Under the pieces are notes generated by a model. That model ran no database searches, was not told the DNA's origin, and saw only the letters and a program-made list of their open reading frames with translations. Shown here in pieces: positions 1 to 64,000 of a stretch of DNA of 64,000 nt. A program made the translations under genes and the position numbers. Source of the stretch: Sulfurospirillum diekertiae (GTDB lineage Bacteria; Campylobacterota; Campylobacteria; Campylobacterales; Sulfurospirillaceae); assembly GCF_011769985.2 (NCBI RefSeq), contig NZ_CP039734.2:2046001-2110000 (forward strand), in the 5' to 3' direction. The stretch's first letter is position 1. Each line of letters starts with the position of its first letter.

Positions 1-399
1 AAGCATTAAACCATTGGGTTTCATGACAAAAACGATACCGATAAATCCAACAAAAACAGCGACCCACCCTTTCCAACCAATTTTTTCTTTCAAAAAGAAA
101 AAGGCCAAAATAGCGGTAAAAATAGGCGCAGTGCGTGAAAATGTAATCGCATCGGCAAGGGGAATATGGGCAATGTTGTAGAAAAAAACCAACATCGAAG
201 CAAAACCAATGAGGGCACGAAAAAGAAGCAACCAAGGCTTTCCGCCAATTTGTTTTATCGGCAGTTTAAAAATACTCAGTGCTACAAAAAGCATTGTCAA
301 ACCATTGCGAAAAAAGACCACTTCCACCGAATCCATGCTTTGAGAAAGAACCTTGGCAAAAGCGCCATCAAACGCAAAGCTAAACGAAGAGAGTAACAT
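1..399 (-). CDS. EamA/DMT-family transporter, C-terminus beyond window edge
   Basis: Partial gene of 133 visible codons reading out of the left edge. The translation is strongly hydrophobic. It has the EamA-repeat pattern of a first helix with FAFDGAFAKVLS, then VVFFRNGLTMLFVAL, then FYNIAHIPLADAITFSRTAP, then a KEKIGWKGWVAVFVGFIGI helix. This resembles the first half of drug/metabolite transporters, which export small metabolites across the inner membrane; the substrate cannot be read from sequence. The start is taken as ATG at 399 because AGAGG lies 10 bases upstream. A second, full-length DMT transporter lies at 57084-57992. The gene is divergent from the MscS gene. Confidence 0.85.
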   Translation of the reverse strand, partial: MLLSSFSFAFDGAFAKVLSQSMDSVEVVFFRNGLTMLFVALSIFKLPIKQIGGKPWLLLFRALIGFASMLVFFYNIAHIPLADAITFSRTAPIFTAILAFFFLKEKIGWKGWVAVFVGFIGIVFVMKPNGLML

Positions 400-531
400 G
401 AACAGAACACCTCTGTTTATGCCTCCAAAAAACTGTCTCAAGATGACTCCGATCAAGCTATAAGTATGAAATCTTAATCAATTCTGTGTTAAAATCCGTT
501 GATATTTGCATCTTAACCCTTAGGAGAAAGT

Positions 532-1602
532 ATGGATCTCCAACATATTTTAGAGTATAGCCTTTTTGGATTGCCTATTACCCATATTGCAATTGCCATC
601 ACTCTTTTTTTACTCGGATTAGCCTTAAAAAATCTTATTGCAAGCATTATTCTCAAACCTCTTAGAACCATTGCTAAACGTACCAAAACGACCACCGATG
701 ACAAAATTATCGCTGTTCTTGAAGAGCCTTTGAAATTCTCTATCGTCTTGGTTACCACATACATTGCAACCCTTTGGCTTCCTTTTAGAAGCTTTGACCA
801 TGTTGTCGATCTTGCGATCAAATCGTTTGAAACGTTTATTATTTTTTGGATTTTGTATCGAATGGTGGATAAATTTTCCAATCTCTTTAGTTTTTTCTCT
901 TCTAAATTTGGTAAAGAGTTGCATCAAGATATTCAACATTTCATTACAAAGGCCTTGCGCATCTTTCTTATTGCTCTAGGTATTATGGCAGTTTTGCAGG
1001 AATGGGGCATCAATGTCAGCGCTTTTGTCGCATCCTTAGGACTAGGAGGTTTAGCCTTTGCCCTCGCGGCTAAAGATACCGTTGCCAATCTTTTTGGTTC
1101 ATTGGTTATTTTTACAGACCGTCCTTTTAAAGTGGGCGATTGGGTCGAAACACCCGCAGTTGAAGGAATGATCGAAGAGATTGGGATTCGCTCAACCAAA
1201 ATTCGTACCTTCGCACAAGCCCTCGTGAGTATGCCAAACGCAACACTTGCCAATACCCCCATTACCAACTGGTCTCGCATGGGAAAACGTCGTGTTAAAA
1301 CACGTTTGGGTCTTACCTACAACACCTCAGTGGAGCAGATGAAAGCCATTATCCAAGAGATAAAAACCATGCTCAAAAAACACCCCGATGTCCACCAAGA
1401 GACCATTTTGGTGAGTTTTGATGAGTTTGATAACAGCGCACTCAGTATTTTTCTTTACTTTTTTACCAAAACAACCGTTTGGTTAGAGTATTTACATGTA
1501 AGGGAAGATGTTAATTTTAAAATTATGGAGATCGTTGCACGCAACGGTGCGCAGTTCGCATTTCCTTCTCAAACGCTCTATGTCGAGAGTTTACCAAAAT
1601 AA
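532..1602 (+). CDS. MscS-family mechanosensitive ion channel
   Basis: 356 residues. Likely an inner-membrane small-conductance mechanosensitive channel that relieves turgor on osmotic downshift. Predicted helices lie near residues 15-40, 68-85, 96-112 and 140-158. The MscS pore helix follows at about 162-194 (SAFVASLGLGGLAFALAAKD), rich in Gly and Ala as expected. The cytosolic beta domain starts at DRPFKVGDWVE and contains the conserved PNATLANTPITNWSR stretch. ATG at 532 is supported by AGGAG 6 bases upstream. The gene appears to be a single transcription unit, with a possible -10 (TAAAAT) at 490-495. One copy of the dispersed palindrome (1492-1501) is read here as Leu-His-Val-Arg. Several MscS subfamilies share this architecture, so no symbol is assigned. 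Confidence 0.9.
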   Translation: MDLQHILEYSLFGLPITHIAIAITLFLLGLALKNLIASIILKPLRTIAKRTKTTTDDKIIAVLEEPLKFSIVLVTTYIATLWLPFRSFDHVVDLAIKSFETFIIFWILYRMVDKFSNLFSFFSSKFGKELHQDIQHFITKALRIFLIALGIMAVLQEWGINVSAFVASLGLGGLAFALAAKDTVANLFGSLVIFTDRPFKVGDWVETPAVEGMIEEIGIRSTKIRTFAQALVSMPNATLANTPITNWSRMGKRRVKTRLGLTYNTSVEQMKAIIQEIKTMLKKHPDVHQETILVSFDEFDNSALSIFLYFFTKTTVWLEYLHVREDVNFKIMEIVARNGAQFAFPSQTLYVESLPK

Positions 1603-1616
1603 CAGCAAACACAGAG

Positions 1617-1622
1617 TATAAT
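1617..1622 (+). promoter_or_regulatory. Putative -10 element for der operon
   Basis: TATAAT preceded by GAG, 27 bases before the der start codon and 14 bases after the MscS stop. Promoters of this group often have a good -10 and little recognisable -35, which fits here. It could serve the whole der-aroK-trpS-serS-PflB run. Confidence 0.4.
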
Positions 1623-1649
1623 CAATCTAATTATGCAATAAAGGTTACT

Positions 1650-3107
1650 ATGAAGAAAATTGCCATTATCGGGCTACCCAATGTGGGGAAAAGCTCACTT
1701 TTTAATCGCATCGCTAAACAACGCATTGCGATTACTTCTGATTTCAGCGGAACTACACGTGACATTAAAACGCATCAAGTCTATATCACCGAAAAACCAT
1801 GTCTTCTTTTAGATACAGGCGGGCTTGATAAATCCACCGAACTGTTTGAAAATGTTCACAATATGTCGATGGAAGCCTCTAAAAAAGCCGATATTATCAT
1901 CATGGTCGTTGATGGTAAAATGCTCCCCAGCGATGAAGAGAAAAAAATCTTTTACGCCCTTCAAGCACGTAAAAAACCGATCGCTTTGGTCATCAATAAA
2001 ATTGACAACGACAAAGAGATGGAGCGTGCATGGGAGTTTGATGAATTTGGAGCCGAATTTGTTTTCCCTATCTCCGTTTCACATAACCGTGGTGTCAGCG
2101 CCCTTTTAGAGTGGATTGGGGAGCTTCTGCCTGCGGCTGAAGGAACAACACCTCCTCTTGTCAATGAAGACGACGATACCTTGGAAGAAGAGGATGATAC
2201 AGAAGAAGACGTCTGGGACGATGACGATGCGTTTGCGGAAGAAGATGAAGAGATCATTCCTGAAGAGATCGTTGAAGAGGTTGAAACCAATCAAATCAAC
2301 GTTGCGATCATCGGACGTGTCAATGTCGGTAAAAGCTCTCTTCTCAATGCCCTTGTCGGTAAACAACGCGCCGTCGTCAGCAGTGTGGCAGGTACAACGA
2401 TTGATCCTGTGGATGAAAGCATCGAGTACGAAGATAAAGTCATCAACTTTGTTGATACCGCAGGACTTCGCAGACGCGGCAAAATCGAAGGCATCGAAAA
2501 ATTTGCATTAATGCGCACCAAAGAGATGTTGGAGCGTGCGAACATTGCCTTGCTTGTTTTAGATACGAGTGAACCATTTTTAGAGCTTGATGAGCGCATC
2601 GCAGGACTTGTGGAAGAGAACCATTTAGCCTGTATTATCGTGCTCAATAAATGGGACAACCCGCTGGCTGATTTTGAGCAGATCACGGCAGAAGTCAGAG
2701 ACCGTTTTAAGTTTCTCTCTTACGCGCCGCTCATTACCGTTTCGGCGAAGAGCAAACAAAGAGTCGCAAAGATCAAAGATATGATTTTATCGGTTTATGC
2801 CAACTATTCACAGCACATTCCAACCCGTCAACTCAATGAAGTCATCCGAAATGCGACCATTAAGCATCAGATCCCGAGTGACCACTCGAAGGTAGTTAAA
2901 ATTTACTTTGCCACCCAATACCTTACCAAGCCGCCTCGTATTGCTTTGGTCATGAATAAACCACGCTCACTACATTTTAGCTACAAACGCTACCTTGCCA
3001 ATAAATTGCGTGAAAATTTCAACTTAGAAGGCTCTCCAATTCTGCTTTATCCACGAGCAAAAGGTGAGCGAGACAACGAACAGGAAGAAAACGGTGCTGA
3101 ATCTTAA
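1650..3107 (+). CDS. der: Ribosome biogenesis GTPase Der
   Basis: 485 residues; an essential double GTPase that assists 50S ribosomal subunit assembly in the cytosol. The first G domain shows GLPNVGKSS near residue 8, DTGG and NKID. The second shows GRVNVGKSS near residue 222, DTAG and NKWD. A KH-like C-terminal domain ends in a basic tail. The two G domains are joined by an unusually acidic linker at about residues 168-212, dominated by Asp and Glu, which makes the protein longer than many Der proteins. It is first in a tight run with aroK, trpS and serS; its 3' end overlaps the start of aroK. The order der-aroK-trpS-serS is, from memory, also that of Campylobacter jejuni. Confidence 0.96.
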   Translation: MKKIAIIGLPNVGKSSLFNRIAKQRIAITSDFSGTTRDIKTHQVYITEKPCLLLDTGGLDKSTELFENVHNMSMEASKKADIIIMVVDGKMLPSDEEKKIFYALQARKKPIALVINKIDNDKEMERAWEFDEFGAEFVFPISVSHNRGVSALLEWIGELLPAAEGTTPPLVNEDDDTLEEEDDTEEDVWDDDDAFAEEDEEIIPEEIVEEVETNQINVAIIGRVNVGKSSLLNALVGKQRAVVSSVAGTTIDPVDESIEYEDKVINFVDTAGLRRRGKIEGIEKFALMRTKEMLERANIALLVLDTSEPFLELDERIAGLVEENHLACIIVLNKWDNPLADFEQITAEVRDRFKFLSYAPLITVSAKSKQRVAKIKDMILSVYANYSQHIPTRQLNEVIRNATIKHQIPSDHSKVVKIYFATQYLTKPPRIALVMNKPRSLHFSYKRYLANKLRENFNLEGSPILLYPRAKGERDNEQEENGAES

Positions 3108-3639
3108 GAACAAAAATATCGTTTTTATTGGTTTTATGGGTGTCGGAAAAGGCACCATTTCTAGAGCGCTGATTCAAAAAACCAAACGCTTTGGTGTAGA
3201 TACCGATGATTTGATTGAAAGTATGGAAAACCGCAAAATCAAAGCTATTTTTGAAACAGATGGGGAAGCCTACTTTCGCAAGCTTGAGAAAAAAACAGCC
3301 AAATGGCTGGAAAAAAATGTTAAAAATGCCGTCATTTCCACAGGTGGAGGTTTTTTTAAGGTCGATAATCTGGATTCCATTGGCACGATTGTCTACCTTC
3401 GCTCCTCCTTCGATGGGATTTTAAAAAGACTCAAAGAGCATGAAAATGCCGATCTTAAACTTGCCAAACGCCCATTGCTGAGTGATGAAGCCAAAGCGAG
3501 AACATTATTTGAAGAGCGATCATCCCTCTATGAAGCCAAAGCGGATATCACCATCAATGTTGAAAATCGAAGCGTTGATGCCATCGTACAAGATTTAATT
3601 ACGTTACTCCACTTAAAAGAGAAAAAAGAGAAAGAGTAG
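3094..3639 (+). CDS. aroK: Shikimate kinase
   Basis: Phosphorylates the 3-hydroxyl of shikimate with ATP in chorismate synthesis. The P-loop reads GFMGVGKGT. The usual Ser after the Lys is Gly, a form familiar from adenylate kinases (GKGT), so ATP binding is probably kept. DTDD near residue 33 matches the shikimate-binding Asp pair. TGGG is the shikimate loop and KRPLLSD the lid with its Arg. Two GTG starts are possible, at 3064 and 3094. I prefer 3094 because AGGAAG lies just upstream and it gives 181 residues, near family length. It overlaps the end of der by 14 bases, suggesting coupled translation. Confidence 0.92.
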   Translation: MLNLKNKNIVFIGFMGVGKGTISRALIQKTKRFGVDTDDLIESMENRKIKAIFETDGEAYFRKLEKKTAKWLEKNVKNAVISTGGGFFKVDNLDSIGTIVYLRSSFDGILKRLKEHENADLKLAKRPLLSDEAKARTLFEERSSLYEAKADITINVENRSVDAIVQDLITLLHLKEKKEKE

Positions 3640-3648
3640 GACAGATTT

Positions 3649-4614
3649 ATGAGAGTATTAACAGGAATTCAACCCTCTGGTGCGCTTCACATAGGAAACT
3701 ATTTTGGCGCGATTAAACAAATGGTCGACTTGCAAAATAACAGCGATCTGTTTATTTTTATCCCCAACTACCATGCCCTAACCTCCCTAAAAGATGGTGT
3801 GGCACTTAAAAACAATACCCTCGATGCGGCGATTAATTTTATGAGCCTTGGCATTGATCCCAATAAAGCCACTTTATGGGCACAATCGGATGTTAAAGAG
3901 GTCTTAGAGCTTTACTGGGTGCTCTCAGGTTATACGCCGATGGGGCTTTTGGAGCGAGCACACGGCTACAAAGACAAAGTAGCCAAAGGCATTGCCGCCA
4001 ACCACTCTTTATTCTCTTACCCTGTTTTAATGGCAGCCGATATTTTACTTTACGATGCGGAAGTCATTCCTGTGGGGAAAGATCAGATTCAACATGTGGA
4101 GATTACCCGTGACATTGCTATTAAATTCAACAATGAGTTTGGCGATATCTTTAAAATCCCTGACTTTAAAGTCGATGACAACGTTGCAACCGTTCCAGGA
4201 CTTGATGGAGCGAAGATGAGTAAAAGCTATGGCAATACGATTGATATCTTTTGCACAGAAAAAGAGCTCAAAAAAGCAACTTCGCGTATCGTAACAGATT
4301 CAACACCGATGGAAGAGCCCAAAGATTATCTTACATGTAATGTGTATGCACTGGCTAAACTCTTTTTAGAAAAGGACGAAGTAGTTGCATTACAAGCACG
4401 CTATCTTAAAGGTGGCGAAGGATATGGTCACTTTAAAGCGTATCTTGGCACACTGATTTGGGACTATTTTGCTGAAGCTCGTGAGAAAAGAGCTTATTAT
4501 GTTGAGCATAAAGATGAAGTCATTGCAATTTTAGATGAAGGTGCGAGTAAGGCTCGTAAAATCGCAACGGAGAAGATGCGCATTATCCGTGATCTTGTTG
4601 GAATTTATCGCTAA
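3649..4614 (+). CDS. trpS: Tryptophanyl-tRNA synthetase
   Basis: 321 residues; charges tRNA-Trp with tryptophan using ATP. Class I signatures are clear: the HIGH-type motif is HIGN in [11 protein letters not shown] near residue 13, and KMSKS is complete in [10 protein letters not shown] near residue 187. Length is typical for bacterial TrpRS. It starts 9 bases after the aroK stop and is followed by serS after 8 bases, so it is internal to the operon. One copy of the dispersed palindrome at 4331 encodes Leu-Thr-Cys-Asn. Confidence 0.97.
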
Positions 4615-4622
4615 GGGAAAGT

Positions 4623-5867
4623 ATGTTAGATATTAAATTAATACAAAATGATTTTGAAAATGTCGCACAAAATCTTAGAAAGAAAAAAGTCGATGAGAAT
4701 CTCCTCGAAGAGTTACGTCGTATTTCTTTGGAGCTAAAAAATGCTCGCCTTGTACTGGAACCATTGCAAGCGGAGCAAAATACAAAAAGTAAACTTGTGG
4801 GTGTTTATGCCAAAGAAGGTAAAGACGTTCATGCGCTAAAAGCTGAACTCTCAGAAAATAAAGTAAAAATAGCCGATGCAACCGAAATTGTACGTGCATT
4901 AGAAGAAAAACTAGAAGCATTAGCAACCGTGATCCCCAATATGCCCTCCCCCTTAGTCCCTGAAGGTGAAGATGAAAATGACAATGTGGAACTCAAACGT
5001 GTGTTAGAGCCTCGTATGTTTTCTTTCACCCCTAAAGAGCACTGGGATATTGACGCCCAACAAAACTGGATTGACTTTGAACGTGGTGTCAAGCTTGCCA
5101 AAAGTCGTTTTAGTGTTTTAAAAAATGAAGCCGCAAGACTGGAACGCGCGTTGATTAACTACATGTTAGATTTTAACCGAACACGAGGGTTTCATGAAGT
5201 GGCTGTTCCTTATATTGTCAACCGTGAAACGCTTATGGGTACTGGGCAACTCCCTAAATTTGAAGATGACCTTTTTAAAATTGAGGGTGAAGATCTCTTT
5301 TTAATCCCCACTGCAGAAGTACCTGTCACAAACCTTTTCAGAGATGAAATCTTAACCAAAGAAGAATTACCCCTTAAAATGACGGCGTATTCTGCCTGCT
5401 TTCGCAAAGAGGCTGGTAGCGCTGGAAGAGATACACGTGGCATGATTCGCCAGCATCAATTCGACAAAGTAGAACTTGTTTGCATCACCACTCCTGAACA
5501 GAGTGAAGCCATTTTTGAAGAGATGCTCGCATGCGCTTCTGATCTTCTCTCCTCATTGGGACTTCCACACCGTCATTTGATGCTTTGTGGAGGAGACCTT
5601 GGTTTTAGTGCGGCGAAAACCGTTGATCTTGAAGTCTGGCTTCCAGGACAAAATAGGTACCGTGAAATTAGTTCTGTCTCCAATACATTTGACTTCCAAG
5701 CTAGACGGGCCAAAATTCGTTTTAAAGATGAAGGAAAAAACCGCTTGGTTCATACACTCAATGGCTCTTCTTTAGCAGTCGGTCGAACCCTAATTGCCAT
5801 TATGGAAAACTACCAAAATGAAGATGGCAGTATCGCTATCCCTGAAGTTTTGAAAAAGTATATGTAA
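4623..5867 (+). CDS. serS: Seryl-tRNA synthetase
   Basis: 414 residues; charges tRNA-Ser (and selenocysteine tRNA where present). The N-terminal 110 residues are rich in Lys, Glu and Leu heptads, matching the long coiled-coil arm that grips the tRNA variable arm. The class II core follows, with motif 2 in [16 protein letters not shown] and [10 protein letters not shown], and motif 3 in [18 protein letters not shown] near the C-terminus. ATG at 4623 is preceded by AAGGGAAAGT. The next gene begins one base after its stop, so the two are tightly coupled. Confidence 0.97.
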
Positions 5868-5868
5868 A

Positions 5869-8211
5869 ATGGCTGAAGAAGCAGTAGTCATACTTGAAGC
5901 AGACCCTTTATCCACTACGGATGAAGGTTTTGCTCCTATTGAGGAGGAGAATGCAGCAGAAACAGCGGCTGCAGATTCTGCTGCCGAAGAAGAGGTAGAG
6001 GAGCAAAAGAACAAGTCTAAGAAAAAATTGTTAATGATGCTCATCCTTGGATCATTACTGCTTCTTGGTATGATCATTGCGCTTGTCGTTATCATCAAAA
6101 ACAAACATAAAACTCCTGAGCCTATTGCCGTTGAAAAAGTTGTTGAAAAGCCTGTCATTAAGGAACAATTTTCCCCTTCTAAATTAGATGGGATGATTAA
6201 AAAAGCCCATCTGCTGTATGAACAAGGCAATAAAGATGATGCCCTAAAAATTTATGAAAAAATTGCGACTTTTAATGAAGCCATCTCCTACTACAACATC
6301 GGTGTCGCAAAGCTTAAAGAACAAAACTTCCCCGAAGCGTTAGAAGCATTTAAAAAAGCCATTCAAAATAAAGAACATCGCACTATTAGTGCCATTAATG
6401 CAGCCGTCTGTGCCCTAGAGATGAAGGACAATAAACTTTTCACCTATTACATTGACTTAGCTTTTGCCTATTTACCCGAAGAGAGCAATGCACCTCTTTA
6501 CTCTTATTATGTTGGGTTAGTAAACTACTATAAAGATTTTTATTATGAGGCACTCAGTGCCATCTCGCATCCTATCAATGACTATTATAAAGAAGATCAG
6601 GACTATTTGGCATCTAAAATCTTAGCCTCTCTGGATAACAACTCCTATGCTCTCGCTACTCTGGAAAAAATTGAAAAAGAGAATGACCACTTTACCGTTG
6701 GACTTTTACATGCAAAACTAGGAGAATATCCTAAAGCAAAAGCTTCTTTGCTCAAAGCACTACAAAATGATCATGAAAACCCAAAAATAAAAATGGCACT
6801 TGCAATGATCGAAAATAAACTGGGCAATCTTGGAAATACCGCTTCACTCATGGGAGAAGTTTATAAGGTACGAGATGCCGATGCAAAACCTATCTATAAA
6901 ATGAAAGCTATCCTCAAACCTTCTTTATTTGATGTCGAAAGAGCACAAGTCGAATTTGAAAAAGAGCTTTTCTTTGATGATGAAAATACGTATAGTCTCA
7001 TTTTTTACTATGCCCCTTATAAAGTCTTTGATGCAAAGCAAACCATAGACTATATTCGCAAAGGAAGCATGAATATCTTTATTGATGAAATCGGGCCTGC
7101 ACTTTCCTATTTAAAAGCAAGCTCTACGATTTCCAAAGTAAATATTGCCATTAGCAAAGGGATTAAAAAAGCACTCGATTTTCATGTATATGAAGCCAAT
7201 GATATTTTTTCAAAAATGGTTGAAGAGTATAAAAACCACTCCATTTTGCACTACAATCTGGGGCTTACTTATGCACAAATGGGTGATTATGCCGCTGCTT
7301 ATAAAAACTTTTCAAAAAGCTATCATCTAGATAGCAACAACTATCTTGCGGGTGTCTTTGCCCTCATGAGCGGCAATTTGATTGGCAAGGACATTACCAA
7401 ACTCTCTGAAGATGTCAAAGACAGTATTAACAAAAATCAAACACTTGAAAAAGATAATCTTTATGCTTCGCTCATTCATCTGACCGATGGCAATCATTTT
7501 TCTTTGACACGTTGGCTCGAAAAAGAGAAAGAAGAGAGCCCTCTTAATCTTATGCTCAATATTATTGCCGCCCAAAAGCTGGGCAATGAACGTATGTACC
7601 GCCTTGGATCTCAAAAGCTTCAAGCGCTACTACCTAGAGATATTATTGCCAATCTTATTGCCTTTAACGTAAAGCATCAAAAGCAAAATATCAAAAATTA
7701 CGCTAAAGCCGTTCAAATTGAATTTAACCATCTTCCACTGGATTATGATGCGTTCTACTATGGGCCAAAAATTGTCAAAGAGCAGTATATTAAACTCTTA
7801 CAAGTGGGAGGGCTCCTCCATCAAAAACGCGATAGTGTACGTAAAAAAATGGAAGAAGAGCGTATTGATATTTCTTCCATTATGCAAACGCTTGCCTACA
7901 TGGAAATCTATACCAACAACTTTGAAGAAGCGTTTACTCTCTACAATAAACTGATTGATGATTTCCAGAAAAAAGATACCCATACCATCTTCCTAGCTTC
8001 TGTTGCGGCTATTGGGGCAGGACACAGTGATAATGCTATAGCACTTTTGGAACTTTCAAAACTGACAGATCCTAGTAATGTGGAAAGTAAATATGCTCTT
8101 GGATTGTTATATCAAGAAATAGGGAATTTTGAAGCAGCCAATGCACAGTATCGCAGTATCGGAAATATTGGTTTTATCTCTCAATATTTCAGTTTTGCAA
8201 TCCTAAGATAG
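5869..8211 (+). CDS. Membrane-anchored TPR protein, PflB-like
   Basis: 780 residues. The N-terminus is acidic (Glu/Ala-rich, residues 1-45), followed by a Lys-rich boundary and one transmembrane helix at about 54-76. The remainder is helical with TPR-type repeats, clearest around residues 107-165 (DDALKIYEKIA, then FPEALEAFKKAIQ) and 455-490. This layout, the size, and position directly after serS match PflB (Cj0390 of Campylobacter jejuni), a periplasmic flagellar-motor disk protein needed for stator assembly. That assignment is from synteny and architecture only. No other flagellar gene is in the window. It is the last gene before a perfect 34-bp palindrome. Confidence 0.7.
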   Translation: MAEEAVVILEADPLSTTDEGFAPIEEENAAETAAADSAAEEEVEEQKNKSKKKLLMMLILGSLLLLGMIIALVVIIKNKHKTPEPIAVEKVVEKPVIKEQFSPSKLDGMIKKAHLLYEQGNKDDALKIYEKIATFNEAISYYNIGVAKLKEQNFPEALEAFKKAIQNKEHRTISAINAAVCALEMKDNKLFTYYIDLAFAYLPEESNAPLYSYYVGLVNYYKDFYYEALSAISHPINDYYKEDQDYLASKILASLDNNSYALATLEKIEKENDHFTVGLLHAKLGEYPKAKASLLKALQNDHENPKIKMALAMIENKLGNLGNTASLMGEVYKVRDADAKPIYKMKAILKPSLFDVERAQVEFEKELFFDDENTYSLIFYYAPYKVFDAKQTIDYIRKGSMNIFIDEIGPALSYLKASSTISKVNIAISKGIKKALDFHVYEANDIFSKMVEEYKNHSILHYNLGLTYAQMGDYAAAYKNFSKSYHLDSNNYLAGVFALMSGNLIGKDITKLSEDVKDSINKNQTLEKDNLYASLIHLTDGNHFSLTRWLEKEKEESPLNLMLNIIAAQKLGNERMYRLGSQKLQALLPRDIIANLIAFNVKHQKQNIKNYAKAVQIEFNHLPLDYDAFYYGPKIVKEQYIKLLQVGGLLHQKRDSVRKKMEEERIDISSIMQTLAYMEIYTNNFEEAFTLYNKLIDDFQKKDTHTIFLASVAAIGAGHSDNAIALLELSKLTDPSNVESKYALGLLYQEIGNFEAANAQYRSIGNIGFISQYFSFAILR

Positions 8212-8212
8212 T

Positions 8213-8246
8213 TTTACATGTAAAGGTTTTAACCTTTACATGTAAA
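8213..8246. terminator. Perfect 34-bp palindrome between convergent genes
   Basis: Two arms of 16 bases (8213-8228 and 8231-8246) are exact inverted copies separated by TT, and each arm contains one TTTACATGTAAA. It sits 2 bases after the PflB-like stop and 14 bases before the leuA stop, between convergent genes. It could form a bidirectional terminator hairpin. The stem is AT-rich and flanking T-runs are short, so termination is inferred from position. Confidence 0.5.
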
Positions 8247-8259
8247 GACGTTTAAAGCG

Positions 8260-9819
8260 TTAAATACTCTCTTGCGTATTGCTACGAACGGTTCTAAGGT
8301 GCTCTTTCATTGACATGTAACTGTTAAGTGCTCCAATATACGCTTTAGCCGTTGCTAGCATGGTATCAACACTTAAACCATGTCCCATAATCGCAGGTTT
8401 ACTTTCATCAAATACTACTTTAACGAGCACCCTTGCCATTGCGTCTTTACCCTGAGAAACCGCGTCCACTTTGTAGTCTTTTAGCTCGCCACTCACACCA
8501 CAAACACGATCAATGACTTTAAAGATCGCATCCATCGTTCCATTCCCAATAGCAGCGTCAGTAATCTCTTTTCCATTATGTAAAATGGTCACAGCAGCAC
8601 TCGGAACACCTCCTGGTGCGCAATCAGAAAGTTGCAAACGAAGTAAGTCAAAAATTTGAGGAATTTTGGTAATTTCCTCAGCAACAAGTGCACGTAAATC
8701 ATCATCAAAAATCTCTTTTTTCTGATCTGCTAAGATTTTAAAACGATCAAATGCCTCATTGATCTCTTCGTCTTTAAGCTCATAGCCTAATGTTTGAAGT
8801 TTGTCTTTAAACGCATGCCTACCAGAATGTTTACCAAGAACAATCGAGTTTTTGTCAAGACCAATGTCTTTGGCACTCATAATCTCATAGGTTTGGGTGT
8901 GTTTCAACACGCCATCTTGGTGAATGCCACTCTCATGTGAAAAGGCATTCTTACCCACAATAGCTTTATTGGGTTGCGGCTCAATGCCTGTTACGGATGA
9001 AACCAATTTACTCGTAGGGTAAATCTCTTTAATATTAATGTTTGTATCATATCCATTGAAATGATCTTTACGTGTACGAAGTGCCATAACAATTTCTTCT
9101 AATGCCGCATTCCCTGCACGCTCACCTAAGCCGTTTATCGTACATTCTACTTGACGTGCACCATTTTCAATACACGCCAATGAGTTCGCTACAGCAAGTC
9201 CTAGATCATTATGATTATGCACAGAGATGATAGCGCGATCTCCTACAAAATCATGTAATGACTTAATAATAGCCCCCATTTCCGTTGGTAAACGATATCC
9301 TACGGTATCGGGGATATTTAAGGTACTGGCTCCTGCATTAATGACAGCGTCTAAAATCTCTTTCAGAAAGCTCACATCACTACGTCCGGCATCTTCACAG
9401 CTAAACTCCACATCATCACAAAATGTTTTAGCATACTGTACGGACTCAACTGCCTTTTTGATAACTTGATCCGGTGTCATTTTAAGTTTATATTCCATAT
9501 GAATAGAGCTTGTTGCAATAAAGGTATGAATTCTGTTTAATTTTGCTTTTGCAACAGCCTCACCAGCAGCCTTAATATCACGATCTAATGCCCGCGCAAG
9601 GGAACAGATTCGACTTTTAGTGACAGCCTCACTAATACGAGCAATTGCATCAAAATCTCCCGGACTAGCCGCGGCAAAACCTGCTTCTATAACATCAACG
9701 CCCAATTTTTGTAACTGCAATGCAATCTGAATTTTCTCTTCAGTGTTCATTGAAGCACCCGGACTTTGTTCACCATCACGTAAGGTGGTATCAAAAATTA
9801 TAATTTTAGTGTCATTCAT
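8260..9819 (-). CDS. leuA: 2-isopropylmalate synthase
   Basis: 519 residues; condenses acetyl-CoA with 2-oxoisovalerate, the first committed step of leucine synthesis. The HMG-CoA lyase-like barrel shows [12 protein letters not shown] near residue 10 and the metal-binding [13 protein letters not shown] near residue 200. The C-terminal third is the LeuA allosteric domain ([15 protein letters not shown]), which binds leucine for feedback inhibition. Length is normal. A 31-codon leucine-rich reading frame lies upstream at 9872-9967 and may be a regulatory leader. No leuBCD genes follow, so this leuA stands alone; transcription ends at the palindrome shared with the convergent gene. Confidence 0.96.
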
Positions 9820-9871
9820 AGGTTGTATTCCTTGTTACATTAATTTAAAAAGTTAAAAAATAAAAATGGAA

Positions 9872-9967
9872 TTAGAAGAAGAGGAGTTTTTGCAGGAGAG
9901 CGTTTTTGATCTCAATTTTTGGTAAAACTTTGATCGATTTCATGATGCCAATATCAACGCTATTCAT
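9872..9967 (-). CDS. Probable leucine leader peptide upstream of leuA
   Basis: A 31-residue frame starting at ATG 9967 with an excellent AAGGAG site 4 bases upstream, ending in NALLQKLLFF and a TAA. Four Leu codons (CTC, CTG, CTC, CTC) and two Phe codons cluster in the last nine positions. Its stop is 52 bases before the leuA start. Leader peptides rich in the end-product amino acid are a known device for attenuating leu operons, and position and composition fit. I could not find a strong terminator hairpin between it and leuA; only weak pairing (GAGA with TCTC) and T-rich stretches are present. The mechanism could therefore be translational. It might also be a chance frame, though the ribosome site argues against that. 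Confidence 0.55.
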   Translation of the reverse strand: MNSVDIGIMKSIKVLPKIEIKNALLQKLLFF

Positions 9968-10005
9968 CGCTTCTCCTTGATTCAAAATACCTTGAGCTAA
10001 AATAG

Positions 10006-10027
10006 ATATGCCCAAAAGTGGGCATAT
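10006..10027 (-). terminator. Hairpin at the pssA stop codon
   Basis: Perfect inverted repeat with 9-base arms, ATATGCCCA and TGGGCATAT, and a 4-base loop. On the minus strand it starts within the pssA stop codon and is followed by CTATTTTAGC, a short U-rich run. It probably ends the pssA transcript. A TATAAT on the same strand at 10026-10031 overlaps it and could instead start a leuA leader transcript carrying this hairpin at its 5' end. Confidence 0.45.
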
Positions 10028-10767
10028 TATACTAAATTTTTATGCGATTTTGCAACGATGAAATTATAACATCCTCGAATAAGTCCATAGGCTAAATAAG
10101 CAGTCACTAAACTGGTCCCTGCTTCAATCGGATAGATATACAAAAAAGAAAAAACAATGACTAAATAAACAAGTATTTTAATGATATGACCTTTTTTCAT
10201 ATCGATCTTTTTAAAGCTTGGATAACGAATATTACTCACCATTAAAAAAGAAAGTACACCGATGCCAATGAGCATAATCCACTCAAATCCTTGAAAAAAT
10301 ACATGCTCTCGATAAAATAAAATCCACATGGAAACAACAACTGCCGCCGTAGGAATAGGAACGCCAATAAAAACAGAAGGTTCTGACACGCCAATCATCA
10401 CATTAAAACGTGCTAACCTAATAGCACCAAAAACAACATACATCGCACATAACAAAGAGCCAAGCTTTCCATACATATGACCTACACTAAAGTAAAAGAG
10501 CATTGCAGGAGCGACACCAAAAGCCACAATGTCGGCTAAAGAATCAAACTCAGCACCAAATTTACTGGTCGCATTCGTCATACGTGCAACACGTCCATCA
10601 AGACCGTCAAAAATCAAAGAGAGTAAAATATAAACAGCTGCCTTTTCAAATTGTCCATTCGTTGAAGATATAATACTAATAACCCCTAAAAAAGCACTCG
10701 CTGCTGTAAAAAGATTGGGAAAAACATACATCAATTGGAGTTTATTATTACTGCTATTATTTGTCAT
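10027..10767 (-). CDS. pssA: CDP-diacylglycerol-serine O-phosphatidyltransferase
   Basis: 246 residues; makes phosphatidylserine from CDP-diacylglycerol and serine at the inner membrane. The CDP-alcohol phosphotransferase signature is complete at residues 57-79: DGRVAR, eight residues, GAEFDSLAD. About seven hydrophobic segments fit the integral-membrane type. It overlaps the upstream Psd-like gene by 11 bases, so the two are co-translated. In the order ftsH, psd-like, pssA it matches Campylobacter jejuni from memory (Cj1116c-Cj1114c). It is the last gene of the cheY-prmA-ftsH run. Confidence 0.94.
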   Translation of the reverse strand: MTNNSSNNKLQLMYVFPNLFTAASAFLGVISIISSTNGQFEKAAVYILLSLIFDGLDGRVARMTNATSKFGAEFDSLADIVAFGVAPAMLFYFSVGHMYGKLGSLLCAMYVVFGAIRLARFNVMIGVSEPSVFIGVPIPTAAVVVSMWILFYREHVFFQGFEWIMLIGIGVLSFLMVSNIRYPSFKKIDMKKGHIIKILVYLVIVFSFLYIYPIEAGTSLVTAYLAYGLIRGCYNFIVAKSHKNLV

Positions 10768-11419
10768 CTTTATCCTTGTAGGCTAGATAGCCTAAAATAG
10801 TTGCACCTGCTTTGACTTCATCACTGAGCGAAACTTTCACGCGCGTGTCAAGAGGAAGTAAAAGTGCCATTTCACCATCTCGTAAAAAGCCTATTCGTTC
10901 ACCCGCTTTAAAGGCTCCAGCTTTCTTAAAGAGTGTCATTTTCTGGCTCCATAAACCTGCACTAATAACAAGTTTAATGGAAGCAAATTGACTTTTACAT
11001 GTAATGCTTTTTCGTTCACTTAAATTTGAGAATAAAGCAGAAGAGGAGTCCATAAATAGCCCAAAACGATTTTTAACGTCACTAAGCGTCATAGCAAGAG
11101 GCGCTCTTAAAACACCTACACCTAAAAGAGATTTTCGAATCACGATACGAAGGGCTTCACTATTATCATTTAAACTAATTTTTGATATATCTGTCACCAC
11201 TCCATCCATAGGCGCGATAAGACAACGTTCGTCATCTTCTTCAGCAATACGTTCAGGATTTCTGTAGCAAAAAACTGTGCCTAAAAAAAGTATAAAAAAG
11301 AACCAAGCAAAAAAAGAAAAAGCATAAGCAATTAAAAAAATCATGAGAGCTAAAATGCTATAGATCCATCCCTCTTTTGCTAGAATATGCGTTGAAGTAT
11401 AAGAATGATTACGCATCAA
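10757..11419 (-). CDS. Phosphatidylserine decarboxylase-related protein, likely inactive
   Basis: 220 residues with one or two membrane helices at about residues 18-51, then a Psd-like fold (APMDGVVTDIS, then LRAPLAM, then GERIGFLRDGEMALLLP). Active Psd enzymes self-cleave at a Gly-Ser pair to form the pyruvoyl group. Here the matching position reads Gly-Glu (residues 182-183), and the HVNRAP-type histidine is also lost (GVLRAP). It therefore should not process itself or decarboxylate phosphatidylserine, unless the alignment is misjudged. Overlap with pssA (11 bases) and with ftsH (11 bases) suggests a role coupled to phospholipid synthesis or membrane quality control. A true psd may lie elsewhere. 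Confidence 0.75.
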   Translation of the reverse strand: MMRNHSYTSTHILAKEGWIYSILALMIFLIAYAFSFFAWFFFILFLGTVFCYRNPERIAEEDDERCLIAPMDGVVTDISKISLNDNSEALRIVIRKSLLGVGVLRAPLAMTLSDVKNRFGLFMDSSSALFSNLSERKSITCKSQFASIKLVISAGLWSQKMTLFKKAGAFKAGERIGFLRDGEMALLLPLDTRVKVSLSDEVKAGATILGYLAYKDKDDK

Positions 11420-13373
11420 TAGTTGGGTGCTCTTCTGTTGTTTTTGGCATAGGACTGATAGAATGTTTGAGCTTTGAAGGTATATTGAACTCTATTTCAT
11501 AGGCTTCAATAATCTCACGCAATTGCTCACCATCAATCGTCTCTTTCTCACTCAGCTTTGCCACAATGCGTTCAATACACTCGCGATACTCTTCCAAACG
11601 CTCTTTAACGATCACATAGCGATCTTGAAGTGTATTTTTAATATGTTCATCTAGATTTTCAGCCATTTTATCACTATAGTCTTTGGTGGTTCCACCATTT
11701 AAAAAGACATTACGTTGCTTTTCAAGAACCATCAATCCTGCTACATCACTCATGCCATAAATACTGACCATAGATTTAATAATGTCTGTTGCACGCTCTA
11801 AATCATTACCCGCACCGGTTGATATTTCGCCTAAGAAAACTTCTTCAGCAGCACGTCCACCAAGGAGTACATCTACTTCAGCGATCAATTCATGCTTTTG
11901 CATTAAAAATTTATTTTCTTCTGGTGTATTAAGGGTATAACCAAGGGCAGCCAGCCCTCTTGGAATAATCGAAACTTTAGAAACTCTCTTCGCTCCTGTG
12001 GTTGTCTCAGCAACAAGAGCATGGCCACTTTCATGATAAGCTACAATACGTTTTTCTTCTGGATTGATACGACGGCTTTTTTTCTCAAGACCTGCAATGG
12101 CACGTTCAACAGCCTCAACAAGATCAATTTGTTCTACATAATCTTTATTTTTTCGTCCACCAAGGAGTGCTGCTTCATTAATAATATTGGCTAAATCCGC
12201 ACCTGCTAAACCTGCTGTTAACCTTGCAATCTCTTCAAGATTGATATCTTTCCCCAGTTTAATATCGGCACTATGTACTTTTAAAATATCACGTCTTCCT
12301 TGAAAATCTGGTTTATCGACTAAAACCTGTCTATCAAAACGACCGGGTCTTAAAAGCGCTGCATCCAACACTTCTGGTCTATTGGTTGCAGCCAGAACAA
12401 TGACAGGAGATTTATCAGAGCTAAAACCATCCATCTCAGCAAGCAATTGATTCAGTGTTTGCTCTCTTTCATCATTGCCACCCATCATACCGTTTGCAGC
12501 TCTACTTTTACCAATAGCATCAATCTCATCGATAAATACAATGGCAGGAGCTTCTTTTTTAGCATTTTCAAATAGGTCTCTAACGCGACTAGCACCCACA
12601 CCGACAAACATTTCAATAAAGCTTGAACCTGAAACAGAGAAAAAAGGAACACTCGCCTCACCTGCTACGGCTTTTGCGAGTAGTGTTTTACCTGTGCCTG
12701 GAGGGCCTACTAAGAGAACACCTTTAGGAATTTTTGCCCCTAAATTCATATAGCGCTCTGGAAATTTTAGAAAATCTACAATCTCTTTGACTTCCTCTTT
12801 GGCTTCTTCAACACCTGCAACATCATCAAACTTAACATTTGGTTTTTCTGAATTGACTAACTTTTTACTGCTACCCATTCCCAAAATTCCACCACCCATA
12901 TTTTTTTGCATTTTGTTTGCCAAAAACATCCAAATACCAAAAAATACAAATACAGGGAGTACCCATGAAAAAAGAATTTCTGTCAAGATATTGGATTCGT
13001 TATAGCCACCATAGCCCACTTTTTTCTCATCCATTAAAGGGATAAATGTCGCATCCTCTCCAACTTTTTTTACAATATAAACAGTTTTCTGCGCACCTTC
13101 TGGGGAGAAAGCTTTGATCGTTGTTTGACCAATAGCGACATAACTGATTTGATTATTTTTAATCAACTCTTTGAGTTCATAATAGCTTATATTTTTAGTT
13201 GCGCTGTTTTGAGCACTAAAACTTGATCCAATGCCTGCATCAGACACTGATGTAAAATTTTTAAATAAAACAATGACAATAATTGAAAAAAGAGCAAACA
13301 TTAAAAGCGGATTTTGATTGAAAAAGTTTTTTTTATCGTTTTTATTGTTATCTTGATTGTTATTTTGACTCAT
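11409..13373 (-). CDS. ftsH: ATP-dependent zinc metalloprotease FtsH
   Basis: 654 residues; a membrane-bound hexameric AAA protease that degrades misfolded and regulatory membrane proteins. An Asn/Lys-rich start is followed by helix 1 (about 22-40), a periplasmic domain and helix 2 (about 135-153). Walker A is GPPGTGKT (223-230) and Walker B VFIDEID (279-285). The SRH lies around 326-348 ([18 protein letters not shown]), and the zinc site HESGH is at 447-451. The C-terminus continues to a helical tail. It abuts prmA with no spacer. Confidence 0.97.
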
Positions 13374-14201
13374 CTAGTTCCTTTGTAACACGAGTGTAAA
13401 CCACTCCTCTTTTTGATACTTTTCGACCAATTTCATCGAAGAAAATTTGTGTTCTACTTTATCTACATATTTATCTAAAATCCCAGAGAGAATCAGCAAT
13501 CCTCCCTCTTTGACAGCTTTTTGCAAATCAGAAGAAAGCATAATCAAAACATCGGCAATAATATTGGCAACAACCACATCATACGCTTGATCACGCTTCT
13601 GAACGGAACCTGTCCATATACGATGAAAACTTTCATGATTCAGTTCAAAATTTTGTGTTGCGCTATCCGTTGCTTGTTCGTCCGTATCACAAAGATCTAC
13701 AATAGCACCGCACTTTCGGGCAGTGATAGACAAGATACCACTTCCACAACCTACATCTAAAAGTGTCGTACCTTCTTTAACATATTTTTGCAACAAAAGT
13801 AAACAGCCATACGTTGTTTCATGATGTCCTGAACCAAAGGCAAGGGCTGGATCAATAATAATATTTTTTTTGCCTTCAAAATTTTCTACCCACGTAGGAC
13901 GGATATAAAAATCGTTTACATGTAAAGGTTGTACAGAGTTTCGATACTGTGCAATCCAATCTTCATTTTCTTTGACTAAGAGCTTAGTCTCAAGGTGAAT
14001 ATCTTTACCAAGTACAGAAGAAAGCTCTTTTGCAAATGTTTCTGTACCAAAAAGAACCATTTCCAAATTATCTTCACTGCGTAAAATAATCGTGCTTTCT
14101 TTTTCCTCAATAGCCTCATCACTGAGGCTCATAATAAAATCAAGAAAAAGTGGGTATTCACTACTAGGGGTGATTTGAAGTTCGTTATAGGTTTTTTCCA
14201 T
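13374..14201 (-). CDS. prmA: Ribosomal protein L11 methyltransferase
   Basis: 275 residues; uses S-adenosylmethionine to methylate ribosomal protein L11. The SAM-binding motif DVGCGSGIL is near residue 148, preceded by DPALAFGSGHHETT, a stretch typical of PrmA. VVVANIIADV follows as the catalytic-region motif. It lies 5 bases after cheY and its stop abuts the ftsH start. The palindrome copy at 13916 encodes Leu-His-Val-Asn. Confidence 0.93.
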   Translation of the reverse strand: MEKTYNELQITPSSEYPLFLDFIMSLSDEAIEEKESTIILRSEDNLEMVLFGTETFAKELSSVLGKDIHLETKLLVKENEDWIAQYRNSVQPLHVNDFYIRPTWVENFEGKKNIIIDPALAFGSGHHETTYGCLLLLQKYVKEGTTLLDVGCGSGILSITARKCGAIVDLCDTDEQATDSATQNFELNHESFHRIWTGSVQKRDQAYDVVVANIIADVLIMLSSDLQKAVKEGGLLILSGILDKYVDKVEHKFSSMKLVEKYQKEEWFTLVLQRN

Positions 14202-14206
14202 TCAAA

Positions 14207-14572
14207 TTAACCTAAAACATCCTCGAGTTTTTCTTTAAGCACTTGAGGAGTAAACGGTTTAACGATATAGTTATTAACACCCGCTTTAAGCGCTGTAATA
14301 ACTTCCGCCTTACCACCTTCCGTTGTTACCATAATAATTGGCATACTCTCATATTTTTTTTCTGCTCTGACTTTGCGAACCAATTCTAAACCGTTCATCT
14401 CAGGCATGTTCCAATCGGTAATCAATACATTAATATCAGGTGTTCTTTCCATAATTTGCCAAGCTTCAACACCATGTTCAGCTTCTAAAACATCATCAAA
14501 CCCTAATCTCTGCAGTGTGTTTTTTATAATACGGCGCATTGTCGAGCTATCATCTACTACAAGCAGCTTCAA
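14207..14572 (-). CDS. cheY: Chemotaxis response regulator CheY
   Basis: 121 residues; single receiver domain whose phosphorylated form binds the flagellar switch. The acidic pair DD opens the domain (LLVVDDSSTMRRI). The phosphoacceptor Asp is in ITDWNMPEMNG, the Thr in VTTEGG and the Lys in VKPF. A GTG at 14578 gives two more residues. TTG at 14572 is preferred because AAGGAG sits 5 bases before it, while it would overlap the GTG; the resulting MKLLVVDD start also matches CheY of Campylobacter as I remember it. It heads the cheY-prmA-ftsH-psd-like-pssA run. Confidence 0.93.
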   Translation of the reverse strand: MKLLVVDDSSTMRRIIKNTLQRLGFDDVLEAEHGVEAWQIMERTPDINVLITDWNMPEMNGLELVRKVRAEKKYESMPIIMVTTEGGKAEVITALKAGVNNYIVKPFTPQVLKEKLEDVLG

Positions 14573-14641
14573 TGTCACTCCTTTTTGTCGTTAAGTTATT
14601 GCTATTGGTTAAATTCTAACCTAGTTTAGTTTGAACTTAGT

Positions 14642-15364
14642 TTAAAGCGTTTCTTTAGCGATATACGCAAACGCTTCACGCAAATCTAAACTACCTTCAT
14701 AAAACGCTTTTCCTACGATGACACCAGCAACCTTTTGGCTCTGTTTCAACGCTATAATATCGTCCAAATTCTTTAATCCTCCACTTGCAATCGTGGCAAT
14801 ACCTGAAGCTTCTGCAATTGAAAGTGTAAACTCAAGATTTACGCCACTGAGCATTCCATCACGTCCTACATCGGTGCAGATGATGGCTTCCACGCCAACA
14901 TCTGCAAAAGCGCGTGCAAGGTCTGTTGCTTTCATGGTGGATTTTTCAGCCCAACCTTCTACCGCGACATAACCATCAATGGCATCAATACCCACTACGA
15001 CACGATATTTTTGAGCCATCTCTTTCACAAAAGCAGGATTTTTCAAAGCAATGGAGCCTAAAATAACGCGATCAATGCCTAAATCCACATAACGACGAAT
15101 TGTCTCTTCGTCTCGAATACCGCCACCCAGTTCTAATTTCAAATGACAGTTTTGACGAATTTTTTCAATCTGCTCAAGGTTTTTAGGCTCGCCCGCAAAA
15201 GCACCGTTTAAATCCACCAAATGCACCCATTTTGAGCCCATTTCTTCAAAGACTTTGGCCACTTCCCAAGGCTCATTGGAATAAATTTTAGCACTTTCCA
15301 TCAGCCCTTTGGTTAGGCGAACGGCTTTGCCATCTTTCAGATCAATCGCTGGTAAAATATTCAT
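14642..15364 (-). CDS. hisA: ProFAR isomerase (HisA)
   Basis: 240 residues; isomerises N'-formimino-AICAR ribonucleotide (ProFAR) to PRFAR in histidine synthesis. The barrel starts with [13 protein letters not shown], carrying the catalytic Asp, and the second catalytic Asp is in [12 protein letters not shown]. Phosphate-binding glycine loops (LGGGIRD and IASGGLKN) are present. Its start overlaps the stop of hisH as TAATG. Only hisH accompanies it here, so the other his genes must be elsewhere. Confidence 0.95.
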
Positions 15365-15975
15365 TACAACTCCACAAAATTCTTTAAAATTGCCAATCCA
15401 TTGGCATGTGATTTCTCAGGATGAGGCTGAAAACCAAACACATTCTTTTTTTGAACGGCACTGGGAAAATCATACCCATAGGTTGTTGTACCAATGGTGT
15501 ATTGATCATCACAACACGCATGAAAACTGTGCACAAAATAGAGGTAAAATGACTCTGGCATCCCTTTAAACAGAGGCGTCTCTTTTTTTACATGTAATTG
15601 ATTCCAGCCCATATGAGGTACTTTAAGACGTTGGTCAAAACGAGAGGTATCAAACTTCACAATCTCACCTTCGATCAAACCAAGCCCCTCACACTCGCCA
15701 AATTCAACACTGCTTTCAAACAGCAGTTGCATTCCAAGGCAAATCCCTAAAAGAGGCTTGCCAGAAGCAGCAAAAGATCTCACGGCTTCATCAAGATTTC
15801 GCTCTTTAAGACACATCATTGCATCTTTAAAAGCACCCACTCCCGGTAAAATAATCTTATCAAATTTCGATACAGTCTCTGCATCTTTGACAATCTCAAT
15901 GGCAACACCAAGCTTTTCAAACGCATTGGTGACACTCCTGAGGTTTCCCATATTGTAATCAATCAATCCTATCAT
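15364..15975 (-). CDS. hisH: Imidazole glycerol phosphate synthase, glutamine amidotransferase subunit
   Basis: 203 residues; releases ammonia from glutamine and channels it to HisF, making imidazole-glycerol phosphate and AICAR. Triad residues are visible: Cys79 in [11 protein letters not shown], and His185 and Glu187 in PHPEKS. The N-terminus [14 protein letters not shown] is typical. It overlaps the PDC-sensor gene by 4 bases upstream and hisA downstream. hisF is not in the window. Confidence 0.95.
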
Positions 15976-16877
15976 GAATCTCTCTTTTGAGGTATGGATT
16001 TAAGGTAAAATGCGAGTCCAAAGAGGAGCATTGTCACACCTCCAATCAGATAGACCGCATACACAATGTGTGCCGCATCGATAATCGCAAATTTAAAGAC
16101 GAGCATTAAAGCTTCGATGGCAAGAGCGATGATAATGGAACCTAAAAAGCGTACCATCGTTTTATGCATACCACCACTGTCATCTCGCTCGTTTCGCCCT
16201 AACACTTCCTCTTCAAAAATTGTTTTCACCAGATCAAAAATCGCTAAAGAAAGGGTAATTAAAATGGTTGATTCAAACATCGCTTTAATATCAAGAAGAT
16301 TAAACTCAAGTCCGTGCATAAAAAGACTGCGCATTCCATTAAAGAGCAATAACAGAGCAATCGCTAGTAGCGAGAGTGAAAAAATAGTGTAAATCAGCTG
16401 GGATGTTTTTCCAAAAGCAGACTGCAACGATGAAGGGTGCGCAATTTTAAGAATATGCTCTAAAGAGACATCAATACAGGCAATGAATTTAAGGATACCT
16501 TGCTCATCGTAAATAGGATACGAAGCGGTGACCGTTAAATCGTTGGTCAAGGTTGAAGGATAAGGATCACTTAACACACAGCGTTTTTCACGCACTGCAC
16601 GGTAATAATAGGATTTTCCACTACGATTTTGCCCTAAACCACCTTTACGATGTGGATCATCTGTAATATTATTGATGACTTGATTACCGGATTGGTCAAG
16701 TAAATAAAGGGCTTCAAACTCTTCGACTTCATGGACAATTTTATCAAGACTTGCCGTAATGACGTCTAGGTTTGGTTCAGGCATACGATTAGGAATATTG
16801 CGTGTAAAAAGATAGCATAAATATGCTCTTGCTCTTGTCCTAACCTCAGCAAACTGCTGAATTTCACGAATAATCAT
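15972..16877 (-). CDS. PDC sensor-domain membrane protein without output domain
   Basis: 301 residues. The first half resembles a PDC/Cache sensor: YLLDQSGNQVINN, then KSYYYRAVREK and CVLSDPYPSTLTNDL, then TASYPIYDEQGILKFIACID. The second half has about four hydrophobic helices (near 170-190, 200-220, 230-265 and 275-295) and ends in a basic tail. No kinase, GGDEF, EAL or methyl-accepting domain follows, so it senses a ligand but its partner is unknown. It lacks an obvious N-terminal membrane helix, so whether the PDC part is periplasmic is unclear. It overlaps hisH by 4 bases; the functional link to histidine genes is not evident. Confidence 0.7.
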   Translation of the reverse strand: MIIREIQQFAEVRTRARAYLCYLFTRNIPNRMPEPNLDVITASLDKIVHEVEEFEALYLLDQSGNQVINNITDDPHRKGGLGQNRSGKSYYYRAVREKRCVLSDPYPSTLTNDLTVTASYPIYDEQGILKFIACIDVSLEHILKIAHPSSLQSAFGKTSQLIYTIFSLSLLAIALLLLFNGMRSLFMHGLEFNLLDIKAMFESTILITLSLAIFDLVKTIFEEEVLGRNERDDSGGMHKTMVRFLGSIIIALAIEALMLVFKFAIIDAAHIVYAVYLIGGVTMLLFGLAFYLKSIPQKRDS

Positions 16878-16906
16878 ATCAGGCCTTTTCTTTTTTCTTA
16901 TTTTAG

Positions 16907-19057
16907 CTAAATTTTGAGTTTATACACTTTAGCATATGCCTCTAGACTAATCGGCTCGAAAAATCGTTCATCATAATTTTCTAATACAAAAAGTTGAATA
17001 TAGGTCGAATTGAACATTGCTTCATCAAGAATAAGAAATGTGTTATACGCTTGCATATAGATAATGGAGAAAACTCCATCCGCATGGATCATCGTTTGTT
17101 CTTTGACAAATTTAAATTCTGGTGTATAGGATGTTTGAATAAAATATTTAATAGGAATATCCTGCGCCCCAAGTTTTAGTACACCTTTTGCTTTATCCAG
17201 TACAAGACCACTGCTAAAATCTAGCGTTGTACCATTATCTTTAAAACGATTTGTCTGAAAGAAAAAAGGCTGGCGTACCATTTTCCCACTCATGACATCC
17301 AGATTACTAAACTGTGCAACCGTTGGGAAAATACTGAGCATTCGATAAGGCAGATAAAAATAGATTTCACGTGTTTTCGCAGGCATTGAGAGAGGTGTTT
17401 GCAAAGCGTCTAAAAAGTCGTTCGCATCATGAAAACCATAGTCCAAGGTCATTTGAGCCGTATTATTGATAATCTTTTTCTGCTCATTTTTAGTTTTTGT
17501 CTTATTTTGCTCTGCCACTAAAAATGCTTTTTCTGTATATTCAACTTCAAGTCGCGCCAGCCTTGCCGCACTTTCTTGAGGGTTGGTTAACATAAAGCTC
17601 ACAGGGAAATTAACATCTCCATCATGTTTTGCTCCGTCTATCAGTGTTTTTGCATCGGTATAGTAACGAATAGGGTATCCATAATCCCACCAGCTCACAA
17701 TATAATCTTCACGATCTGTTATTTTTCGAAGTGAATCCAGTTGTTCCACTTCTGTTTTATTAAAAACTGTTGGTACGCGATATTCAATGATATGCAAAAG
17801 ATTGGGATATAAAATCCCTAGGCTTGATAGAATCACAAAGCTTGATTTAACGATGCCTCCAAGCTTTTGATTCACGAACAATTGAGTAATATAAGCACTC
17901 CATGTAAAAAGTAGATACGACACACCTAGAGCACAGACAGGAACTGCATAAATCGTAAAGCGAAGTCCTCCCCAAAGTGCCAAAAATCCAAGCCCTAAAA
18001 GAGGAAGGCCTAAAAGTATCACAGGGTATTTTTTTGCCATTAAAATATAGCCCACAATCGAAAGTAAAAAAGTAACCGTGTGCCCACTAATGCGTTCTGC
18101 AAAGGTTATAAAATCAATTTGGCCGGCTTCTCGAACTGTTTGCATCACCGAAAAAAAGTGTAAAGATAAAATATCTTGGCTTGTTTCTATCGCATCTTTA
18201 AAAACATAAAGTTTAAGTCTAAGCCAAATAGGTTCAAGTCCACCACTTAAGAGAAAAAGAGCCCCTGCTGCTGCTAAGAAATACCATACATACTGTTTTA
18301 ATCTTTCATTTTTAAAACTGATATAAACGCCAATGACAAGTATCAATCGTATGATACTTGGTAATCCCATCATTGCAAAAAGCATAATGGTTAGGAGCTT
18401 GAAATGAAATAGATTTTTGCGATCAAAGATTAAAGCATATGCTAAGATTAATCCAAAATAAGAAAATTCTAATGAGTAGCTTTGTGGATACCACCAGCGA
18501 TAAGCAATAATCTCTAAAGCAGTGATTAAAAGATATTTCTCTTCTTTCGTGCGAAGTGCTAAGATCAAAGACCACAAGAGGAACGTTGGCAATACAATCG
18601 TAAGCATGTCCGTATCATAATAACCTACCATCGTTCGATTGTAATAACTTACCGCAATAGAGGCTAGAAGCGCTGCTAAAAAACCAACTTCTATCATTTT
18701 CAAATTAGAGGCAATTAAGATAATAGGAATAACAATTAAAGATCCAAGTACAGCTGGCATATAAAATATAATTGTTTCAAAAGAAAAAGGCAGTACCTTC
18801 GCTACGACGTAAGTGAGCCATGACGCTGCTTCAGTAATCGGAGAAAGATCATGTTGTTTTGTAAAACCACCTAATAAATCTCTAGCACCTTCAGCCCAGT
18901 AATACCCATCATTGGTATTAATCATAAACTGTCCAGCAAACTTAAAACTCTCAAAATCATTAAATTGATAAACCCAAATAAGCCTTATTACAAAACTAAA
19001 TAAAAAAGCAATAACACTATAAATAATACTCTTTTGAAAAATACTCAATCTATTCAC
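16907..19057 (-). CDS. pglB: Oligosaccharyltransferase PglB (STT3 family)
   Basis: 716 residues; transfers a lipid-linked glycan to Asn in D/E-x-N-x-S/T sequons of periplasmic proteins. The N-terminal half has about 12-13 membrane helices. The metal-site acidic residues are seen in NTNDGYYWAEGARD (Asp50) and YYDTD (146-150), and WWDYG is at 456-460. This is almost the position and length (713 residues) of the Campylobacter jejuni enzyme. GTG at 19057 follows the pglF/wbpM-like stop after 8 bases, with AAGGGA 4 bases upstream. The rest of a pgl cluster (pglK, H, J, A, C, D, E) is not in the window; it sits downstream of an O-antigen-type locus. Confidence 0.95.
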   Translation of the reverse strand: MNRLSIFQKSIIYSVIAFLFSFVIRLIWVYQFNDFESFKFAGQFMINTNDGYYWAEGARDLLGGFTKQHDLSPITEAASWLTYVVAKVLPFSFETIIFYMPAVLGSLIVIPIILIASNLKMIEVGFLAALLASIAVSYYNRTMVGYYDTDMLTIVLPTFLLWSLILALRTKEEKYLLITALEIIAYRWWYPQSYSLEFSYFGLILAYALIFDRKNLFHFKLLTIMLFAMMGLPSIIRLILVIGVYISFKNERLKQYVWYFLAAAGALFLLSGGLEPIWLRLKLYVFKDAIETSQDILSLHFFSVMQTVREAGQIDFITFAERISGHTVTFLLSIVGYILMAKKYPVILLGLPLLGLGFLALWGGLRFTIYAVPVCALGVSYLLFTWSAYITQLFVNQKLGGIVKSSFVILSSLGILYPNLLHIIEYRVPTVFNKTEVEQLDSLRKITDREDYIVSWWDYGYPIRYYTDAKTLIDGAKHDGDVNFPVSFMLTNPQESAARLARLEVEYTEKAFLVAEQNKTKTKNEQKKIINNTAQMTLDYGFHDANDFLDALQTPLSMPAKTREIYFYLPYRMLSIFPTVAQFSNLDVMSGKMVRQPFFFQTNRFKDNGTTLDFSSGLVLDKAKGVLKLGAQDIPIKYFIQTSYTPEFKFVKEQTMIHADGVFSIIYMQAYNTFLILDEAMFNSTYIQLFVLENYDERFFEPISLEAYAKVYKLKI

Positions 19058-19065
19058 GGAATCCC

Positions 19066-20562
19066 TTATGCTTTATTGTGTTTAAACTCAGGAACAATCT
19101 CTTGTAATTTACTTATTTTATCTTTACATGTAAAGAGATCTTCAATATCTTTTTGTAACTTACCAATATCATATACCGTTTTATGTGCAACCATAATAGA
19201 CGCATACATAGTCTTTTTATCGCTCTCGTTAATCAGAAGTTCTTCATATAACTTTTCACCAGGTCTAAGCCCTGTAAATTTGATCGCAATATCTTTTTTC
19301 TTTGATAAATCAATCATTTTTTGTGCGAGATCAACAATCTTAACAGGCTCTCCCATATCCAATATAAAAAGCTCGCCACTTTGTCCAATGGCACCCGTTT
19401 GGAGTACCAACTCACACGCTTCAGGGATCAACATAAAATAACGTGTCATTTCAGGGTGCGTTACTGTAATCGGGCCACCCTTTTCAATTTGTGCTTTAAA
19501 CTTTGGTATGACAGAACCACTACTGCCAAGAACATTACCAAAACGAACGGCAACGATCTGCGTCTCTTTTGAATTGATATTTTGAGCATACAATTCACAA
19601 ATTCGCTTAGTCGCACCCATGACATTGGTTGGACGGACTGCCTTATCAGTTGAAATTAATATAAATTGTTTAACACCGTATTTAATAGAGAGGTCAATGC
19701 AAATTTTCGTCCCTAAAATATTATTTAAAATACCCTCTTCCACATTTGCTTCCACAAGAGGGACATGTTTGTAAGCAGCCGCATGAATGACTATTTCTGG
19801 CATATAGGTTAAAAATGTTTTATCCATCAAAGATTCATTCAAAACACTTTGCATAATGGGCACAAGTTTATCGCTTTGCAACTCTTCAATCAGTTGATAC
19901 AGATTAAATTCACTGTGATCAATTAAAATCAGTTTTTTTGCATTGTATTTAAGACATTGTCGAACTATCTCGCTCCCAATACTTCCACCAGCTCCCGTTA
20001 TCATAATTGTTTTATCATTGATAAACTGAGAAATTTTAACTTTATCAAGATCTTTAGGGTGCCTTGCTAAAAGATCTTCAACCGTAATTTCTTTGAGTTG
20101 ATTGGATAAAAAGGTATCTGATAAAATCGTATCTAAGGAAGGTAAGATTTTAATCTCATGAAAATAAGGTCTAAGTTCTTCATAAATTGCATTAATGCTT
20201 TTAGGTGATGCGGAGGGCATTGCAATTAAAAGTAGGTCATATTTCGCCTCACCAAGTTTCTCTTTTAACCCATCTTTGGAAATAATTCGAACACTATCAA
20301 TGCTGCGCTTTTGAAGTCGTTTGTCATCGTCTACAAAATAACGAATTTGATAGACGCTATCACGGTACTCTTCTTCAAGCTTCAATCCAGATTTTCCAGC
20401 ACCATAAATCACCAACGTTTTATCTTTATCTATACGACTATGATTAACCCAAAAATAGTAGAGATACATAACAAATGTGATTGAGAAAAGATACAAAAAA
20501 AGTTCGGATAACATCAACGATAAACGAATATACGTATATAAAATACTGGCGCATAAACACAA
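19066..20562 (-). CDS. UDP-HexNAc 4,6-dehydratase (WbpM/PglF type), catalytic part
   Basis: Up to 498 residues. After one or two helices it carries a first Rossmann fold (VIYGAGKSGLKL) and a second, catalytic one (MITGAGGSIGSEI). The active-site block is TDKAVRPTNVMGATKR, where Asp, Met and Lys replace the classical Tyr, as in PglF and WbpM. It would convert UDP-GlcNAc to the 4-keto-6-deoxy sugar. The nominal start is a TTG at 20562 with no good ribosome site. The expected N-terminal helices lie in another frame at 20514-20801, so this looks like a full-length gene of about 590 codons split by a one-base shift. The C-terminus PEFKHNKA resembles that of PglF. Confidence 0.85.
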   Translation of the reverse strand: MCLCASILYTYIRLSLMLSELFLYLFSITFVMYLYYFWVNHSRIDKDKTLVIYGAGKSGLKLEEEYRDSVYQIRYFVDDDKRLQKRSIDSVRIISKDGLKEKLGEAKYDLLLIAMPSASPKSINAIYEELRPYFHEIKILPSLDTILSDTFLSNQLKEITVEDLLARHPKDLDKVKISQFINDKTIMITGAGGSIGSEIVRQCLKYNAKKLILIDHSEFNLYQLIEELQSDKLVPIMQSVLNESLMDKTFLTYMPEIVIHAAAYKHVPLVEANVEEGILNNILGTKICIDLSIKYGVKQFILISTDKAVRPTNVMGATKRICELYAQNINSKETQIVAVRFGNVLGSSGSVIPKFKAQIEKGGPITVTHPEMTRYFMLIPEACELVLQTGAIGQSGELFILDMGEPVKIVDLAQKMIDLSKKKDIAIKFTGLRPGEKLYEELLINESDKKTMYASIMVAHKTVYDIGKLQKDIEDLFTCKDKISKLQEIVPEFKHNKA

Positions 20563-20801
20563 AAAGCAGAGATATAAACTACACTTTTAAGTAAAAATGT
20601 TTTTTGCGTTACTTTTGACCAAGAGAGAGACGAATCTTTAAAAAGAAAAATAGAGGCAAGAATACGAACAAAAATAACAACACCAATAACTTCGAATTGA
20701 ACCTCATTGTGAAATATCCAAAACGTCCATAAAAAGGTTATGCATGTTAGGAAAACAATGACTAAAATATTTAAAATCCGTTTATCGAGTGCTAAAAGCA
20801 T
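20514..20801 (-). pseudogene. N-terminal membrane segment of the WbpM/PglF-type gene, out of frame
   Basis: 95 codons with three hydrophobic helices (about residues 8-30, 35-55 and 65-92), the usual beginning of membrane-anchored 4,6-dehydratases. The frame stops at 20514, and the catalytic part continues in the -1 frame. Both frames are open over 20514-20586, so the lesion lies there; a lost base in this stretch would explain it. No canonical slippery heptamer in the correct phase was found, so programmed frameshifting is not supported. ATG at 20801 abuts the WbpL-like stop. A sequencing error is equally possible. Confidence 0.6.
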
Positions 20802-21772
20802 TATTCAAACTTCTTTCGTTTGTCCACAATTTTCATAGCACCATAAAGCACTAAAACTGCTACCATTAAATACCCCATTACGTTACGTGGTTGAATGAAC
20901 GCACTATATCCTAAAATCAATAAAACAAGATTAATTCCAAGTGCAAAAAAGACAACGCGATCATGCAAAATTCCACTTTGCACCAAACGCTGATATGCAT
21001 GTTTGCGGTGTGCCTGCGAGAGCTTCTCATGATTTTGGTAACGTCTTAGCAGTGTTAAAGTTGCATCAAACCAAAAAAGTCCAAAAAGGATAATCCAAAT
21101 AAAAATAGAAAAACCACTATTTTGATAATAAAGGGCAAAGATAGCAACCGTATAGCCCAAAAGTGTACTGCCAACATCACCCATAAAAATTTTGGCCTTA
21201 TGCCAGTTCCACACTAAAAATCCAGCGACGGAAGCTACTAAAATTAAGAAATGATCCCCTCCGAACAAGAGCCATCCTGCGATGGCTAAAAAAATCGCTT
21301 CACTTCCAGCATAACCATCAATACCATCCAAAAAATTATAGAGGTTAATAAACCACATGATTCCAAAAAAAGCTAAAGCATTGCTAATAAATGGGTTTTC
21401 AATCACCCAAAATCCAAAATCAATTCGCTCAAGTCCACCAAGTGCATAAAGCCCTGCAACGCTAACAACCGCTTGCACCAAAAGCCTTAATTTTGGCGAT
21501 AATTCATACAGGTCATCAAAATAACTTACAACCGAGAGCAAACTTCCACACATCAGCGCGTAAAATAAAGAAGGCTCAATTGCTTTACATGTAAAAAGAT
21601 AAATAAGCCCTAAGAACCATGTCACCGCAATCGCAATGCCTCCACCATGCGGTGTTGGTGTCGTATGAGAGCTGCGCTCATTGACTGTGGCAAGTAATGA
21701 TTTTTTTAGTGCAAAAGATCGAATAAGGTAGGTAAAAAAAAGTGAAACCACAAAGATAAAAAGATAGGTCAT
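20801..21772 (-). CDS. Polyprenyl-phosphate HexNAc-1-phosphate transferase, WbpL-like
   Basis: 323 residues, about ten membrane helices. It links a sugar-1-phosphate to undecaprenyl phosphate on the inner leaflet, starting a polysaccharide unit. Family motifs are present: TPHGGGIAIA (residues 40-49), the Asp pair at 86-87 (SYFDDL), NFLDGIDG (146-153) and HRKHAYQRLV near residue 235. The neighbours are WbpV-like upstream and WbpM-like downstream, the order wbpV-wbpL-wbpM known from Pseudomonas aeruginosa O6. The substrate is therefore probably UDP-QuiNAc or UDP-FucNAc rather than UDP-GlcNAc. It overlaps the upstream gene by 4 bases. Confidence 0.88.
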   Translation of the reverse strand: MTYLFIFVVSLFFTYLIRSFALKKSLLATVNERSSHTTPTPHGGGIAIAVTWFLGLIYLFTCKAIEPSLFYALMCGSLLSVVSYFDDLYELSPKLRLLVQAVVSVAGLYALGGLERIDFGFWVIENPFISNALAFFGIMWFINLYNFLDGIDGYAGSEAIFLAIAGWLLFGGDHFLILVASVAGFLVWNWHKAKIFMGDVGSTLLGYTVAIFALYYQNSGFSIFIWIILFGLFWFDATLTLLRRYQNHEKLSQAHRKHAYQRLVQSGILHDRVVFFALGINLVLLILGYSAFIQPRNVMGYLMVAVLVLYGAMKIVDKRKKFE

Positions 21773-22626
21773 TGCACAGTACCTTGAACCATCAATGCTA
21801 TACCTTCCTGCGTTGAATAGGGGTTTTTAAAATGTAAACTCTCTTTTGTCTTGCTGTTATTTACGGTTAAACTCTCAAATAATCTTTTGTAAAAAGAGGG
21901 TTTGAGCCATTTTAGCAATGTCGCAAACAAAGGTGGTTTAATTAAAAGAAGTTTTCTCTTTTTAGCTTTAGCCAGTAGCATGATTAATTCCGTAGTTGAG
22001 AGAGATACATCGTCACCGGCTAAAAAGATACCGCTTTTGCGTTGATCTATAATCGTCTCAAGTAATGCACATAAATTCCCAATAAAAACAAAACTCCGTT
22101 TATTATCAATACCACCTAGAGGCAAGAGCGGCATTGTGTCAATCAGTTTCATCAGATTTTGCATATTTGCTTTAACGCCACTACCATAAACAATAGGTGT
22201 ACGAATAATAGAAACAACAAAATTTTCATCAGCTAATTTTTGGAGCTCTTGTTCAGCTTTCAATTTAGTTCTACCATAAGCATCTTCAGGGAAACATGGG
22301 CTTGTTTCGGTATACGCGATAGCACTCTCTTCACCATACACTTTAACCGTACTCATAAAAATAAACTGTTTAACACCATTCTCTTTTGCTTTATGCGCTA
22401 ACTGTAACGCCTGATCAACATTGACTTTCTCATAAGCCTCATCACTTGCTCCACCCATTTGATGCACTAATGCGGAGAGATGAATCACTGTCTCTACATT
22501 TTTTACATGTAAAGTTTCCACATCATCATTGACAAAAGAAAAAGGCTGAATAGCATATTTATGAGCATACTGCTTTTGAAAGTAACTTCCAATAAAACCA
22601 CGAGCTCCTGTTAAGATAAGATTCAT
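21769..22626 (-). CDS. NAD-dependent epimerase/dehydratase, WbpV-like 4-reductase
   Basis: 285 residues; extended short-chain dehydrogenase with GARGFIGS near residue 7, the STVKVYGE segment and a YGRTK active-site Tyr-Lys pair. Placed before WbpL- and WbpM-like genes, it is predicted to reduce the 4-keto intermediate to UDP-QuiNAc (inference from order). An upstream ATG at 22659 is possible. I prefer 22626 because it forms the typical ATGA overlap with the upstream glycosyltransferase stop, has GGTGG nearby, and starts directly with the Rossmann strand (MNLILTGARG). Palindrome copy 22503 encodes Leu-His-Val-Lys. Confidence 0.82.
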   Translation of the reverse strand: MNLILTGARGFIGSYFQKQYAHKYAIQPFSFVNDDVETLHVKNVETVIHLSALVHQMGGASDEAYEKVNVDQALQLAHKAKENGVKQFIFMSTVKVYGEESAIAYTETSPCFPEDAYGRTKLKAEQELQKLADENFVVSIIRTPIVYGSGVKANMQNLMKLIDTMPLLPLGGIDNKRSFVFIGNLCALLETIIDQRKSGIFLAGDDVSLSTTELIMLLAKAKKRKLLLIKPPLFATLLKWLKPSFYKRLFESLTVNNSKTKESLHFKNPYSTQEGIALMVQGTVQ

Positions 22627-23540
22627 TTTTGACCACCGAAAATACTTATCAAAAGGCATGCAAAGAAAAATAAATATTTATCCTTAGGCTTCCTTCGGCA
22701 CTTTTGTGCATGCCAAGCAAGCTTAAAAAAACCAATTTTATCTAAAGACGACCATTCCTTAACGAACGGTTGTTCGCTCATGCCTATAATAATAGCAATT
22801 GTTTTCGCTTGAACAATCGCACCACCAAATAAAATTTTTTTCAATCGATACAAAAAAGCTTTCAACCCTTGATTAACTCCAACTTGATTGTTTGTATGTT
22901 GACGATACCGCATACTTGGCTTTTCATCAATGACCCAACGAAAACCATTGGCTCTTGCGTACGCATAGCAAAACCAATCATGCAACCATACAGTATTAAC
23001 CAAATCCCATTTTTGACAAATACACTGCTTGATTTGTACGGCTAAAATCTGTGTTAAAACATAGGTACATCCAGGACCTGCTGCTTCAAACAAATAGTCA
23101 TACTGACATTGTGGCTGAGACTTGACAATCAACTTTTCACGTCCATCTTCCCAAAAAGCTAAGACATTGCTAGAATATCCATCAGATTTTGTTTCATGTA
23201 ATTTTTGGATTGCGCGACTTAACTTATCTTGGTGCCAAATATCATCCTGATCTGCAAAAGCAATAAAATCATACGGCGTAAAATCAACATCACGAATAAG
23301 ACGAAAGAAATTTTTTGCTGCACCCCCAAAACGACCTACATCCTCTAATATCATTATTTGAGAGTTATCAAGATAAGACGCTTCTATCCATTCTCGTGTT
23401 CCATCACGTGATGTATCAATGCTAATAAAAATCGTTACCTTAACATCTTCTTGATTTAGAATACTGTCAATTTGCTCTTTTATATATTGTTTACCATTAT
23501 AAGCTGCTAATAAAATAGCTATTTTATTTTGCTTTATCAT
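22623..23540 (-). CDS. Family 2 glycosyltransferase
   Basis: 305 residues, GT-A fold: AILLAAYNGKQYIKEQIDSI at the start and the metal-binding FADQDDIWHQDKL near residue 95. Such enzymes move a sugar from a nucleotide donor to a lipid-linked oligosaccharide at the cytosolic face. The C-terminal hydrophobic stretch (YLFFFACLLISIF) may attach it to the membrane. It is similar in layout to the following glycosyltransferase (ATYNGGKYLSEQFDSI), suggesting related acceptors. The start overlaps the upstream gene's stop by 4 bases. Donor and acceptor are not predictable. Confidence 0.85.
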   Translation of the reverse strand: MIKQNKIAILLAAYNGKQYIKEQIDSILNQEDVKVTIFISIDTSRDGTREWIEASYLDNSQIMILEDVGRFGGAAKNFFRLIRDVDFTPYDFIAFADQDDIWHQDKLSRAIQKLHETKSDGYSSNVLAFWEDGREKLIVKSQPQCQYDYLFEAAGPGCTYVLTQILAVQIKQCICQKWDLVNTVWLHDWFCYAYARANGFRWVIDEKPSMRYRQHTNNQVGVNQGLKAFLYRLKKILFGGAIVQAKTIAIIIGMSEQPFVKEWSSLDKIGFFKLAWHAQKCRRKPKDKYLFFFACLLISIFGGQK

Positions 23541-24292
23541 CGTGCTATAAGCTGCCTAATCCAACGTAAAACAATATATACCACCATAATGCCTCTAAAA
23601 CTAATTTTCTGAAAGATTGAATACTTAGATTTTTCACTTGTTTGGGAAGCATTTGTAGCATGACGTCTATAGTACATCAATTTATCATCAGCAAAAACAA
23701 CTGAACCAAAAATTTCAGCAATCAAGCCAATCCACCAATCATGCATAGGAATATTCTTTGGTATAGGCATGGCTCTCTCATATATTTTGCGATTAAATGC
23801 CATAGCACATCCAATATAGGAATTATGCACAAGATTATTTAAAAACCCTCTTTTAGAATGATTGAGCTTATAAAAAGAGTCCTTTAAAAGATGCTTAACT
23901 TCATCAACGATCATTGCATCACTCATCACCAAATCATATTTTTGAAGCAAAGAAATGATCGTTGCGATCTTATGAGGTAACCATACATCATCTTGATCAC
24001 ATAATGTAATATACTCAGACGATGAAAACTGCATCAAATATGCAAAATTATTTTTTGCTTCACCCGTATAAATATCATCATCAATCAATATAATCTTCTC
24101 CGGATACCTTAACATATATTGTTTTATAATATATACAGTATTGTCGCTTGAGCCATCATCATGAATAATTAATTTCCAATCTTTATAAGTCTGATTTACA
24201 ATAGAATCGAATTGTTCAGAAAGATATTTCCCTCCATTATACGTGGCCATTAATATATCTATTGTAGAACTACTTGGAGCAATATTTGCCAT
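23537..24292 (-). CDS. Family 2 glycosyltransferase
   Basis: 251 residues: IDILMATYNGGKYLSEQFDS, then LIIHDDGSSDNT, and the catalytic-metal block LCDQDDVWLPHK near residue 100. This variant (QDD-x-W) is frequent among rhamnosyl- and related transferases of O-antigen loci. It overlaps the upstream rhamnosyltransferase-like gene by 23 bases and the downstream one by 4, so it is in one operon. The DNA is more AT-rich than in the flanking housekeeping genes, fitting acquired O-antigen DNA. Specificity is unknown. Confidence 0.84.
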   Translation of the reverse strand: MANIAPSSSTIDILMATYNGGKYLSEQFDSIVNQTYKDWKLIIHDDGSSDNTVYIIKQYMLRYPEKIILIDDDIYTGEAKNNFAYLMQFSSSEYITLCDQDDVWLPHKIATIISLLQKYDLVMSDAMIVDEVKHLLKDSFYKLNHSKRGFLNNLVHNSYIGCAMAFNRKIYERAMPIPKNIPMHDWWIGLIAEIFGSVVFADDKLMYYRRHATNASQTSEKSKYSIFQKISFRGIMVVYIVLRWIRQLIAR

Positions 24293-25130
24293 ATTTTCCC
24301 CTAAGAAAATCTCTAATTCCTTCTAATGTAGCTTTATTTTTAGCAATTTTATCTTTTTCAAGAACTATAATCTTAATCCATTCGAAGATAATCCATTTTA
24401 TGATTTTAAGCCCAAATAATGGAAACTCCCAAAAATATTTCTGTAAAAGATAGAGCCGATTTCGTGTTATGTAATATCTTCTTATAGGGCTATGATTAGA
24501 ATAGCGAATAGATTTAAACCCTAACTTGATCTCTCTAAGATCACCTAAGCAATGTTCCAATAGTGCAAATTCGCACAACAATATTTTGTAATGATTATGA
24601 CGCAATCTTAAACAATATTCTTGGTCTACGGCATCAATAAACAATTCATTAATAAACTCGCCTATCTTTTGATAAATATGTAGATTTAGCAAATTCCCAG
24701 AAGTCATTACATCAAAGATTTCAGATACTTTTTGAATTTGGACGGGCTTATTTATAGAATGTTCCAGTACATGTACGGGAGACACTATTCCTATAGAAGT
24801 AATATCGCAGTGTAAAGTACATTGAATTAAATTTTCTAAATTATTACCTTCAAATCTACTGTCTTGATCCATAGTCAAAAGCCAAGAAGCACCGTCTTTA
24901 ATGGCTAATTTGGCCCCAACATTCAAAGCATGTGCTATACCTTGGTTTCCATTATTATTAATGTAGACTAAATTTTTAAATTGCACGAAGCTATTAACTA
25001 ATTGTCTATTAATAACATCTGAATTATCAACAACGTAAAGCTTAATAACATTATTAATGTAACTTTGAATATTTTTTATTATTGTTAAATTTGGATTATA
25101 TAAGACTACGATTGCAGAAATATGATTCAT
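24270..25130 (-). CDS. Family 2 glycosyltransferase, rhamnosyltransferase-like
   Basis: 286 residues. The start SAIVVLYNPNLTIIKNIQSY, then LYVVDNSD and LTMDQDSRF near residue 93, is the pattern of dTDP-rhamnosyltransferases (RhlC/RfbN-like). The operon also makes dTDP-rhamnose (rmlABCD), which supports that donor, but this remains inference. The C-terminal third is basic and aromatic. Upstream is a 157-base AT-rich spacer (25131-25287) in which I see no gene; it may carry a promoter for this gene, or may simply reflect mosaic assembly of the island. Confidence 0.82.
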   Translation of the reverse strand: MNHISAIVVLYNPNLTIIKNIQSYINNVIKLYVVDNSDVINRQLVNSFVQFKNLVYINNNGNQGIAHALNVGAKLAIKDGASWLLTMDQDSRFEGNNLENLIQCTLHCDITSIGIVSPVHVLEHSINKPVQIQKVSEIFDVMTSGNLLNLHIYQKIGEFINELFIDAVDQEYCLRLRHNHYKILLCEFALLEHCLGDLREIKLGFKSIRYSNHSPIRRYYITRNRLYLLQKYFWEFPLFGLKIIKWIIFEWIKIIVLEKDKIAKNKATLEGIRDFLRGKYGKYCSK

Positions 25131-25287
25131 CTTATTGATTCCTTTTTTAAAATTGCCAAAAGATTAAAATTATACACTTTACGTAGAAGTATAAAGATAG
25201 TTGTATTACCTAAAAGAATTGAGTTGTAATTAATCACTTTTAGTTCCGATATTGAATATCTGATCAAAAGAAGTTAGGAACATAATT

Positions 25288-25917
25288 CTATACACTTTTT
25301 ATTATTCTTGCTGGATTTCCACCAACAATACTATTTGCTGGAATATCTTTTGTGACAACAGCATTTGCTCCAATAATTGTGTTTTTACCTATCCGTACAT
25401 TTGGCATAATAGCCACACCTTCTCCGATCCAGACATTATCTTCGATTATTACTGGACCTTTCGAAGTAATTTTTCTCAAATTTGGTGGTAATTTTAAGGA
25501 TTCGATAGTTGTTTTGCCATGAAAATGATCTATTATCAATACTTTACTAGCTATCAAAACATTATTTCCTATCAAAATTTTGTTTACGCATCCTATGTGA
25601 CAATCGTAGTTTATGCTTACATTATTACAAATAATGAGTTCTGGTATATTAAAACCATCCAAAGGCTTTGAGTAAGCTTCTAGCCTCAATCTTGAACAAG
25701 CATTAAAATTATTTCCAATTGATATATACTCTAAGCCATGAGATGTTATAGGAAACATTATTCTAGGATTTTTACCACATTGTGCTAATTGCTTAATAAT
25801 ATATTGAGTAGTCACATTTGTTATAACAAATAATATTGCTCGTATGATATTTTTATGTATAAAAAATACTATGACTTTTAAAATAATAATAATAATATTT
25901 TTAATAAATTGTTGCAT
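25288..25917 (-). CDS. Left-handed beta-helix acyltransferase (hexapeptide repeat)
   Basis: 209 residues. After a hydrophobic N-terminus (residues 5-40) come hexapeptide repeats, such as ISIGNNF, ILIGNNVLIAS and VIIEDNVWIGEGVAIMPNV, ending in GANAVVTKDIPANSIVGGNP. This is the O-acetyltransferase pattern of the WbbJ/NodL group. The histidine in DHFHGK probably acts as catalytic base. Likely it O-acetylates a sugar of the surface polysaccharide using acetyl-CoA. It lies one base from the next upstream gene. Confidence 0.84.
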   Translation of the reverse strand: MQQFIKNIIIIILKVIVFFIHKNIIRAILFVITNVTTQYIIKQLAQCGKNPRIMFPITSHGLEYISIGNNFNACSRLRLEAYSKPLDGFNIPELIICNNVSINYDCHIGCVNKILIGNNVLIASKVLIIDHFHGKTTIESLKLPPNLRKITSKGPVIIEDNVWIGEGVAIMPNVRIGKNTIIGANAVVTKDIPANSIVGGNPARIIKSV

Positions 25918-25918
25918 T

Positions 25919-26911
25919 TTATCTTTTCCAGATTGTAATAATTTTATTTTTTTTGTCTTTTTTTAGAAATAGAATATATTGAATTACTATCATTTTACAA
26001 ACTATTTTGGGCATAACACTAATAATATAAATCAAATAAATAGGATAATCAATAGTCATTCCAAAAAAAAATTTATATTTTTTTAAAATTTCAATATTCA
26101 ATAAACCAAGGATTCTTAACATAACTAAATTTTTCAATGTAAATAAACCAGATATCTTTCCAAAATCCATTATACATTTCATCTTATGTTGTAATTTGTA
26201 TGATGGAGGAAGGGACATCACAAAATTTGTCCAACTATCGCATGCTATATCGTAGACTTTACTTGTCTCACTCCAATTTGTTTTCTTTAAGAGTGGATGT
26301 TCTAATCCTTCAACAGATTCACTTTTTATCCAAAATACTGAGAATTTTTTATTATCTGCAATATCTTCAAAGATTATCCCAATTTGTATAAAATAACTAT
26401 TATAATATCTTGAAAAATTGGCTCTTTTAATCAGTTCTTTATTGTAAACTAAACAACTTAGGCAAGTCATTAATGCACCTAACTCATTAAGCAATAAATT
26501 ACTTTCTTGGTAGTTTTTTGTTTCTATATTAATTTTATTAGCTAAATTAAATACTAATGCATCATATTTTTTGTCTTTTGTTTGTTCTAAAAGATACTTG
26601 ATTCCATTTTTAGGAATTTGATAAGTATCTCCTAACAACCAAATATATTCAGTATCTGGCAATTTTAGTCCAATTTCAAAATTTCTATCAGGCCCTACAT
26701 TAGATGCATTTTGGTGATACTTTAATAACGGGTATTCCTTCATCCATTTTTCGACAACTATTTTAGTTAAATCTGTCGATGCATTATCAGAAATAAAAAT
26801 TTGTATATTGTATTCTCTTGCTAATGGAATATGAAATTTAAGGCAATAATCAAGAAAATCAACACGATTGTATGTTGGAATCACAATAGACAAGAGACTA
26901 TTATATATCAA
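25919..26911 (-). CDS. Family 2 glycosyltransferase, possibly dideoxyhexosyl-transferring
   Basis: 330 residues: LSIVIPTYNRVDFLDYC at the start, IFISDNASTD near residue 37, YIWLLGDTYQ near residue 105. The length and the SDNASTD/LLGD form recall the RfbV-type abequosyltransferases that attach CDP-3,6-dideoxyhexoses, and the operon builds such a CDP sugar. This link is speculative. It overlaps the wzx gene by 4 bases. The gene is very AT-rich, with Asn, Ile and Lys abundant. Confidence 0.78.
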   Translation of the reverse strand: MIYNSLLSIVIPTYNRVDFLDYCLKFHIPLAREYNIQIFISDNASTDLTKIVVEKWMKEYPLLKYHQNASNVGPDRNFEIGLKLPDTEYIWLLGDTYQIPKNGIKYLLEQTKDKKYDALVFNLANKINIETKNYQESNLLLNELGALMTCLSCLVYNKELIKRANFSRYYNSYFIQIGIIFEDIADNKKFSVFWIKSESVEGLEHPLLKKTNWSETSKVYDIACDSWTNFVMSLPPSYKLQHKMKCIMDFGKISGLFTLKNLVMLRILGLLNIEILKKYKFFFGMTIDYPIYLIYIISVMPKIVCKMIVIQYILFLKKDKKNKIITIWKR

Positions 26912-28218
26912 TTTTTTCCACCTCTATATTTTCTAAAAATTATTAATACCCAAGGAATACCCCATATATAACTACTCAAGAATCCTAAGAAAAAATACTC
27001 AAACGGCAAATACATTGCAACAAGTAAAGTGGTTATAACTATATATGCGCCTGTCACAAATGATAGAAGCATCAATGGCTCTTCTTTATGAGCTCGCATA
27101 TACATAGCATACCCATTTATGATGATTTGAAATAGCCATCCTAAAGTTATGATACTGAGTGAAAAAGGACTGACCAGCCTATTTGCAAATGGTAATATAT
27201 CTTTTAAAAACAGCACAATAATAAATAGTGTACCTATTCCTAAAATATATGAAATACCTGCTAAAATGAGATGTTTTGTAAAAATAGGATCTAGCGTATT
27301 ATAATCCTTATGCGCTACATACATATTTATTTTAGGTATTATTACTGTCATCCATATGTTTGATATGCCGAAGATTGCAGTACATATAGCAATACTAAAT
27401 CCAATTTTTCCTGCTTCGACCACTCCATAATAATGAAATGCAATCGGGGTAAAAGCAAATAAAATAAAATAGCCACTTATCCAACTTACAGCATATTTTC
27501 CCAGAAGAGGTAAAATATCTTGTTTCCAATCATGTGTGATATTGTTACTTAACATAAAACATTGTTTTAGCATATATTTATATCTAGAAAAAATAATTAT
27601 TGTACCGCTTACTGTTCCTATTACTAAAGAGATTGCTAAAGCATATAGTTCTGAGCCAAGAATAAGAAGTATTACTGTAGAAATAAATGTTACAAGAGAG
27701 ATAAAAAAACGAATTTTTTGAACCTCTCCAACGCTGTTACACCCTTCAATAAAAGAAAGCAACATACTATTGACAAAAATAAATACCGAAGCTAACCCAT
27801 ATATCGCCCATGGTAAAATCCAATGTATTTCTGTTTGTTTTGCATTGAGTATTATAAATCCAACTATCAAAATGATTGGAAAAGCTATAAGCCCAATACC
27901 CCCAGACCATTTCATGGCAAATTGTAATAATGTAGCCAACCTCTCTAAATGCATTTGATCACCTGACAATGTATTGTCGGATTCAAATTTCAAATGTGCA
28001 AATTCATGAGCAGAAAATTGAAGCAATATCGTCGAAAACCCCATATCAGCAAAAATTGCTAATGCAGCTAAACTAACAAATGTATACCAGTACCCTTGTG
28101 TCTCGGCACTCAAGTATAATGGTATTAGTATAAGCATTAAAGGGCCAGAAAACAATCGCCATACCTGATTTATAGCAGTATGTCGAAAATCATAGCTTAG
28201 GAAAGTTTTTTTCATCAA
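26908..28218 (-). CDS. wzx: O-antigen flippase Wzx-like
   Basis: 436 residues with about 12 hydrophobic helices and few conserved polar residues, the pattern of polysaccharide (MOP superfamily) flippases. It begins with a basic-aromatic segment and YLSAETQGYWYTFVSLAALA, typical of Wzx. It would move the undecaprenyl-linked unit across the inner membrane. No Wzy polymerase is obvious in this locus; the WaaL-like protein at 42351-43571 is the only other O-antigen membrane protein seen. It overlaps rfbH by 4 bases. Confidence 0.82.
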   Translation of the reverse strand: MMKKTFLSYDFRHTAINQVWRLFSGPLMLILIPLYLSAETQGYWYTFVSLAALAIFADMGFSTILLQFSAHEFAHLKFESDNTLSGDQMHLERLATLLQFAMKWSGGIGLIAFPIILIVGFIILNAKQTEIHWILPWAIYGLASVFIFVNSMLLSFIEGCNSVGEVQKIRFFISLVTFISTVILLILGSELYALAISLVIGTVSGTIIIFSRYKYMLKQCFMLSNNITHDWKQDILPLLGKYAVSWISGYFILFAFTPIAFHYYGVVEAGKIGFSIAICTAIFGISNIWMTVIIPKINMYVAHKDYNTLDPIFTKHLILAGISYILGIGTLFIIVLFLKDILPFANRLVSPFSLSIITLGWLFQIIINGYAMYMRAHKEEPLMLLSFVTGAYIVITTLLVAMYLPFEYFFLGFLSSYIWGIPWVLIIFRKYRGGKN

Positions 28219-29552
28219 TTAGTTTGGCTTCTAATAAAATATACTATTTTTTCAATCATATACCCAATTGCATCATCGCTCATACCAGGGTATAAACCAA
28301 TCCAAAAACTATCACTCATGATTTTGTCTGTATTGGGAAGTAAACCTATTACTCTATAATCTTTATCTTTTTCAAGTGACTCAAATAGAGGATGTCGTAG
28401 CATATTGCCCGCAAAAAGATTACGCGTTTGGATGTTGTTATTTTCAAGGTATTCGACCAGTTCATTGCGTGAAAATTTCACATTATCTTTTATGGTCATC
28501 ATAAAGCCAAACCAACTTGGATCGCTCTGCGGTTGTGCTTCTACCAAGATTAATTCTGGAACATCTTTGAATCCATTATAAAGTTTTTTAAAATTCACTT
28601 TTCTTTTTTCAACGAAACTTGGAAATTTCTCCAGTTGTGCGCATCCAACAGCAGCTTGCATATCGGACACTTTGAGGTTAAAACCAAAATGGCTATAGAC
28701 ATATTTATGGTCATACCCTTTAGGAAGGCTTCCAAACTGTTGCGTAAAGCGACATCCACAGGTATTATCCACACCACTCTCGCACCAACAGTCTCTTCCC
28801 CAATCACGCATGGAAAGCATAATCTTTTTAAGAAGAGGATTGTCTGTGTATGTTGCTCCGCCCTCACCCATTGTCATGTGATGTGGTGGGTAAAAACTAC
28901 TCGTTCCTATATCGCCCCATGTTCCTGTTGGCTTACCTTCATACGTTGAGCCAAGCGCATCACAATTGTCTTCAATGAGCCATAAATTGTGTTTATCGCA
29001 AAACGCTTTCACAACCTTAATGTTAAAAGGATTTCCTAACGTGTGGGCTATCATCACCGCTTTTGTTTTGGAACTCAGTGCTTGTTCTAACTGCGTCACG
29101 TCAATGTTAAAGTGTGTCAGTTCCATATCAACAAACACTGGCACGGCACCGTATTGAACAATAGGTGCTACGGTTGTTGGAAAGCCAGCGGCGACCGTGA
29201 TAACTTCATCGCCACGTTTGACTTGCCGCTCTTTTAGAAGTGGTGAAGTAAGTGCATAAAAAGCCAACAAATTGGCAGAACTGCCACTATTGACCAAGAA
29301 TGCCCATCTTACATGTAAAAACTTTGCTAACTCTTTTTCAAATTTTTTAGAATAATCCCCATAGGTCAACCAAAAATCAAGCGAACTATCGACAAGGTTC
29401 ATCATCTCTTTTTCATCAAAGACACGCCCTGCATAATTAACGCGACTCTCTCCCGCAACAAACGGTCTCGTTTGATTTTTTTTATGAACGAGTTCATAAT
29501 ATTGTTTTGTTTTTTCTAAAATCTCTTGCTTGAGTTGTTCTTCTTTGCTCAT
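28215..29552 (-). CDS. rfbH: CDP-4-keto-6-deoxyglucose 3-dehydratase (E1)
   Basis: 445 residues; PMP-dependent [2Fe-2S] enzyme that, with a separate reductase, removes the C-3 hydroxyl of CDP-4-keto-6-deoxyglucose to give a 3,6-dideoxy sugar. The usual PLP lysine is replaced by histidine (SFYPPHHMTMGEGG, His224/225), the hallmark of this family. Cys255, 257, 265 and 267 (CWCESGVDNTCGC) supply cluster ligands. A GTG at 29567 is upstream, but ATG 29552 forms a TAATG overlap with the preceding gene and has AAGG 6 bases before it. The partner reductase (E3, DdhD/AscD type) is not in the window. Confidence 0.93.
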   Translation of the reverse strand: MSKEEQLKQEILEKTKQYYELVHKKNQTRPFVAGESRVNYAGRVFDEKEMMNLVDSSLDFWLTYGDYSKKFEKELAKFLHVRWAFLVNSGSSANLLAFYALTSPLLKERQVKRGDEVITVAAGFPTTVAPIVQYGAVPVFVDMELTHFNIDVTQLEQALSSKTKAVMIAHTLGNPFNIKVVKAFCDKHNLWLIEDNCDALGSTYEGKPTGTWGDIGTSSFYPPHHMTMGEGGATYTDNPLLKKIMLSMRDWGRDCWCESGVDNTCGCRFTQQFGSLPKGYDHKYVYSHFGFNLKVSDMQAAVGCAQLEKFPSFVEKRKVNFKKLYNGFKDVPELILVEAQPQSDPSWFGFMMTIKDNVKFSRNELVEYLENNNIQTRNLFAGNMLRHPLFESLEKDKDYRVIGLLPNTDKIMSDSFWIGLYPGMSDDAIGYMIEKIVYFIRSQTN

Positions 29553-30474
29553 TATTTGCCTTTCCACATTGTATCTATTGCTTTTAGATACGGATCTTCT
29601 TTTATGGTTTGTATATCTAATTTATCTAAATTTTCTTGAAAATAACATCTCATCTTTGCTATCGCATTTTTGTGCGATGTGAACTGAAAATCGCCAAACT
29701 CTTTTAAAAGACGCTCATTATTGGACGTGTATTCGTTATTAAGCCCTTCATGAATGACTCTTATATCGGAATAAAAATCACCGACTTCATTCACTAAATT
29801 TGCTAATGTAATTAAATCTACTTTTGTGCCTGTCGTGACGTTATAGATTTTCTCTTTAGTATCGTTATAGATAAAAAAGTCGATTATTTTAACCAAATCA
29901 TCACTGTAAATATAGTCAAAATAGACATTCTTATTGATCGTTATAGGCAAATGCAATAAGTTTTTAACAATGGCATTTGAAATAAACTTATAGCGATAGT
30001 TTTCATACTCACCGTATGCTCCAAAAATCCGTAACTGTACAATGTTCTCAGACTTCTCAATAAAATGCGATGTAATGGATTTATAAAATCCATATTCATC
30101 TAAGGGCAACGCTTGTAAATAATCATCTTCTTTTGCTTCGATAATGGGCTTTTGCTTACTATACTCGGCACCACTCCCCAAAAGAGATGATTTTCTTTAC
30201 ATTTTTTTCGTGTTTAGCGATATTGAAAAAAATACGTAAATTGTACTCTGTCACATTTTTCATATCAGCAGTATCGCGGCCTCCACCACGATTGGCAGTA
30301 TGGACAATCACATCAATTTTATTTTTCTAAAATATATCTATCAACTGCTTTTTCATCACTTAAATCAAGCTCTTTACTAGATGGTATAAAAAGTGTGTCA
30401 TGATGATGCCCGAGAAGATACTCTTTTAGATGAGAGCCAATAAAGCCGCTAGAACCTGTAATGAAAATATTCAT
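29552..30474 (-). pseudogene. NAD-dependent sugar epimerase/reductase, two frameshifts
   Basis: About 306 codons in three frames. ATG 30474 starts MNIFITGSSGFIGSHLKEYL, a nucleotide-binding motif. After about 50 codons an extra A in the run near 30322-30326 shifts the frame (GAAAAAT where GAAAAT would read on). The next part, IDVIVHTANRGGGRDTADM to KKIISF, then shifts at a GGGG run (30176-30179). The last 208 codons read GSGAEYSK, DEYGFYKS (Tyr-Lys pair) and the C-terminal domain. Removing one A and one G restores a complete protein. Between a YerE-like enzyme and rfbH it would fit a YerF-like reductase or a CDP-dideoxyhexose reductase. It is a pseudogene, unless the indels are sequencing errors. 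Confidence 0.75.
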
Positions 30475-30477
30475 AAA

Positions 30478-32226
30478 TTAGTGTTCCAATGGTTTAATAA
30501 TCATTTGGGCGTTGAACTCTTCTCTTTCTAAAAAAGGATACATATCTTCAATAGGTTTATTGACAATAAGCTTTGGCTCAACCGTTGTCATTTGCTCTTG
30601 TAGACAGATATTAATGATTTCTGCCTCGTCTGATAGGAGTGTTTCGTGAATCTTTTGAGAAATCTCCTCTATGGTCGAGATCGTACTGCTTTTAAGTCCA
30701 TAGGCGTTTGCTATGCTTGCAAAATTTGGGACACTGTAATCTTTTTGTGTGCCAATGTATCTCTGTTCAAAATAAATTTCTTGAAATTGCCTCACCATAC
30801 CAAGGTTTGCATTATTCATGATAAATACTTTAATGGGTAAATTTCTTCTTTTAATGACTTCTAATTCTTGAATATTCATCTGAAATCCACCATCACCCAC
30901 AATCACAAGAGCTCTTTTTTTTGTGCCAATCGTTGCACCGATGGCTGTCGGTAAAGCAAAGCCCATGGCACCCATACCGCCAGAAAAAAGAACACGTTGA
31001 TCTGCTTTGGTCTCAAAGGACTGGGCGACCCACATTTGATGTTGCCCCACATCAACACAAATCATGTCATGATCAGAGGAAGATTGAGCAATCCATTGAA
31101 TGATTTGATTCGGTACTTTTGCTTTGCCATCAATGCCAGTTGTGGATGAATAGTTTTGCTTATACGTTACCAGTTTTTCAAGCCACTGACCTAAATTAAG
31201 TTTAAAATCATAGTGCGATAGTGTGTTGATAAAATCAGCAATATCACAATGCAAAGTGACATCTGCCTTGATTTTAGAGTCTAACTCATTGACATCTATA
31301 TCAACGTGTATGATTTTTGCTGCTCTTGCAAACGTTTTCAAATCGGTACCCGTTTGTCGTGTATCAAGGCGAGAGCCTAAGACAATAATTAAATCAGCAT
31401 TGGCTAAAGCTAAATTGCTGTATCGATTCCCGTAAGAGCCAATGAGTCCAAAATTATATTTATAATCGTCCTTAACAACATCTTTTCCCATTAGAGAGTA
31501 CACAACAGGCAAATTGGATTTTTCTAATAAGCGATGAATGGCTTCTGGTGCCAAGGATGAAAGGCGGCTACCTCCACCGACAAGTATAATAGGACGCTGA
31601 GATACCCTCAACATTTCTACAATTTTTTCAAAATCAATCTTATCACCCTGAATACGCATCATTTTATATTCATCACTCTCAAAAAAAGATTTTTGTTCGG
31701 ATGGATTGAAATCAGTCCGTTGAATATTCATTGGGATATCAATAAGTACAGGACCTTTTCTGCCATTTTGTGTTAAAAAATACGCTTTTTCAAGTTCATA
31801 ACGAAGGTTTTGAATCATATCAATCATAACCGCATATTTTGTAATGGGCTTAACGATACTGACAATATCGGTTTCTTGAAACCCTATTTGCCTTACAGGC
31901 GTATCGTATTTGTATTCATACGTATTGACCTGTCCTGTAATAAAGAGAGTAGAAATTGAGTCAAAAAAGCAACTTCCAATAGGTGTTATAAGATTGGTTG
32001 CGCCTGGTCCACTTGTGGCTGTTGCCACACCTGTTTTCCCACTCACACGGGCATATCCCTCAGCGGCAAACCCTGCTCCTTGTTCATGAATGGTATTGAC
32101 GATTTCAATACCTGTATTTTTATCAAAAGAATCATACAAATGAGCAACTGCACCGCCAATATACCCAAAAGCTTTATCAATGCCTTGATCAACTAAAAAT
32201 TGCACAATATAATCAGATGCTTTCAT
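30478..32226 (-). CDS. Thiamine-pyrophosphate enzyme, acetolactate synthase family (YerE-like)
   Basis: 582 residues in the three-domain TPP layout. The N-terminal domain has FGYIGGAVAHLYDSF and the catalytic Glu in IHEQGAGFAAEGYAR; a central domain follows; the C-terminal TPP motif runs from VGDGGFQMN to MNNANLGM. In the CDP-dideoxyhexose operon it is most simply a YerE-like enzyme. YerE adds a two-carbon unit from pyruvate to C-4 of CDP-3,6-dideoxy-4-hexulose. A paralogous acetolactate synthase for valine synthesis is the alternative, but no ilvH/ilvC neighbours exist. ATG 32226 overlaps the rfbG stop as ATGA; ATG 32238 is four codons upstream and also possible. Confidence 0.8.
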   Translation of the reverse strand: MKASDYIVQFLVDQGIDKAFGYIGGAVAHLYDSFDKNTGIEIVNTIHEQGAGFAAEGYARVSGKTGVATATSGPGATNLITPIGSCFFDSISTLFITGQVNTYEYKYDTPVRQIGFQETDIVSIVKPITKYAVMIDMIQNLRYELEKAYFLTQNGRKGPVLIDIPMNIQRTDFNPSEQKSFFESDEYKMMRIQGDKIDFEKIVEMLRVSQRPIILVGGGSRLSSLAPEAIHRLLEKSNLPVVYSLMGKDVVKDDYKYNFGLIGSYGNRYSNLALANADLIIVLGSRLDTRQTGTDLKTFARAAKIIHVDIDVNELDSKIKADVTLHCDIADFINTLSHYDFKLNLGQWLEKLVTYKQNYSSTTGIDGKAKVPNQIIQWIAQSSSDHDMICVDVGQHQMWVAQSFETKADQRVLFSGGMGAMGFALPTAIGATIGTKKRALVIVGDGGFQMNIQELEVIKRRNLPIKVFIMNNANLGMVRQFQEIYFEQRYIGTQKDYSVPNFASIANAYGLKSSTISTIEEISQKIHETLLSDEAEIINICLQEQMTTVEPKLIVNKPIEDMYPFLEREEFNAQMIIKPLEH

Positions 32227-33320
32227 TTGATAGTCCATGCTATATTTTTTTCTTTTGCATCAACAATGTAATTTTCCAAATCTTTTTGGCTTAGAATTTC
32301 ATGGGTTTCATAAAACGCTTTATACCATTTAACGGTCTTCTCAAATGTATCCTCGCTATCCCACACATCTTTCCAATGAAGCTTGATATGGGCTTTTGAG
32401 CAGTCTAATTTTAAAAGATTGGCTTCATGAAGCTGGTTTGGATCACGGTTTATTTCATACGCAATCGCATCCCAATGCTTCTTTACATGTAAAACCACTT
32501 CTTCGACGCAAATGCTTCCCTCATCACTGGGTCCAAAGTTCCATGCTTCTGCAAATTCAACTCGTTCTTCAAGCAGTTTTTGCCCGACCTGTAAATAGCC
32601 ACTGAGTGGTTCAAGGACATGTTGCCACGGTCTGGTCGCTTTTGGGTTTCGGATACTTACTTTTTTACCTTGACTGACGGAGAGCATAATATCGCTCATC
32701 AATCTATCTTGCGCCCAGTCTCCACCACCAATGACATTTCCAGCTCGACAAGTTGCTAAAAGCGTTTGATGCGATTTTTTGTAGTCGTTTGTATTAAAAT
32801 AAGAATTGCGATATGAAGTTGCGAGTAAATCTGCACATCCTTTTGAAGCGCTGTAAGGGTCATACCCGCCCATTGGGTCATTCTCTCGGTATCCCCAAAT
32901 CCACTCTTTATTTTCATAGGCTTTATCACTGGTGATGTTGACAATGGCTTTCACCTGATGTTTGCGACATGCCTCAAAAACTTTAAGGGTACCCATGACA
33001 TTGGTTTCATAGGTTTCGATAGGATTGGCATAAGAAGGTCTGACCAACGCTTGAGCAGCCAAATGAAAAACAATATCTGGCTTATAGGTTGCAAAAGTTT
33101 TATCTAACGTTTCTAAGTCTCGTATATCACCGATGATCGACGCGATATCAAGATCAAGCAATGCTAAATGATTGGGGTGGGTGGGAGCTTCCAAAGAATA
33201 GCCCACGACCTTAGCACCCATCTGCTTGAGCCAATACACAAGCCATGAGCCTTTAAAGCCTGTATGTCCTGTGACTAAGACAGTTTTATCTTTGTAGATA
33301 CCACCAAAAAGATGTTGCAT
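32223..33320 (-). CDS. rfbG: CDP-glucose 4,6-dehydratase
   Basis: 365 residues; converts CDP-glucose to CDP-4-keto-6-deoxyglucose. The start contains VLVTGHTGFKGSWLVYWLKQ, the form characteristic of RfbG. Ser/Thr and the Tyr-Lys pair are in TSDKAYENKEW and YDPYSASKGCAD. A GTG- or ATG-type extension to 33335 exists. ATG 33320 is preferred because it overlaps the rfbF stop as TAATG and has GGAAAG 7 bases upstream. With rfbF and rfbH it completes three of the four core steps to a CDP-3,6-dideoxyhexose. Confidence 0.95.
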   Translation of the reverse strand: MQHLFGGIYKDKTVLVTGHTGFKGSWLVYWLKQMGAKVVGYSLEAPTHPNHLALLDLDIASIIGDIRDLETLDKTFATYKPDIVFHLAAQALVRPSYANPIETYETNVMGTLKVFEACRKHQVKAIVNITSDKAYENKEWIWGYRENDPMGGYDPYSASKGCADLLATSYRNSYFNTNDYKKSHQTLLATCRAGNVIGGGDWAQDRLMSDIMLSVSQGKKVSIRNPKATRPWQHVLEPLSGYLQVGQKLLEERVEFAEAWNFGPSDEGSICVEEVVLHVKKHWDAIAYEINRDPNQLHEANLLKLDCSKAHIKLHWKDVWDSEDTFEKTVKWYKAFYETHEILSQKDLENYIVDAKEKNIAWTIK

Positions 33321-34093
33321 TACCAAACTTTCCATGGCGCTTTGTTCTCTTTCCAGAGTTTATTGAGTTTTTGGTTATCACGAAGTGTATCCATGGGTTG
33401 CCAAAAACCATCATGTTTATAAGCAAACATTTCACCATCTTTGGCTAAATTTTGTAAGGGAGCTTGTTCAAAAATACAATTTTCATCTTCAATAAGATAA
33501 TCAAATACTTTAGGTTCACATACAAAAAAGCCACCATTAACCCAACCCGCTTCTGTCTTTGGTTTCTCTATAAAACTGTTAATATTCATCGTTTCATCAA
33601 TATCAAGATTACCAAACCGCGCCTCTGGCTGAATTGCAGACATTGTAAGCGCTTTTCCATGCTTTTGATGAAAGGCTACCGTTTTTGCAATATCAATATC
33701 ACTCACGCCATCTCCATAGGTCAATAAAAAAGACTCGTCTCCTATATACTTTTGAGCACGCTTAATACGACCTCCGGTCATCGTATCAAGGCCGGTATCC
33801 ACAAGGGTGACTTTCCATGGCTCACTGGTATTATTATGCACTTCCATGCTATTAGTTTGAAGATCAATGGTTATATCACTTTGGTGCAAAAAATAATTTG
33901 CAAAATACTCTTTAATGTAATAGCCTTTATAACCAAGAAGCACGACAAATTCATTAAAACCATAATGGGAATAGATCTTCATAATATGCCATAAAATTGG
34001 CTTGCCACCAATTTCCACCATCGGTTTTGGTTTTATATCGGTCTCTTCTGCTATTCGTGTTCCATATCCACCTGCGAGTAATACGACTTTCAT
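33320..34093 (-). CDS. rfbF: Glucose-1-phosphate cytidylyltransferase
   Basis: 257 residues; makes CDP-glucose from CTP and glucose-1-phosphate. The nucleotide-binding loop is LLAGGYGTRIAEETDIKPKP, diagnostic for RfbF over the dTDP-forming RmlA. LLTYGDGVSDIDI carries the metal-binding Asp, and FIEKPKTEAGWVNGGFF follows. It is the first CDP-branch gene, 18 bases downstream of rmlD, so the two nucleotide-sugar pathways share an operon. Confidence 0.95.
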   Translation of the reverse strand: MKVVLLAGGYGTRIAEETDIKPKPMVEIGGKPILWHIMKIYSHYGFNEFVVLLGYKGYYIKEYFANYFLHQSDITIDLQTNSMEVHNNTSEPWKVTLVDTGLDTMTGGRIKRAQKYIGDESFLLTYGDGVSDIDIAKTVAFHQKHGKALTMSAIQPEARFGNLDIDETMNINSFIEKPKTEAGWVNGGFFVCEPKVFDYLIEDENCIFEQAPLQNLAKDGEMFAYKHDGFWQPMDTLRDNQKLNKLWKENKAPWKVW

Positions 34094-34111
34094 TGTATCT
34101 CCATAAATAAC

Positions 34112-34981
34112 TTATTCATTATTAACGTTTATTTTATACAAACATTCTTCCAAACTATCTTTCCAGTAAGAAATTTCTATGCCAAACTCATTTTTGATTT
34201 TTGATTTGTTTAAAAGAGAGTAGTGAGGCCTTGTTGCAGGTGTTGGGTACTGCGATGTTTCAATAGGATTGATTTTACATGTAAGCTTTGCCATCTGCAT
34301 AATCTCTCGTGCAAAATCATACCAACTGGCAACACCTTCATTAGAATAATTATAAATCTCCGTTTGGGTATTTTTGATTCTTGGCAGAATATCTAAAATC
34401 ACTTTCGCTAAATCTTTTGCATAAGTAGGACTCCCTACTTGATCGTAAATAACACCCAAAGAGTCTTTTTCTTTACCTAAACGAAGCATCGTTTTGACGA
34501 AGTTAGCACCATGACTACTGTAAACCCACGATGTTCGAATAATGACGCTATTGGGGAGCTTACCATGTAAAAGCGCATTCTCTCCACCCAACTTCGTTTT
34601 ACCATAAACCGATTGAGGATTGGTCTTATCTGTTTCGCCATAAGGTTTATGATTAGTTCCATCAAAAACATAATCCGTTGAGATATGAATCAGTTTGATA
34701 TGCTTTTCTTTTGCAATGCTTGCTAAATGCTCTACTGCTTGATGATTGATTTTATCGGCTAAAGCTTCTTCACTTTCAGCTTTATCGACTGCGGTATAAG
34801 CCGCACAGTTAATAATGGCATGAATAGTATTTTTTTCAACAAATGATTCAATAATGTGTTTATCCGTAATATCAAGTTGATCTTTACATGTAAAGAAAAA
34901 TGTATAGGGGAAATGGGGAGAAAGTGCTTGTATCTCGCTTCCTAATTGACCGTTTGCACCTGTCACTAAGATATTAAGCAT
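34112..34981 (-). CDS. rmlD: dTDP-4-dehydrorhamnose reductase
   Basis: 289 residues; last step of dTDP-L-rhamnose synthesis. VTGANGQLGSEIQ opens the Rossmann fold; HISTDYVFDG and YGKTKLGGE supply the Ser/Thr and Tyr-Lys active-site elements. It overlaps rmlC by 8 bases. It carries two palindrome copies, at 34275 and 34884, both read as x-Thr-Cys-Lys. The C-terminus extends with an Asn-rich end. The neighbours rmlC, rmlB and rmlA complete the pathway. Confidence 0.95.
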   Translation of the reverse strand: MLNILVTGANGQLGSEIQALSPHFPYTFFFTCKDQLDITDKHIIESFVEKNTIHAIINCAAYTAVDKAESEEALADKINHQAVEHLASIAKEKHIKLIHISTDYVFDGTNHKPYGETDKTNPQSVYGKTKLGGENALLHGKLPNSVIIRTSWVYSSHGANFVKTMLRLGKEKDSLGVIYDQVGSPTYAKDLAKVILDILPRIKNTQTEIYNYSNEGVASWYDFAREIMQMAKLTCKINPIETSQYPTPATRPHYSLLNKSKIKNEFGIEISYWKDSLEECLYKINVNNE

Positions 34982-35549
34982 AGTAATTTACGCCATATTC
35001 AAAAAGGTCATTGGTCTCTGCAAGTTTAGGTTGCTTGGTATCTTTTGCGGAGAGTTGAAACAAATCTGCACTCATTTGCCAATCAATACCCAGTTTTGGA
35101 TCATTAAATGAAATTCCTCGGTCACACTCAGGGGCATAGTAGTTATCGACTTTATAGGTAAAGGTACAGGTTTCACTCAGCACTACAAAACCATGAGCAA
35201 AGCCTCTTGGAATAAACATCTGTTTTTTATTTTTTCCATTAAGTTCTACAGCTACATACTTTCCAAATGTGGGACTCCCTACACGAATATCTACAGCAAC
35301 ATCCAGAACTCGTCCATCAATGACACGAACTAATTTTGATTGGGCAAAAGGTGCAAGTTGATAATGAAGTCCACGCAAAACACCATGATGACTTCGTGAT
35401 TCATTATCTTGACAAAAATTCACTTTGAAACCTACAAATGCTTCAAACATATCTTGTCTAAAGGTCTCTACAAAGTACCCTCGCTCATCACCATGTACTT
35501 TGGGCTCTATTATGATCACGTCTGGTATAGAGGTAGGCGTAAATATCAT
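34974..35549 (-). CDS. rmlC: dTDP-4-dehydrorhamnose 3,5-epimerase
   Basis: 191 residues; epimerises C-3 and C-5 of dTDP-4-keto-6-deoxyglucose. The cupin shows GVLRGLHYQLAP with the catalytic His, VRVIDGRVLDVAVDIR, IPRGFAHGFVVLSE and YYAPECDRGI. Length is as expected. It is separated from rmlB by the ligase gene at 35582-36400, an unusual interruption. The start is 32 bases after the ligase stop and is followed by rmlD with overlap. Confidence 0.95.
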   Translation of the reverse strand: MIFTPTSIPDVIIIEPKVHGDERGYFVETFRQDMFEAFVGFKVNFCQDNESRSHHGVLRGLHYQLAPFAQSKLVRVIDGRVLDVAVDIRVGSPTFGKYVAVELNGKNKKQMFIPRGFAHGFVVLSETCTFTYKVDNYYAPECDRGISFNDPKLGIDWQMSADLFQLSAKDTKQPKLAETNDLFEYGVNYYA

Positions 35550-35581
35550 CTCTTACTTCTTTCTTGTGTCATTTTTTATTT

Positions 35582-36400
35582 TTATATCTCTTCTTTTATT
35601 CTCATATAGATAGGAAACCGTGGTTTACCGCCTTTAGTCATCTCTTGAAATTTATAAGTAATCTTTGCACCAATGGCAGGAGGATTTTTACGTTCCGCAT
35701 CACTAAAGCCTGAACCGATGTCAAACATCACGCCATCATCCGTTTTACATGTAAGCGAACCAAAGCTATTTTTGTACTTGCCTTCGCCTTTGTGATGCTC
35801 CACCACTTCACACTCTGCATCTTGAAAACTTTTCACTTTCAGGCTATTAGGATCACGCTTAACGACATATTTGGTATCGGGATTGCGCACGACAACACCC
35901 TCTCCACCGCCTTTTTCAACTTCTGTAAGAAAACGTTTCAGATCATCATTGTCTTTACATGTAAACTGTTTTGCCACTTTGAGGTAGTCGGCTTGATTGA
36001 GTTTAAGATAATACTCCAACTTTACTAAACGCTGGATCAAACCACCATTTTCATTCGGCACATCAAAGGCGTAAAAAGCGATGTTTTTCCATCCATCATG
36101 CGGCTCTTTTTTCTTCACAATAGAGATAATAGTTTCAAAATCACCCCGTTTACTCCAAAGCTCTCCATCCACAGCAAAAGGAGGAAATCCTTCGGTAAAC
36201 CAAGCAGGAGCCGCAAGTTCAACGCCACCGCGTGAGATCAGTTTTTGCCCATCCCAGTACGCCCGCACTCCATCCATTTTTTCACTCATGAGCCACCCTG
36301 AAACGTCTTGTCCATCCCATTCTTGTAACAACATCAATTCAGGCTTAGCTCCAAACATTAAACTTGTTAACAGGAGCCAAGAGAGCATTAATCGCTTCAT
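35582..36400 (-). CDS. ATP-dependent DNA ligase, exported LigE type
   Basis: 272 residues. Residues 1-18 look like a signal peptide (MKRLMLSWLLLTSLMFGA). The nucleotidyltransferase core shows motif I SEKMDGVRAYW with nucleophile Lys41. FYAFDVP (III), GEGVVVRNPD (IV) and LKVKSF (V) follow. A C-terminal OB-fold ends it. The small size and the leader match the Lig E group found in Neisseria, Haemophilus and Campylobacter, thought to seal DNA outside the cytosol. It lies between rmlB and rmlC, abutting the rmlB stop; its function is not related to rhamnose. Two palindromes lie inside it (35745, 35955). Confidence 0.88.
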   Translation of the reverse strand: MKRLMLSWLLLTSLMFGAKPELMLLQEWDGQDVSGWLMSEKMDGVRAYWDGQKLISRGGVELAAPAWFTEGFPPFAVDGELWSKRGDFETIISIVKKKEPHDGWKNIAFYAFDVPNENGGLIQRLVKLEYYLKLNQADYLKVAKQFTCKDNDDLKRFLTEVEKGGGEGVVVRNPDTKYVVKRDPNSLKVKSFQDAECEVVEHHKGEGKYKNSFGSLTCKTDDGVMFDIGSGFSDAERKNPPAIGAKITYKFQEMTKGGKPRFPIYMRIKEEI

Positions 36401-37423
36401 TTATGCCTCTGTTGTGTATTTTCTCAAATACCACTGAATCGTTTTAAGAATGCCGCTTTCAAAGTTTTCTTCTGCTTCCCAACCTAGTTTTGTCTCAATT
36501 TTGGTGGCATCAATGGCGTAACGTCTATCATGCCCTGCTCTATCTTCCACAAAGGTAATCTGCTCTTTATACGAAGTGGCTTTTGGTTTTAGGGTATCGA
36601 GTATCTCACAAATCTTATGAGCGATATAAAGGTTATCTCGCTCATTGCGTCCACCAATATTATAGGTTTCTCCTGAGTTTCCTTCATGGAAGACCAAATC
36701 AATGCCTTTGCAGTGATCTAGCACATAGAGCCAATCACGGATATTTTTTCCATCACCGTAAATGGGGATTTTTTGATTGGACAATGCTTTGCGTATGATC
36801 GTAGGAATCAGTTTTTCATCGTGTTGTTTAGGTCCATAGTTGTTGGAACAGTTGGTGATGACCGTATTCATTCCATACGTATGATGATAGGCGCGTACGA
36901 TCATATCACTGCTTGCTTTGGAAGCTGAATAGGGAGAGTTGGGTGCATAGCTTGTGTTTTCTGTAAAAAGTCCCGTAGCGCCAAGCGTTCCATAGACTTC
37001 ATCGGTTGAGATATGATGGAAACGACACTCCTCATAGCCCTCTTTGAAGATGAAAGGTTTTTCCATCCAGGTTTTATACGCCACATCAATGAGCGTAAAG
37101 GTTCCATTGACATTGGTTTCGATGAACACGCCTGGGTTTTTGATGGAGTTATCCACATGCGACTCTGCTGCAAAGTGAATCACGCCTTGGATATCATATT
37201 TTTCAAACAGAGACTCGACTAGAGCCCTATCACAAATATCCCCTTGTACAAAAGTATAACGATCACTTTTTTCTACCTCTTTGAGGTTATCTAAATTACC
37301 AGCATAGGTTAAAAGATCCAAATTGATCAGATGGTACTCTGAATACTTTTCCAAAAAATACGGTACAAAGTTAGACCCAATAAACCCTGCACAACCGGTG
37401 ACTAAAATACATTTTTGACTCAT
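36401..37423 (-). CDS. rmlB: dTDP-glucose 4,6-dehydratase
   Basis: 340 residues; forms dTDP-4-keto-6-deoxyglucose. [20 protein letters not shown] binds [26 protein letters not shown] and the C-terminal [14 protein letters not shown] are typical of RmlB. It overlaps rmlA by 4 bases (ATGA) and abuts the ligase gene downstream. The later enzymes rmlC and rmlD lie beyond the ligase gene. Confidence 0.96.
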
Positions 37424-38283
37424 TTAACCAATTCCTTGAGGTATTCTCCATAACCGTTTTTACTCAGAGGTTTTGCAATCTCCAAGACTTGCTCTTTGGT
37501 AATCCAGCCATAATTATAAGCGATCTCCTCCAAGCAAGCAATTTTAAAACTCTGTCGCTTTTCAATCGTTTGCACAAACATGCCAGCTTCCAATAAACTG
37601 TCATGTGTTCCCGTATCAAGCCAAGCAAAACCACGTCCTAAAACTTCAACTTGTAAATCGCCTCGTTTAAGATAGGCTTCATTTACAGAAGTGATTTCAA
37701 GCTCACCTCGATCACTTGGTTTAACCGCTTTGGCGATCTCAATCACACTGTTATCGTAGAAATAAAGTCCCGTTACGGCAAAAGGTGATTTGGGGTTTTT
37801 AGGTTTTTCTTCAATGCTGATTGCTTTTTGATTTTCATCAAACTCGACGACACCAAAACGTTGTGGGTCTTTGACCTGATACCCAAAAACAATCGCTCCC
37901 GATTTTAATTGAGCCGAGCTTTGAAGCAGTGGTGTAAAGCCTTGACCGTAAAAAATATTATCTCCCAAGATCAAACAAACGCTATCATCGCCGATAAACT
38001 CTTCACCTAAAAGAAACGCTTGTGCCAATCCATCAGGACTGGGTTGAATTTTATACGAGAGTGAAATTCCCCAATGAGAGCCATCGCCAAAAAGATCTTC
38101 AAATTTGCCAATATCTTGAGGGGTTGAGATAATCAAGATCTCACGAATTCCAGCTAGCATCAAAACAGAGAGCGGATAATAGATCATTGGTTTATCATAA
38201 ATCGGCAACAACTGTTTGCTAATCGTTTGGGTAACAGGATAAAGTCTGGTTCCAGACCCTCCTGCTAGGATGATGCCTTTCAT
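37420..38283 (-). CDS. rmlA: Glucose-1-phosphate thymidylyltransferase
   Basis: 287 residues; makes dTDP-glucose from dTTP and glucose-1-phosphate and is usually feedback-inhibited by dTDP-rhamnose. [16 protein letters not shown] with [14 protein letters not shown] is the family signature; [11 protein letters not shown] carries the metal-binding Asp, and [11 protein letters not shown] follows. It starts 1 base after the phosphohexomutase stop, which supplies its glucose-1-phosphate. It is the first rml gene, in the order A-B-ligase-C-D. Confidence 0.96.
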
Positions 38284-38284
38284 G

Positions 38285-39655
38285 TTAGTGAAGCTCTGCT
38301 TTAGCGTACGCGATCAGTTCGTTCAGTTTTTTCTCGTACAATTTCGCGTTATCCGCATTGGTCGATTCAAAACGTGTGACTAAAACGGGTGTTGTATTGC
38401 TCGCTCGCACCAAGCCCCAACCATCGTTAAAAATGACTCTTACGCCGTCAACATCAACAATCTCTTTAATAGCAGGAAAATCTTTAGGAGGATTTTTCAA
38501 AAGCTCTTTGACTTTTTCAACAAGAGGAAACTTATCGCTTTCATTGGTCTCAACTTTAAGTTCTTCAGTAGAATAAACGGTTGGTAATTTTGCGATCTCA
38601 GCATCCACATCCAAACCATTTTTAACCATTTCAATCATACGAAGCGTGGCGTAAATCGCATCATCGTAACCAAAATAACGGTCATTAAAGAAAAGATGTC
38701 CGCTCACTTCCGCTGCAAAATCGGCGTTCGTTTTAGCGATCATCACTTTAAGGTTACTGTGACCTGTTTTATACATAATCGCATGACCTCGTTTGTTAAT
38801 CTCATCGTACATCACTTGAGAACATTTCACTTCACCAATGACCGTTGGGTTTTTCATAGCGCTGGAAAACAAAATCGCCATAATGTCGCCTTTGACATTG
38901 TTGTGCTTGGTCAAAAACGCCAATCTATCGGCATCCCCATCATACGCAAACCCAAGCGCATACTCGCCTTCAAGCTCTTTTTTAATGTCTTTGAGGTTTT
39001 TCTCAACGGTTGGGTCAGGATGGTGGTTAGGAAATGTACCATCGGGGTCTGTAAATAAACCTTTACATGTAAAACCTAAAGCTTTAAATACATCTTGCAC
39101 CACAACGCCTGCAACGCCGTTTCCACAGTCATAAACAAACGGTTGCTTGAAGCCTTTAAGGTGGTCAAACTCTTTGATCAAAAAGGCGATATAACGCTCT
39201 TTCGCATTAATAAACGTTGAGCTTAAGTCATCTTCGATTTCCATCGCGTAATTTTGCATAATCTCGCGACCCAGTGCGTAAATGTCTTCGCCAAAAAAAG
39301 GCTTTTTATCGAGGGTTACTTTAAAACCATTGTATTCACTAGGATTGTGAGAACCCGTGATCATAATGGAAGCATTAGGTGTTACGCCATCGAAATTTTG
39401 AAAATTACTAAAGTAATTCACCGGTGTCGCAACGAGTCCCATGTTAAGCACGTTACAGCCAGCTTTGTTGAGTCCGCTAGTAAGATACTCACACAAAATC
39501 GGTGAATGTGAACGCGCGTCATACCCTATCGCAACATTTTTACCCACTTTAGCAATCTGTTTTCCTAAAAAATACCCAATAAGTTTAACCGTTTGCTCGT
39601 TCAGCTCTTTTTCGTAAATACCTCTGATGTCATACTCTCTAAATATCGCTTTCAA
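38285..39655 (-). CDS. Phosphomannomutase/phosphoglucomutase
   Basis: 456 residues; interconverts hexose-6- and hexose-1-phosphates. The four-domain fold shows the phosphoserine loop [13 protein letters not shown] near residue 98, the metal loop [10 protein letters not shown] near residue 240, sugar-specificity EVSGHLFF near residue 318 and the phosphate-binding RASNTTP near the end. AlgC/ManB-type enzymes use glucose and mannose, and here it likely feeds RmlA and RfbF with glucose-1-phosphate. It overlaps the upstream exonuclease gene by 4 bases. Palindrome 39063 encodes Phe-Thr-Cys-Lys. Confidence 0.92.
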
Positions 39656-40440
39656 TGGTTCTCCTTGTACAGTTCTTCTTCAATTGCGATGCCAAAAACA
39701 TCCGTATAGGACTTTTCAACCCGTAAATTTTCTTGCATTGTAACCAATGCACGCTGATAATCCTCTATAATGAGGTTCCCTTTTAAGAGTTCATACTTTA
39801 AAAATAACCAATAGGTATTGAGCACATCGCTTTCGCAATACTCCTTAATTTTATCCATTTCACCTGCATAGTAAAGCTCTAGCACTTGATCGCCATGCAC
39901 ATCGTATTTACCCGGAAGCCCTACCATTGAGCAGACATGGTCTAACTTCATGCCACGCACCGCGCCAAATTCGCACAAATGGTCTAAGAGATCGACATGA
40001 AAACGGTCACTGTAACGCGCGCGGTAATTTTCCCATTTGTTTTTATTCAACTCTTTGTTTTCGACCTCAAAATAAGCGTTACATGTAAGATTGTATTGCA
40101 TCGCTCTTAGCATCAAAAGCGGCATATCAAAACTGCGCCCGTTAAAGCTCACGAGCTTTGGATTGTGTTTATTGATAAATCCTAAAAAGCTTTTGATCAT
40201 CTCATGCTCCGTGTTGCCCTCAATGCTACTCACCTTGCGAAAGATGCCAAAATCATCCGCGATGACCGCCGAAATCGCCACAATTTTATGAAAAGAGAGG
40301 GGTAAAAAGCTGCTTCCACTCTTCTCCTCTTGCTCCTTTTGCGCTAAAAGCGAAACCTCAAGGTCTTCTCCTTCAAGGTTTAGGACACTTCGAATTAGCT
40401 TGGTATCAGGGATAGTCTCGATATCGAACACACAAATCAT
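39652..40440 (-). CDS. Predicted 3'-5' exonuclease (PolB exonuclease-like)
   Basis: 262 residues of DEDD-type fold: VFDIETIPDT (first Asp-Glu), SFNGRSFDMPLL near residue 97, then YCESDVLNTYWLF with the last catalytic Asp. This matches the family of stand-alone exonucleases related to the proofreading domain of PolB polymerases. It probably acts in DNA repair or RNA turnover; no substrate is known from the sequence. It heads the minus-strand polysaccharide operon by overlap with the phosphohexomutase, but is not obviously part of that pathway. It is divergent from waaC across 67 bases, where TACAAT (40468) may be a -10 on the plus strand. Confidence 0.82.
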   Translation of the reverse strand: MICVFDIETIPDTKLIRSVLNLEGEDLEVSLLAQKEQEEKSGSSFLPLSFHKIVAISAVIADDFGIFRKVSSIEGNTEHEMIKSFLGFINKHNPKLVSFNGRSFDMPLLMLRAMQYNLTCNAYFEVENKELNKNKWENYRARYSDRFHVDLLDHLCEFGAVRGMKLDHVCSMVGLPGKYDVHGDQVLELYYAGEMDKIKEYCESDVLNTYWLFLKYELLKGNLIIEDYQRALVTMQENLRVEKSYTDVFGIAIEEELYKENH

Positions 40441-40507
40441 TGAACCGCCTTTAAGTGACTTTTAGTTACAATTATAACTTAACTCATTTAAAAAGGGATG
40501 ATACGGA

Positions 40508-41470
40508 ATGAAAATTGCGATTGTAAAACTATCAGCACTGGGTGATATTATTCACGCCATGATTGTTTTGCAATACATCAAAAAAAACATTCCTGATGCA
40601 CAAATTGATTGGTTTGTGGAAGAAAAATTTGTTGGGATTTTAGAAAACAATCCGCATATCCACGCCCTTTATCCCCTACGTCTTAAAAACAATAAACGTC
40701 ATGTTTTCAAAGAGTATCAAAAGCTCAAGACGATCTCAAAACAAAATCAGTATGATCTTGTTTTAGACTTGCAAGGACTCATCAAATCTGCCCTAGTTGC
40801 TAGAATTTTAAGTCCAAACTGTGTTGGTTTCGATAAACAAAGTCTTCGAGAACCGCTGGCTGCATTCTTTTATAAAACTTCTTTTCATGTTCCTTACGAA
40901 GAAAATGTCATTATGCGCAATCTCAAGCTTACATGTAAAGCTCTCAATATCGATATACCAGATATTCAAACCAAGGAACCTTTTTTGTTTTCAACGCATG
41001 AGAGTGACATAGCGCCAACACTGCTTGTCATTACTGGCTCATCGTGGCAAAGCAAAGTGTATCCCAAAGAGCATTTTGTGACCATTCTCAATGCTTTACA
41101 TGTAAAGAGTTTTATTGCTTGGGGAAATGAAAAAGAAAAAACAGATGCACAGTTTATTTGCGATCACACCAATGCAACAATGCTTCCGAAAATGAGTTTG
41201 AATGAATTAAAAACTATTGTCCAAAATAGCCAGCTCGTCATAGGTGCGGACAGCGGTCCAACCCATATGGCATGGGCACTAGGTCGTCCGAGTATTACCA
41301 TTTTTGGTCCAACACCAAGCGAGCGAAACACCGTTACAACGGCTATTAATTTGACAATCGATTGTGAAAAAGCTATAAATGCACGAGATATCAACAAACA
41401 TGATTTTTGCATTCAACAGATTGATCCCCTAAAAATTATTGCATTGGCAAAGGAACTACTCCCGTGTTAG
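40508..41470 (+). CDS. waaC: Lipopolysaccharide heptosyltransferase I
   Basis: 320 residues; GT9 enzyme adding the first heptose from ADP-heptose to Kdo-lipid A. The start IVKLSALGDIIHAM and the C-terminal donor block GADSGPTHMAWALGRPSITIFGP are characteristic. It starts a plus-strand core-LPS run. Palindromes at 40929 and 41096 lie 167 bases apart, one read as Leu-Thr-Cys-Lys and the other as Leu-His-Val-Lys. The stop overlaps the GTG start of the acyltransferase gene by 7 bases. Confidence 0.93.
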   Translation: MKIAIVKLSALGDIIHAMIVLQYIKKNIPDAQIDWFVEEKFVGILENNPHIHALYPLRLKNNKRHVFKEYQKLKTISKQNQYDLVLDLQGLIKSALVARILSPNCVGFDKQSLREPLAAFFYKTSFHVPYEENVIMRNLKLTCKALNIDIPDIQTKEPFLFSTHESDIAPTLLVITGSSWQSKVYPKEHFVTILNALHVKSFIAWGNEKEKTDAQFICDHTNATMLPKMSLNELKTIVQNSQLVIGADSGPTHMAWALGRPSITIFGPTPSERNTVTTAINLTIDCEKAINARDINKHDFCIQQIDPLKIIALAKELLPC

Positions 41471-42354
41471 ATTATTTTTATTTATCCGCTTTTGGGTTGT
41501 TTAAACTCTTCGTGACCAAACTACCAAAATCGCTATTGATGCTTTTGATTAATTTTTTTGCAGCTATTGGCTATCTCGTTGATAAAAAACACACCAAAAT
41601 CGCCAAGGTGAATTTAGATCTTGCGTTTGAAGATCGTATGAGTGAAGAGCGAAAAATAGAGATTATCAAACAGTGTTATAAAAACTTGCTTTACTTGCTC
41701 AAAGATTTTATAGAAAATCAAACCATCTCAAAAGAGAAGTTACTTCAAAAAGTGACTTTTCATAATGAGCACATCTATGTTGAAGCTTTAAAACTTAAAA
41801 AAGGGGTCATTTTTCAAACGGCGCATTATGGTAACTGGGAGATTATGTCCTTAGCAGTAGGCGCAAAATTTGGACCAATCAGCATTATTGGAAGAGAACT
41901 AGACTCTAAAGTGATGAATGCCATTCTAGAAAAAAACAGGCAACGCTTCAATGTAACACTTTTAGATAAAAAAGGTGCTATGCGAGGCATCCTCAAAACT
42001 CTCAAAAATGGGGGGAGTGTAGGGTTACTTGTCGATCAAAATACTTCTGAAAATGAGGGAGTGCTTGTTCCTTTTTTTGGGAAACTGGTCAGACATACAC
42101 CAGCAGCGGCTCAATTTGCAAAAAAAACCGACTGTATTATTATCCCTGCATTTATCACGACCCAAGATCATGAGCATTTCGATCTCACCTTTTACGAACC
42201 GATTCCTGCACCTCATGATGACAATGAACAATCTTTGCTTGATAGTATTCAAGCACAAGCGGAGATAACACAACGCATCATTGAGAACAAACCTGATGAA
42301 TGGTTCTGGTTTCACCGCAGGTGGAAAAATCAATACGAGGAATGCTACAAGTGA
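41464..42354 (+). CDS. Lipid A late acyltransferase (HtrB/LpxL type)
   Basis: 296 residues; transfers a secondary acyl chain to lipid A at the inner membrane. An N-terminal membrane helix (about residues 8-38) is followed by the catalytic motif HYGNWE (His-x4-Glu) near residue 120, and LLVDQNTSENEGVLVPFFG near residue 190 matches the family. The start is GTG 41464 with AAGGAA 7 bases before it, inside the waaC stop region. The closing segment has WFWFHRRWKN, also typical. Whether it prefers laurate, myristate or palmitate is not evident. Confidence 0.92.
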   Translation: MLDYFYLSAFGLFKLFVTKLPKSLLMLLINFFAAIGYLVDKKHTKIAKVNLDLAFEDRMSEERKIEIIKQCYKNLLYLLKDFIENQTISKEKLLQKVTFHNEHIYVEALKLKKGVIFQTAHYGNWEIMSLAVGAKFGPISIIGRELDSKVMNAILEKNRQRFNVTLLDKKGAMRGILKTLKNGGSVGLLVDQNTSENEGVLVPFFGKLVRHTPAAAQFAKKTDCIIIPAFITTQDHEHFDLTFYEPIPAPHDDNEQSLLDSIQAQAEITQRIIENKPDEWFWFHRRWKNQYEECYK

Positions 42355-43571
42355 CGATTCATAATTTTTCATCATTTCAGACAAAAATCCCAACAATCAA
42401 TAGCTATCTTTTGATCTTGTTAGGATTCACATTCCCTTTATCCGTTTCCATTGGAACGGCGGTTATAGGGTGCATCATGCTTCTATGGTTAGTAGAAGGA
42501 AAATTCAAAGAAAAATTTACCATTATCCAACACAATAAAATTTCATATGCTTTTTTAGCCTTTTTCATGATCCATCTCATCGGTCTACTGTGGAGTGAAG
42601 ATTTAACATGGGGACTTCATATTGTGAGTAAAGAGTGGCGTATTTTGCTTCTTCTAGTCTTAATTACGATCACTAAAAAAGAGCATATTCAATACTATCT
42701 TATTGCATTTCTCTTAGCCATGAGCTTATCTGAAGTATTGTCTTATCTAATTTGGTTTGGGATTATCACACCTTTTCATGGTGCTACCATACTTAACCCT
42801 ACACCCTTTATGAGCCATATTTCATACAACCCCTTTTTAGCTTTTAGTATTTTTCTCTTAATCTATTTTATCTTTTTCATCAAAAATTATAAAAATAACT
42901 TTTCTAAAATCATTTCTTTATTTTTTTTAACCACCATGACGATCAATATTTTTATAACAGGAGGCAGAGCAGGTCAAGTTGGCTTTTTTGTTATGTTGTC
43001 CTTAGCCTTTATCTTATATTTTAAAAAAAATATTTTAAAATCTGCACTCTTGATCCTTGTTGTGTTACCTACCATTTTTTTTATAGCCTACTCTTCAAGC
43101 ACGCTCTTTAACACACGAATTCATGAAGGGCTCAATGACGTTCATATGATTGATAAAAACCCCAATACCAGTGTTGGACTACGAATGACGTTTGCAATGA
43201 ATACCTTAGAAATTATCAAAGAAAATCCTATTTTTGGTGCTGGAACAGGTGATTTTCCTCAAGAATATGAAAAAGTAAATATGCAAAGATCGCCAAATGC
43301 CCTTCCTACAGTCAATCCTCACAATATGTACTTGCTTGTCTTAGCGCAAACGGGTATTGTAGGTCTTGTGCTAATGCTTTCAATTTTTTATATGCAGATA
43401 CAATCATTTTTTAAAATCAATGATTCGCTCGCACCATTAAGGCTTGCGCTTCCTCTTTTATTTTTAACCATTATGCTCAGCGACAGCTACCTTTTGGGTC
43501 ACCATACAGCCCTTTTATTTGTTTATTTTAGTGCCATTCTTTACAAGGACTTTTCCGGTGAAAAAGTCTAA
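42351..43571 (+). CDS. O-antigen ligase family protein (WaaL-like)
   Basis: 406 residues with about 11 membrane helices. The large periplasmic loop near residues 250-330 carries IFGAGTGDFPQEY and the conserved His of VNPHNMYLLVLAQTG, as in WaaL/Wzy_C proteins. It either ligates the undecaprenyl-linked O-unit to the lipid A core or polymerises it. Placement among core genes favours the ligase role. Upstream in-frame starts exist (42300, 42342). I choose GTG 42351 because it overlaps the acyltransferase stop (GTGA) and has GAGGA 9 bases before it. Confidence 0.86.
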   Translation: MTIHNFSSFQTKIPTINSYLLILLGFTFPLSVSIGTAVIGCIMLLWLVEGKFKEKFTIIQHNKISYAFLAFFMIHLIGLLWSEDLTWGLHIVSKEWRILLLLVLITITKKEHIQYYLIAFLLAMSLSEVLSYLIWFGIITPFHGATILNPTPFMSHISYNPFLAFSIFLLIYFIFFIKNYKNNFSKIISLFFLTTMTINIFITGGRAGQVGFFVMLSLAFILYFKKNILKSALLILVVLPTIFFIAYSSSTLFNTRIHEGLNDVHMIDKNPNTSVGLRMTFAMNTLEIIKENPIFGAGTGDFPQEYEKVNMQRSPNALPTVNPHNMYLLVLAQTGIVGLVLMLSIFYMQIQSFFKINDSLAPLRLALPLLFLTIMLSDSYLLGHHTALLFVYFSAILYKDFSGEKV

Positions 43572-44637
43572 GATCTTAATTGTTATTCAAAGATCAAATG
43601 GGGATGTTTTTTTAAGTACCCCTTTAATCAATGCTTTATATCACTATTATGACCAAGCTGAAATTGATTTATTGATCAATGATGATACGCTGGGCATTGC
43701 CAAGACGTTGGAGCATATCCATACGATTCATCTTTATAAATATTCTTGGCGAAAACTTTCAACCCTGCAAAGGCTTAAAGAAGAATTTTTCTTAATGAAA
43801 TCCATCTTCAAAAAATATGATTTAGCCATTAGTTTAACGTCCAGTGATCGAAGTGTTTTATATGCTGCGTTTGGGGCAAAACATTCTATTGCCGCTGTTG
43901 AAAAAGATGTCAAAAAAGCATGGTGGAAAAAGCTTTTATTAACACAACACTACTTTTTTGATACCTCAAAACATATTGTTATGAACAACGTAACACCCCT
44001 TAATTTACTCAAAATCAACTGCTCCAAAGTGGAAATAACCGCCAACCCAAAGGCGGAAGATATAAAAAACATAGAAAATGTGTTGCAAAAAGAAGGCATT
44101 AAAAATTTTATTATTTTTCACCCATCTGCTCAATATAGCTATAAAATGCTCAACAATGAAACACTTAACACTCTTCTAAGACTTTTAAATAGTTTAAACA
44201 TTCCCATCATCGTTACGGGAGGTAAAACAGCCATTGATGAAGAAATTTCTCAAAACCTGCCAGAGCTTGCTAATATCCATAACTTCATAGGCAAAACCTC
44301 TTTGGGTGAATATATAGCGCTCTCATACCTCTGCCAAGCCTATATTGGAATGGATACACTCAATATGCATATCGCTGCAGCCCAAAATAAGCGTATCTTT
44401 GCTATTTTTGGTCCAACACTCACTTCCATGTGGTCGCCATGGGATAATCTAAGTGGTACTTACAGGATGGGAACTCCACCTTTTTATACCTATGGAGCTA
44501 TTACTATTTTTCAAGCCAATCTGCCCTGCGTACCTTGTGGAAAAGCAGGATGTGATGATAAGCATGGCAAAAGTGACTGTTTAGCACTCATCAATCCAAA
44601 CACTATTTTTCAAGAAGTTCAAAAATGGTTAAAATAA
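43558..44637 (+). CDS. Glycosyltransferase family 9 (heptosyltransferase-like)
   Basis: 359 residues. VIQRSNGDVFLSTPLINAL near the start and YIGMDTLNMHIAAAQNK near residue 265 are the GT9 donor-binding elements. IFGPTLTSMWSPW follows, and CVPCGKAGC near the C-terminus is a cysteine-rich tail seen in several heptosyltransferases. It is probably the third heptosyltransferase, or a related core glycosyltransferase, beyond WaaC and WaaF. The start is GTG 43558, with AAGGA 8 bases upstream, overlapping the ligase gene by 14 bases. It overlaps the next glycosyltransferase by 13 bases. Confidence 0.85.
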   Translation: MKKSKILIVIQRSNGDVFLSTPLINALYHYYDQAEIDLLINDDTLGIAKTLEHIHTIHLYKYSWRKLSTLQRLKEEFFLMKSIFKKYDLAISLTSSDRSVLYAAFGAKHSIAAVEKDVKKAWWKKLLLTQHYFFDTSKHIVMNNVTPLNLLKINCSKVEITANPKAEDIKNIENVLQKEGIKNFIIFHPSAQYSYKMLNNETLNTLLRLLNSLNIPIIVTGGKTAIDEEISQNLPELANIHNFIGKTSLGEYIALSYLCQAYIGMDTLNMHIAAAQNKRIFAIFGPTLTSMWSPWDNLSGTYRMGTPPFYTYGAITIFQANLPCVPCGKAGCDDKHGKSDCLALINPNTIFQEVQKWLK

Positions 44638-45365
44638 GCGTTACGATACTTACAAAGAATTCTGAGGAACATATGAAGCAGTGTCTTGAGGCACTTCAAT
44701 CGTTTGATGAAATCATCATCTTAGATAATGGTTCGATGGATGATACCTTGCAAATTGCACAACAATACCCTAATGTTAAAATAGTAAAACATGAATTCAT
44801 TGGCTTTGGTCCTTTAAAAAATCTTGCCATTTCTTACGCCAAGAATGATTGGATTTTTTCGATAGACAGCGATGAAATTGCAACTCCTAGCTTAGTACAA
44901 GAAATACACGCTTTAAACTTCGATAAAAACACCCTTTATGCCATCAAAAGATCCAATTTTTACGGCATGAAAAAAATGCAATGTTGTGGCTGGGATAACG
45001 ATTTTGTCAAACGTATTTTTCATAAACAAAGCACAAAATTTAGTGATGATTTAGTACATGAAAGCCTTTTGAACAATGGTTTAAAAATTAAAAAGCTCCA
45101 TAATGAGTTGGAACACTACTCTTTTAAAAGTGCTGATGAGCTTATTGATAAAATGCAAAAATACTCATCGCTTTGGGCACAAGATAAAAAAGGCAAGAAA
45201 AGTGCATCCCCTCTTCAAGCTGTTATAAGAGCCTTCTTTACTTTTATAAAATTTTATTTTTTAAAAAAAGGATTTTTAAATGGCTATGAAGGACTTGTCA
45301 TTTCTGTCTCAAATGCCAATGGCACCTTCTACAAATATATCAAGCTCTACGAGAACAACAAATGA
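44625..45365 (+). CDS. Family 2 glycosyltransferase, WaaE/LgtF-like
   Basis: 246 residues: VKISVTILTKNSEEHMKQCL, then IIILDNGSMDDT and the IFSIDSDEIATP metal-binding segment near residue 84. This is the form of core beta-1,4-glucosyltransferases (WaaE/KdtX/LgtF) that attach glucose to heptose I. Location between GT9 and WaaF genes fits. It overlaps the next gene by 4 bases (ATGA). Confidence 0.85.
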   Translation: MVKISVTILTKNSEEHMKQCLEALQSFDEIIILDNGSMDDTLQIAQQYPNVKIVKHEFIGFGPLKNLAISYAKNDWIFSIDSDEIATPSLVQEIHALNFDKNTLYAIKRSNFYGMKKMQCCGWDNDFVKRIFHKQSTKFSDDLVHESLLNNGLKIKKLHNELEHYSFKSADELIDKMQKYSSLWAQDKKGKKSASPLQAVIRAFFTFIKFYFLKKGFLNGYEGLVISVSNANGTFYKYIKLYENNK

Positions 45366-46174
45366 TGACGTGTAGCCTGATCATTACAACCTACAACTGG
45401 GAAGAAGCACTGCAACAGGTTCTTTCCAGTTGCGCGACACAAACACGTCTGCCTGATGAAATCATTATAGCCGATGATGGAAGTTCTGAAAAAACAAAAA
45501 AAGTTATCGAAAAATTTTCACACGAAAATCCTACTTTGCATATTATTCATTCGTGGCAAGAAGATCTTGGTTTTCGCGCTTCTATGAGCAGAAACAGAGC
45601 TATTGCAAAAGCAAAGGGTGAATATATTATTTTAATTGATGGTGACATCTGCTTGCATCAAAATTTCATTCAAGATCATCTCTCTTTTGCCAAAAAAGGC
45701 TTTTTCACCCAAGGCACACGCGTTTTAGTTGAAAAAAACTTGACACAAAAAATATTTCAGGCAAAGAAGCTCGCCTTAAATTTTTTCTCACAAGGCATTA
45801 AAAACCGCAAAAACACACTGCATTCGAAATTTTTAAGCGCTCTGTTTTCAACACAAAAGAGCCATCTCAAAGGTATTAAGACCTGCAATTTAGCCTTTTT
45901 TAAAAAAGATTGTCTTGCGATCAATGGCTTTAATGAAGATTTTGTTGGCTGGGGAAGAGAAGATAGCGAATTTGCAGTGAGACTTCTCAATTATGGTATC
46001 AAAAGACACGATATACGTTTTCATGCTATTGCTTACCATCTCTACCACCCCGAAAATACGAGAGCCAGCCTTCCACAAAATGATGCCATTTTAAAAAATA
46101 CCATTGAGCAAAAACTCATTTGGTGCAACAATGGAATTAATAAATACCTCAAAGGGCTAGACAATGAAAGTTAG
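45362..46174 (+). CDS. Family 2 glycosyltransferase with galactosyltransferase-type C-terminus
   Basis: 270 residues. The start is CSLIITTYNWEEALQQVLSS, with IIADDGSSEKT at about residue 37 and ILIDGDICLHQ near residue 95. GWGREDSEFAVRLLNYGI near residue 196 is the signature of the C-terminal galactosyltransferase-type domain. It is a core-oligosaccharide transferase acting in the cytosol. It overlaps its neighbours by 4 and 11 bases, so it belongs to the waa run. The donor sugar cannot be predicted. Confidence 0.84.
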   Translation: MMTCSLIITTYNWEEALQQVLSSCATQTRLPDEIIIADDGSSEKTKKVIEKFSHENPTLHIIHSWQEDLGFRASMSRNRAIAKAKGEYIILIDGDICLHQNFIQDHLSFAKKGFFTQGTRVLVEKNLTQKIFQAKKLALNFFSQGIKNRKNTLHSKFLSALFSTQKSHLKGIKTCNLAFFKKDCLAINGFNEDFVGWGREDSEFAVRLLNYGIKRHDIRFHAIAYHLYHPENTRASLPQNDAILKNTIEQKLIWCNNGINKYLKGLDNES

Positions 46175-47024
46175 CGCATTTACGTTCATCAAAAATGGTG
46201 AAATACTAGGATACCCTTTTGTAGAATCTATCAAATCTATTTTACCGATTGTCGATGAATTTGTTGTCAATGTCGGACAAAGCGAAGATGATACACTCAA
46301 AATTATTCAAGCGATTGATAGCCCTAAAATCAGAATTATAGAGTCTCTCTGGAACAATAACATGAAAGATCGTGGTTATGTTTACGGTCAACAAAAGATG
46401 ATAGCGCAATTTAATTGCACAGGTGATTGGGCTTTTTACCTTGAAGGTGATGAAGTGGTTCACGAAGAGGATTTAGATAAAATTTACGCATGTATGGAAA
46501 AGTATAAAGATGACGCCAATGTCGAAGCGATCGTTTTTGATTACTACCATTTTTATGGCAATGCTAATAGCTATCTTTGGAGCCCTGCATGGTACCGAAA
46601 AGCACCTCGCATTATCAAAAACTCCATTCGCAGCTATGCTCCCGATGGGCTTTTTTGGCTTGTTTTAGATCAAAATAAAATAGGCAGATACCCAAAAGCG
46701 GTAGAGTGTGGCGCAAAGATGTACCATTATGGATGGGTGCGAAGCGAAGCTCAGATGAATTTAAAAAGCGAAAAAGTACAACAATACTGGAACAAAGGGC
46801 ATAAAACCATCAACTATGCAGACATCGATGGTAGCATCGTCCAAGAATTCAAAGGCACGCATCCTAAGATTGTACAAGAGTGGTTACCTAAAGAAAAAGG
46901 TGTTTTCCAAGCAGATAAACATCATGTTCTGACAAAGAAAGAGAAAAAACACCGCATAATGCTCACATTAGAAAATCTCTTTGGGCTAGAACTCAGTAAA
47001 AAACACTACAAACGCATCAAATGA
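46164..47024 (+). CDS. Glycosyltransferase, GT2-like
   Basis: 286 residues. VSAFTFIKNGEILGYPFVES, then EFVVNVGQSEDDTL and FYLEGDEVVHEEDL near residue 92, which is an Asp-bearing metal site with EGDE rather than DxD. The middle is rich in Trp and Tyr (LWSPAWYRKAP, MYHYGWVRS). It occurs as a separate GT2-like branch that I cannot name. It sits directly before waaF, with which it overlaps by 4 bases, so a core function is likely. A short basic C-terminus ends it. Confidence 0.78.
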   Translation: MKVSAFTFIKNGEILGYPFVESIKSILPIVDEFVVNVGQSEDDTLKIIQAIDSPKIRIIESLWNNNMKDRGYVYGQQKMIAQFNCTGDWAFYLEGDEVVHEEDLDKIYACMEKYKDDANVEAIVFDYYHFYGNANSYLWSPAWYRKAPRIIKNSIRSYAPDGLFWLVLDQNKIGRYPKAVECGAKMYHYGWVRSEAQMNLKSEKVQQYWNKGHKTINYADIDGSIVQEFKGTHPKIVQEWLPKEKGVFQADKHHVLTKKEKKHRIMLTLENLFGLELSKKHYKRIK

Positions 47025-47965
47025 AACTTTTTATTGAACTGCCCACATGGCTCGGTGACGCCATCATGACAACACCAGCTATTGAAAACATTCTAGAACA
47101 CTACCCAGACACAGATATTACACTGTTTGGTTCATTTGTCTCCACGGAGGCACTCAAAATGCATCCAAATGTTTCGCGCTGTATTGTTGATGAGAGTAAA
47201 AAAGCATTTTCTAGGTTTTATTGGCTTTATTCACTAGCACATACTTTAGGAGCTTTTGATATAGCGATTAGTTTTAGAAGTTCATGGACATCGTCTTTCT
47301 TGCTATGGTGTATTTCAGCAAAAAAGAAATTTCACTATCAAAGAAATCTCTTTGTAGGTCATCAGGTTGAAAAGTACACCCAATTCATAGCCAAATCTTT
47401 ACATGTAAAGACAACATCACTTCCCTTAAAACTTTATCAAACACCTTTTCACTTTGAAAAACCAACACTGGGAATTAATCCAGGGGCAACGTACGGAAGT
47501 GCCAAACGCTGGTATCCAGAAGAGTTTGCTAAAGTGGCGATTCATTTTGCAGACCGTTATGATATTGTCATTTTTGGCGGACCGAATGAAATGGATATTG
47601 CACAAGAAGTTGAAGAGCAGCTCACAAAAAATAAAATTACCAATGTCACCAATTTAGCAGGTAAAACGACAATTCAAGAACTCATTCAAAATATTGCAGG
47701 ACTAAGTCTTTTTGTCACCAATGACAGTGGACCGATGCATGTAGCAGCAGCGTATCAAATCCCAACGGTGGCGCTGTTTGGACCAACACGCTATAACGAA
47801 ACATCTCCGTGGCAGAATCCCAATAGCTTTGTTCTTTCACACGATCTTACCTGTGCGCCTTGCATGAAACGAGAGTGCCCCATCAAAACACATGAGTGTA
47901 TGCGGGGCATTAAAGCAGAAGAAGTTATTTTACGCTTAGAGCATCATCTATCGCTTGGCAGATGA
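47021..47965 (+). CDS. waaF: Lipopolysaccharide heptosyltransferase II
   Basis: 314 residues; GT9 enzyme adding the second heptose. The start [20 protein letters not shown], the [18 protein letters not shown] segment near residue 152 and [22 protein letters not shown] near residue 228 are diagnostic. [10 protein letters not shown] ends the protein. Its last 41 bases overlap the 3' end of gmhA on the other strand. Palindrome 47399 is read as Leu-His-Val-Lys. With waaC it completes the inner-core heptose pair. Confidence 0.93.
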
Positions 47966-48497
47966 TGTGTCCAATCATAATGTGCATCTCTTGAATGCGA
48001 GGTGTATCATCACTTGGAACAACGATATTGACATCACAAAATTCATTCATCACGCCACCATCGCGTCCACTCAGTCCTATCGTTTTGCATCCCATATTAC
48101 GAGCAAGGCTTAAGGCACGTACGACATTTTTACTGTGCCCACTGGTCGATATACCAATGAGAACATCTCCCTCACGTGCTAAAGCTTCCACTTGACGATC
48201 AAAGATACGATCAAATCCAAAATCATTGCCAACAGCGGTAAGAACCGATGTATCAGTAGTCAATGCAATGCCAGGAAGTCCTCGTCGTTCGCTCTTATAA
48301 CGACCACTAAGCTCCGCTGCAATGTGTTGCGCATCCGCCGCACTGCCACCATTGCCACACAGAAGTATCTTGTGCCCGTTTTTAAGCGCTTCGGTTGCAA
48401 TAATACATGCTGTGTAAATATGACTTTGTAGGCTCTCGATTGTTTTTGCGATAACGGCTTGATGTGCAAGCATCTCACGCTGTATCATTTCCATCAT
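47925..48497 (-). CDS. gmhA: Phosphoheptose isomerase
   Basis: 190 residues; converts sedoheptulose-7-phosphate to D-glycero-D-manno-heptose-7-phosphate. The SIS domain shows [19 protein letters not shown] and [32 protein letters not shown] is GmhA-typical. ATG at 48497 is followed closely by ATG 48494. It is the last gene of the heptose operon, 78 bases after hldE with a hairpin in the gap, and converges on waaF with a 41-base overlap. Confidence 0.95.
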
Positions 48498-48559
48498 TAT
48501 TTTATCCTTCTGCCTTCATCTATGCTCATACTTCGCATAAAGATTTTGGTTCCGAGCTG

Positions 48560-48585
48560 ACAAAAGTGAAGCAGTTCACTTTTGT
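48560..48585 (-). terminator. Perfect hairpin at the end of hldE
   Basis: Inverted repeat ACAAAAGTGAA / TTCACTTTTGT with a 4-base loop, spanning the hldE stop codon (48576-48578). On the minus strand the stem has an A-rich left side and ends in TTTTGT, as in weak intrinsic terminators. It could reduce transcription into gmhA 63 bases further on. Confidence 0.4.
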
Positions 48586-50003
48586 TTATCATCTCTCACC
48601 CTTTGTATGATCTTTGTGGTACTTTTACCTTCAACAAATTGGACGAGTCGTACCTCTTTGGCAATGTCACTTCCCACAACCACTTTGCCCTCGTAATCCG
48701 ACCCTTTAACCAAAATATCGGGTTGGATGGCAGAGATAAGCTCCAGTGGCGTATCTTCTTCAAAAGGAACGACATAACTCACCGATTCTAAACTCGCTAA
48801 GATATACGCTCGATCTTCCAGTGGATTAATCGGACGACTTTGCCCTTTGAGACGTTTGATCGAATCATCGGCATTGAGCCCAACAATAAGGATATCTCCA
48901 AAACTTTTCGCAATTTCAAGGTACTTCACATGCCCTACATGTAAAATGTCAAAACAACCATTGGTAAAAACAATTTTTTGGTTTTTGATTGCTTTTAAAA
49001 GAGCAACCATCTCTGTTTTGGTTTTAATTTTACTCTCAGCAGTAGCGCCTCTAAGGCTGTGGGAATAGGCATCGATTTCATCCAATGTCACCGTAGCACT
49101 TCCGAGTTTTCCCACAACAACGGCTGCAGCTTTATTGGCAAAAGAGGCAGCTTCTTTCATACTGAGACCACAAGAGAGTGCGTAACCAAGACTGGCTAAA
49201 ACGGTATCACCCGCACCCGTGACATCATAGACTTCGCGTGCGACCGTTGGCATTTTGATAAAATTCTCACCAAAAATAGCCATGCCATCTTCAGAGAGCG
49301 TGATGATCGCGTAGTCTAGTCCCAAACTCTCTTTGAGCAAGTTTCCTGCTTTTTGTAAACTCTCATCATCTTTGATGGCTATTTTTGTAGCAATACTCGC
49401 CTCTTTTTTATTGGGCGTTAGTAATGTCGCGCCACTGTATTTGCGGTAATCGTCCCCTTTTGGGTCTACTAAAATACGTTTTTGATGTGCTTTGGCGAGC
49501 GCTATGACGTTACATGTAAAACTCTGCGTTAAAACACCTTTACCATAATCGGAGAGCACAATAATATCTACCGTCTTAAGATAGTTTTCACATCGCGCTA
49601 AAAGAGCCTTAACAGAAGCTTCCGTAATGTCCTCTTTGGATTCACTATCGTAACGTACGACTTGTTGATGCGAAGCAATCACACGACTTTTTTTACTGGT
49701 TTTACGCCCCGTTTGTTTTACGATGCCTTGAACATCTGCACCCAAAGTTTCGAGCATGCAAAGAAGCTCTTTGCCGTTCTCATCATCCCCTACAACGCTT
49801 AAAACACTGACTTTAGACCCTAAGCTTAAAAGGTTGTTGACGACATTCCCTGCTCCACCCAAAACCGTGCTTTCATTTTGAATATCCACCACTTGAACAG
49901 GAGCTTCAGGAGAGATACGTTCACACTTTCCCCAGAGGTAGTGATCGAGCATTAAATCGCCGATCACCAAGATGGAAGGCTGATACGTTCTTAATCTATC
50001 CAT
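48576..50003 (-). CDS. hldE: Bifunctional heptose-7-phosphate kinase/heptose-1-phosphate adenylyltransferase
   Basis: 475 residues in two domains. The kinase half (1-310) has VIGDLMLDHYLWG and the active-site DVTGAGDTVLASLG. The adenylyltransferase half has VFTNGCFDILHVGHVKYL with the HxGH motif. Both reactions are in ADP-heptose synthesis, giving the ADP-D-glycero-D-manno-heptose precursor. It overlaps hldD by 8 bases upstream. Palindrome 49510 encodes Phe-Thr-Cys-Asn, and a one-off variant lies at 48935. Confidence 0.96.
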   Translation of the reverse strand: MDRLRTYQPSILVIGDLMLDHYLWGKCERISPEAPVQVVDIQNESTVLGGAGNVVNNLLSLGSKVSVLSVVGDDENGKELLCMLETLGADVQGIVKQTGRKTSKKSRVIASHQQVVRYDSESKEDITEASVKALLARCENYLKTVDIIVLSDYGKGVLTQSFTCNVIALAKAHQKRILVDPKGDDYRKYSGATLLTPNKKEASIATKIAIKDDESLQKAGNLLKESLGLDYAIITLSEDGMAIFGENFIKMPTVAREVYDVTGAGDTVLASLGYALSCGLSMKEAASFANKAAAVVVGKLGSATVTLDEIDAYSHSLRGATAESKIKTKTEMVALLKAIKNQKIVFTNGCFDILHVGHVKYLEIAKSFGDILIVGLNADDSIKRLKGQSRPINPLEDRAYILASLESVSYVVPFEEDTPLELISAIQPDILVKGSDYEGKVVVGSDIAKEVRLVQFVEGKSTTKIIQRVRDDKQK

Positions 50004-51006
50004 GGTTCACTTCGCATTTAAAAATACGTTGAATCTCAGGTACATAGGCTTTAATGCCCTCTTCTAAACTCACCCGTGGCGCATAGCCCAAATCTTTACA
50101 TGTAAAGGAGATATCCGCTTCCGTGTGCATCTGATACGCACGGTAAGGATTGGTAAAATACGCTGTGCCTAAGTTAGTTCCAAGCTCTTTTTGTAAGATG
50201 TCGGCAATGTCTTGAAAACTTCTAGGATTACCCGTTCCTACATTATAAACACCACATTTACCTGAAGAAGCTGCTTTGATATTGGCTTGAACAACGTCAT
50301 CGATATAAATAAAATCGCGTACGATTTTATCAGACCCAGAAAAGAGACGAGGCGTTTTGCCACTTAAAATCTGAATTCCTAATTGCAAGACCATCGAAGC
50401 CGTTGTATTTTTAAAGTATTCTCTTGGACCATAGACATTGAAGTAGCGTAGCCCTATCACGCTCATACTTGGATTTTGCGCACAAAATTCGCGTGCTAAA
50501 TGATCCATAGAGAGTTTACTAAACCCGTACACATTTTGAGGTTGCTCATGCCCAACGCGCTGAGGAGAAGCGGCATCACCATACGTCGCAGCACTGGAAG
50601 CATAGACCACAACGGAATGGTTCGCTTTGGCAAGTTCTAAAATAGCTTTAAATGCATTGACATTGGTTTTCACCATAATACCTTGATCTAAAACCGTTGT
50701 ATCCGAAATGGCTGCTTCGTGAAAAATATAATCAAAGCGATACGAAGAGAGTTTTTTGAGTGCTTCGTCATCGTTGATGTCGCCACTAATGACTTCACCT
50801 TTGAATCCTAGGAGATTTTTAAAGTGCCCAAAACTCTTGAGGTTGCCATTGGAAAAGGTGGCTTCACTTCTAAAAAGATCAAAGACAACAACGTTACATG
50901 TAGGATAGTTTTCTTGAAAATAAAAAGCAAGATTGCTACCGATAAATCCCGCTCCACCTGTAATTAAAATGTTTTTATGATTGAAATCTGTTTCGCTGTA
51001 ATGCAT
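49996..51006 (-). CDS. hldD: ADP-glyceromanno-heptose 6-epimerase
   Basis: 336 residues; converts ADP-D,D-heptose to the L,D form used by the heptosyltransferases. ILITGGAGFIGSNLAFYFQE binds NADP. VYASSAATYGD and VYGFSKLSMD supply the Ser and Tyr-Lys, and the heptose-specific GLRYFNVYGPREYFK follows. It overlaps hldE and starts 8 bases after gmhB. It carries palindrome 50096 (Phe-Thr-Cys-Lys) and a one-off variant at 50894. Confidence 0.95.
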   Translation of the reverse strand: MHYSETDFNHKNILITGGAGFIGSNLAFYFQENYPTCNVVVFDLFRSEATFSNGNLKSFGHFKNLLGFKGEVISGDINDDEALKKLSSYRFDYIFHEAAISDTTVLDQGIMVKTNVNAFKAILELAKANHSVVVYASSAATYGDAASPQRVGHEQPQNVYGFSKLSMDHLAREFCAQNPSMSVIGLRYFNVYGPREYFKNTTASMVLQLGIQILSGKTPRLFSGSDKIVRDFIYIDDVVQANIKAASSGKCGVYNVGTGNPRSFQDIADILQKELGTNLGTAYFTNPYRAYQMHTEADISFTCKDLGYAPRVSLEEGIKAYVPEIQRIFKCEVNHG

Positions 51007-51014
51007 GCTTAACC

Positions 51015-51527
51015 CTATTGTTTAATAAGATTAATTGTATCCAAAAGAAAATTAACGCAATATTTAGCTTGAGTGCTAGAAAGAGTAGGATGAAGCAGAA
51101 TTGTTTGGGTAATGCCAGCACCATGTGCGGCTTCAATGTCACTGGGTTTATCGCCGATCATCCATGAGTGTGCCACATCGATGTCAAACGCTGCAATCGC
51201 TGCTTTTAACATACCACTTCGAGGTTTGCGACACGCACAGTTCGCTTCTGGCGCATGCGGACAATGGTAAATAGCATCGATTTGAATGTTTACATGTAAA
51301 AACTCTTTTAGCATCCACGCGGTTAATGTTTGAAAATCTTCTTCGCTGTAATAGCCTCGCCCAATGCCCGATTGATTGGTCACAATAATCAGCAAATACC
51401 CTAAAGATTGAAAATGACGTAAGGTTTCAAAAACGCCGTCACAAAACTCAAAATCTTCAATCTTTGAAACATAGGCTTTGTCAACATTAATGACGCCATC
51501 GCGATCTAAGAAAATTGCTTTTTGCAC
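51015..51527 (-). CDS. gmhB: D-glycero-beta-D-manno-heptose-1,7-bisphosphate 7-phosphatase
   Basis: 170 residues; HAD phosphatase removing the C-7 phosphate from the heptose bisphosphate. The nucleophile motif is FLDRDGVINVD; TNQSGIGRGYY, the zinc site CPHAPEANCACRKP and GDKPSDIEAAHGAG follow. It lies 1 base after the TPR gene. Palindrome 51290 encodes Leu-His-Val-Asn. All enzymes from sedoheptulose-7-phosphate to ADP-L,D-heptose are now present in one operon. Confidence 0.94.
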   Translation of the reverse strand: MQKAIFLDRDGVINVDKAYVSKIEDFEFCDGVFETLRHFQSLGYLLIIVTNQSGIGRGYYSEEDFQTLTAWMLKEFLHVNIQIDAIYHCPHAPEANCACRKPRSGMLKAAIAAFDIDVAHSWMIGDKPSDIEAAHGAGITQTILLHPTLSSTQAKYCVNFLLDTINLIKQ

Positions 51528-52232
51528 TTATTCTCCAAGCTCTTTGGTAATATCACTGAGTAAATTGGTGTATTCAAGGTAGCCAAACGTGTCTTTTTGC
51601 GCTATCAAAGAAGCTTTTGCTCTTATAAAAAAGTCTCTTGCTTCTTCACGATTACGCAAATCATACGCTAAGAATTTTCCCATGTAGTAGTTGGCATAAA
51701 GGTGTGTTGGCTCTTTGATCAAGACAATCTGCACCTCTTCAATCGCAGTATAGATTTGTGCATTTTTTTGAAGAGCAAGGGCGCGTTTTAGGCGAATCAT
51801 ATGTTGCATATCATCCACAGCAAGACTTTTTTGGTACATCTTTGAAGCTTCATTGAAAATGCCCATTTCAAAATAACCATCACCCAATTTGTTCCAAATA
51901 TCTTTGTCATTGGTCTTAGCTGCTTGTTGTTTTAGGTTGGAAACTTTAAGGGCAAAAGGGAGAACAGTAGCAATACGGCTCTTTTGAACATTGTGCGGAT
52001 CAATCGAATACGCATCCACTAAGATTTCAAATCCTTGAGCAATTTTGCCCTGCTTGAGATAGATATTAGCAAGTTGAAGCATACACTCTGTATTGTTTGG
52101 TTCTGTACTTAAAATGGCTTCAATGGCTTCTTTAGCTCTTGCAGTATCGGATCTTTCGGTTACACAAACACTATGTGTTGCTCCAAAAAGAGCCACCGCT
52201 AAACATAATAAAGCTATAGCACTTCGAAACAA
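51528..52232 (-). CDS. Periplasmic TPR protein of unknown role
   Basis: 234 residues. A signal peptide (about residues 1-18, FRSAIALLCLAVALFGA) precedes TPR-like helices: KEAIEAILSTEPNNTECMLQ, IAQGFEILVDAYSIDPH and IFNEASKMYQKSLAVDD. It starts with TTG at 52232, with AGGGG 6 bases upstream. It is first in the heptose operon; whether it has a role in LPS assembly is unknown. A TATAAT lies 32 bases before the start. It is not a member of any family I can name. Confidence 0.75.
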   Translation of the reverse strand: MFRSAIALLCLAVALFGATHSVCVTERSDTARAKEAIEAILSTEPNNTECMLQLANIYLKQGKIAQGFEILVDAYSIDPHNVQKSRIATVLPFALKVSNLKQQAAKTNDKDIWNKLGDGYFEMGIFNEASKMYQKSLAVDDMQHMIRLKRALALQKNAQIYTAIEEVQIVLIKEPTHLYANYYMGKFLAYDLRNREEARDFFIRAKASLIAQKDTFGYLEYTNLLSDITKELGE

Positions 52233-52263
52233 ATGAACCCCTACTCAGATTAAGATGGCCTAG

Positions 52264-52269
52264 ATTATA
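52264..52269 (-). promoter_or_regulatory. Putative -10 element of the heptose operon
   Basis: TATAAT on the minus strand (GATATAATCTAGG), about 32 bases before the TTG start of the TPR gene. It would drive TPR-gmhB-hldD-hldE and perhaps gmhA. No clear -35 was seen. Confidence 0.4.
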
Positions 52270-52344
52270 TCCAAGTTTTACCGAAATGAAAATAGAACAC
52301 GAAAGGCGCTTAGAAAACCTAAGCAGGGTTAAAGTCTGGTTCGT

Positions 52345-52350
52345 TATAAT
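52345..52350 (+). promoter_or_regulatory. Putative -10 element of the cytochrome c gene
   Basis: TATAAT within GTTATAATTTTT, 34 bases before the ATG at 52384, followed by AAGGGG as ribosome site. It is divergent from the heptose operon promoter at 52264-52269, about 76 bases away. Confidence 0.45.
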
Positions 52351-52383
52351 TTTTCTTACACAACTCAAAAAGGGGTATTTCGT

Positions 52384-52683
52384 ATGAAAAAAGTTTGTAC
52401 AATTTTAGCAATTGCAGCAGTATCTAGTTTGATGGCGGCCGATGGCGCAGCAATCTACCAATCAAAATGTTTTTCCTGTCATGGAGACAAAGCTTCTAAA
52501 GCGGCATTGAATAAATCTCAAATCATTGCAGGTTGGGATGCTGCAAAAATCACAGCAGCCGTCACAGGTTATAAAGATGGCAGTTATGGTCAAGCAATGA
52601 AAGGCGTTATGAAACCTATCGCTTCTGGACTTAGCGATGAAGATCTTAAAGCAGTTGCTACAACTATTGCTTCATTCAAATAA
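52384..52683 (+). CDS. Small class I cytochrome c
   Basis: 99 residues. A signal peptide (about 1-18) precedes one heme site CFSCH (Cys29, Cys32, His33). A Met in MKPIASGLSDEDL (Met76) is the likely second axial ligand. It is a soluble periplasmic electron carrier, possibly donating to a cbb3-type oxidase; the oxidase assembly genes ccoS and ccoI lie next to it on the opposite strand. It is a single-gene unit with its own -10 and ends at a hairpin. Confidence 0.9.
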   Translation: MKKVCTILAIAAVSSLMAADGAAIYQSKCFSCHGDKASKAALNKSQIIAGWDAAKITAAVTGYKDGSYGQAMKGVMKPIASGLSDEDLKAVATTIASFK

Positions 52684-52697
52684 AACTATTATGACAC

Positions 52698-52722
52698 GCT
52701 ACAAGGGCAAAGCTCTTGTAGC
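52698..52722 (+). terminator. Hairpin after the cytochrome c gene
   Basis: GCTACAAGGGC, loop AAA, GCTCTTGTAGC: an 11-pair stem with one G-T wobble, 14 bases after the stop. A second small hairpin, TGCCTC-TTT-GAGGCA, follows at 52747-52761. Neither is followed by a long T-run on the plus strand. The region separates convergent genes, so one or both may stop transcription. Confidence 0.45.
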
Positions 52723-52787
52723 TACGTTGTACTAGACACTGAAGCTTGCCTCTTTGAGGCAGAAAAGTTTCGCTTTTAATCTCTTCA

Positions 52788-53027
52788 TTAATCAGGTGGG
52801 GCGTATCCCACCTCTCTTTCTTGCTTCTCTTTTAAAACTTTTGCTTTTTTACGTTCCATATTGACAGCATCATTCAGTGCTTCTTCACTATCAAACTGTG
52901 CGCCATCTAAAAACTTCTGATGATCATCGAACTGTCCACTGCGAATTCCCCACAACAGACCCCATAGACCAAATGCTCCCAGCAGTGTTGAAGCACCCAA
53001 CATCATCGCAATAATCCACCCATCCAT
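52788..53027 (-). CDS. ccoS: cbb3-type cytochrome oxidase assembly protein CcoS
   Basis: 79 residues. One membrane helix (about 4-27, WIIAMMLGASTLLGAFGLWG) is followed by the CcoS motif GQFDDHQKFLDGA. An acidic then basic charged tail ends it. CcoS is needed for cofactor insertion into cbb3 oxidase. It follows ccoI after 2 bases. Confidence 0.88.
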   Translation of the reverse strand: MDGWIIAMMLGASTLLGAFGLWGLLWGIRSGQFDDHQKFLDGAQFDSEEALNDAVNMERKKAKVLKEKQEREVGYAPPD

Positions 53028-53029
53028 CT

Positions 53030-55450
53030 CTACGACCTTTTTAAAACATTTTTAATGCGCATCGAATTACCGACAACAACCAACGAACTAAGCGACATGG
53101 AAAGCGCTGCAAACAAAGGTATCACATGCCCACTCATGGCTAAAGGAATCGTAACAATATTGTACAGCAACGAAAAAGATAAGTTCTCTTTAACCACACG
53201 CAAACTCGCTCTTGCGATCACAAATGCCTCATACAAACTTTGCATACTATCGTTGGTCAAAACAATATCACTGATATCCACCGCAACATCAGCCCCATTC
53301 CCCATCGCAATCGCAATTTCACTTTGAGAAAGCGCTAATGCATCGTTAATACCATCACCTGCCATCACTACTTTTTGACCTTTTTGACGAAGTACTTCAA
53401 TATACGCAGCTTTTTCATGAGGAAAGAGCCCTGCTTTGTACGTCTCAATGCCCACTTCTTCGGCAATTTCCTGGGTTACTTTAGCATGATCACCACTGAG
53501 CATGACGATCTCTAAACCTAGAGATTTCAGTGCCCCTATACTCTCTTTTGCGCCCTCTTTGAGCGCATCTTTAAGCCCAAATATAGCCATAAGTTTGCCA
53601 TCAATTGCAAAGAAATAATGACTGAGTGATTCAAATCCGTGAGGCAAAAACACTTCGATGCCCGCTTCCTCCATCATTTTTGCATTGCCACCCAGAAGCT
53701 CATGGCCTTCCGCAACGGCTCTGACTCCTTTGGCCTCTACTGTTTTTATCTGCTCCAAACTCTTTACATGTAAAGTAGTTTCATCTTCGTTTAAAAAACG
53801 TGCAACCCCTTGGCTAATAGGATGATTGGATGAATTGACAAGTGCATATAACAAAGATCGATCAAACGTGTACGCATACTCATACATGACAACTTCAGGT
53901 TTACCTTTCGTAATGGTTCCTGTCTTATCCAAAACAAGCGTATTGCATTTTGCCATGCTCTCTAAAAACCCTGCCTCTTTAAACAAAATCCCTTTTTTTG
54001 CAGCAAGCCCAATCCCCACAATCGTTGCTACAGGTGTGGCAAGGCTAAGCGCACAAGGGCAGGCAATCACAATCACAGAAATCGCAATAATCAAACCCTT
54101 CTCAAAAGAACCACTTTGGTAGAACCAAAACAATAGTGTTGAGAAAGCTAAGAGCAAAATAGTTCGTGAAAAATACCCCGAAATTTGATTGGCAAGCTTT
54201 TCGATTTTAGGCTTTTTATTCATTGCATCTTCAAGCAAACAGACCAACTTGGAAAACATGGAGGAGGAAAAAGTATGGGTCGCTTGGTAGTGAATAACGC
54301 TGTCTAAGCAGATAGAACCACTCAGAATTTTATCGCCCTTTTGGGCTAAAACAGGAATGGATTCGCCATTGAGACGGGAAAGATCAAAAGAGCCTTCACC
54401 TTCAGTAATGACACCATCGATTGCCACTTTGTCGCCTGCTCGCACTTCGATGATTTCACCCAGTTCGACCGACTCAACGCTGGTTAAAATCTTTTCATCG
54501 CCTTTGATCAAAGTGACTTCTGTGGGCATGGAACTTCCAAAGGCATCAAGTGTGTCTACCGCTTTTTTCTTCGTTAAAACTTCCAAATATTTACCCGCAA
54601 AGACAAAGGTAACAATCATGGTTACTGAGTCAAAATAGACCTCAGCATTGTGTGAAAACATCGCATAGAGAGAAAAAACATACGTGAGTGTTGCCCCCGT
54701 AGCAACGAGAAAATCCATCGTAATATAACGATGTTTGATGCCATAATACGCCCCTTTAAAATAAACCGAACCGGTGTAAAACAGCGTTGGAGTGGCGAGA
54801 ACAAACTCGGCGAAATTGAGAATATTTTTGATATTGCTCTGCATGCCCGTGAAATAGCCTGCATATTGCGCAATGGCAATCCACATCACATTCATTGTTG
54901 CAAAGATACCTACTAAAAGTTTGGAGTAATACTCTCTGCGTTGTGCCGTCGCTCGCTCTTCTCCACTTTTGGGATCGTAAGGATAAGCGTTATACCCAAT
55001 GCTACGAATGGTTTCAATAATTGCAGACAGTTTAATCAATGATTCATCCCAAACAATTTTGGCTTTATGATTGGAATAACTAATCGAAACTTCAACGATT
55101 CCCTCTTGTCTAGAGAGCACTTTTTCATTAAGCCATACACACGCACTACAGTGAATTCCTTCTATAATAAGTGCTATTTCGCTAAATCCTTCTTTACTTT
55201 TTTTCACATATTTGGAAACAAATCCATCCAAATCAAAACGATTGACATCGTCTAACGTCACTTTCGGAGGGGTAAGTGTCGTCTCTCCCATTTTAGTATA
55301 AAAAGTATCCAGCCCTTCATCGCTTAAAAGGTGAAAAACACCTTGACACCCTTTACAACAAAAAAATTTAGGGGGGTTAAAACTTGTATCAGGTAGTAAC
55401 ATTGAGGTTTCGTATTCTAAGTGACAATGATCGCAACGTTGTTTGCTCAT
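53030..55450 (-). CDS. ccoI: Copper-translocating P-type ATPase CcoI
   Basis: 806 residues. A Cys-rich N-terminus (Cys6, Cys9, then CCKGC at 31-35) is followed by a heavy-metal domain with IHCSACVWL near residue 97 and eight membrane helices. CPC lies near residue 464, the phosphorylated Asp in DKTGTITKGKP near 507, NHP near 540 and GDGINDA near 697. Such CcoI/FixI pumps supply copper for cbb3 oxidase assembly, and the ccoS neighbour supports that. No CcoNOQP subunits are in the window. Palindrome 53764 encodes Leu-His-Val-Lys. A 216-base divergent spacer precedes it. Confidence 0.94.
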   Translation of the reverse strand: MSKQRCDHCHLEYETSMLLPDTSFNPPKFFCCKGCQGVFHLLSDEGLDTFYTKMGETTLTPPKVTLDDVNRFDLDGFVSKYVKKSKEGFSEIALIIEGIHCSACVWLNEKVLSRQEGIVEVSISYSNHKAKIVWDESLIKLSAIIETIRSIGYNAYPYDPKSGEERATAQRREYYSKLLVGIFATMNVMWIAIAQYAGYFTGMQSNIKNILNFAEFVLATPTLFYTGSVYFKGAYYGIKHRYITMDFLVATGATLTYVFSLYAMFSHNAEVYFDSVTMIVTFVFAGKYLEVLTKKKAVDTLDAFGSSMPTEVTLIKGDEKILTSVESVELGEIIEVRAGDKVAIDGVITEGEGSFDLSRLNGESIPVLAQKGDKILSGSICLDSVIHYQATHTFSSSMFSKLVCLLEDAMNKKPKIEKLANQISGYFSRTILLLAFSTLLFWFYQSGSFEKGLIIAISVIVIACPCALSLATPVATIVGIGLAAKKGILFKEAGFLESMAKCNTLVLDKTGTITKGKPEVVMYEYAYTFDRSLLYALVNSSNHPISQGVARFLNEDETTLHVKSLEQIKTVEAKGVRAVAEGHELLGGNAKMMEEAGIEVFLPHGFESLSHYFFAIDGKLMAIFGLKDALKEGAKESIGALKSLGLEIVMLSGDHAKVTQEIAEEVGIETYKAGLFPHEKAAYIEVLRQKGQKVVMAGDGINDALALSQSEIAIAMGNGADVAVDISDIVLTNDSMQSLYEAFVIARASLRVVKENLSFSLLYNIVTIPLAMSGHVIPLFAALSMSLSSLVVVGNSMRIKNVLKRS

Positions 55451-55666
55451 ATTAATCTTTCATCTAAAGTTACATCTTAGAAAACATTATAGCGTGACTT
55501 TTTTGTGATGAACCTGATACTCATCTAAGCATAATAGCTTTTTTGAAATCTCTTCTCATTTTAAGACCCTAGACAAAAAAATCACTTAATTTTTTTTTTA
55601 AAACCTTTGTGCTAAAGTGCTACCCCTACATGTAAATGTAAGCATCTATGGGCTCAAAGGAATACG

Positions 55667-57092
55667 TTGGAGAGTAGTAAAAAATTCTATCTTAAAATGG
55701 TATTCTTTCTTTTGCTTACGCTATGCCTTACTTATAGTGCCATTTGGTATCAGTTGCCAGAGATCGCTTGTCTCCTCTTCGCGCTATCTGCTATTTTCAA
55801 CCTTATAATTGTTACAAAACTATACAAAAGTAATACAAAACTAAAAAATGAGCTACGCAAAAATTTTTATATCGATCTTAACACCAAATTGCCAAATCGC
55901 CTTAAATTGCTGAAAGACACGAAAGAACTTGATCCCGATATTGAGTCGACTCTGATTATAATCAATATTGACTCCTTTCAAAATACCAATAACTTTTATG
56001 GACATAATTTTGGTGATAAATTTCTTAAAGTCATTGGTGAATGGCTTCGCCAAAATCTTCCTCCTATTGATGCGACATTGTATAAGTTTGAAGCCGATAT
56101 TTATGCCATTTTAATCCGTGTTCCTTTCAGCGACTACAATCTCAAAAAATACCTCAAAAAAATCTCGATGAAAATCACCAAAGATCGCATTATTTGCGAT
56201 GATGTCGAGGTCGATACAACCCTTTCCATTGGAGCACATCAAGGTAAAAAGAGTCTTTTGAAACTCGCATCCATTGCTTGTAAAGAAGCTAAAAATAAAC
56301 GTTTGCCGTATATTATCTATGATAAAAGTAGTCATAAAGAAGCCGAGTACCATCACAATATGATGATGAGTCATACCCTCAAAGAAGCGCTTGCAAAAGA
56401 TTATGTCATTCCTTTTTTCCAACCTATTTTATGTCTCCATACGAATGAGATCGAAAAGTTTGAAACCTTAATGCGCATCAAAAAAGAAGATGGAAATTAT
56501 TACCTTCCAGCAGAATTTTTAGATGTCGCCAAACACTCTAAAATCTACTCTAAACTCTCTATGTCACTCATTCAAAAAGCATTTGAAACCTTTCAAATCT
56601 CGTCAAGTAGCTTTTCGATCAACCTCTCTTACCTTGATATGACGAACATTGTTACCACAACCTTTATCCTCGAAAAGCTTGAAGAGTTCAACGTGGGGCC
56701 ATGGGTTATTTTTGAGATTTTAGAGAGTGATGGTATTGAAAATTATGAAGCCATCGCCAAATTTATTGACCAAGTCAAAATCCTATGGTGCCAAAATCGC
56801 CATTGATGATTTTGGCTCAGGCTACTCTAACTTTGAACGGCTGACCGAACTTAGAGTTGATTTTATTAAGGTTGATGGAAGTTTGATTAAAAATATTCAT
56901 CAAAATGAAGAGACGAAAATCATCGTTAAAACGATTGTCAACTTTGCCAAAGAGCTTAATATCAAAACCATTGCAGAATATGTCCACTCAGAAGAAGTTC
57001 TCGCGTGCGTTAAAGAGGTCGGGATTGATTATGCGCAAGGCTTTTACATTGGTAAACCAAACCCAAAACTTCCACCTACGGCTTCACATTAA
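55667..57092 (+). pseudogene. GGDEF-EAL protein, broken by a frameshift
   Basis: About 475 codons in two frames. TTG 55667 has AAAGGA 5 bases before it. Two membrane helices (about 10-50) precede a GGDEF domain that is degenerate (FEADIYAIL at the active loop). An EAL domain then has FETLMRI for the usual EAL block and INLSYLDM. In the run CAAAATCC at about 56778-56785 an extra A ends the frame. The second frame continues with SYGAKIAIDDFGSGYSNF, FIKVDGSLIK and IAEYVHSEEV, including the catalytic Asp pair. Removing one base would give an EAL-type phosphodiesterase of c-di-GMP. As given it is truncated. The final 9 bases overlap the convergent transporter. Confidence 0.75.
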
Positions 57093-57992
57093 CACTTTTT
57101 TTTTGACAAATAAACAGAGATAAATTCCTCCAAAAATCAAAAGGATACCACCTAAATGGTACCATTCTAAACGCTCACCTAAAAAAAGATACGCTAAGAA
57201 GCTTCCAAACAGTGGCATCAAATGGGTAAATTGTCCTGTTTTTCCAGCACCAATGTGAGCGATGCCATAATGCCACAAATAGTAGCAAAGAATAGATGTA
57301 AACAAAACGACATAAGCAATCACCCACGTGTAGTGTGTTAGGATCATCACTTCACGCTCCCACGTGTATCCTTGTGCAAGGTAAAAAGGCAATAGCATAA
57401 CTAAACCTAAGCTCACCGTCGTAATAAAAAACTCAAAATTACTCAAGCTCGAAGGCCTAAATTTAACCAAAACACTGTAACTTGCCCAACATAAAGATGA
57501 GGCAATCACCCAAAAATCACCTGAATTGAAACTCAAGGTAAGAATACTTTGGACATCACCTTTAAGCACTAAAAAAATGACGCCTAGGGTTGAGAGAAGA
57601 ATGCCGGAAACCTGTAGTTTAGAAATACGTGTTTTTAAAATTACAAAAGAGAGTAAAACAATAATGATTGGAATTGAGGAGTTAATCAACAACGCATTCG
57701 TCGCGGTTGTCTTTTGAAGTCCAATATACAAGAGTGTATTAAATGCTGCAATACCAAGGGCTGAAAGCACGACTAAAATACCAAAATGCGCTCTTAATGC
57801 TCTCCCAATTTTCTTTACATGTAAAAGTAAAAAAGGCAAAGTGACCACAAAAACACCTAACCATCTAAAGAATGCTAATTCCCAAGGTTCAATGGCTCCA
57901 GCAACAAATCGTCCGAGAACAAAATTGGCAGACCAAAAGAGCACACATAACACTAAGAGAACATAAACTTGCATTGGTATCCTTTTTTGCAA
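57084..57992 (-). CDS. EamA/DMT-family transporter
   Basis: 302 residues with ten predicted helices in two EamA repeats: FWSANFVLGRFVAGAIEPWE in the first, FWVIASSLCWASYSVLVKF in the second. It probably exports a small metabolite through the inner membrane; the substrate is unknown. It is divergent from the HD-domain gene and converges on the EAL gene. Palindrome 57815 is read as Leu-His-Val-Lys. Confidence 0.88.
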   Translation of the reverse strand: MQKRIPMQVYVLLVLCVLFWSANFVLGRFVAGAIEPWELAFFRWLGVFVVTLPFLLLHVKKIGRALRAHFGILVVLSALGIAAFNTLLYIGLQKTTATNALLINSSIPIIIVLLSFVILKTRISKLQVSGILLSTLGVIFLVLKGDVQSILTLSFNSGDFWVIASSLCWASYSVLVKFRPSSLSNFEFFITTVSLGLVMLLPFYLAQGYTWEREVMILTHYTWVIAYVVLFTSILCYYLWHYGIAHIGAGKTGQFTHLMPLFGSFLAYLFLGERLEWYHLGGILLIFGGIYLCLFVKKKVLM

Positions 57993-58036
57993 AGCGTGAT
58001 TATAACAAATATAACGCCGTTACAACAGTAGCGCTC

Positions 58037-58042
58037 TATAAT
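58037..58042 (+). promoter_or_regulatory. Putative -10 element of the HD-domain gene
   Basis: TATAAT in CTCTATAATTTAAA, 36 bases before ATG 58078, followed by AAGGAG at 58064-58069, eight bases before the start codon. Confidence 0.4.
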
Positions 58043-58077
58043 TTAAACCGTAAAAGGAATTGTAAGGAGACTTCAGT

Positions 58078-59315
58078 ATGTACCATCAGCTTAATCTACG
58101 AGAAGTGACATATGTTCTCACGGAAGCACTTGATTATGTTGGCATCAATGATATACATCATGGTAAACGCGTTGCCTACATAGCCTATGAAATAGGCAAA
58201 AATCTAGGATTGAGACAATCCAAATTAGACAAAATTATGCTCATGGCAATGCTACATGATTGCGGGGTCTCATTAACCGATGTGCACAACTCTATTGTGA
58301 ATAATCTTGATTGGGAAGATTCTCAAATTCACAGTGAACGAGGGGCTAAACTACTTCAAAGCGTTCCAATTTACACTGAATTTTCAGACATCATTGCTTT
58401 GCATCATACCCATTGGGAACACTTTTTACCTCAAATTGATAACGATATAAAACTTTATGCAAATCTTATCTATTTAAGTGATCGTATCGATGCTCTTCGT
58501 TCACAATTTGGAGCCCATTTATCTCAAGAAAAAGAGTATATTCGCTCCATTATCCGTACATATACTCCAGAATTATTTGCACCAAAACTATGTGAAGCCT
58601 TTATAGAGCTTTCTCATACGGATTTCTTTTGGCATTATTTAGAATCAGATCCACTACACTACTACTTCAAAGAATGGGTTGAAAAAGGAAAAATAGAAAC
58701 GGTACATTTTAGTCTATTAAAAAGCATCGCCAGTATGTTTGCCAACATTGTTGACGCCAAAGATCATTCAAACCAACATCAATCCTTGATGGTTGCTTCT
58801 TTAGCACGCACGATTGCTGGGTTATGTCATTTATCAATTGGGGAGCAAGATGAAATTGAACTTGCCGCTTTATTTCAAAATCTAGGGAAACTCAGAATTC
58901 CTGATGCCATTCTTAAAAAGAGCACCTCTTTAAGCGATGACGAGCAGATTAAAATCAGGCGACAAGGATTTGATACACAGATTATTTTGCGCCAAATTAA
59001 GGGATTTGATTATATTACCAAAAATTATTTCATCCTATTATAAAGAGATGATGTCAACACTGCAAGGAAAAAACATACCAAACAAAACAAAACACTTTCA
59101 TTCCTTTAGAAACATCTATTTTAATGATTGCAAATACGTTTCTGACACAACTGCATAACGCAACCAAAGAGTCCATAACACCCGCAGAAATAGAGACTCT
59201 TTTAGACACACTAATCACTCAATCCCACCAACTTGAAACACCTATGAAAGAAGAGATAGCCTTATATCTTAAGTGCTATTGTGAAAAAGGAATCGCGCCT
59301 ATTGTTTACATGTAA
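58078..59315 (+). pseudogene. Tandem HD-domain protein, two frameshifts
   Basis: About 412 codons in three frames. The first HD domain is good: HGKRVAYIAYEIGKN, MLHDCGVSL and IIALHHTHW. The second lacks the HD pair (FQNLGKLRIPDAILKK), resembling a dead HD-GYP domain. After GFDYITK an extra A (run near 59021-59025) gives a stop at 59041. The next frame reads IISSYYKEMMSTLQGKN up to FHS. A second shift near 59100 restores PLETSILMIANTFLTQLHN and the tail. The last codons are GTT TAC ATG TAA: the palindrome at 59306 forms the stop. If repaired, it would be a metal-dependent phosphohydrolase with one catalytic HD domain. Confidence 0.7.
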
Positions 59316-59390
59316 AATCATTTTCCCGTCACCTTCTTTTAGTGGGATTATGATAAAATTAACTTTGGTCATACTCAAGAGGAGTTGTCA

Positions 59391-61856
59391 ATGCGGGCAC
59401 TTATCTTTTGTTTATTTTTCTACATAACACTCTTTGCAAATCATCATCGTGAACCTATTTCATTACAACTTACATGGTTGCACCAATTCCAATCCGCAGG
59501 ATTTTACGTTGCACAAGAAAAAGGTTTTTATGAAGACCTTGATCTCAATGTAACCATTAAAGAGTATCAAAAAGGGCTCAATGTTGTCGATGCAGTTCTT
59601 GCGAAAAAGAGCACGTATGGCATCGGAAGATCTTCTCTCATTATTGACCGTAGCAATCATAAACCCGTTGTTGCACTTATGGCTCTTTTTCAATATGACC
59701 CTTCTATTCTTATTACCACCAATCCCACGATTCAAACACCACAAGACCTTTTCAATCGCACTATTATGATGAGTCTTGATAAATTAAATTCTGCATCCAT
59801 GATTTCAATGCTTTTAAGTCATGGTGTCAAAGTGGAAGACATCTTTGTACAAGAACCCTCTTTCAATATTGAAGATCTCATTCAACACAAAATTGATGCC
59901 ATGGCATGTTATATCTCAAATGAGCCTTTTACCCTTTCTAAACAAAATATTCCCTATACCATTTTAAATCCGAAAGAATATGGTTTTAATTTTTATGGTG
60001 ACATTCTTTTCACGTCAGAAGATGAACTTACCTTGCATAAAGAGCGTGCAAAACGCTTTTACACAGCAACCAAACAAGGATGGGAATGGGCATTTGAGCA
60101 TATTCCTGAAACAGCACAGCTCATTTATGAAAAATACAATACCCAAAACAAAAGCTTAGAAGCGCTGATTTATGAAGGAGAGACGCTCAAAAAGCTTGCT
60201 TTTGATGATGACAAACCTTATGGGACACTAGAACCTGAAAAAGTTGAAGCTATTCGTAATGTTTATAAAAGAAGCGGCATGCTGCAAAACATCCATTCGC
60301 TAGAAGGTTTTATTGACCCTCTCCATTTTGCCAAAGATATCGTAAAAATAGGTGTTTTAGCAAGCAGGGAAGACCAAGAAATCATGCCAAAGACATGGAG
60401 TAATAGCGAACAATACCTCAGTGACCTTTTTACTTCCCATCAATTTGTCATCATACCCCTTTCATTTGAAGAGATGGAAAAAAAAATTCAACACGGTGAT
60501 TTAGACTTTATTATTACCAATCCAATGTTTTCCATTCAACTATCACAAGCCTATGGAATCAGTCAAATTGCAACAATAAGCCCTCGCTACAAAAATCACT
60601 TCTACAGTGAATATGGCAGTGTCATTTTCACCAAAGCTGATGCCACTATTGAACGATTCAATGATCTCCATGAGAAAAAAATAGGTGCCGTTTCACCACG
60701 CTCATTTGGTGGTTATCTCTTAGGGATGAAAGAGATCGGTATGCCCTCATTAGAAAAAAATATTCTCTTTTTTGGCACACATGCTAACGTAGTCAAAGCT
60801 GTTCTTGAAGGTCGTGTTGACGCCGGTATCATTCGAACCGATGTATTGGAAAACATGCAAGAAGACAATCTTATCTCGTTGAGCGATATTAAAATTCTCC
60901 ATGCAAAGAAGTATCCTGATTTTCCTTTTCTTGTTAGTACCGAGCTTTATCCAGAATGGGTACTTGCCAAAACATCTCATGCTTCAGAATACCTTACCAA
61001 TGAAGTGCTTAGCACCCTTTTGAAATTTTCCTCAAAACCAAAAAACAAACAAGAATTTCGATTGACGACTCCTCTAGATAACTCAAAAGTCCATGCGTTG
61101 ATGCAAGAGTTTAATATCTATCCCTACCAGAAAGAGCCCTATACCTTCACAGATGCTCTTTTAAAATACAAATACTTTTTTTTAGGGCTTTTTATTCCCT
61201 TTATCATGGCGATCTTCTTTATAATGCATATCCAACGACTCAATAAAAAATTACGCGAACATGCCATAGAGATTGGAAATTTTAATGCGACTTTAGAGCA
61301 TGAAGTAGAAGAGAGAACCCATCAGCTCACCTTACTCAATTCAAAACTTAAAGAACTTGCCAATACGGATGAACTGACCAGAATAGATAACCGCAGACAT
61401 TTTTTCCTTCTTGCAACACAATATTTTTATTCATCTAAGCGTAACAACCTAGAACTTTATATTTTTTCCTTAGATATAGACCTATTCAAACAGGTTAATG
61501 ACACCTACGGTCATGCGATAGGAGATGAAGTGCTCAAATCTTTCTGCCATACGATTAAAGAGATCATCAGGCAAAGTGATCTTTTTGGTCGTATTGGTGG
61601 AGAGGAATTTTGTATCTGCATTCAAAATACAACGCTTGAAGGGGCAACAACCCTTGCCGAAAAAATTAGAGAAAGCATTCAAAATACAACCACAATCGTC
61701 GGCACTCAAGAACTTCCAAAAATTACCGTCAGTATTGGTATCAGTAGCATACAAAAGGGGGATAACGAAATTTTTGACATCATTAAACGCTCTGATGAAG
61801 CGCTTTATCGGGCAAAACGCAATGGCAGAAACCAAGTACAAATCATCTTAAAATAG
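59391..61856 (+). CDS. Two-sensor substrate-binding/diguanylate cyclase fusion
   Basis: 821 residues. A signal peptide is followed by an NMT1/THI5-type binding domain (ISLQLTWLHQFQSAGFYVAQ, about residues 20-300). A second, PhnD-like binding domain follows (IGVLASREDQEIM, DFIITNPMFS, about 310-570). After a membrane helix (about 592-614) and a short coil comes a GGDEF domain with an intact active site (GGEEF, about 735-739). An RxxD inhibitory site (RQSD) lies five residues before it. It probably senses periplasmic ligands and makes c-di-GMP. TTG 59385 is the upstream alternative; ATG 59391 is chosen because AGGAG lies 6 bases upstream. Confidence 0.88.
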   Translation: MRALIFCLFFYITLFANHHREPISLQLTWLHQFQSAGFYVAQEKGFYEDLDLNVTIKEYQKGLNVVDAVLAKKSTYGIGRSSLIIDRSNHKPVVALMALFQYDPSILITTNPTIQTPQDLFNRTIMMSLDKLNSASMISMLLSHGVKVEDIFVQEPSFNIEDLIQHKIDAMACYISNEPFTLSKQNIPYTILNPKEYGFNFYGDILFTSEDELTLHKERAKRFYTATKQGWEWAFEHIPETAQLIYEKYNTQNKSLEALIYEGETLKKLAFDDDKPYGTLEPEKVEAIRNVYKRSGMLQNIHSLEGFIDPLHFAKDIVKIGVLASREDQEIMPKTWSNSEQYLSDLFTSHQFVIIPLSFEEMEKKIQHGDLDFIITNPMFSIQLSQAYGISQIATISPRYKNHFYSEYGSVIFTKADATIERFNDLHEKKIGAVSPRSFGGYLLGMKEIGMPSLEKNILFFGTHANVVKAVLEGRVDAGIIRTDVLENMQEDNLISLSDIKILHAKKYPDFPFLVSTELYPEWVLAKTSHASEYLTNEVLSTLLKFSSKPKNKQEFRLTTPLDNSKVHALMQEFNIYPYQKEPYTFTDALLKYKYFFLGLFIPFIMAIFFIMHIQRLNKKLREHAIEIGNFNATLEHEVEERTHQLTLLNSKLKELANTDELTRIDNRRHFFLLATQYFYSSKRNNLELYIFSLDIDLFKQVNDTYGHAIGDEVLKSFCHTIKEIIRQSDLFGRIGGEEFCICIQNTTLEGATTLAEKIRESIQNTTTIVGTQELPKITVSIGISSIQKGDNEIFDIIKRSDEALYRAKRNGRNQVQIILK

Positions 61857-61949
61857 ATTTTGATCGATATTTTAGGTTTCCGTTTATAATAAGAGTTGAA
61901 CTTCTTGAGTTTAACTTCTTTAATTAAGAGTTTATTTATCCGAGTTGGC

Positions 61950-61955
61950 TATAAT
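61950..61955 (+). promoter_or_regulatory. Putative -10 element of tpx
   Basis: TATAAT in GGCTATAATTTT, 29 bases before the tpx start, with AAAAGGA at 61972-61978 as ribosome site. The 127-base gap upstream also holds imperfect AACTTCTT repeats (61899 and 61914) of unknown meaning. Confidence 0.45.
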
Positions 61956-61983
61956 TTTCATATATTTTTAAAAAAGGACACAC

Positions 61984-62526
61984 ATGTCATCAACCAAACT
62001 CAAAGGCAATCCAGTCGCTCTTGCAGGTAAAGAAATTAACGTCGGAGACAAAGCTCCAATCGTTAAAGTCGTCGCAAAAGATTTAAGTGAACTTACTATC
62101 GGTGGACCAAGTGATAAAACACAAATCATTGTCATCGTACCTTCTTTAGACACGGCTGTTTGTGCACAAGAGACACGTACCTTTAACACAAAAGCTGCTG
62201 CGATCAAAGATGCAACAGTTGTTGTTGTTTCTATGGATCTTCCTTTTGCAATGGGACGCTTTTGTACCACAGAAGGCATTGAAAACCTTCAAGTAGGCAG
62301 TGACTTTAGAGAAAAAGCAACAGCAAACGCTTACGGTGTTCTAATTGCAGATGGTCCACTTAAAGGATTAAGTGCAAGAGCTATTTTTGTTGTCGATAAA
62401 AGTGGTAAAGTTGTTTATAAAGAGATTTGCCCAGAAATTACGGAAGAACCAAACTATGAAGCAGCATTATGCGCGCTTAAAGAGACAGCAGCTCCAGCAC
62501 ATCACTGCGGCTGTGGTGCAAAATAA
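61984..62526 (+). CDS. tpx: Thiol peroxidase Tpx with Cys-rich tail
   Basis: 180 residues; atypical 2-Cys peroxiredoxin that reduces hydrogen and alkyl peroxides. The core motif VPSLDTAVCAQETRTFN carries the peroxidatic Cys60, and FCTTEGIEN the resolving Cys94. The C-terminus carries an additional HHCGCGAK tail at 173-180, not part of the usual fold, which might bind metal or serve as an extra redox site. It starts with its own -10 and converges on the small gene at 62530-62778 with 3 bases between stops. Confidence 0.92.
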   Translation: MSSTKLKGNPVALAGKEINVGDKAPIVKVVAKDLSELTIGGPSDKTQIIVIVPSLDTAVCAQETRTFNTKAAAIKDATVVVVSMDLPFAMGRFCTTEGIENLQVGSDFREKATANAYGVLIADGPLKGLSARAIFVVDKSGKVVYKEICPEITEEPNYEAALCALKETAAPAHHCGCGAK

Positions 62527-62529
62527 CGC

Positions 62530-62778
62530 TTAACTCATTCCTGCTCCTTCTTGTGTCTGTGAAAGCCACAAGAGGAGTTCCTCCATTTTTAAAATCATCT
62601 TTACATCAACACTCTTTTCAGGAAAATCCAAGATCGTCTCCATCAAAGCTCTATTTTGTAAAAAAGCAATGTCATAGAGTGCTGCTTTTTCAATAATTTT
62701 TTCTAAAACAGTATTATGCTCAAGTGTTGTTGCGCTCTTCTGTACAGCTTGATACTGCGATAATCCTTGTCGCATCAT
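62530..62778 (-). CDS. Small protein of unknown function
   Basis: 82 residues, Leu- and Glu-rich, probably all helical, without signal peptide or membrane segment. I do not recognise a family. It overlaps pgeF by 4 bases, so it is read from the same message as pgeF and riboflavin synthase. Confidence 0.6.
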   Translation of the reverse strand: MMRQGLSQYQAVQKSATTLEHNTVLEKIIEKAALYDIAFLQNRALMETILDFPEKSVDVKMILKMEELLLWLSQTQEGAGMS

Positions 62779-63452
62779 AGTGCAATGACTCCTGCAAAAC
62801 GTCCTGTTATTTTATCTCTTCGGTACGAAAAATAATTATGATTACTGCAACTGCACTCTTTTGAAATTTCAAGATGCTCAGGTTTAATGCCAAGTTCCAA
62901 GAAGACGTCACGATTGTAGTGCTGTAAATCTAAAAAATACTTTTTATCTTGGATATGTACAAATTTTTCAAACCCTGTAATCACTTCTTCACCCACTTCA
63001 TAGCAACACGCATGAATTGAAGGACCCATAAAAATACGCAGCTCGTGCATATGTGTACCAAACGCTTCTTGCATAGCCAATGCACACTTTTGTCCTATGT
63101 TCAACTGGCTACCCGCACGTCCCGCATGTGCGACACCAATGGCTTGATGAACTGCATCGTAATATAAAATTGGAATGCAATCTGCAACCATAACACACAG
63201 GGCAATATCAGGGTGCTCAGTAATCATCGCATCACAGGTTGGCATTTCTTCATCACCATGTTCAATCAAGACCACTTTATCGCCATGGATTTGATCCATA
63301 AAAACCAGTTTGGAAACGCCCATATTTTCTTGTAAAAGTTCTCTATTTTTTTTTACATGTAAAGGATCGTCACCCACATGTAAAGCGAGATTAAGACTAT
63401 CAAAGGGCGCTTGACTGACGCCTCCAAACCTCGTTGTAAAACGATACTGCAT
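62775..63452 (-). CDS. pgeF: PgeF/YfiH-type polyphenol oxidase-family protein
   Basis: 225 residues. TRFGGVSQAPFDSLNL at the start, then CVMVADCIPILYYD and GVAHAGRAGSQLNI and the ending SYRRDKITGRFAGVIAL match the laccase-domain family. These proteins remove misincorporated residues from peptidoglycan precursors or act as purine nucleoside enzymes. The Cys and His of the zinc site are present. An ATG at 63488 would add 12 residues. ATG 63452 is preferred because it overlaps the riboflavin synthase stop (TGATG). Palindrome 63353 is Leu-His-Val-Lys, and a partial copy follows 20 bases on. Confidence 0.85.
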   Translation of the reverse strand: MQYRFTTRFGGVSQAPFDSLNLALHVGDDPLHVKKNRELLQENMGVSKLVFMDQIHGDKVVLIEHGDEEMPTCDAMITEHPDIALCVMVADCIPILYYDAVHQAIGVAHAGRAGSQLNIGQKCALAMQEAFGTHMHELRIFMGPSIHACCYEVGEEVITGFEKFVHIQDKKYFLDLQHYNRDVFLELGIKPEHLEISKECSCSNHNYFSYRRDKITGRFAGVIAL

Positions 63453-64000
63453 CAGTAGATCGCCATAATACGATCGACTCCGTTCCAATCAAGCGCATCT
63501 TTTTTTTGAAACATATGGTAAAGATACCGTGCAAACATATCGGTTTCAACATTAACTTTACGTCCGATTTTATAACTCCCAATCAATGTTTTTTCGAGAG
63601 TATGAGGAATAATCGTTAGCCGAAAACTCTTTTTGCTGACATCATTGACCGTCAAACTCACGCCATCAATGGTAATACTTCCTTTAGGAATCACAAACGT
63701 GATCTGTTTTTCAGGAATGCTAACTTCGATATCGAGCCCATTTTCTCTTTGGTTTAAATGCTCTATCACACCCACACAATCCACATGCCCCTGAACCATA
63801 TGCCCATCAAGACGATCACCTAGGGCAAGAGCTGGCTCAATATGCACTTTCCCTTTCAGGTTTTCAACGGCAAGTAAAGACCTACTTTCCAAAGAGAGTT
63901 CCACACTAAAACCACCTTCAAAAAGCTGGATAACGGTCAAACATGCACCATTAACGGCAATGCTGTCACCAATTTTAGGCTTATAGGTCGCACGAAGCGT
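63452..64000 (-). CDS. ribE: Riboflavin synthase, N-terminus beyond window edge
   Basis: 183 visible codons. Two lumazine-binding repeats are seen: IGDSIAVNGACLTVIQLFEG in the first and IPKGSITIDGVSLTVNDVS in the second, with MVQGHVDCVGVIEHL between. The enzyme dismutates two 6,7-dimethyl-8-ribityllumazine to riboflavin. The missing part should be about 20 residues, starting with an MFTGL-type sequence. An ATG-like start at 63940 is internal and not the true one. Confidence 0.92.
   Translation of the reverse strand, partial: TLRATYKPKIGDSIAVNGACLTVIQLFEGGFSVELSLESRSLLAVENLKGKVHIEPALALGDRLDGHMVQGHVDCVGVIEHLNQRENGLDIEVSIPEKQITFVIPKGSITIDGVSLTVNDVSKKSFRLTIIPHTLEKTLIGSYKIGRKVNVETDMFARYLYHMFQKKDALDWNGVDRIMAIY

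Follow-up and report, generated by a model that had tools for sequence, protein, structure and literature searches.

The 31-aa reading frame leuL in front of leuA in Sulfurospirillum is a member of the published LeuL leader family. We consider it somewhat probable that leuL is a leucine-sensing leader in which ribosome stalling at Leu codons gates the entry of Rho into leuA without an intrinsic terminator.

The leuL frame and its conservation

In the window, the whole 64-kb stretch of DNA analysed, the frame occupies positions 9872..9967 of the minus strand, on which all features given below also lie. Its translation is MNSVDIGIMKSIKVLPKIEIKNALLQKLLFF, and homologues are found upstream of leuA elsewhere. 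It is preceded by the Shine-Dalgarno sequence (SD) AAGGAG (9973..9978) with a gap of 5 nt to the ATG, and AGGAG is invariant in the 21 aligned members of the genus. The 3′ end reads CTC CTG CAA AAA CTC CTC TTC TTC TAA, that is, four Leu and two Phe codons, with the second Leu pair (CTC CTC) at codons 28–29 (9881..9886). A spacer of 52 nt separates the stop codon from the start, at 9819, of the gene for the 519-aa 2-isopropylmalate synthase, leuA (8260..9819; SD AAGGA at 9829..9833), which is unaccompanied at this locus, with no leuABCD cluster. The leuA of the window is 100% identical to that of S. diekertiae. leuL is present as a single copy in the genome. A preliminary description of the region, which did not give the strand, had reported a 31-codon frame with a good ribosome site just before leuA and with this ending of Leu and Phe codons, and it was accurate in each of these respects.

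The Leu-tailed, SD-preceded frame exceeds chance expectation. Of the 24 small ORFs with an SD in the window, leuL alone has at least four Leu among its last nine residues; Markov-shuffled sequence is expected to yield 0.2 such ORFs per strand. All Leu codons of the tail (three CTC, one CTG) are rare: in the 64-kb window, from which the usage figures are taken, CTC has a share of 13.4% and CTG a share of 6.5% among Leu codons. Across leader tails CTC accounts for 195 of 400 Leu codons and CTG for 95. tRNA-Leu anticodons UAA, UAG, GAG and CAA are present, and CAG was not found (eight genome loci examined).

Porcelli et al. 2013 (PMC3847290) described LeuL upstream of the C. jejuni genes leuABCD and noted its rare Leu codons. 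Their account places an end of the leuL RNA shortly 3′ of the stop codon, reports orthologues in most Epsilonproteobacteria having leucine genes and proposes termination/antitermination in general terms. The C. jejuni protein is translated, its start having been seen by ribosome profiling (Froschauer et al. 2025, PMC11955535). Several marks of LeuL are found at the window locus: an ORF of 20–35 aa with a ribosome-binding site, leucine genes downstream, and several C-terminal Leu codons that are rare ones. The window leader is the same thing as LeuL of C. jejuni and the Epsilonproteobacteria, except that leuABCD lies downstream in C. jejuni and leuA alone lies downstream here (PMC3847290). The terminator-less C>G region, the base pairing between Leu codons and the leader SD and the selection on the peptide body, all described below, are not treated in the consulted passages of that account (PMC3847290).

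The leader is present in 23 of 23 Sulfurospirillum loci with readable upstream DNA, and a Leu-tailed, SD-preceded ORF was found before leuA at 88 loci from the genus and the phylum. A profile of the LPKIE-type leader matches 63 of 298 phylum genomes (E 0.01), mostly at 1e-9 or better; in each of the 24 further genomes checked, the match lies directly 5′ of leuA on the same strand. Conservation in relatives, which the preliminary description had proposed as a check, is thus evident from the 88 loci and the further genomes. Sulfurovum-type leaders have another body (TIFTKD.., then LLLL). The Leu codons are kept in relatives, unlike the two Phe codons, which are replaced by SL, CF, FS or LF.

Two observations that would have told against the frame had been named in advance, a lack of conservation of the Leu codons and a transcript start downstream of the frame. 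The first is not what we see in relatives. As for the second, a predicted −10 box, TATAAT (10026..10031), is conserved in 21 of 21 aligned genus loci, where it and a conserved tract upstream of it both lie upstream of the leader; this promoter-like arrangement speaks against a downstream start. In the window the stop codon TAA of pssA is inside the TATAAT box.

The region between leuL and leuA has further features in some relatives. At two loci (L037, L042) an additional small ORF (MNNYRA..) is present and the spacer exceeds 150 nt. At Sulfurovum-type loci (L061, L067, L082, L085, L089, L092 and others) a block, TTAGTTTCTAATTAACCCCTTTTTGGGTAGAATTAGACAATTT, lies ~40–60 nt before leuA. The block is conserved in this intergenic position at 21 loci and absent in Sulfurospirillum; it resembles either a second promoter (TTTTTGGGTAAAAT) embedded in an inverted repeat (TCTAAT/ATTAGA) or a weak hairpin.

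Terminators and base composition at the leader end

Amino-acid attenuators are textbook intrinsic-terminator switches, and the E. coli-type leu attenuator has rare Leu codons in a leader ORF that precedes the leucine genes. The window leader shares this ORF. Unlike the E. coli type, it has no terminator hairpin, no antiterminator and no match in Rfam. Between the leader ATG and leuA no terminator-like site was found at the window locus, as the preliminary description had stated for the region after the frame. From the leader ATG to leuA +60, such sites occur at 4 of 79 phylum loci, at chance level (2.2 expected), and at none in Sulfurospirillum. The single-sequence fold of the window leader is weak (z −1.29), and a search of Rfam at gathering and relaxed thresholds returned only a chance match to a plant miRNA. 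Neither a terminator hairpin with a U-run nor a known Rfam leader family, the hallmarks of a classical attenuator, is present. The comparison of loci supports a leader peptide that lacks an intrinsic attenuator, both in the genus and phylum-wide.

The sole terminator-like site found at the window locus is a 5′-proximal hairpin of the leader transcript (10006..10027), directly after the promoter. Its structure is kept while its sequence changes (GAGGTAAAG..CTTTACCTC, GAAGAAGTGCG..CGCTCTTCTTC and others) in L006–L019, L022, L024 and L026, and it is absent in L020 and L021; it may stabilize the RNA or mark the end of pssA. In Campylobacter-type leaders (L104, L187–L191) a small hairpin made by the last leuL codons together with the stop (GCTACTTAGGTAGC) spans the stop codon and is one of the few terminator-like matches.

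The leader end is rich in C and poor in G. A stretch of 78 nt (9832..9909) with 17 C and 3 G is a candidate Rho-loading site. In Sulfurospirillum leaders the last 12 codons contain 40% C and 6% G, and the leuL–leuA spacer 18% C and 1.7% G. The best 78-nt C>G window falls within the top 2% of its own locus at 82 of 88 loci. At most one G is found in the 40 nt after the leuL stop at 42 of 83 loci, compared with 4–6% of other gene starts, and a rut-like pattern occurs at 44 of 88 loci (background 9%). Rho is encoded in the genome. This C>G composition is typical of rut sites and is not proof of one.

Selection on the peptide and predicted pairing of the Leu codons

The core LPKIEIKN (codons 15–22, 9902..9925) is conserved as amino acids: its pN/pS is 0.00 among members of the genus and 0.03 for 40 distinct leaders across families. 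In the body of LPKIE-family leaders silent sites vary freely and amino acids do not; 13 representative sequences all have G7, K10, K13, L15–E19, K21 and N22. Judged from these substitution patterns, the peptide body is, besides the Leu codons, under selection at the amino-acid level. LPKIEIKN adjoins the Leu codons and would therefore be inside the ribosome tunnel if the ribosome stalls there. Amino-acid conservation of the tunnel-proximal residues is what would be looked for in an arrest peptide.

The following stretch, AAC GCT CTC CTG (codons 22–25, 9893..9904), includes the first two Leu codons and is nucleotide-invariant in the genus, pS over Ala-Leu-Leu being 0.000, so that silent sites do not vary here either. 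Of 61 distinct LPKIE-family leaders, 58 use AAC for this Asn, as against 40% of Asn codons in leuA genes, and 56 have CTG as the second Leu codon. CTG persists at this position even in leaders without the pairing described next, and may therefore have a role in decoding.

An RNAalifold consensus of 21 genus leaders contains one main stem, in which the SD AAGGAG together with AGCGU of codons 3–4 pairs with ACGCUCUCCU (codons 22–25). In the window the predicted anti-SD is ACGCTCTCCT (9894..9903), and its partners are the leader SD (9977–9972) and AGCGT of codons 3–4 (9960–9957). Over 83 distinct leaders the duplex between SD and tail reaches −11.8 kcal/mol, compared with −6.8 kcal/mol for synonymous recoding (window leader, −13.4 vs −6.9 kcal/mol), and 59 of the 83 are at or below the 5% level of the synonymous null. 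When the null is limited to Leu codons used in leaders, the gain shrinks (−11.8 vs −10.6). None of 5000 shuffles with swapped SDs was as good as each tail with its own SD, a test that is inflated by related sequences. Covariation in strict register is modest (13/1000 shuffles for pairing, 218/1000 for double changes) because the core of the pairing is invariant, and only the flanks and the cases L070, L071 and L077 are informative. Long matched changes on both sides are seen in L071/L074 (AGGAGGATAGA with TCTATCCTCCT) and in L070 (AGGAGCGTACC with GGTATGCTCCT), and L077 is a further compensatory case.

From these duplex and consensus predictions we take the pairing to be real in the genus of the window and for much of the Sulfurovum group. 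It is absent or weak, and not above the synonymous null, at loci of the Campylobacter and Nitratiruptor types. A universal pairing was dropped as a candidate, given the failure of the Campylobacter-type loci against this null. Since it is not universal, the pairing cannot be a general requirement of the mechanism throughout the group, nor does it define LeuL. In Sulfurospirillum a ribosome at the first Leu codon is not predicted to free the leader SD (accessibility 0.11 to 0.14), and one at the second Leu pair is predicted to free it partially (0.11 to 0.35). Re-loading of ribosomes is the least certain part of the model, because the SD is predicted to be freed only partly and only from the second Leu pair.

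Proposed mechanism, alternatives and related systems

We infer the following sequence of events from the anatomy of the leader. When charged leucine tRNA is scarce, ribosomes would stall at the CTC and CTG codons, probably aided by the LPKIEIKN nascent chain in the tunnel. The stalled ribosome would cover the C-rich, G-poor leader end, so that Rho could not bind and leuA would be transcribed, and a ribosome on the Leu codons would tend to leave the leader SD free for more ribosomes to load. When leucine is plentiful, the ribosome would depart at the stop codon and the Leu codons would refold onto the leader's own SD, blocking new initiation; on the leader thus left naked, Rho would terminate transcription shortly 3′ of leuL.

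The preliminary description had offered two mechanisms, control through Rho or through stalling and translation of leuA. The part that names Rho fits better, with the C>G region in nearly all loci and Rho encoded in the genome. In the other, a stalled ribosome would open a structure hiding the leuA SD, and leucine would control translation of leuA and not its transcription. The Sulfurospirillum spacer of ~50 nt is short enough for this, and masking the Leu codons raises the predicted accessibility of the leuA SD in two loci (L012, 0.31 to 0.66; L104, 0.73 to 0.92). However, no conserved helix in the genus alignment includes the leuA SD. Its mean predicted accessibility is 0.35 when naked and changes only to 0.38–0.44 when a ribosome occupies the Leu codons or the stop, and the spacer is poorly conserved in sequence and length. 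The tail prefers the leader SD, forming with the leuA SD a duplex of only −4.3 kcal/mol. Pairing of the Leu tail with the leuA SD was rejected on account of this weak duplex, the lack of a conserved helix and the near-constant accessibility. Because of the missing helix and the small change in accessibility, translation attenuation is the weaker of the two ideas; these predictions do not support it, and we regard it as unlikely. Very unlikely is a classical switch between mutually exclusive antiterminator and intrinsic terminator as in E. coli leuL, which is already contradicted by the leader anatomy. The rare Leu codons of the ORF and a U-rich tract 3′ of the stop codon in Sulfurospirillum would suit it, but no hairpin precedes that tract, the preceding 40 nt are almost free of G, and the chance-level terminator counts and the lack of an Rfam match at gathering score speak against it.

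The conservation of the body lends itself to two other explanations. If leuL were mainly an arrest peptide, the GxxK..IK.LPKIE[IT][KR]N chain would stall the ribosome in response to leucine or to some other signal, with the Leu codons providing no more than the stall site. In accordance with this, the body is invariant in amino acids and free in synonymous change across several families, and it lies ~1–9 residues before the first Leu codon. Sulfurovum-type bodies differ and are less constrained (pN/pS ~0.4–0.5), yet the Leu run is retained in these leaders, which makes the Leu codons the common element; we find the arrest-peptide explanation quite unlikely. That LeuL is a small trans-acting protein with a merely operonic position would also agree with a body conserved at the amino-acid level. 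It is hardly credible given the invariable location directly before leuA (24/24), the single copy in the genome, the retention of the Leu run while the composition of the surrounding tail drifts, and the constraint on the Leu codons at the nucleotide level. A joint reading, which we put forward tentatively, is that LPKIEIKN and the Leu codons stall the ribosome together as a leucine-responsive arrest peptide, that the Leu codons double as anti-SD and make translation of the leader one-shot, and that in much of the Campylobacterota both together would gate the entry of Rho into leuA.

The proposed gating of Rho by a translated leader has relatives in other bacteria. In CruR of Bordetella, a ribosome stalled on the upstream ORF keeps Rho off (PMC9426467). 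CruR and leuL each have an upstream ORF whose peptide carries a conserved C-proximal motif, in both a C>G bubble extends from the end of the ORF into the intergenic region, and a Rho gene is present in the genome here. They differ in that CruR is much longer and senses copper via CXXC, and that the role of Rho, shown for CruR, is inferred for leuL (PMC9426467). toiL-topAI of E. coli, like the model for leuL, ties stalling on an upstream ORF to Rho-dependent termination, but it senses antibiotics, and its effect falls first on how the gene downstream is translated (PMC12121999). The actinobacterial LEU element resembles leuL in that successive Leu codons upstream of leuA pair with a Shine-Dalgarno sequence. 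In that element the leuA translation initiation site is overlapped by the base stem within a pseudoknot (PMC1262725), whereas in leuL the predicted partner of the Leu codons is the leader SD. The pairing with the leuA SD that characterizes the LEU element was not found for leuL in the duplex comparison given above.

A whole phylum, major gut pathogens included, seems to control leucine synthesis by a terminator-less leader. The body of this leader is conserved as if it worked inside the ribosome, and its codons appear in many members to be chosen to shut the leader's own ribosome site. leuL could show how such organisms attenuate without hairpins.
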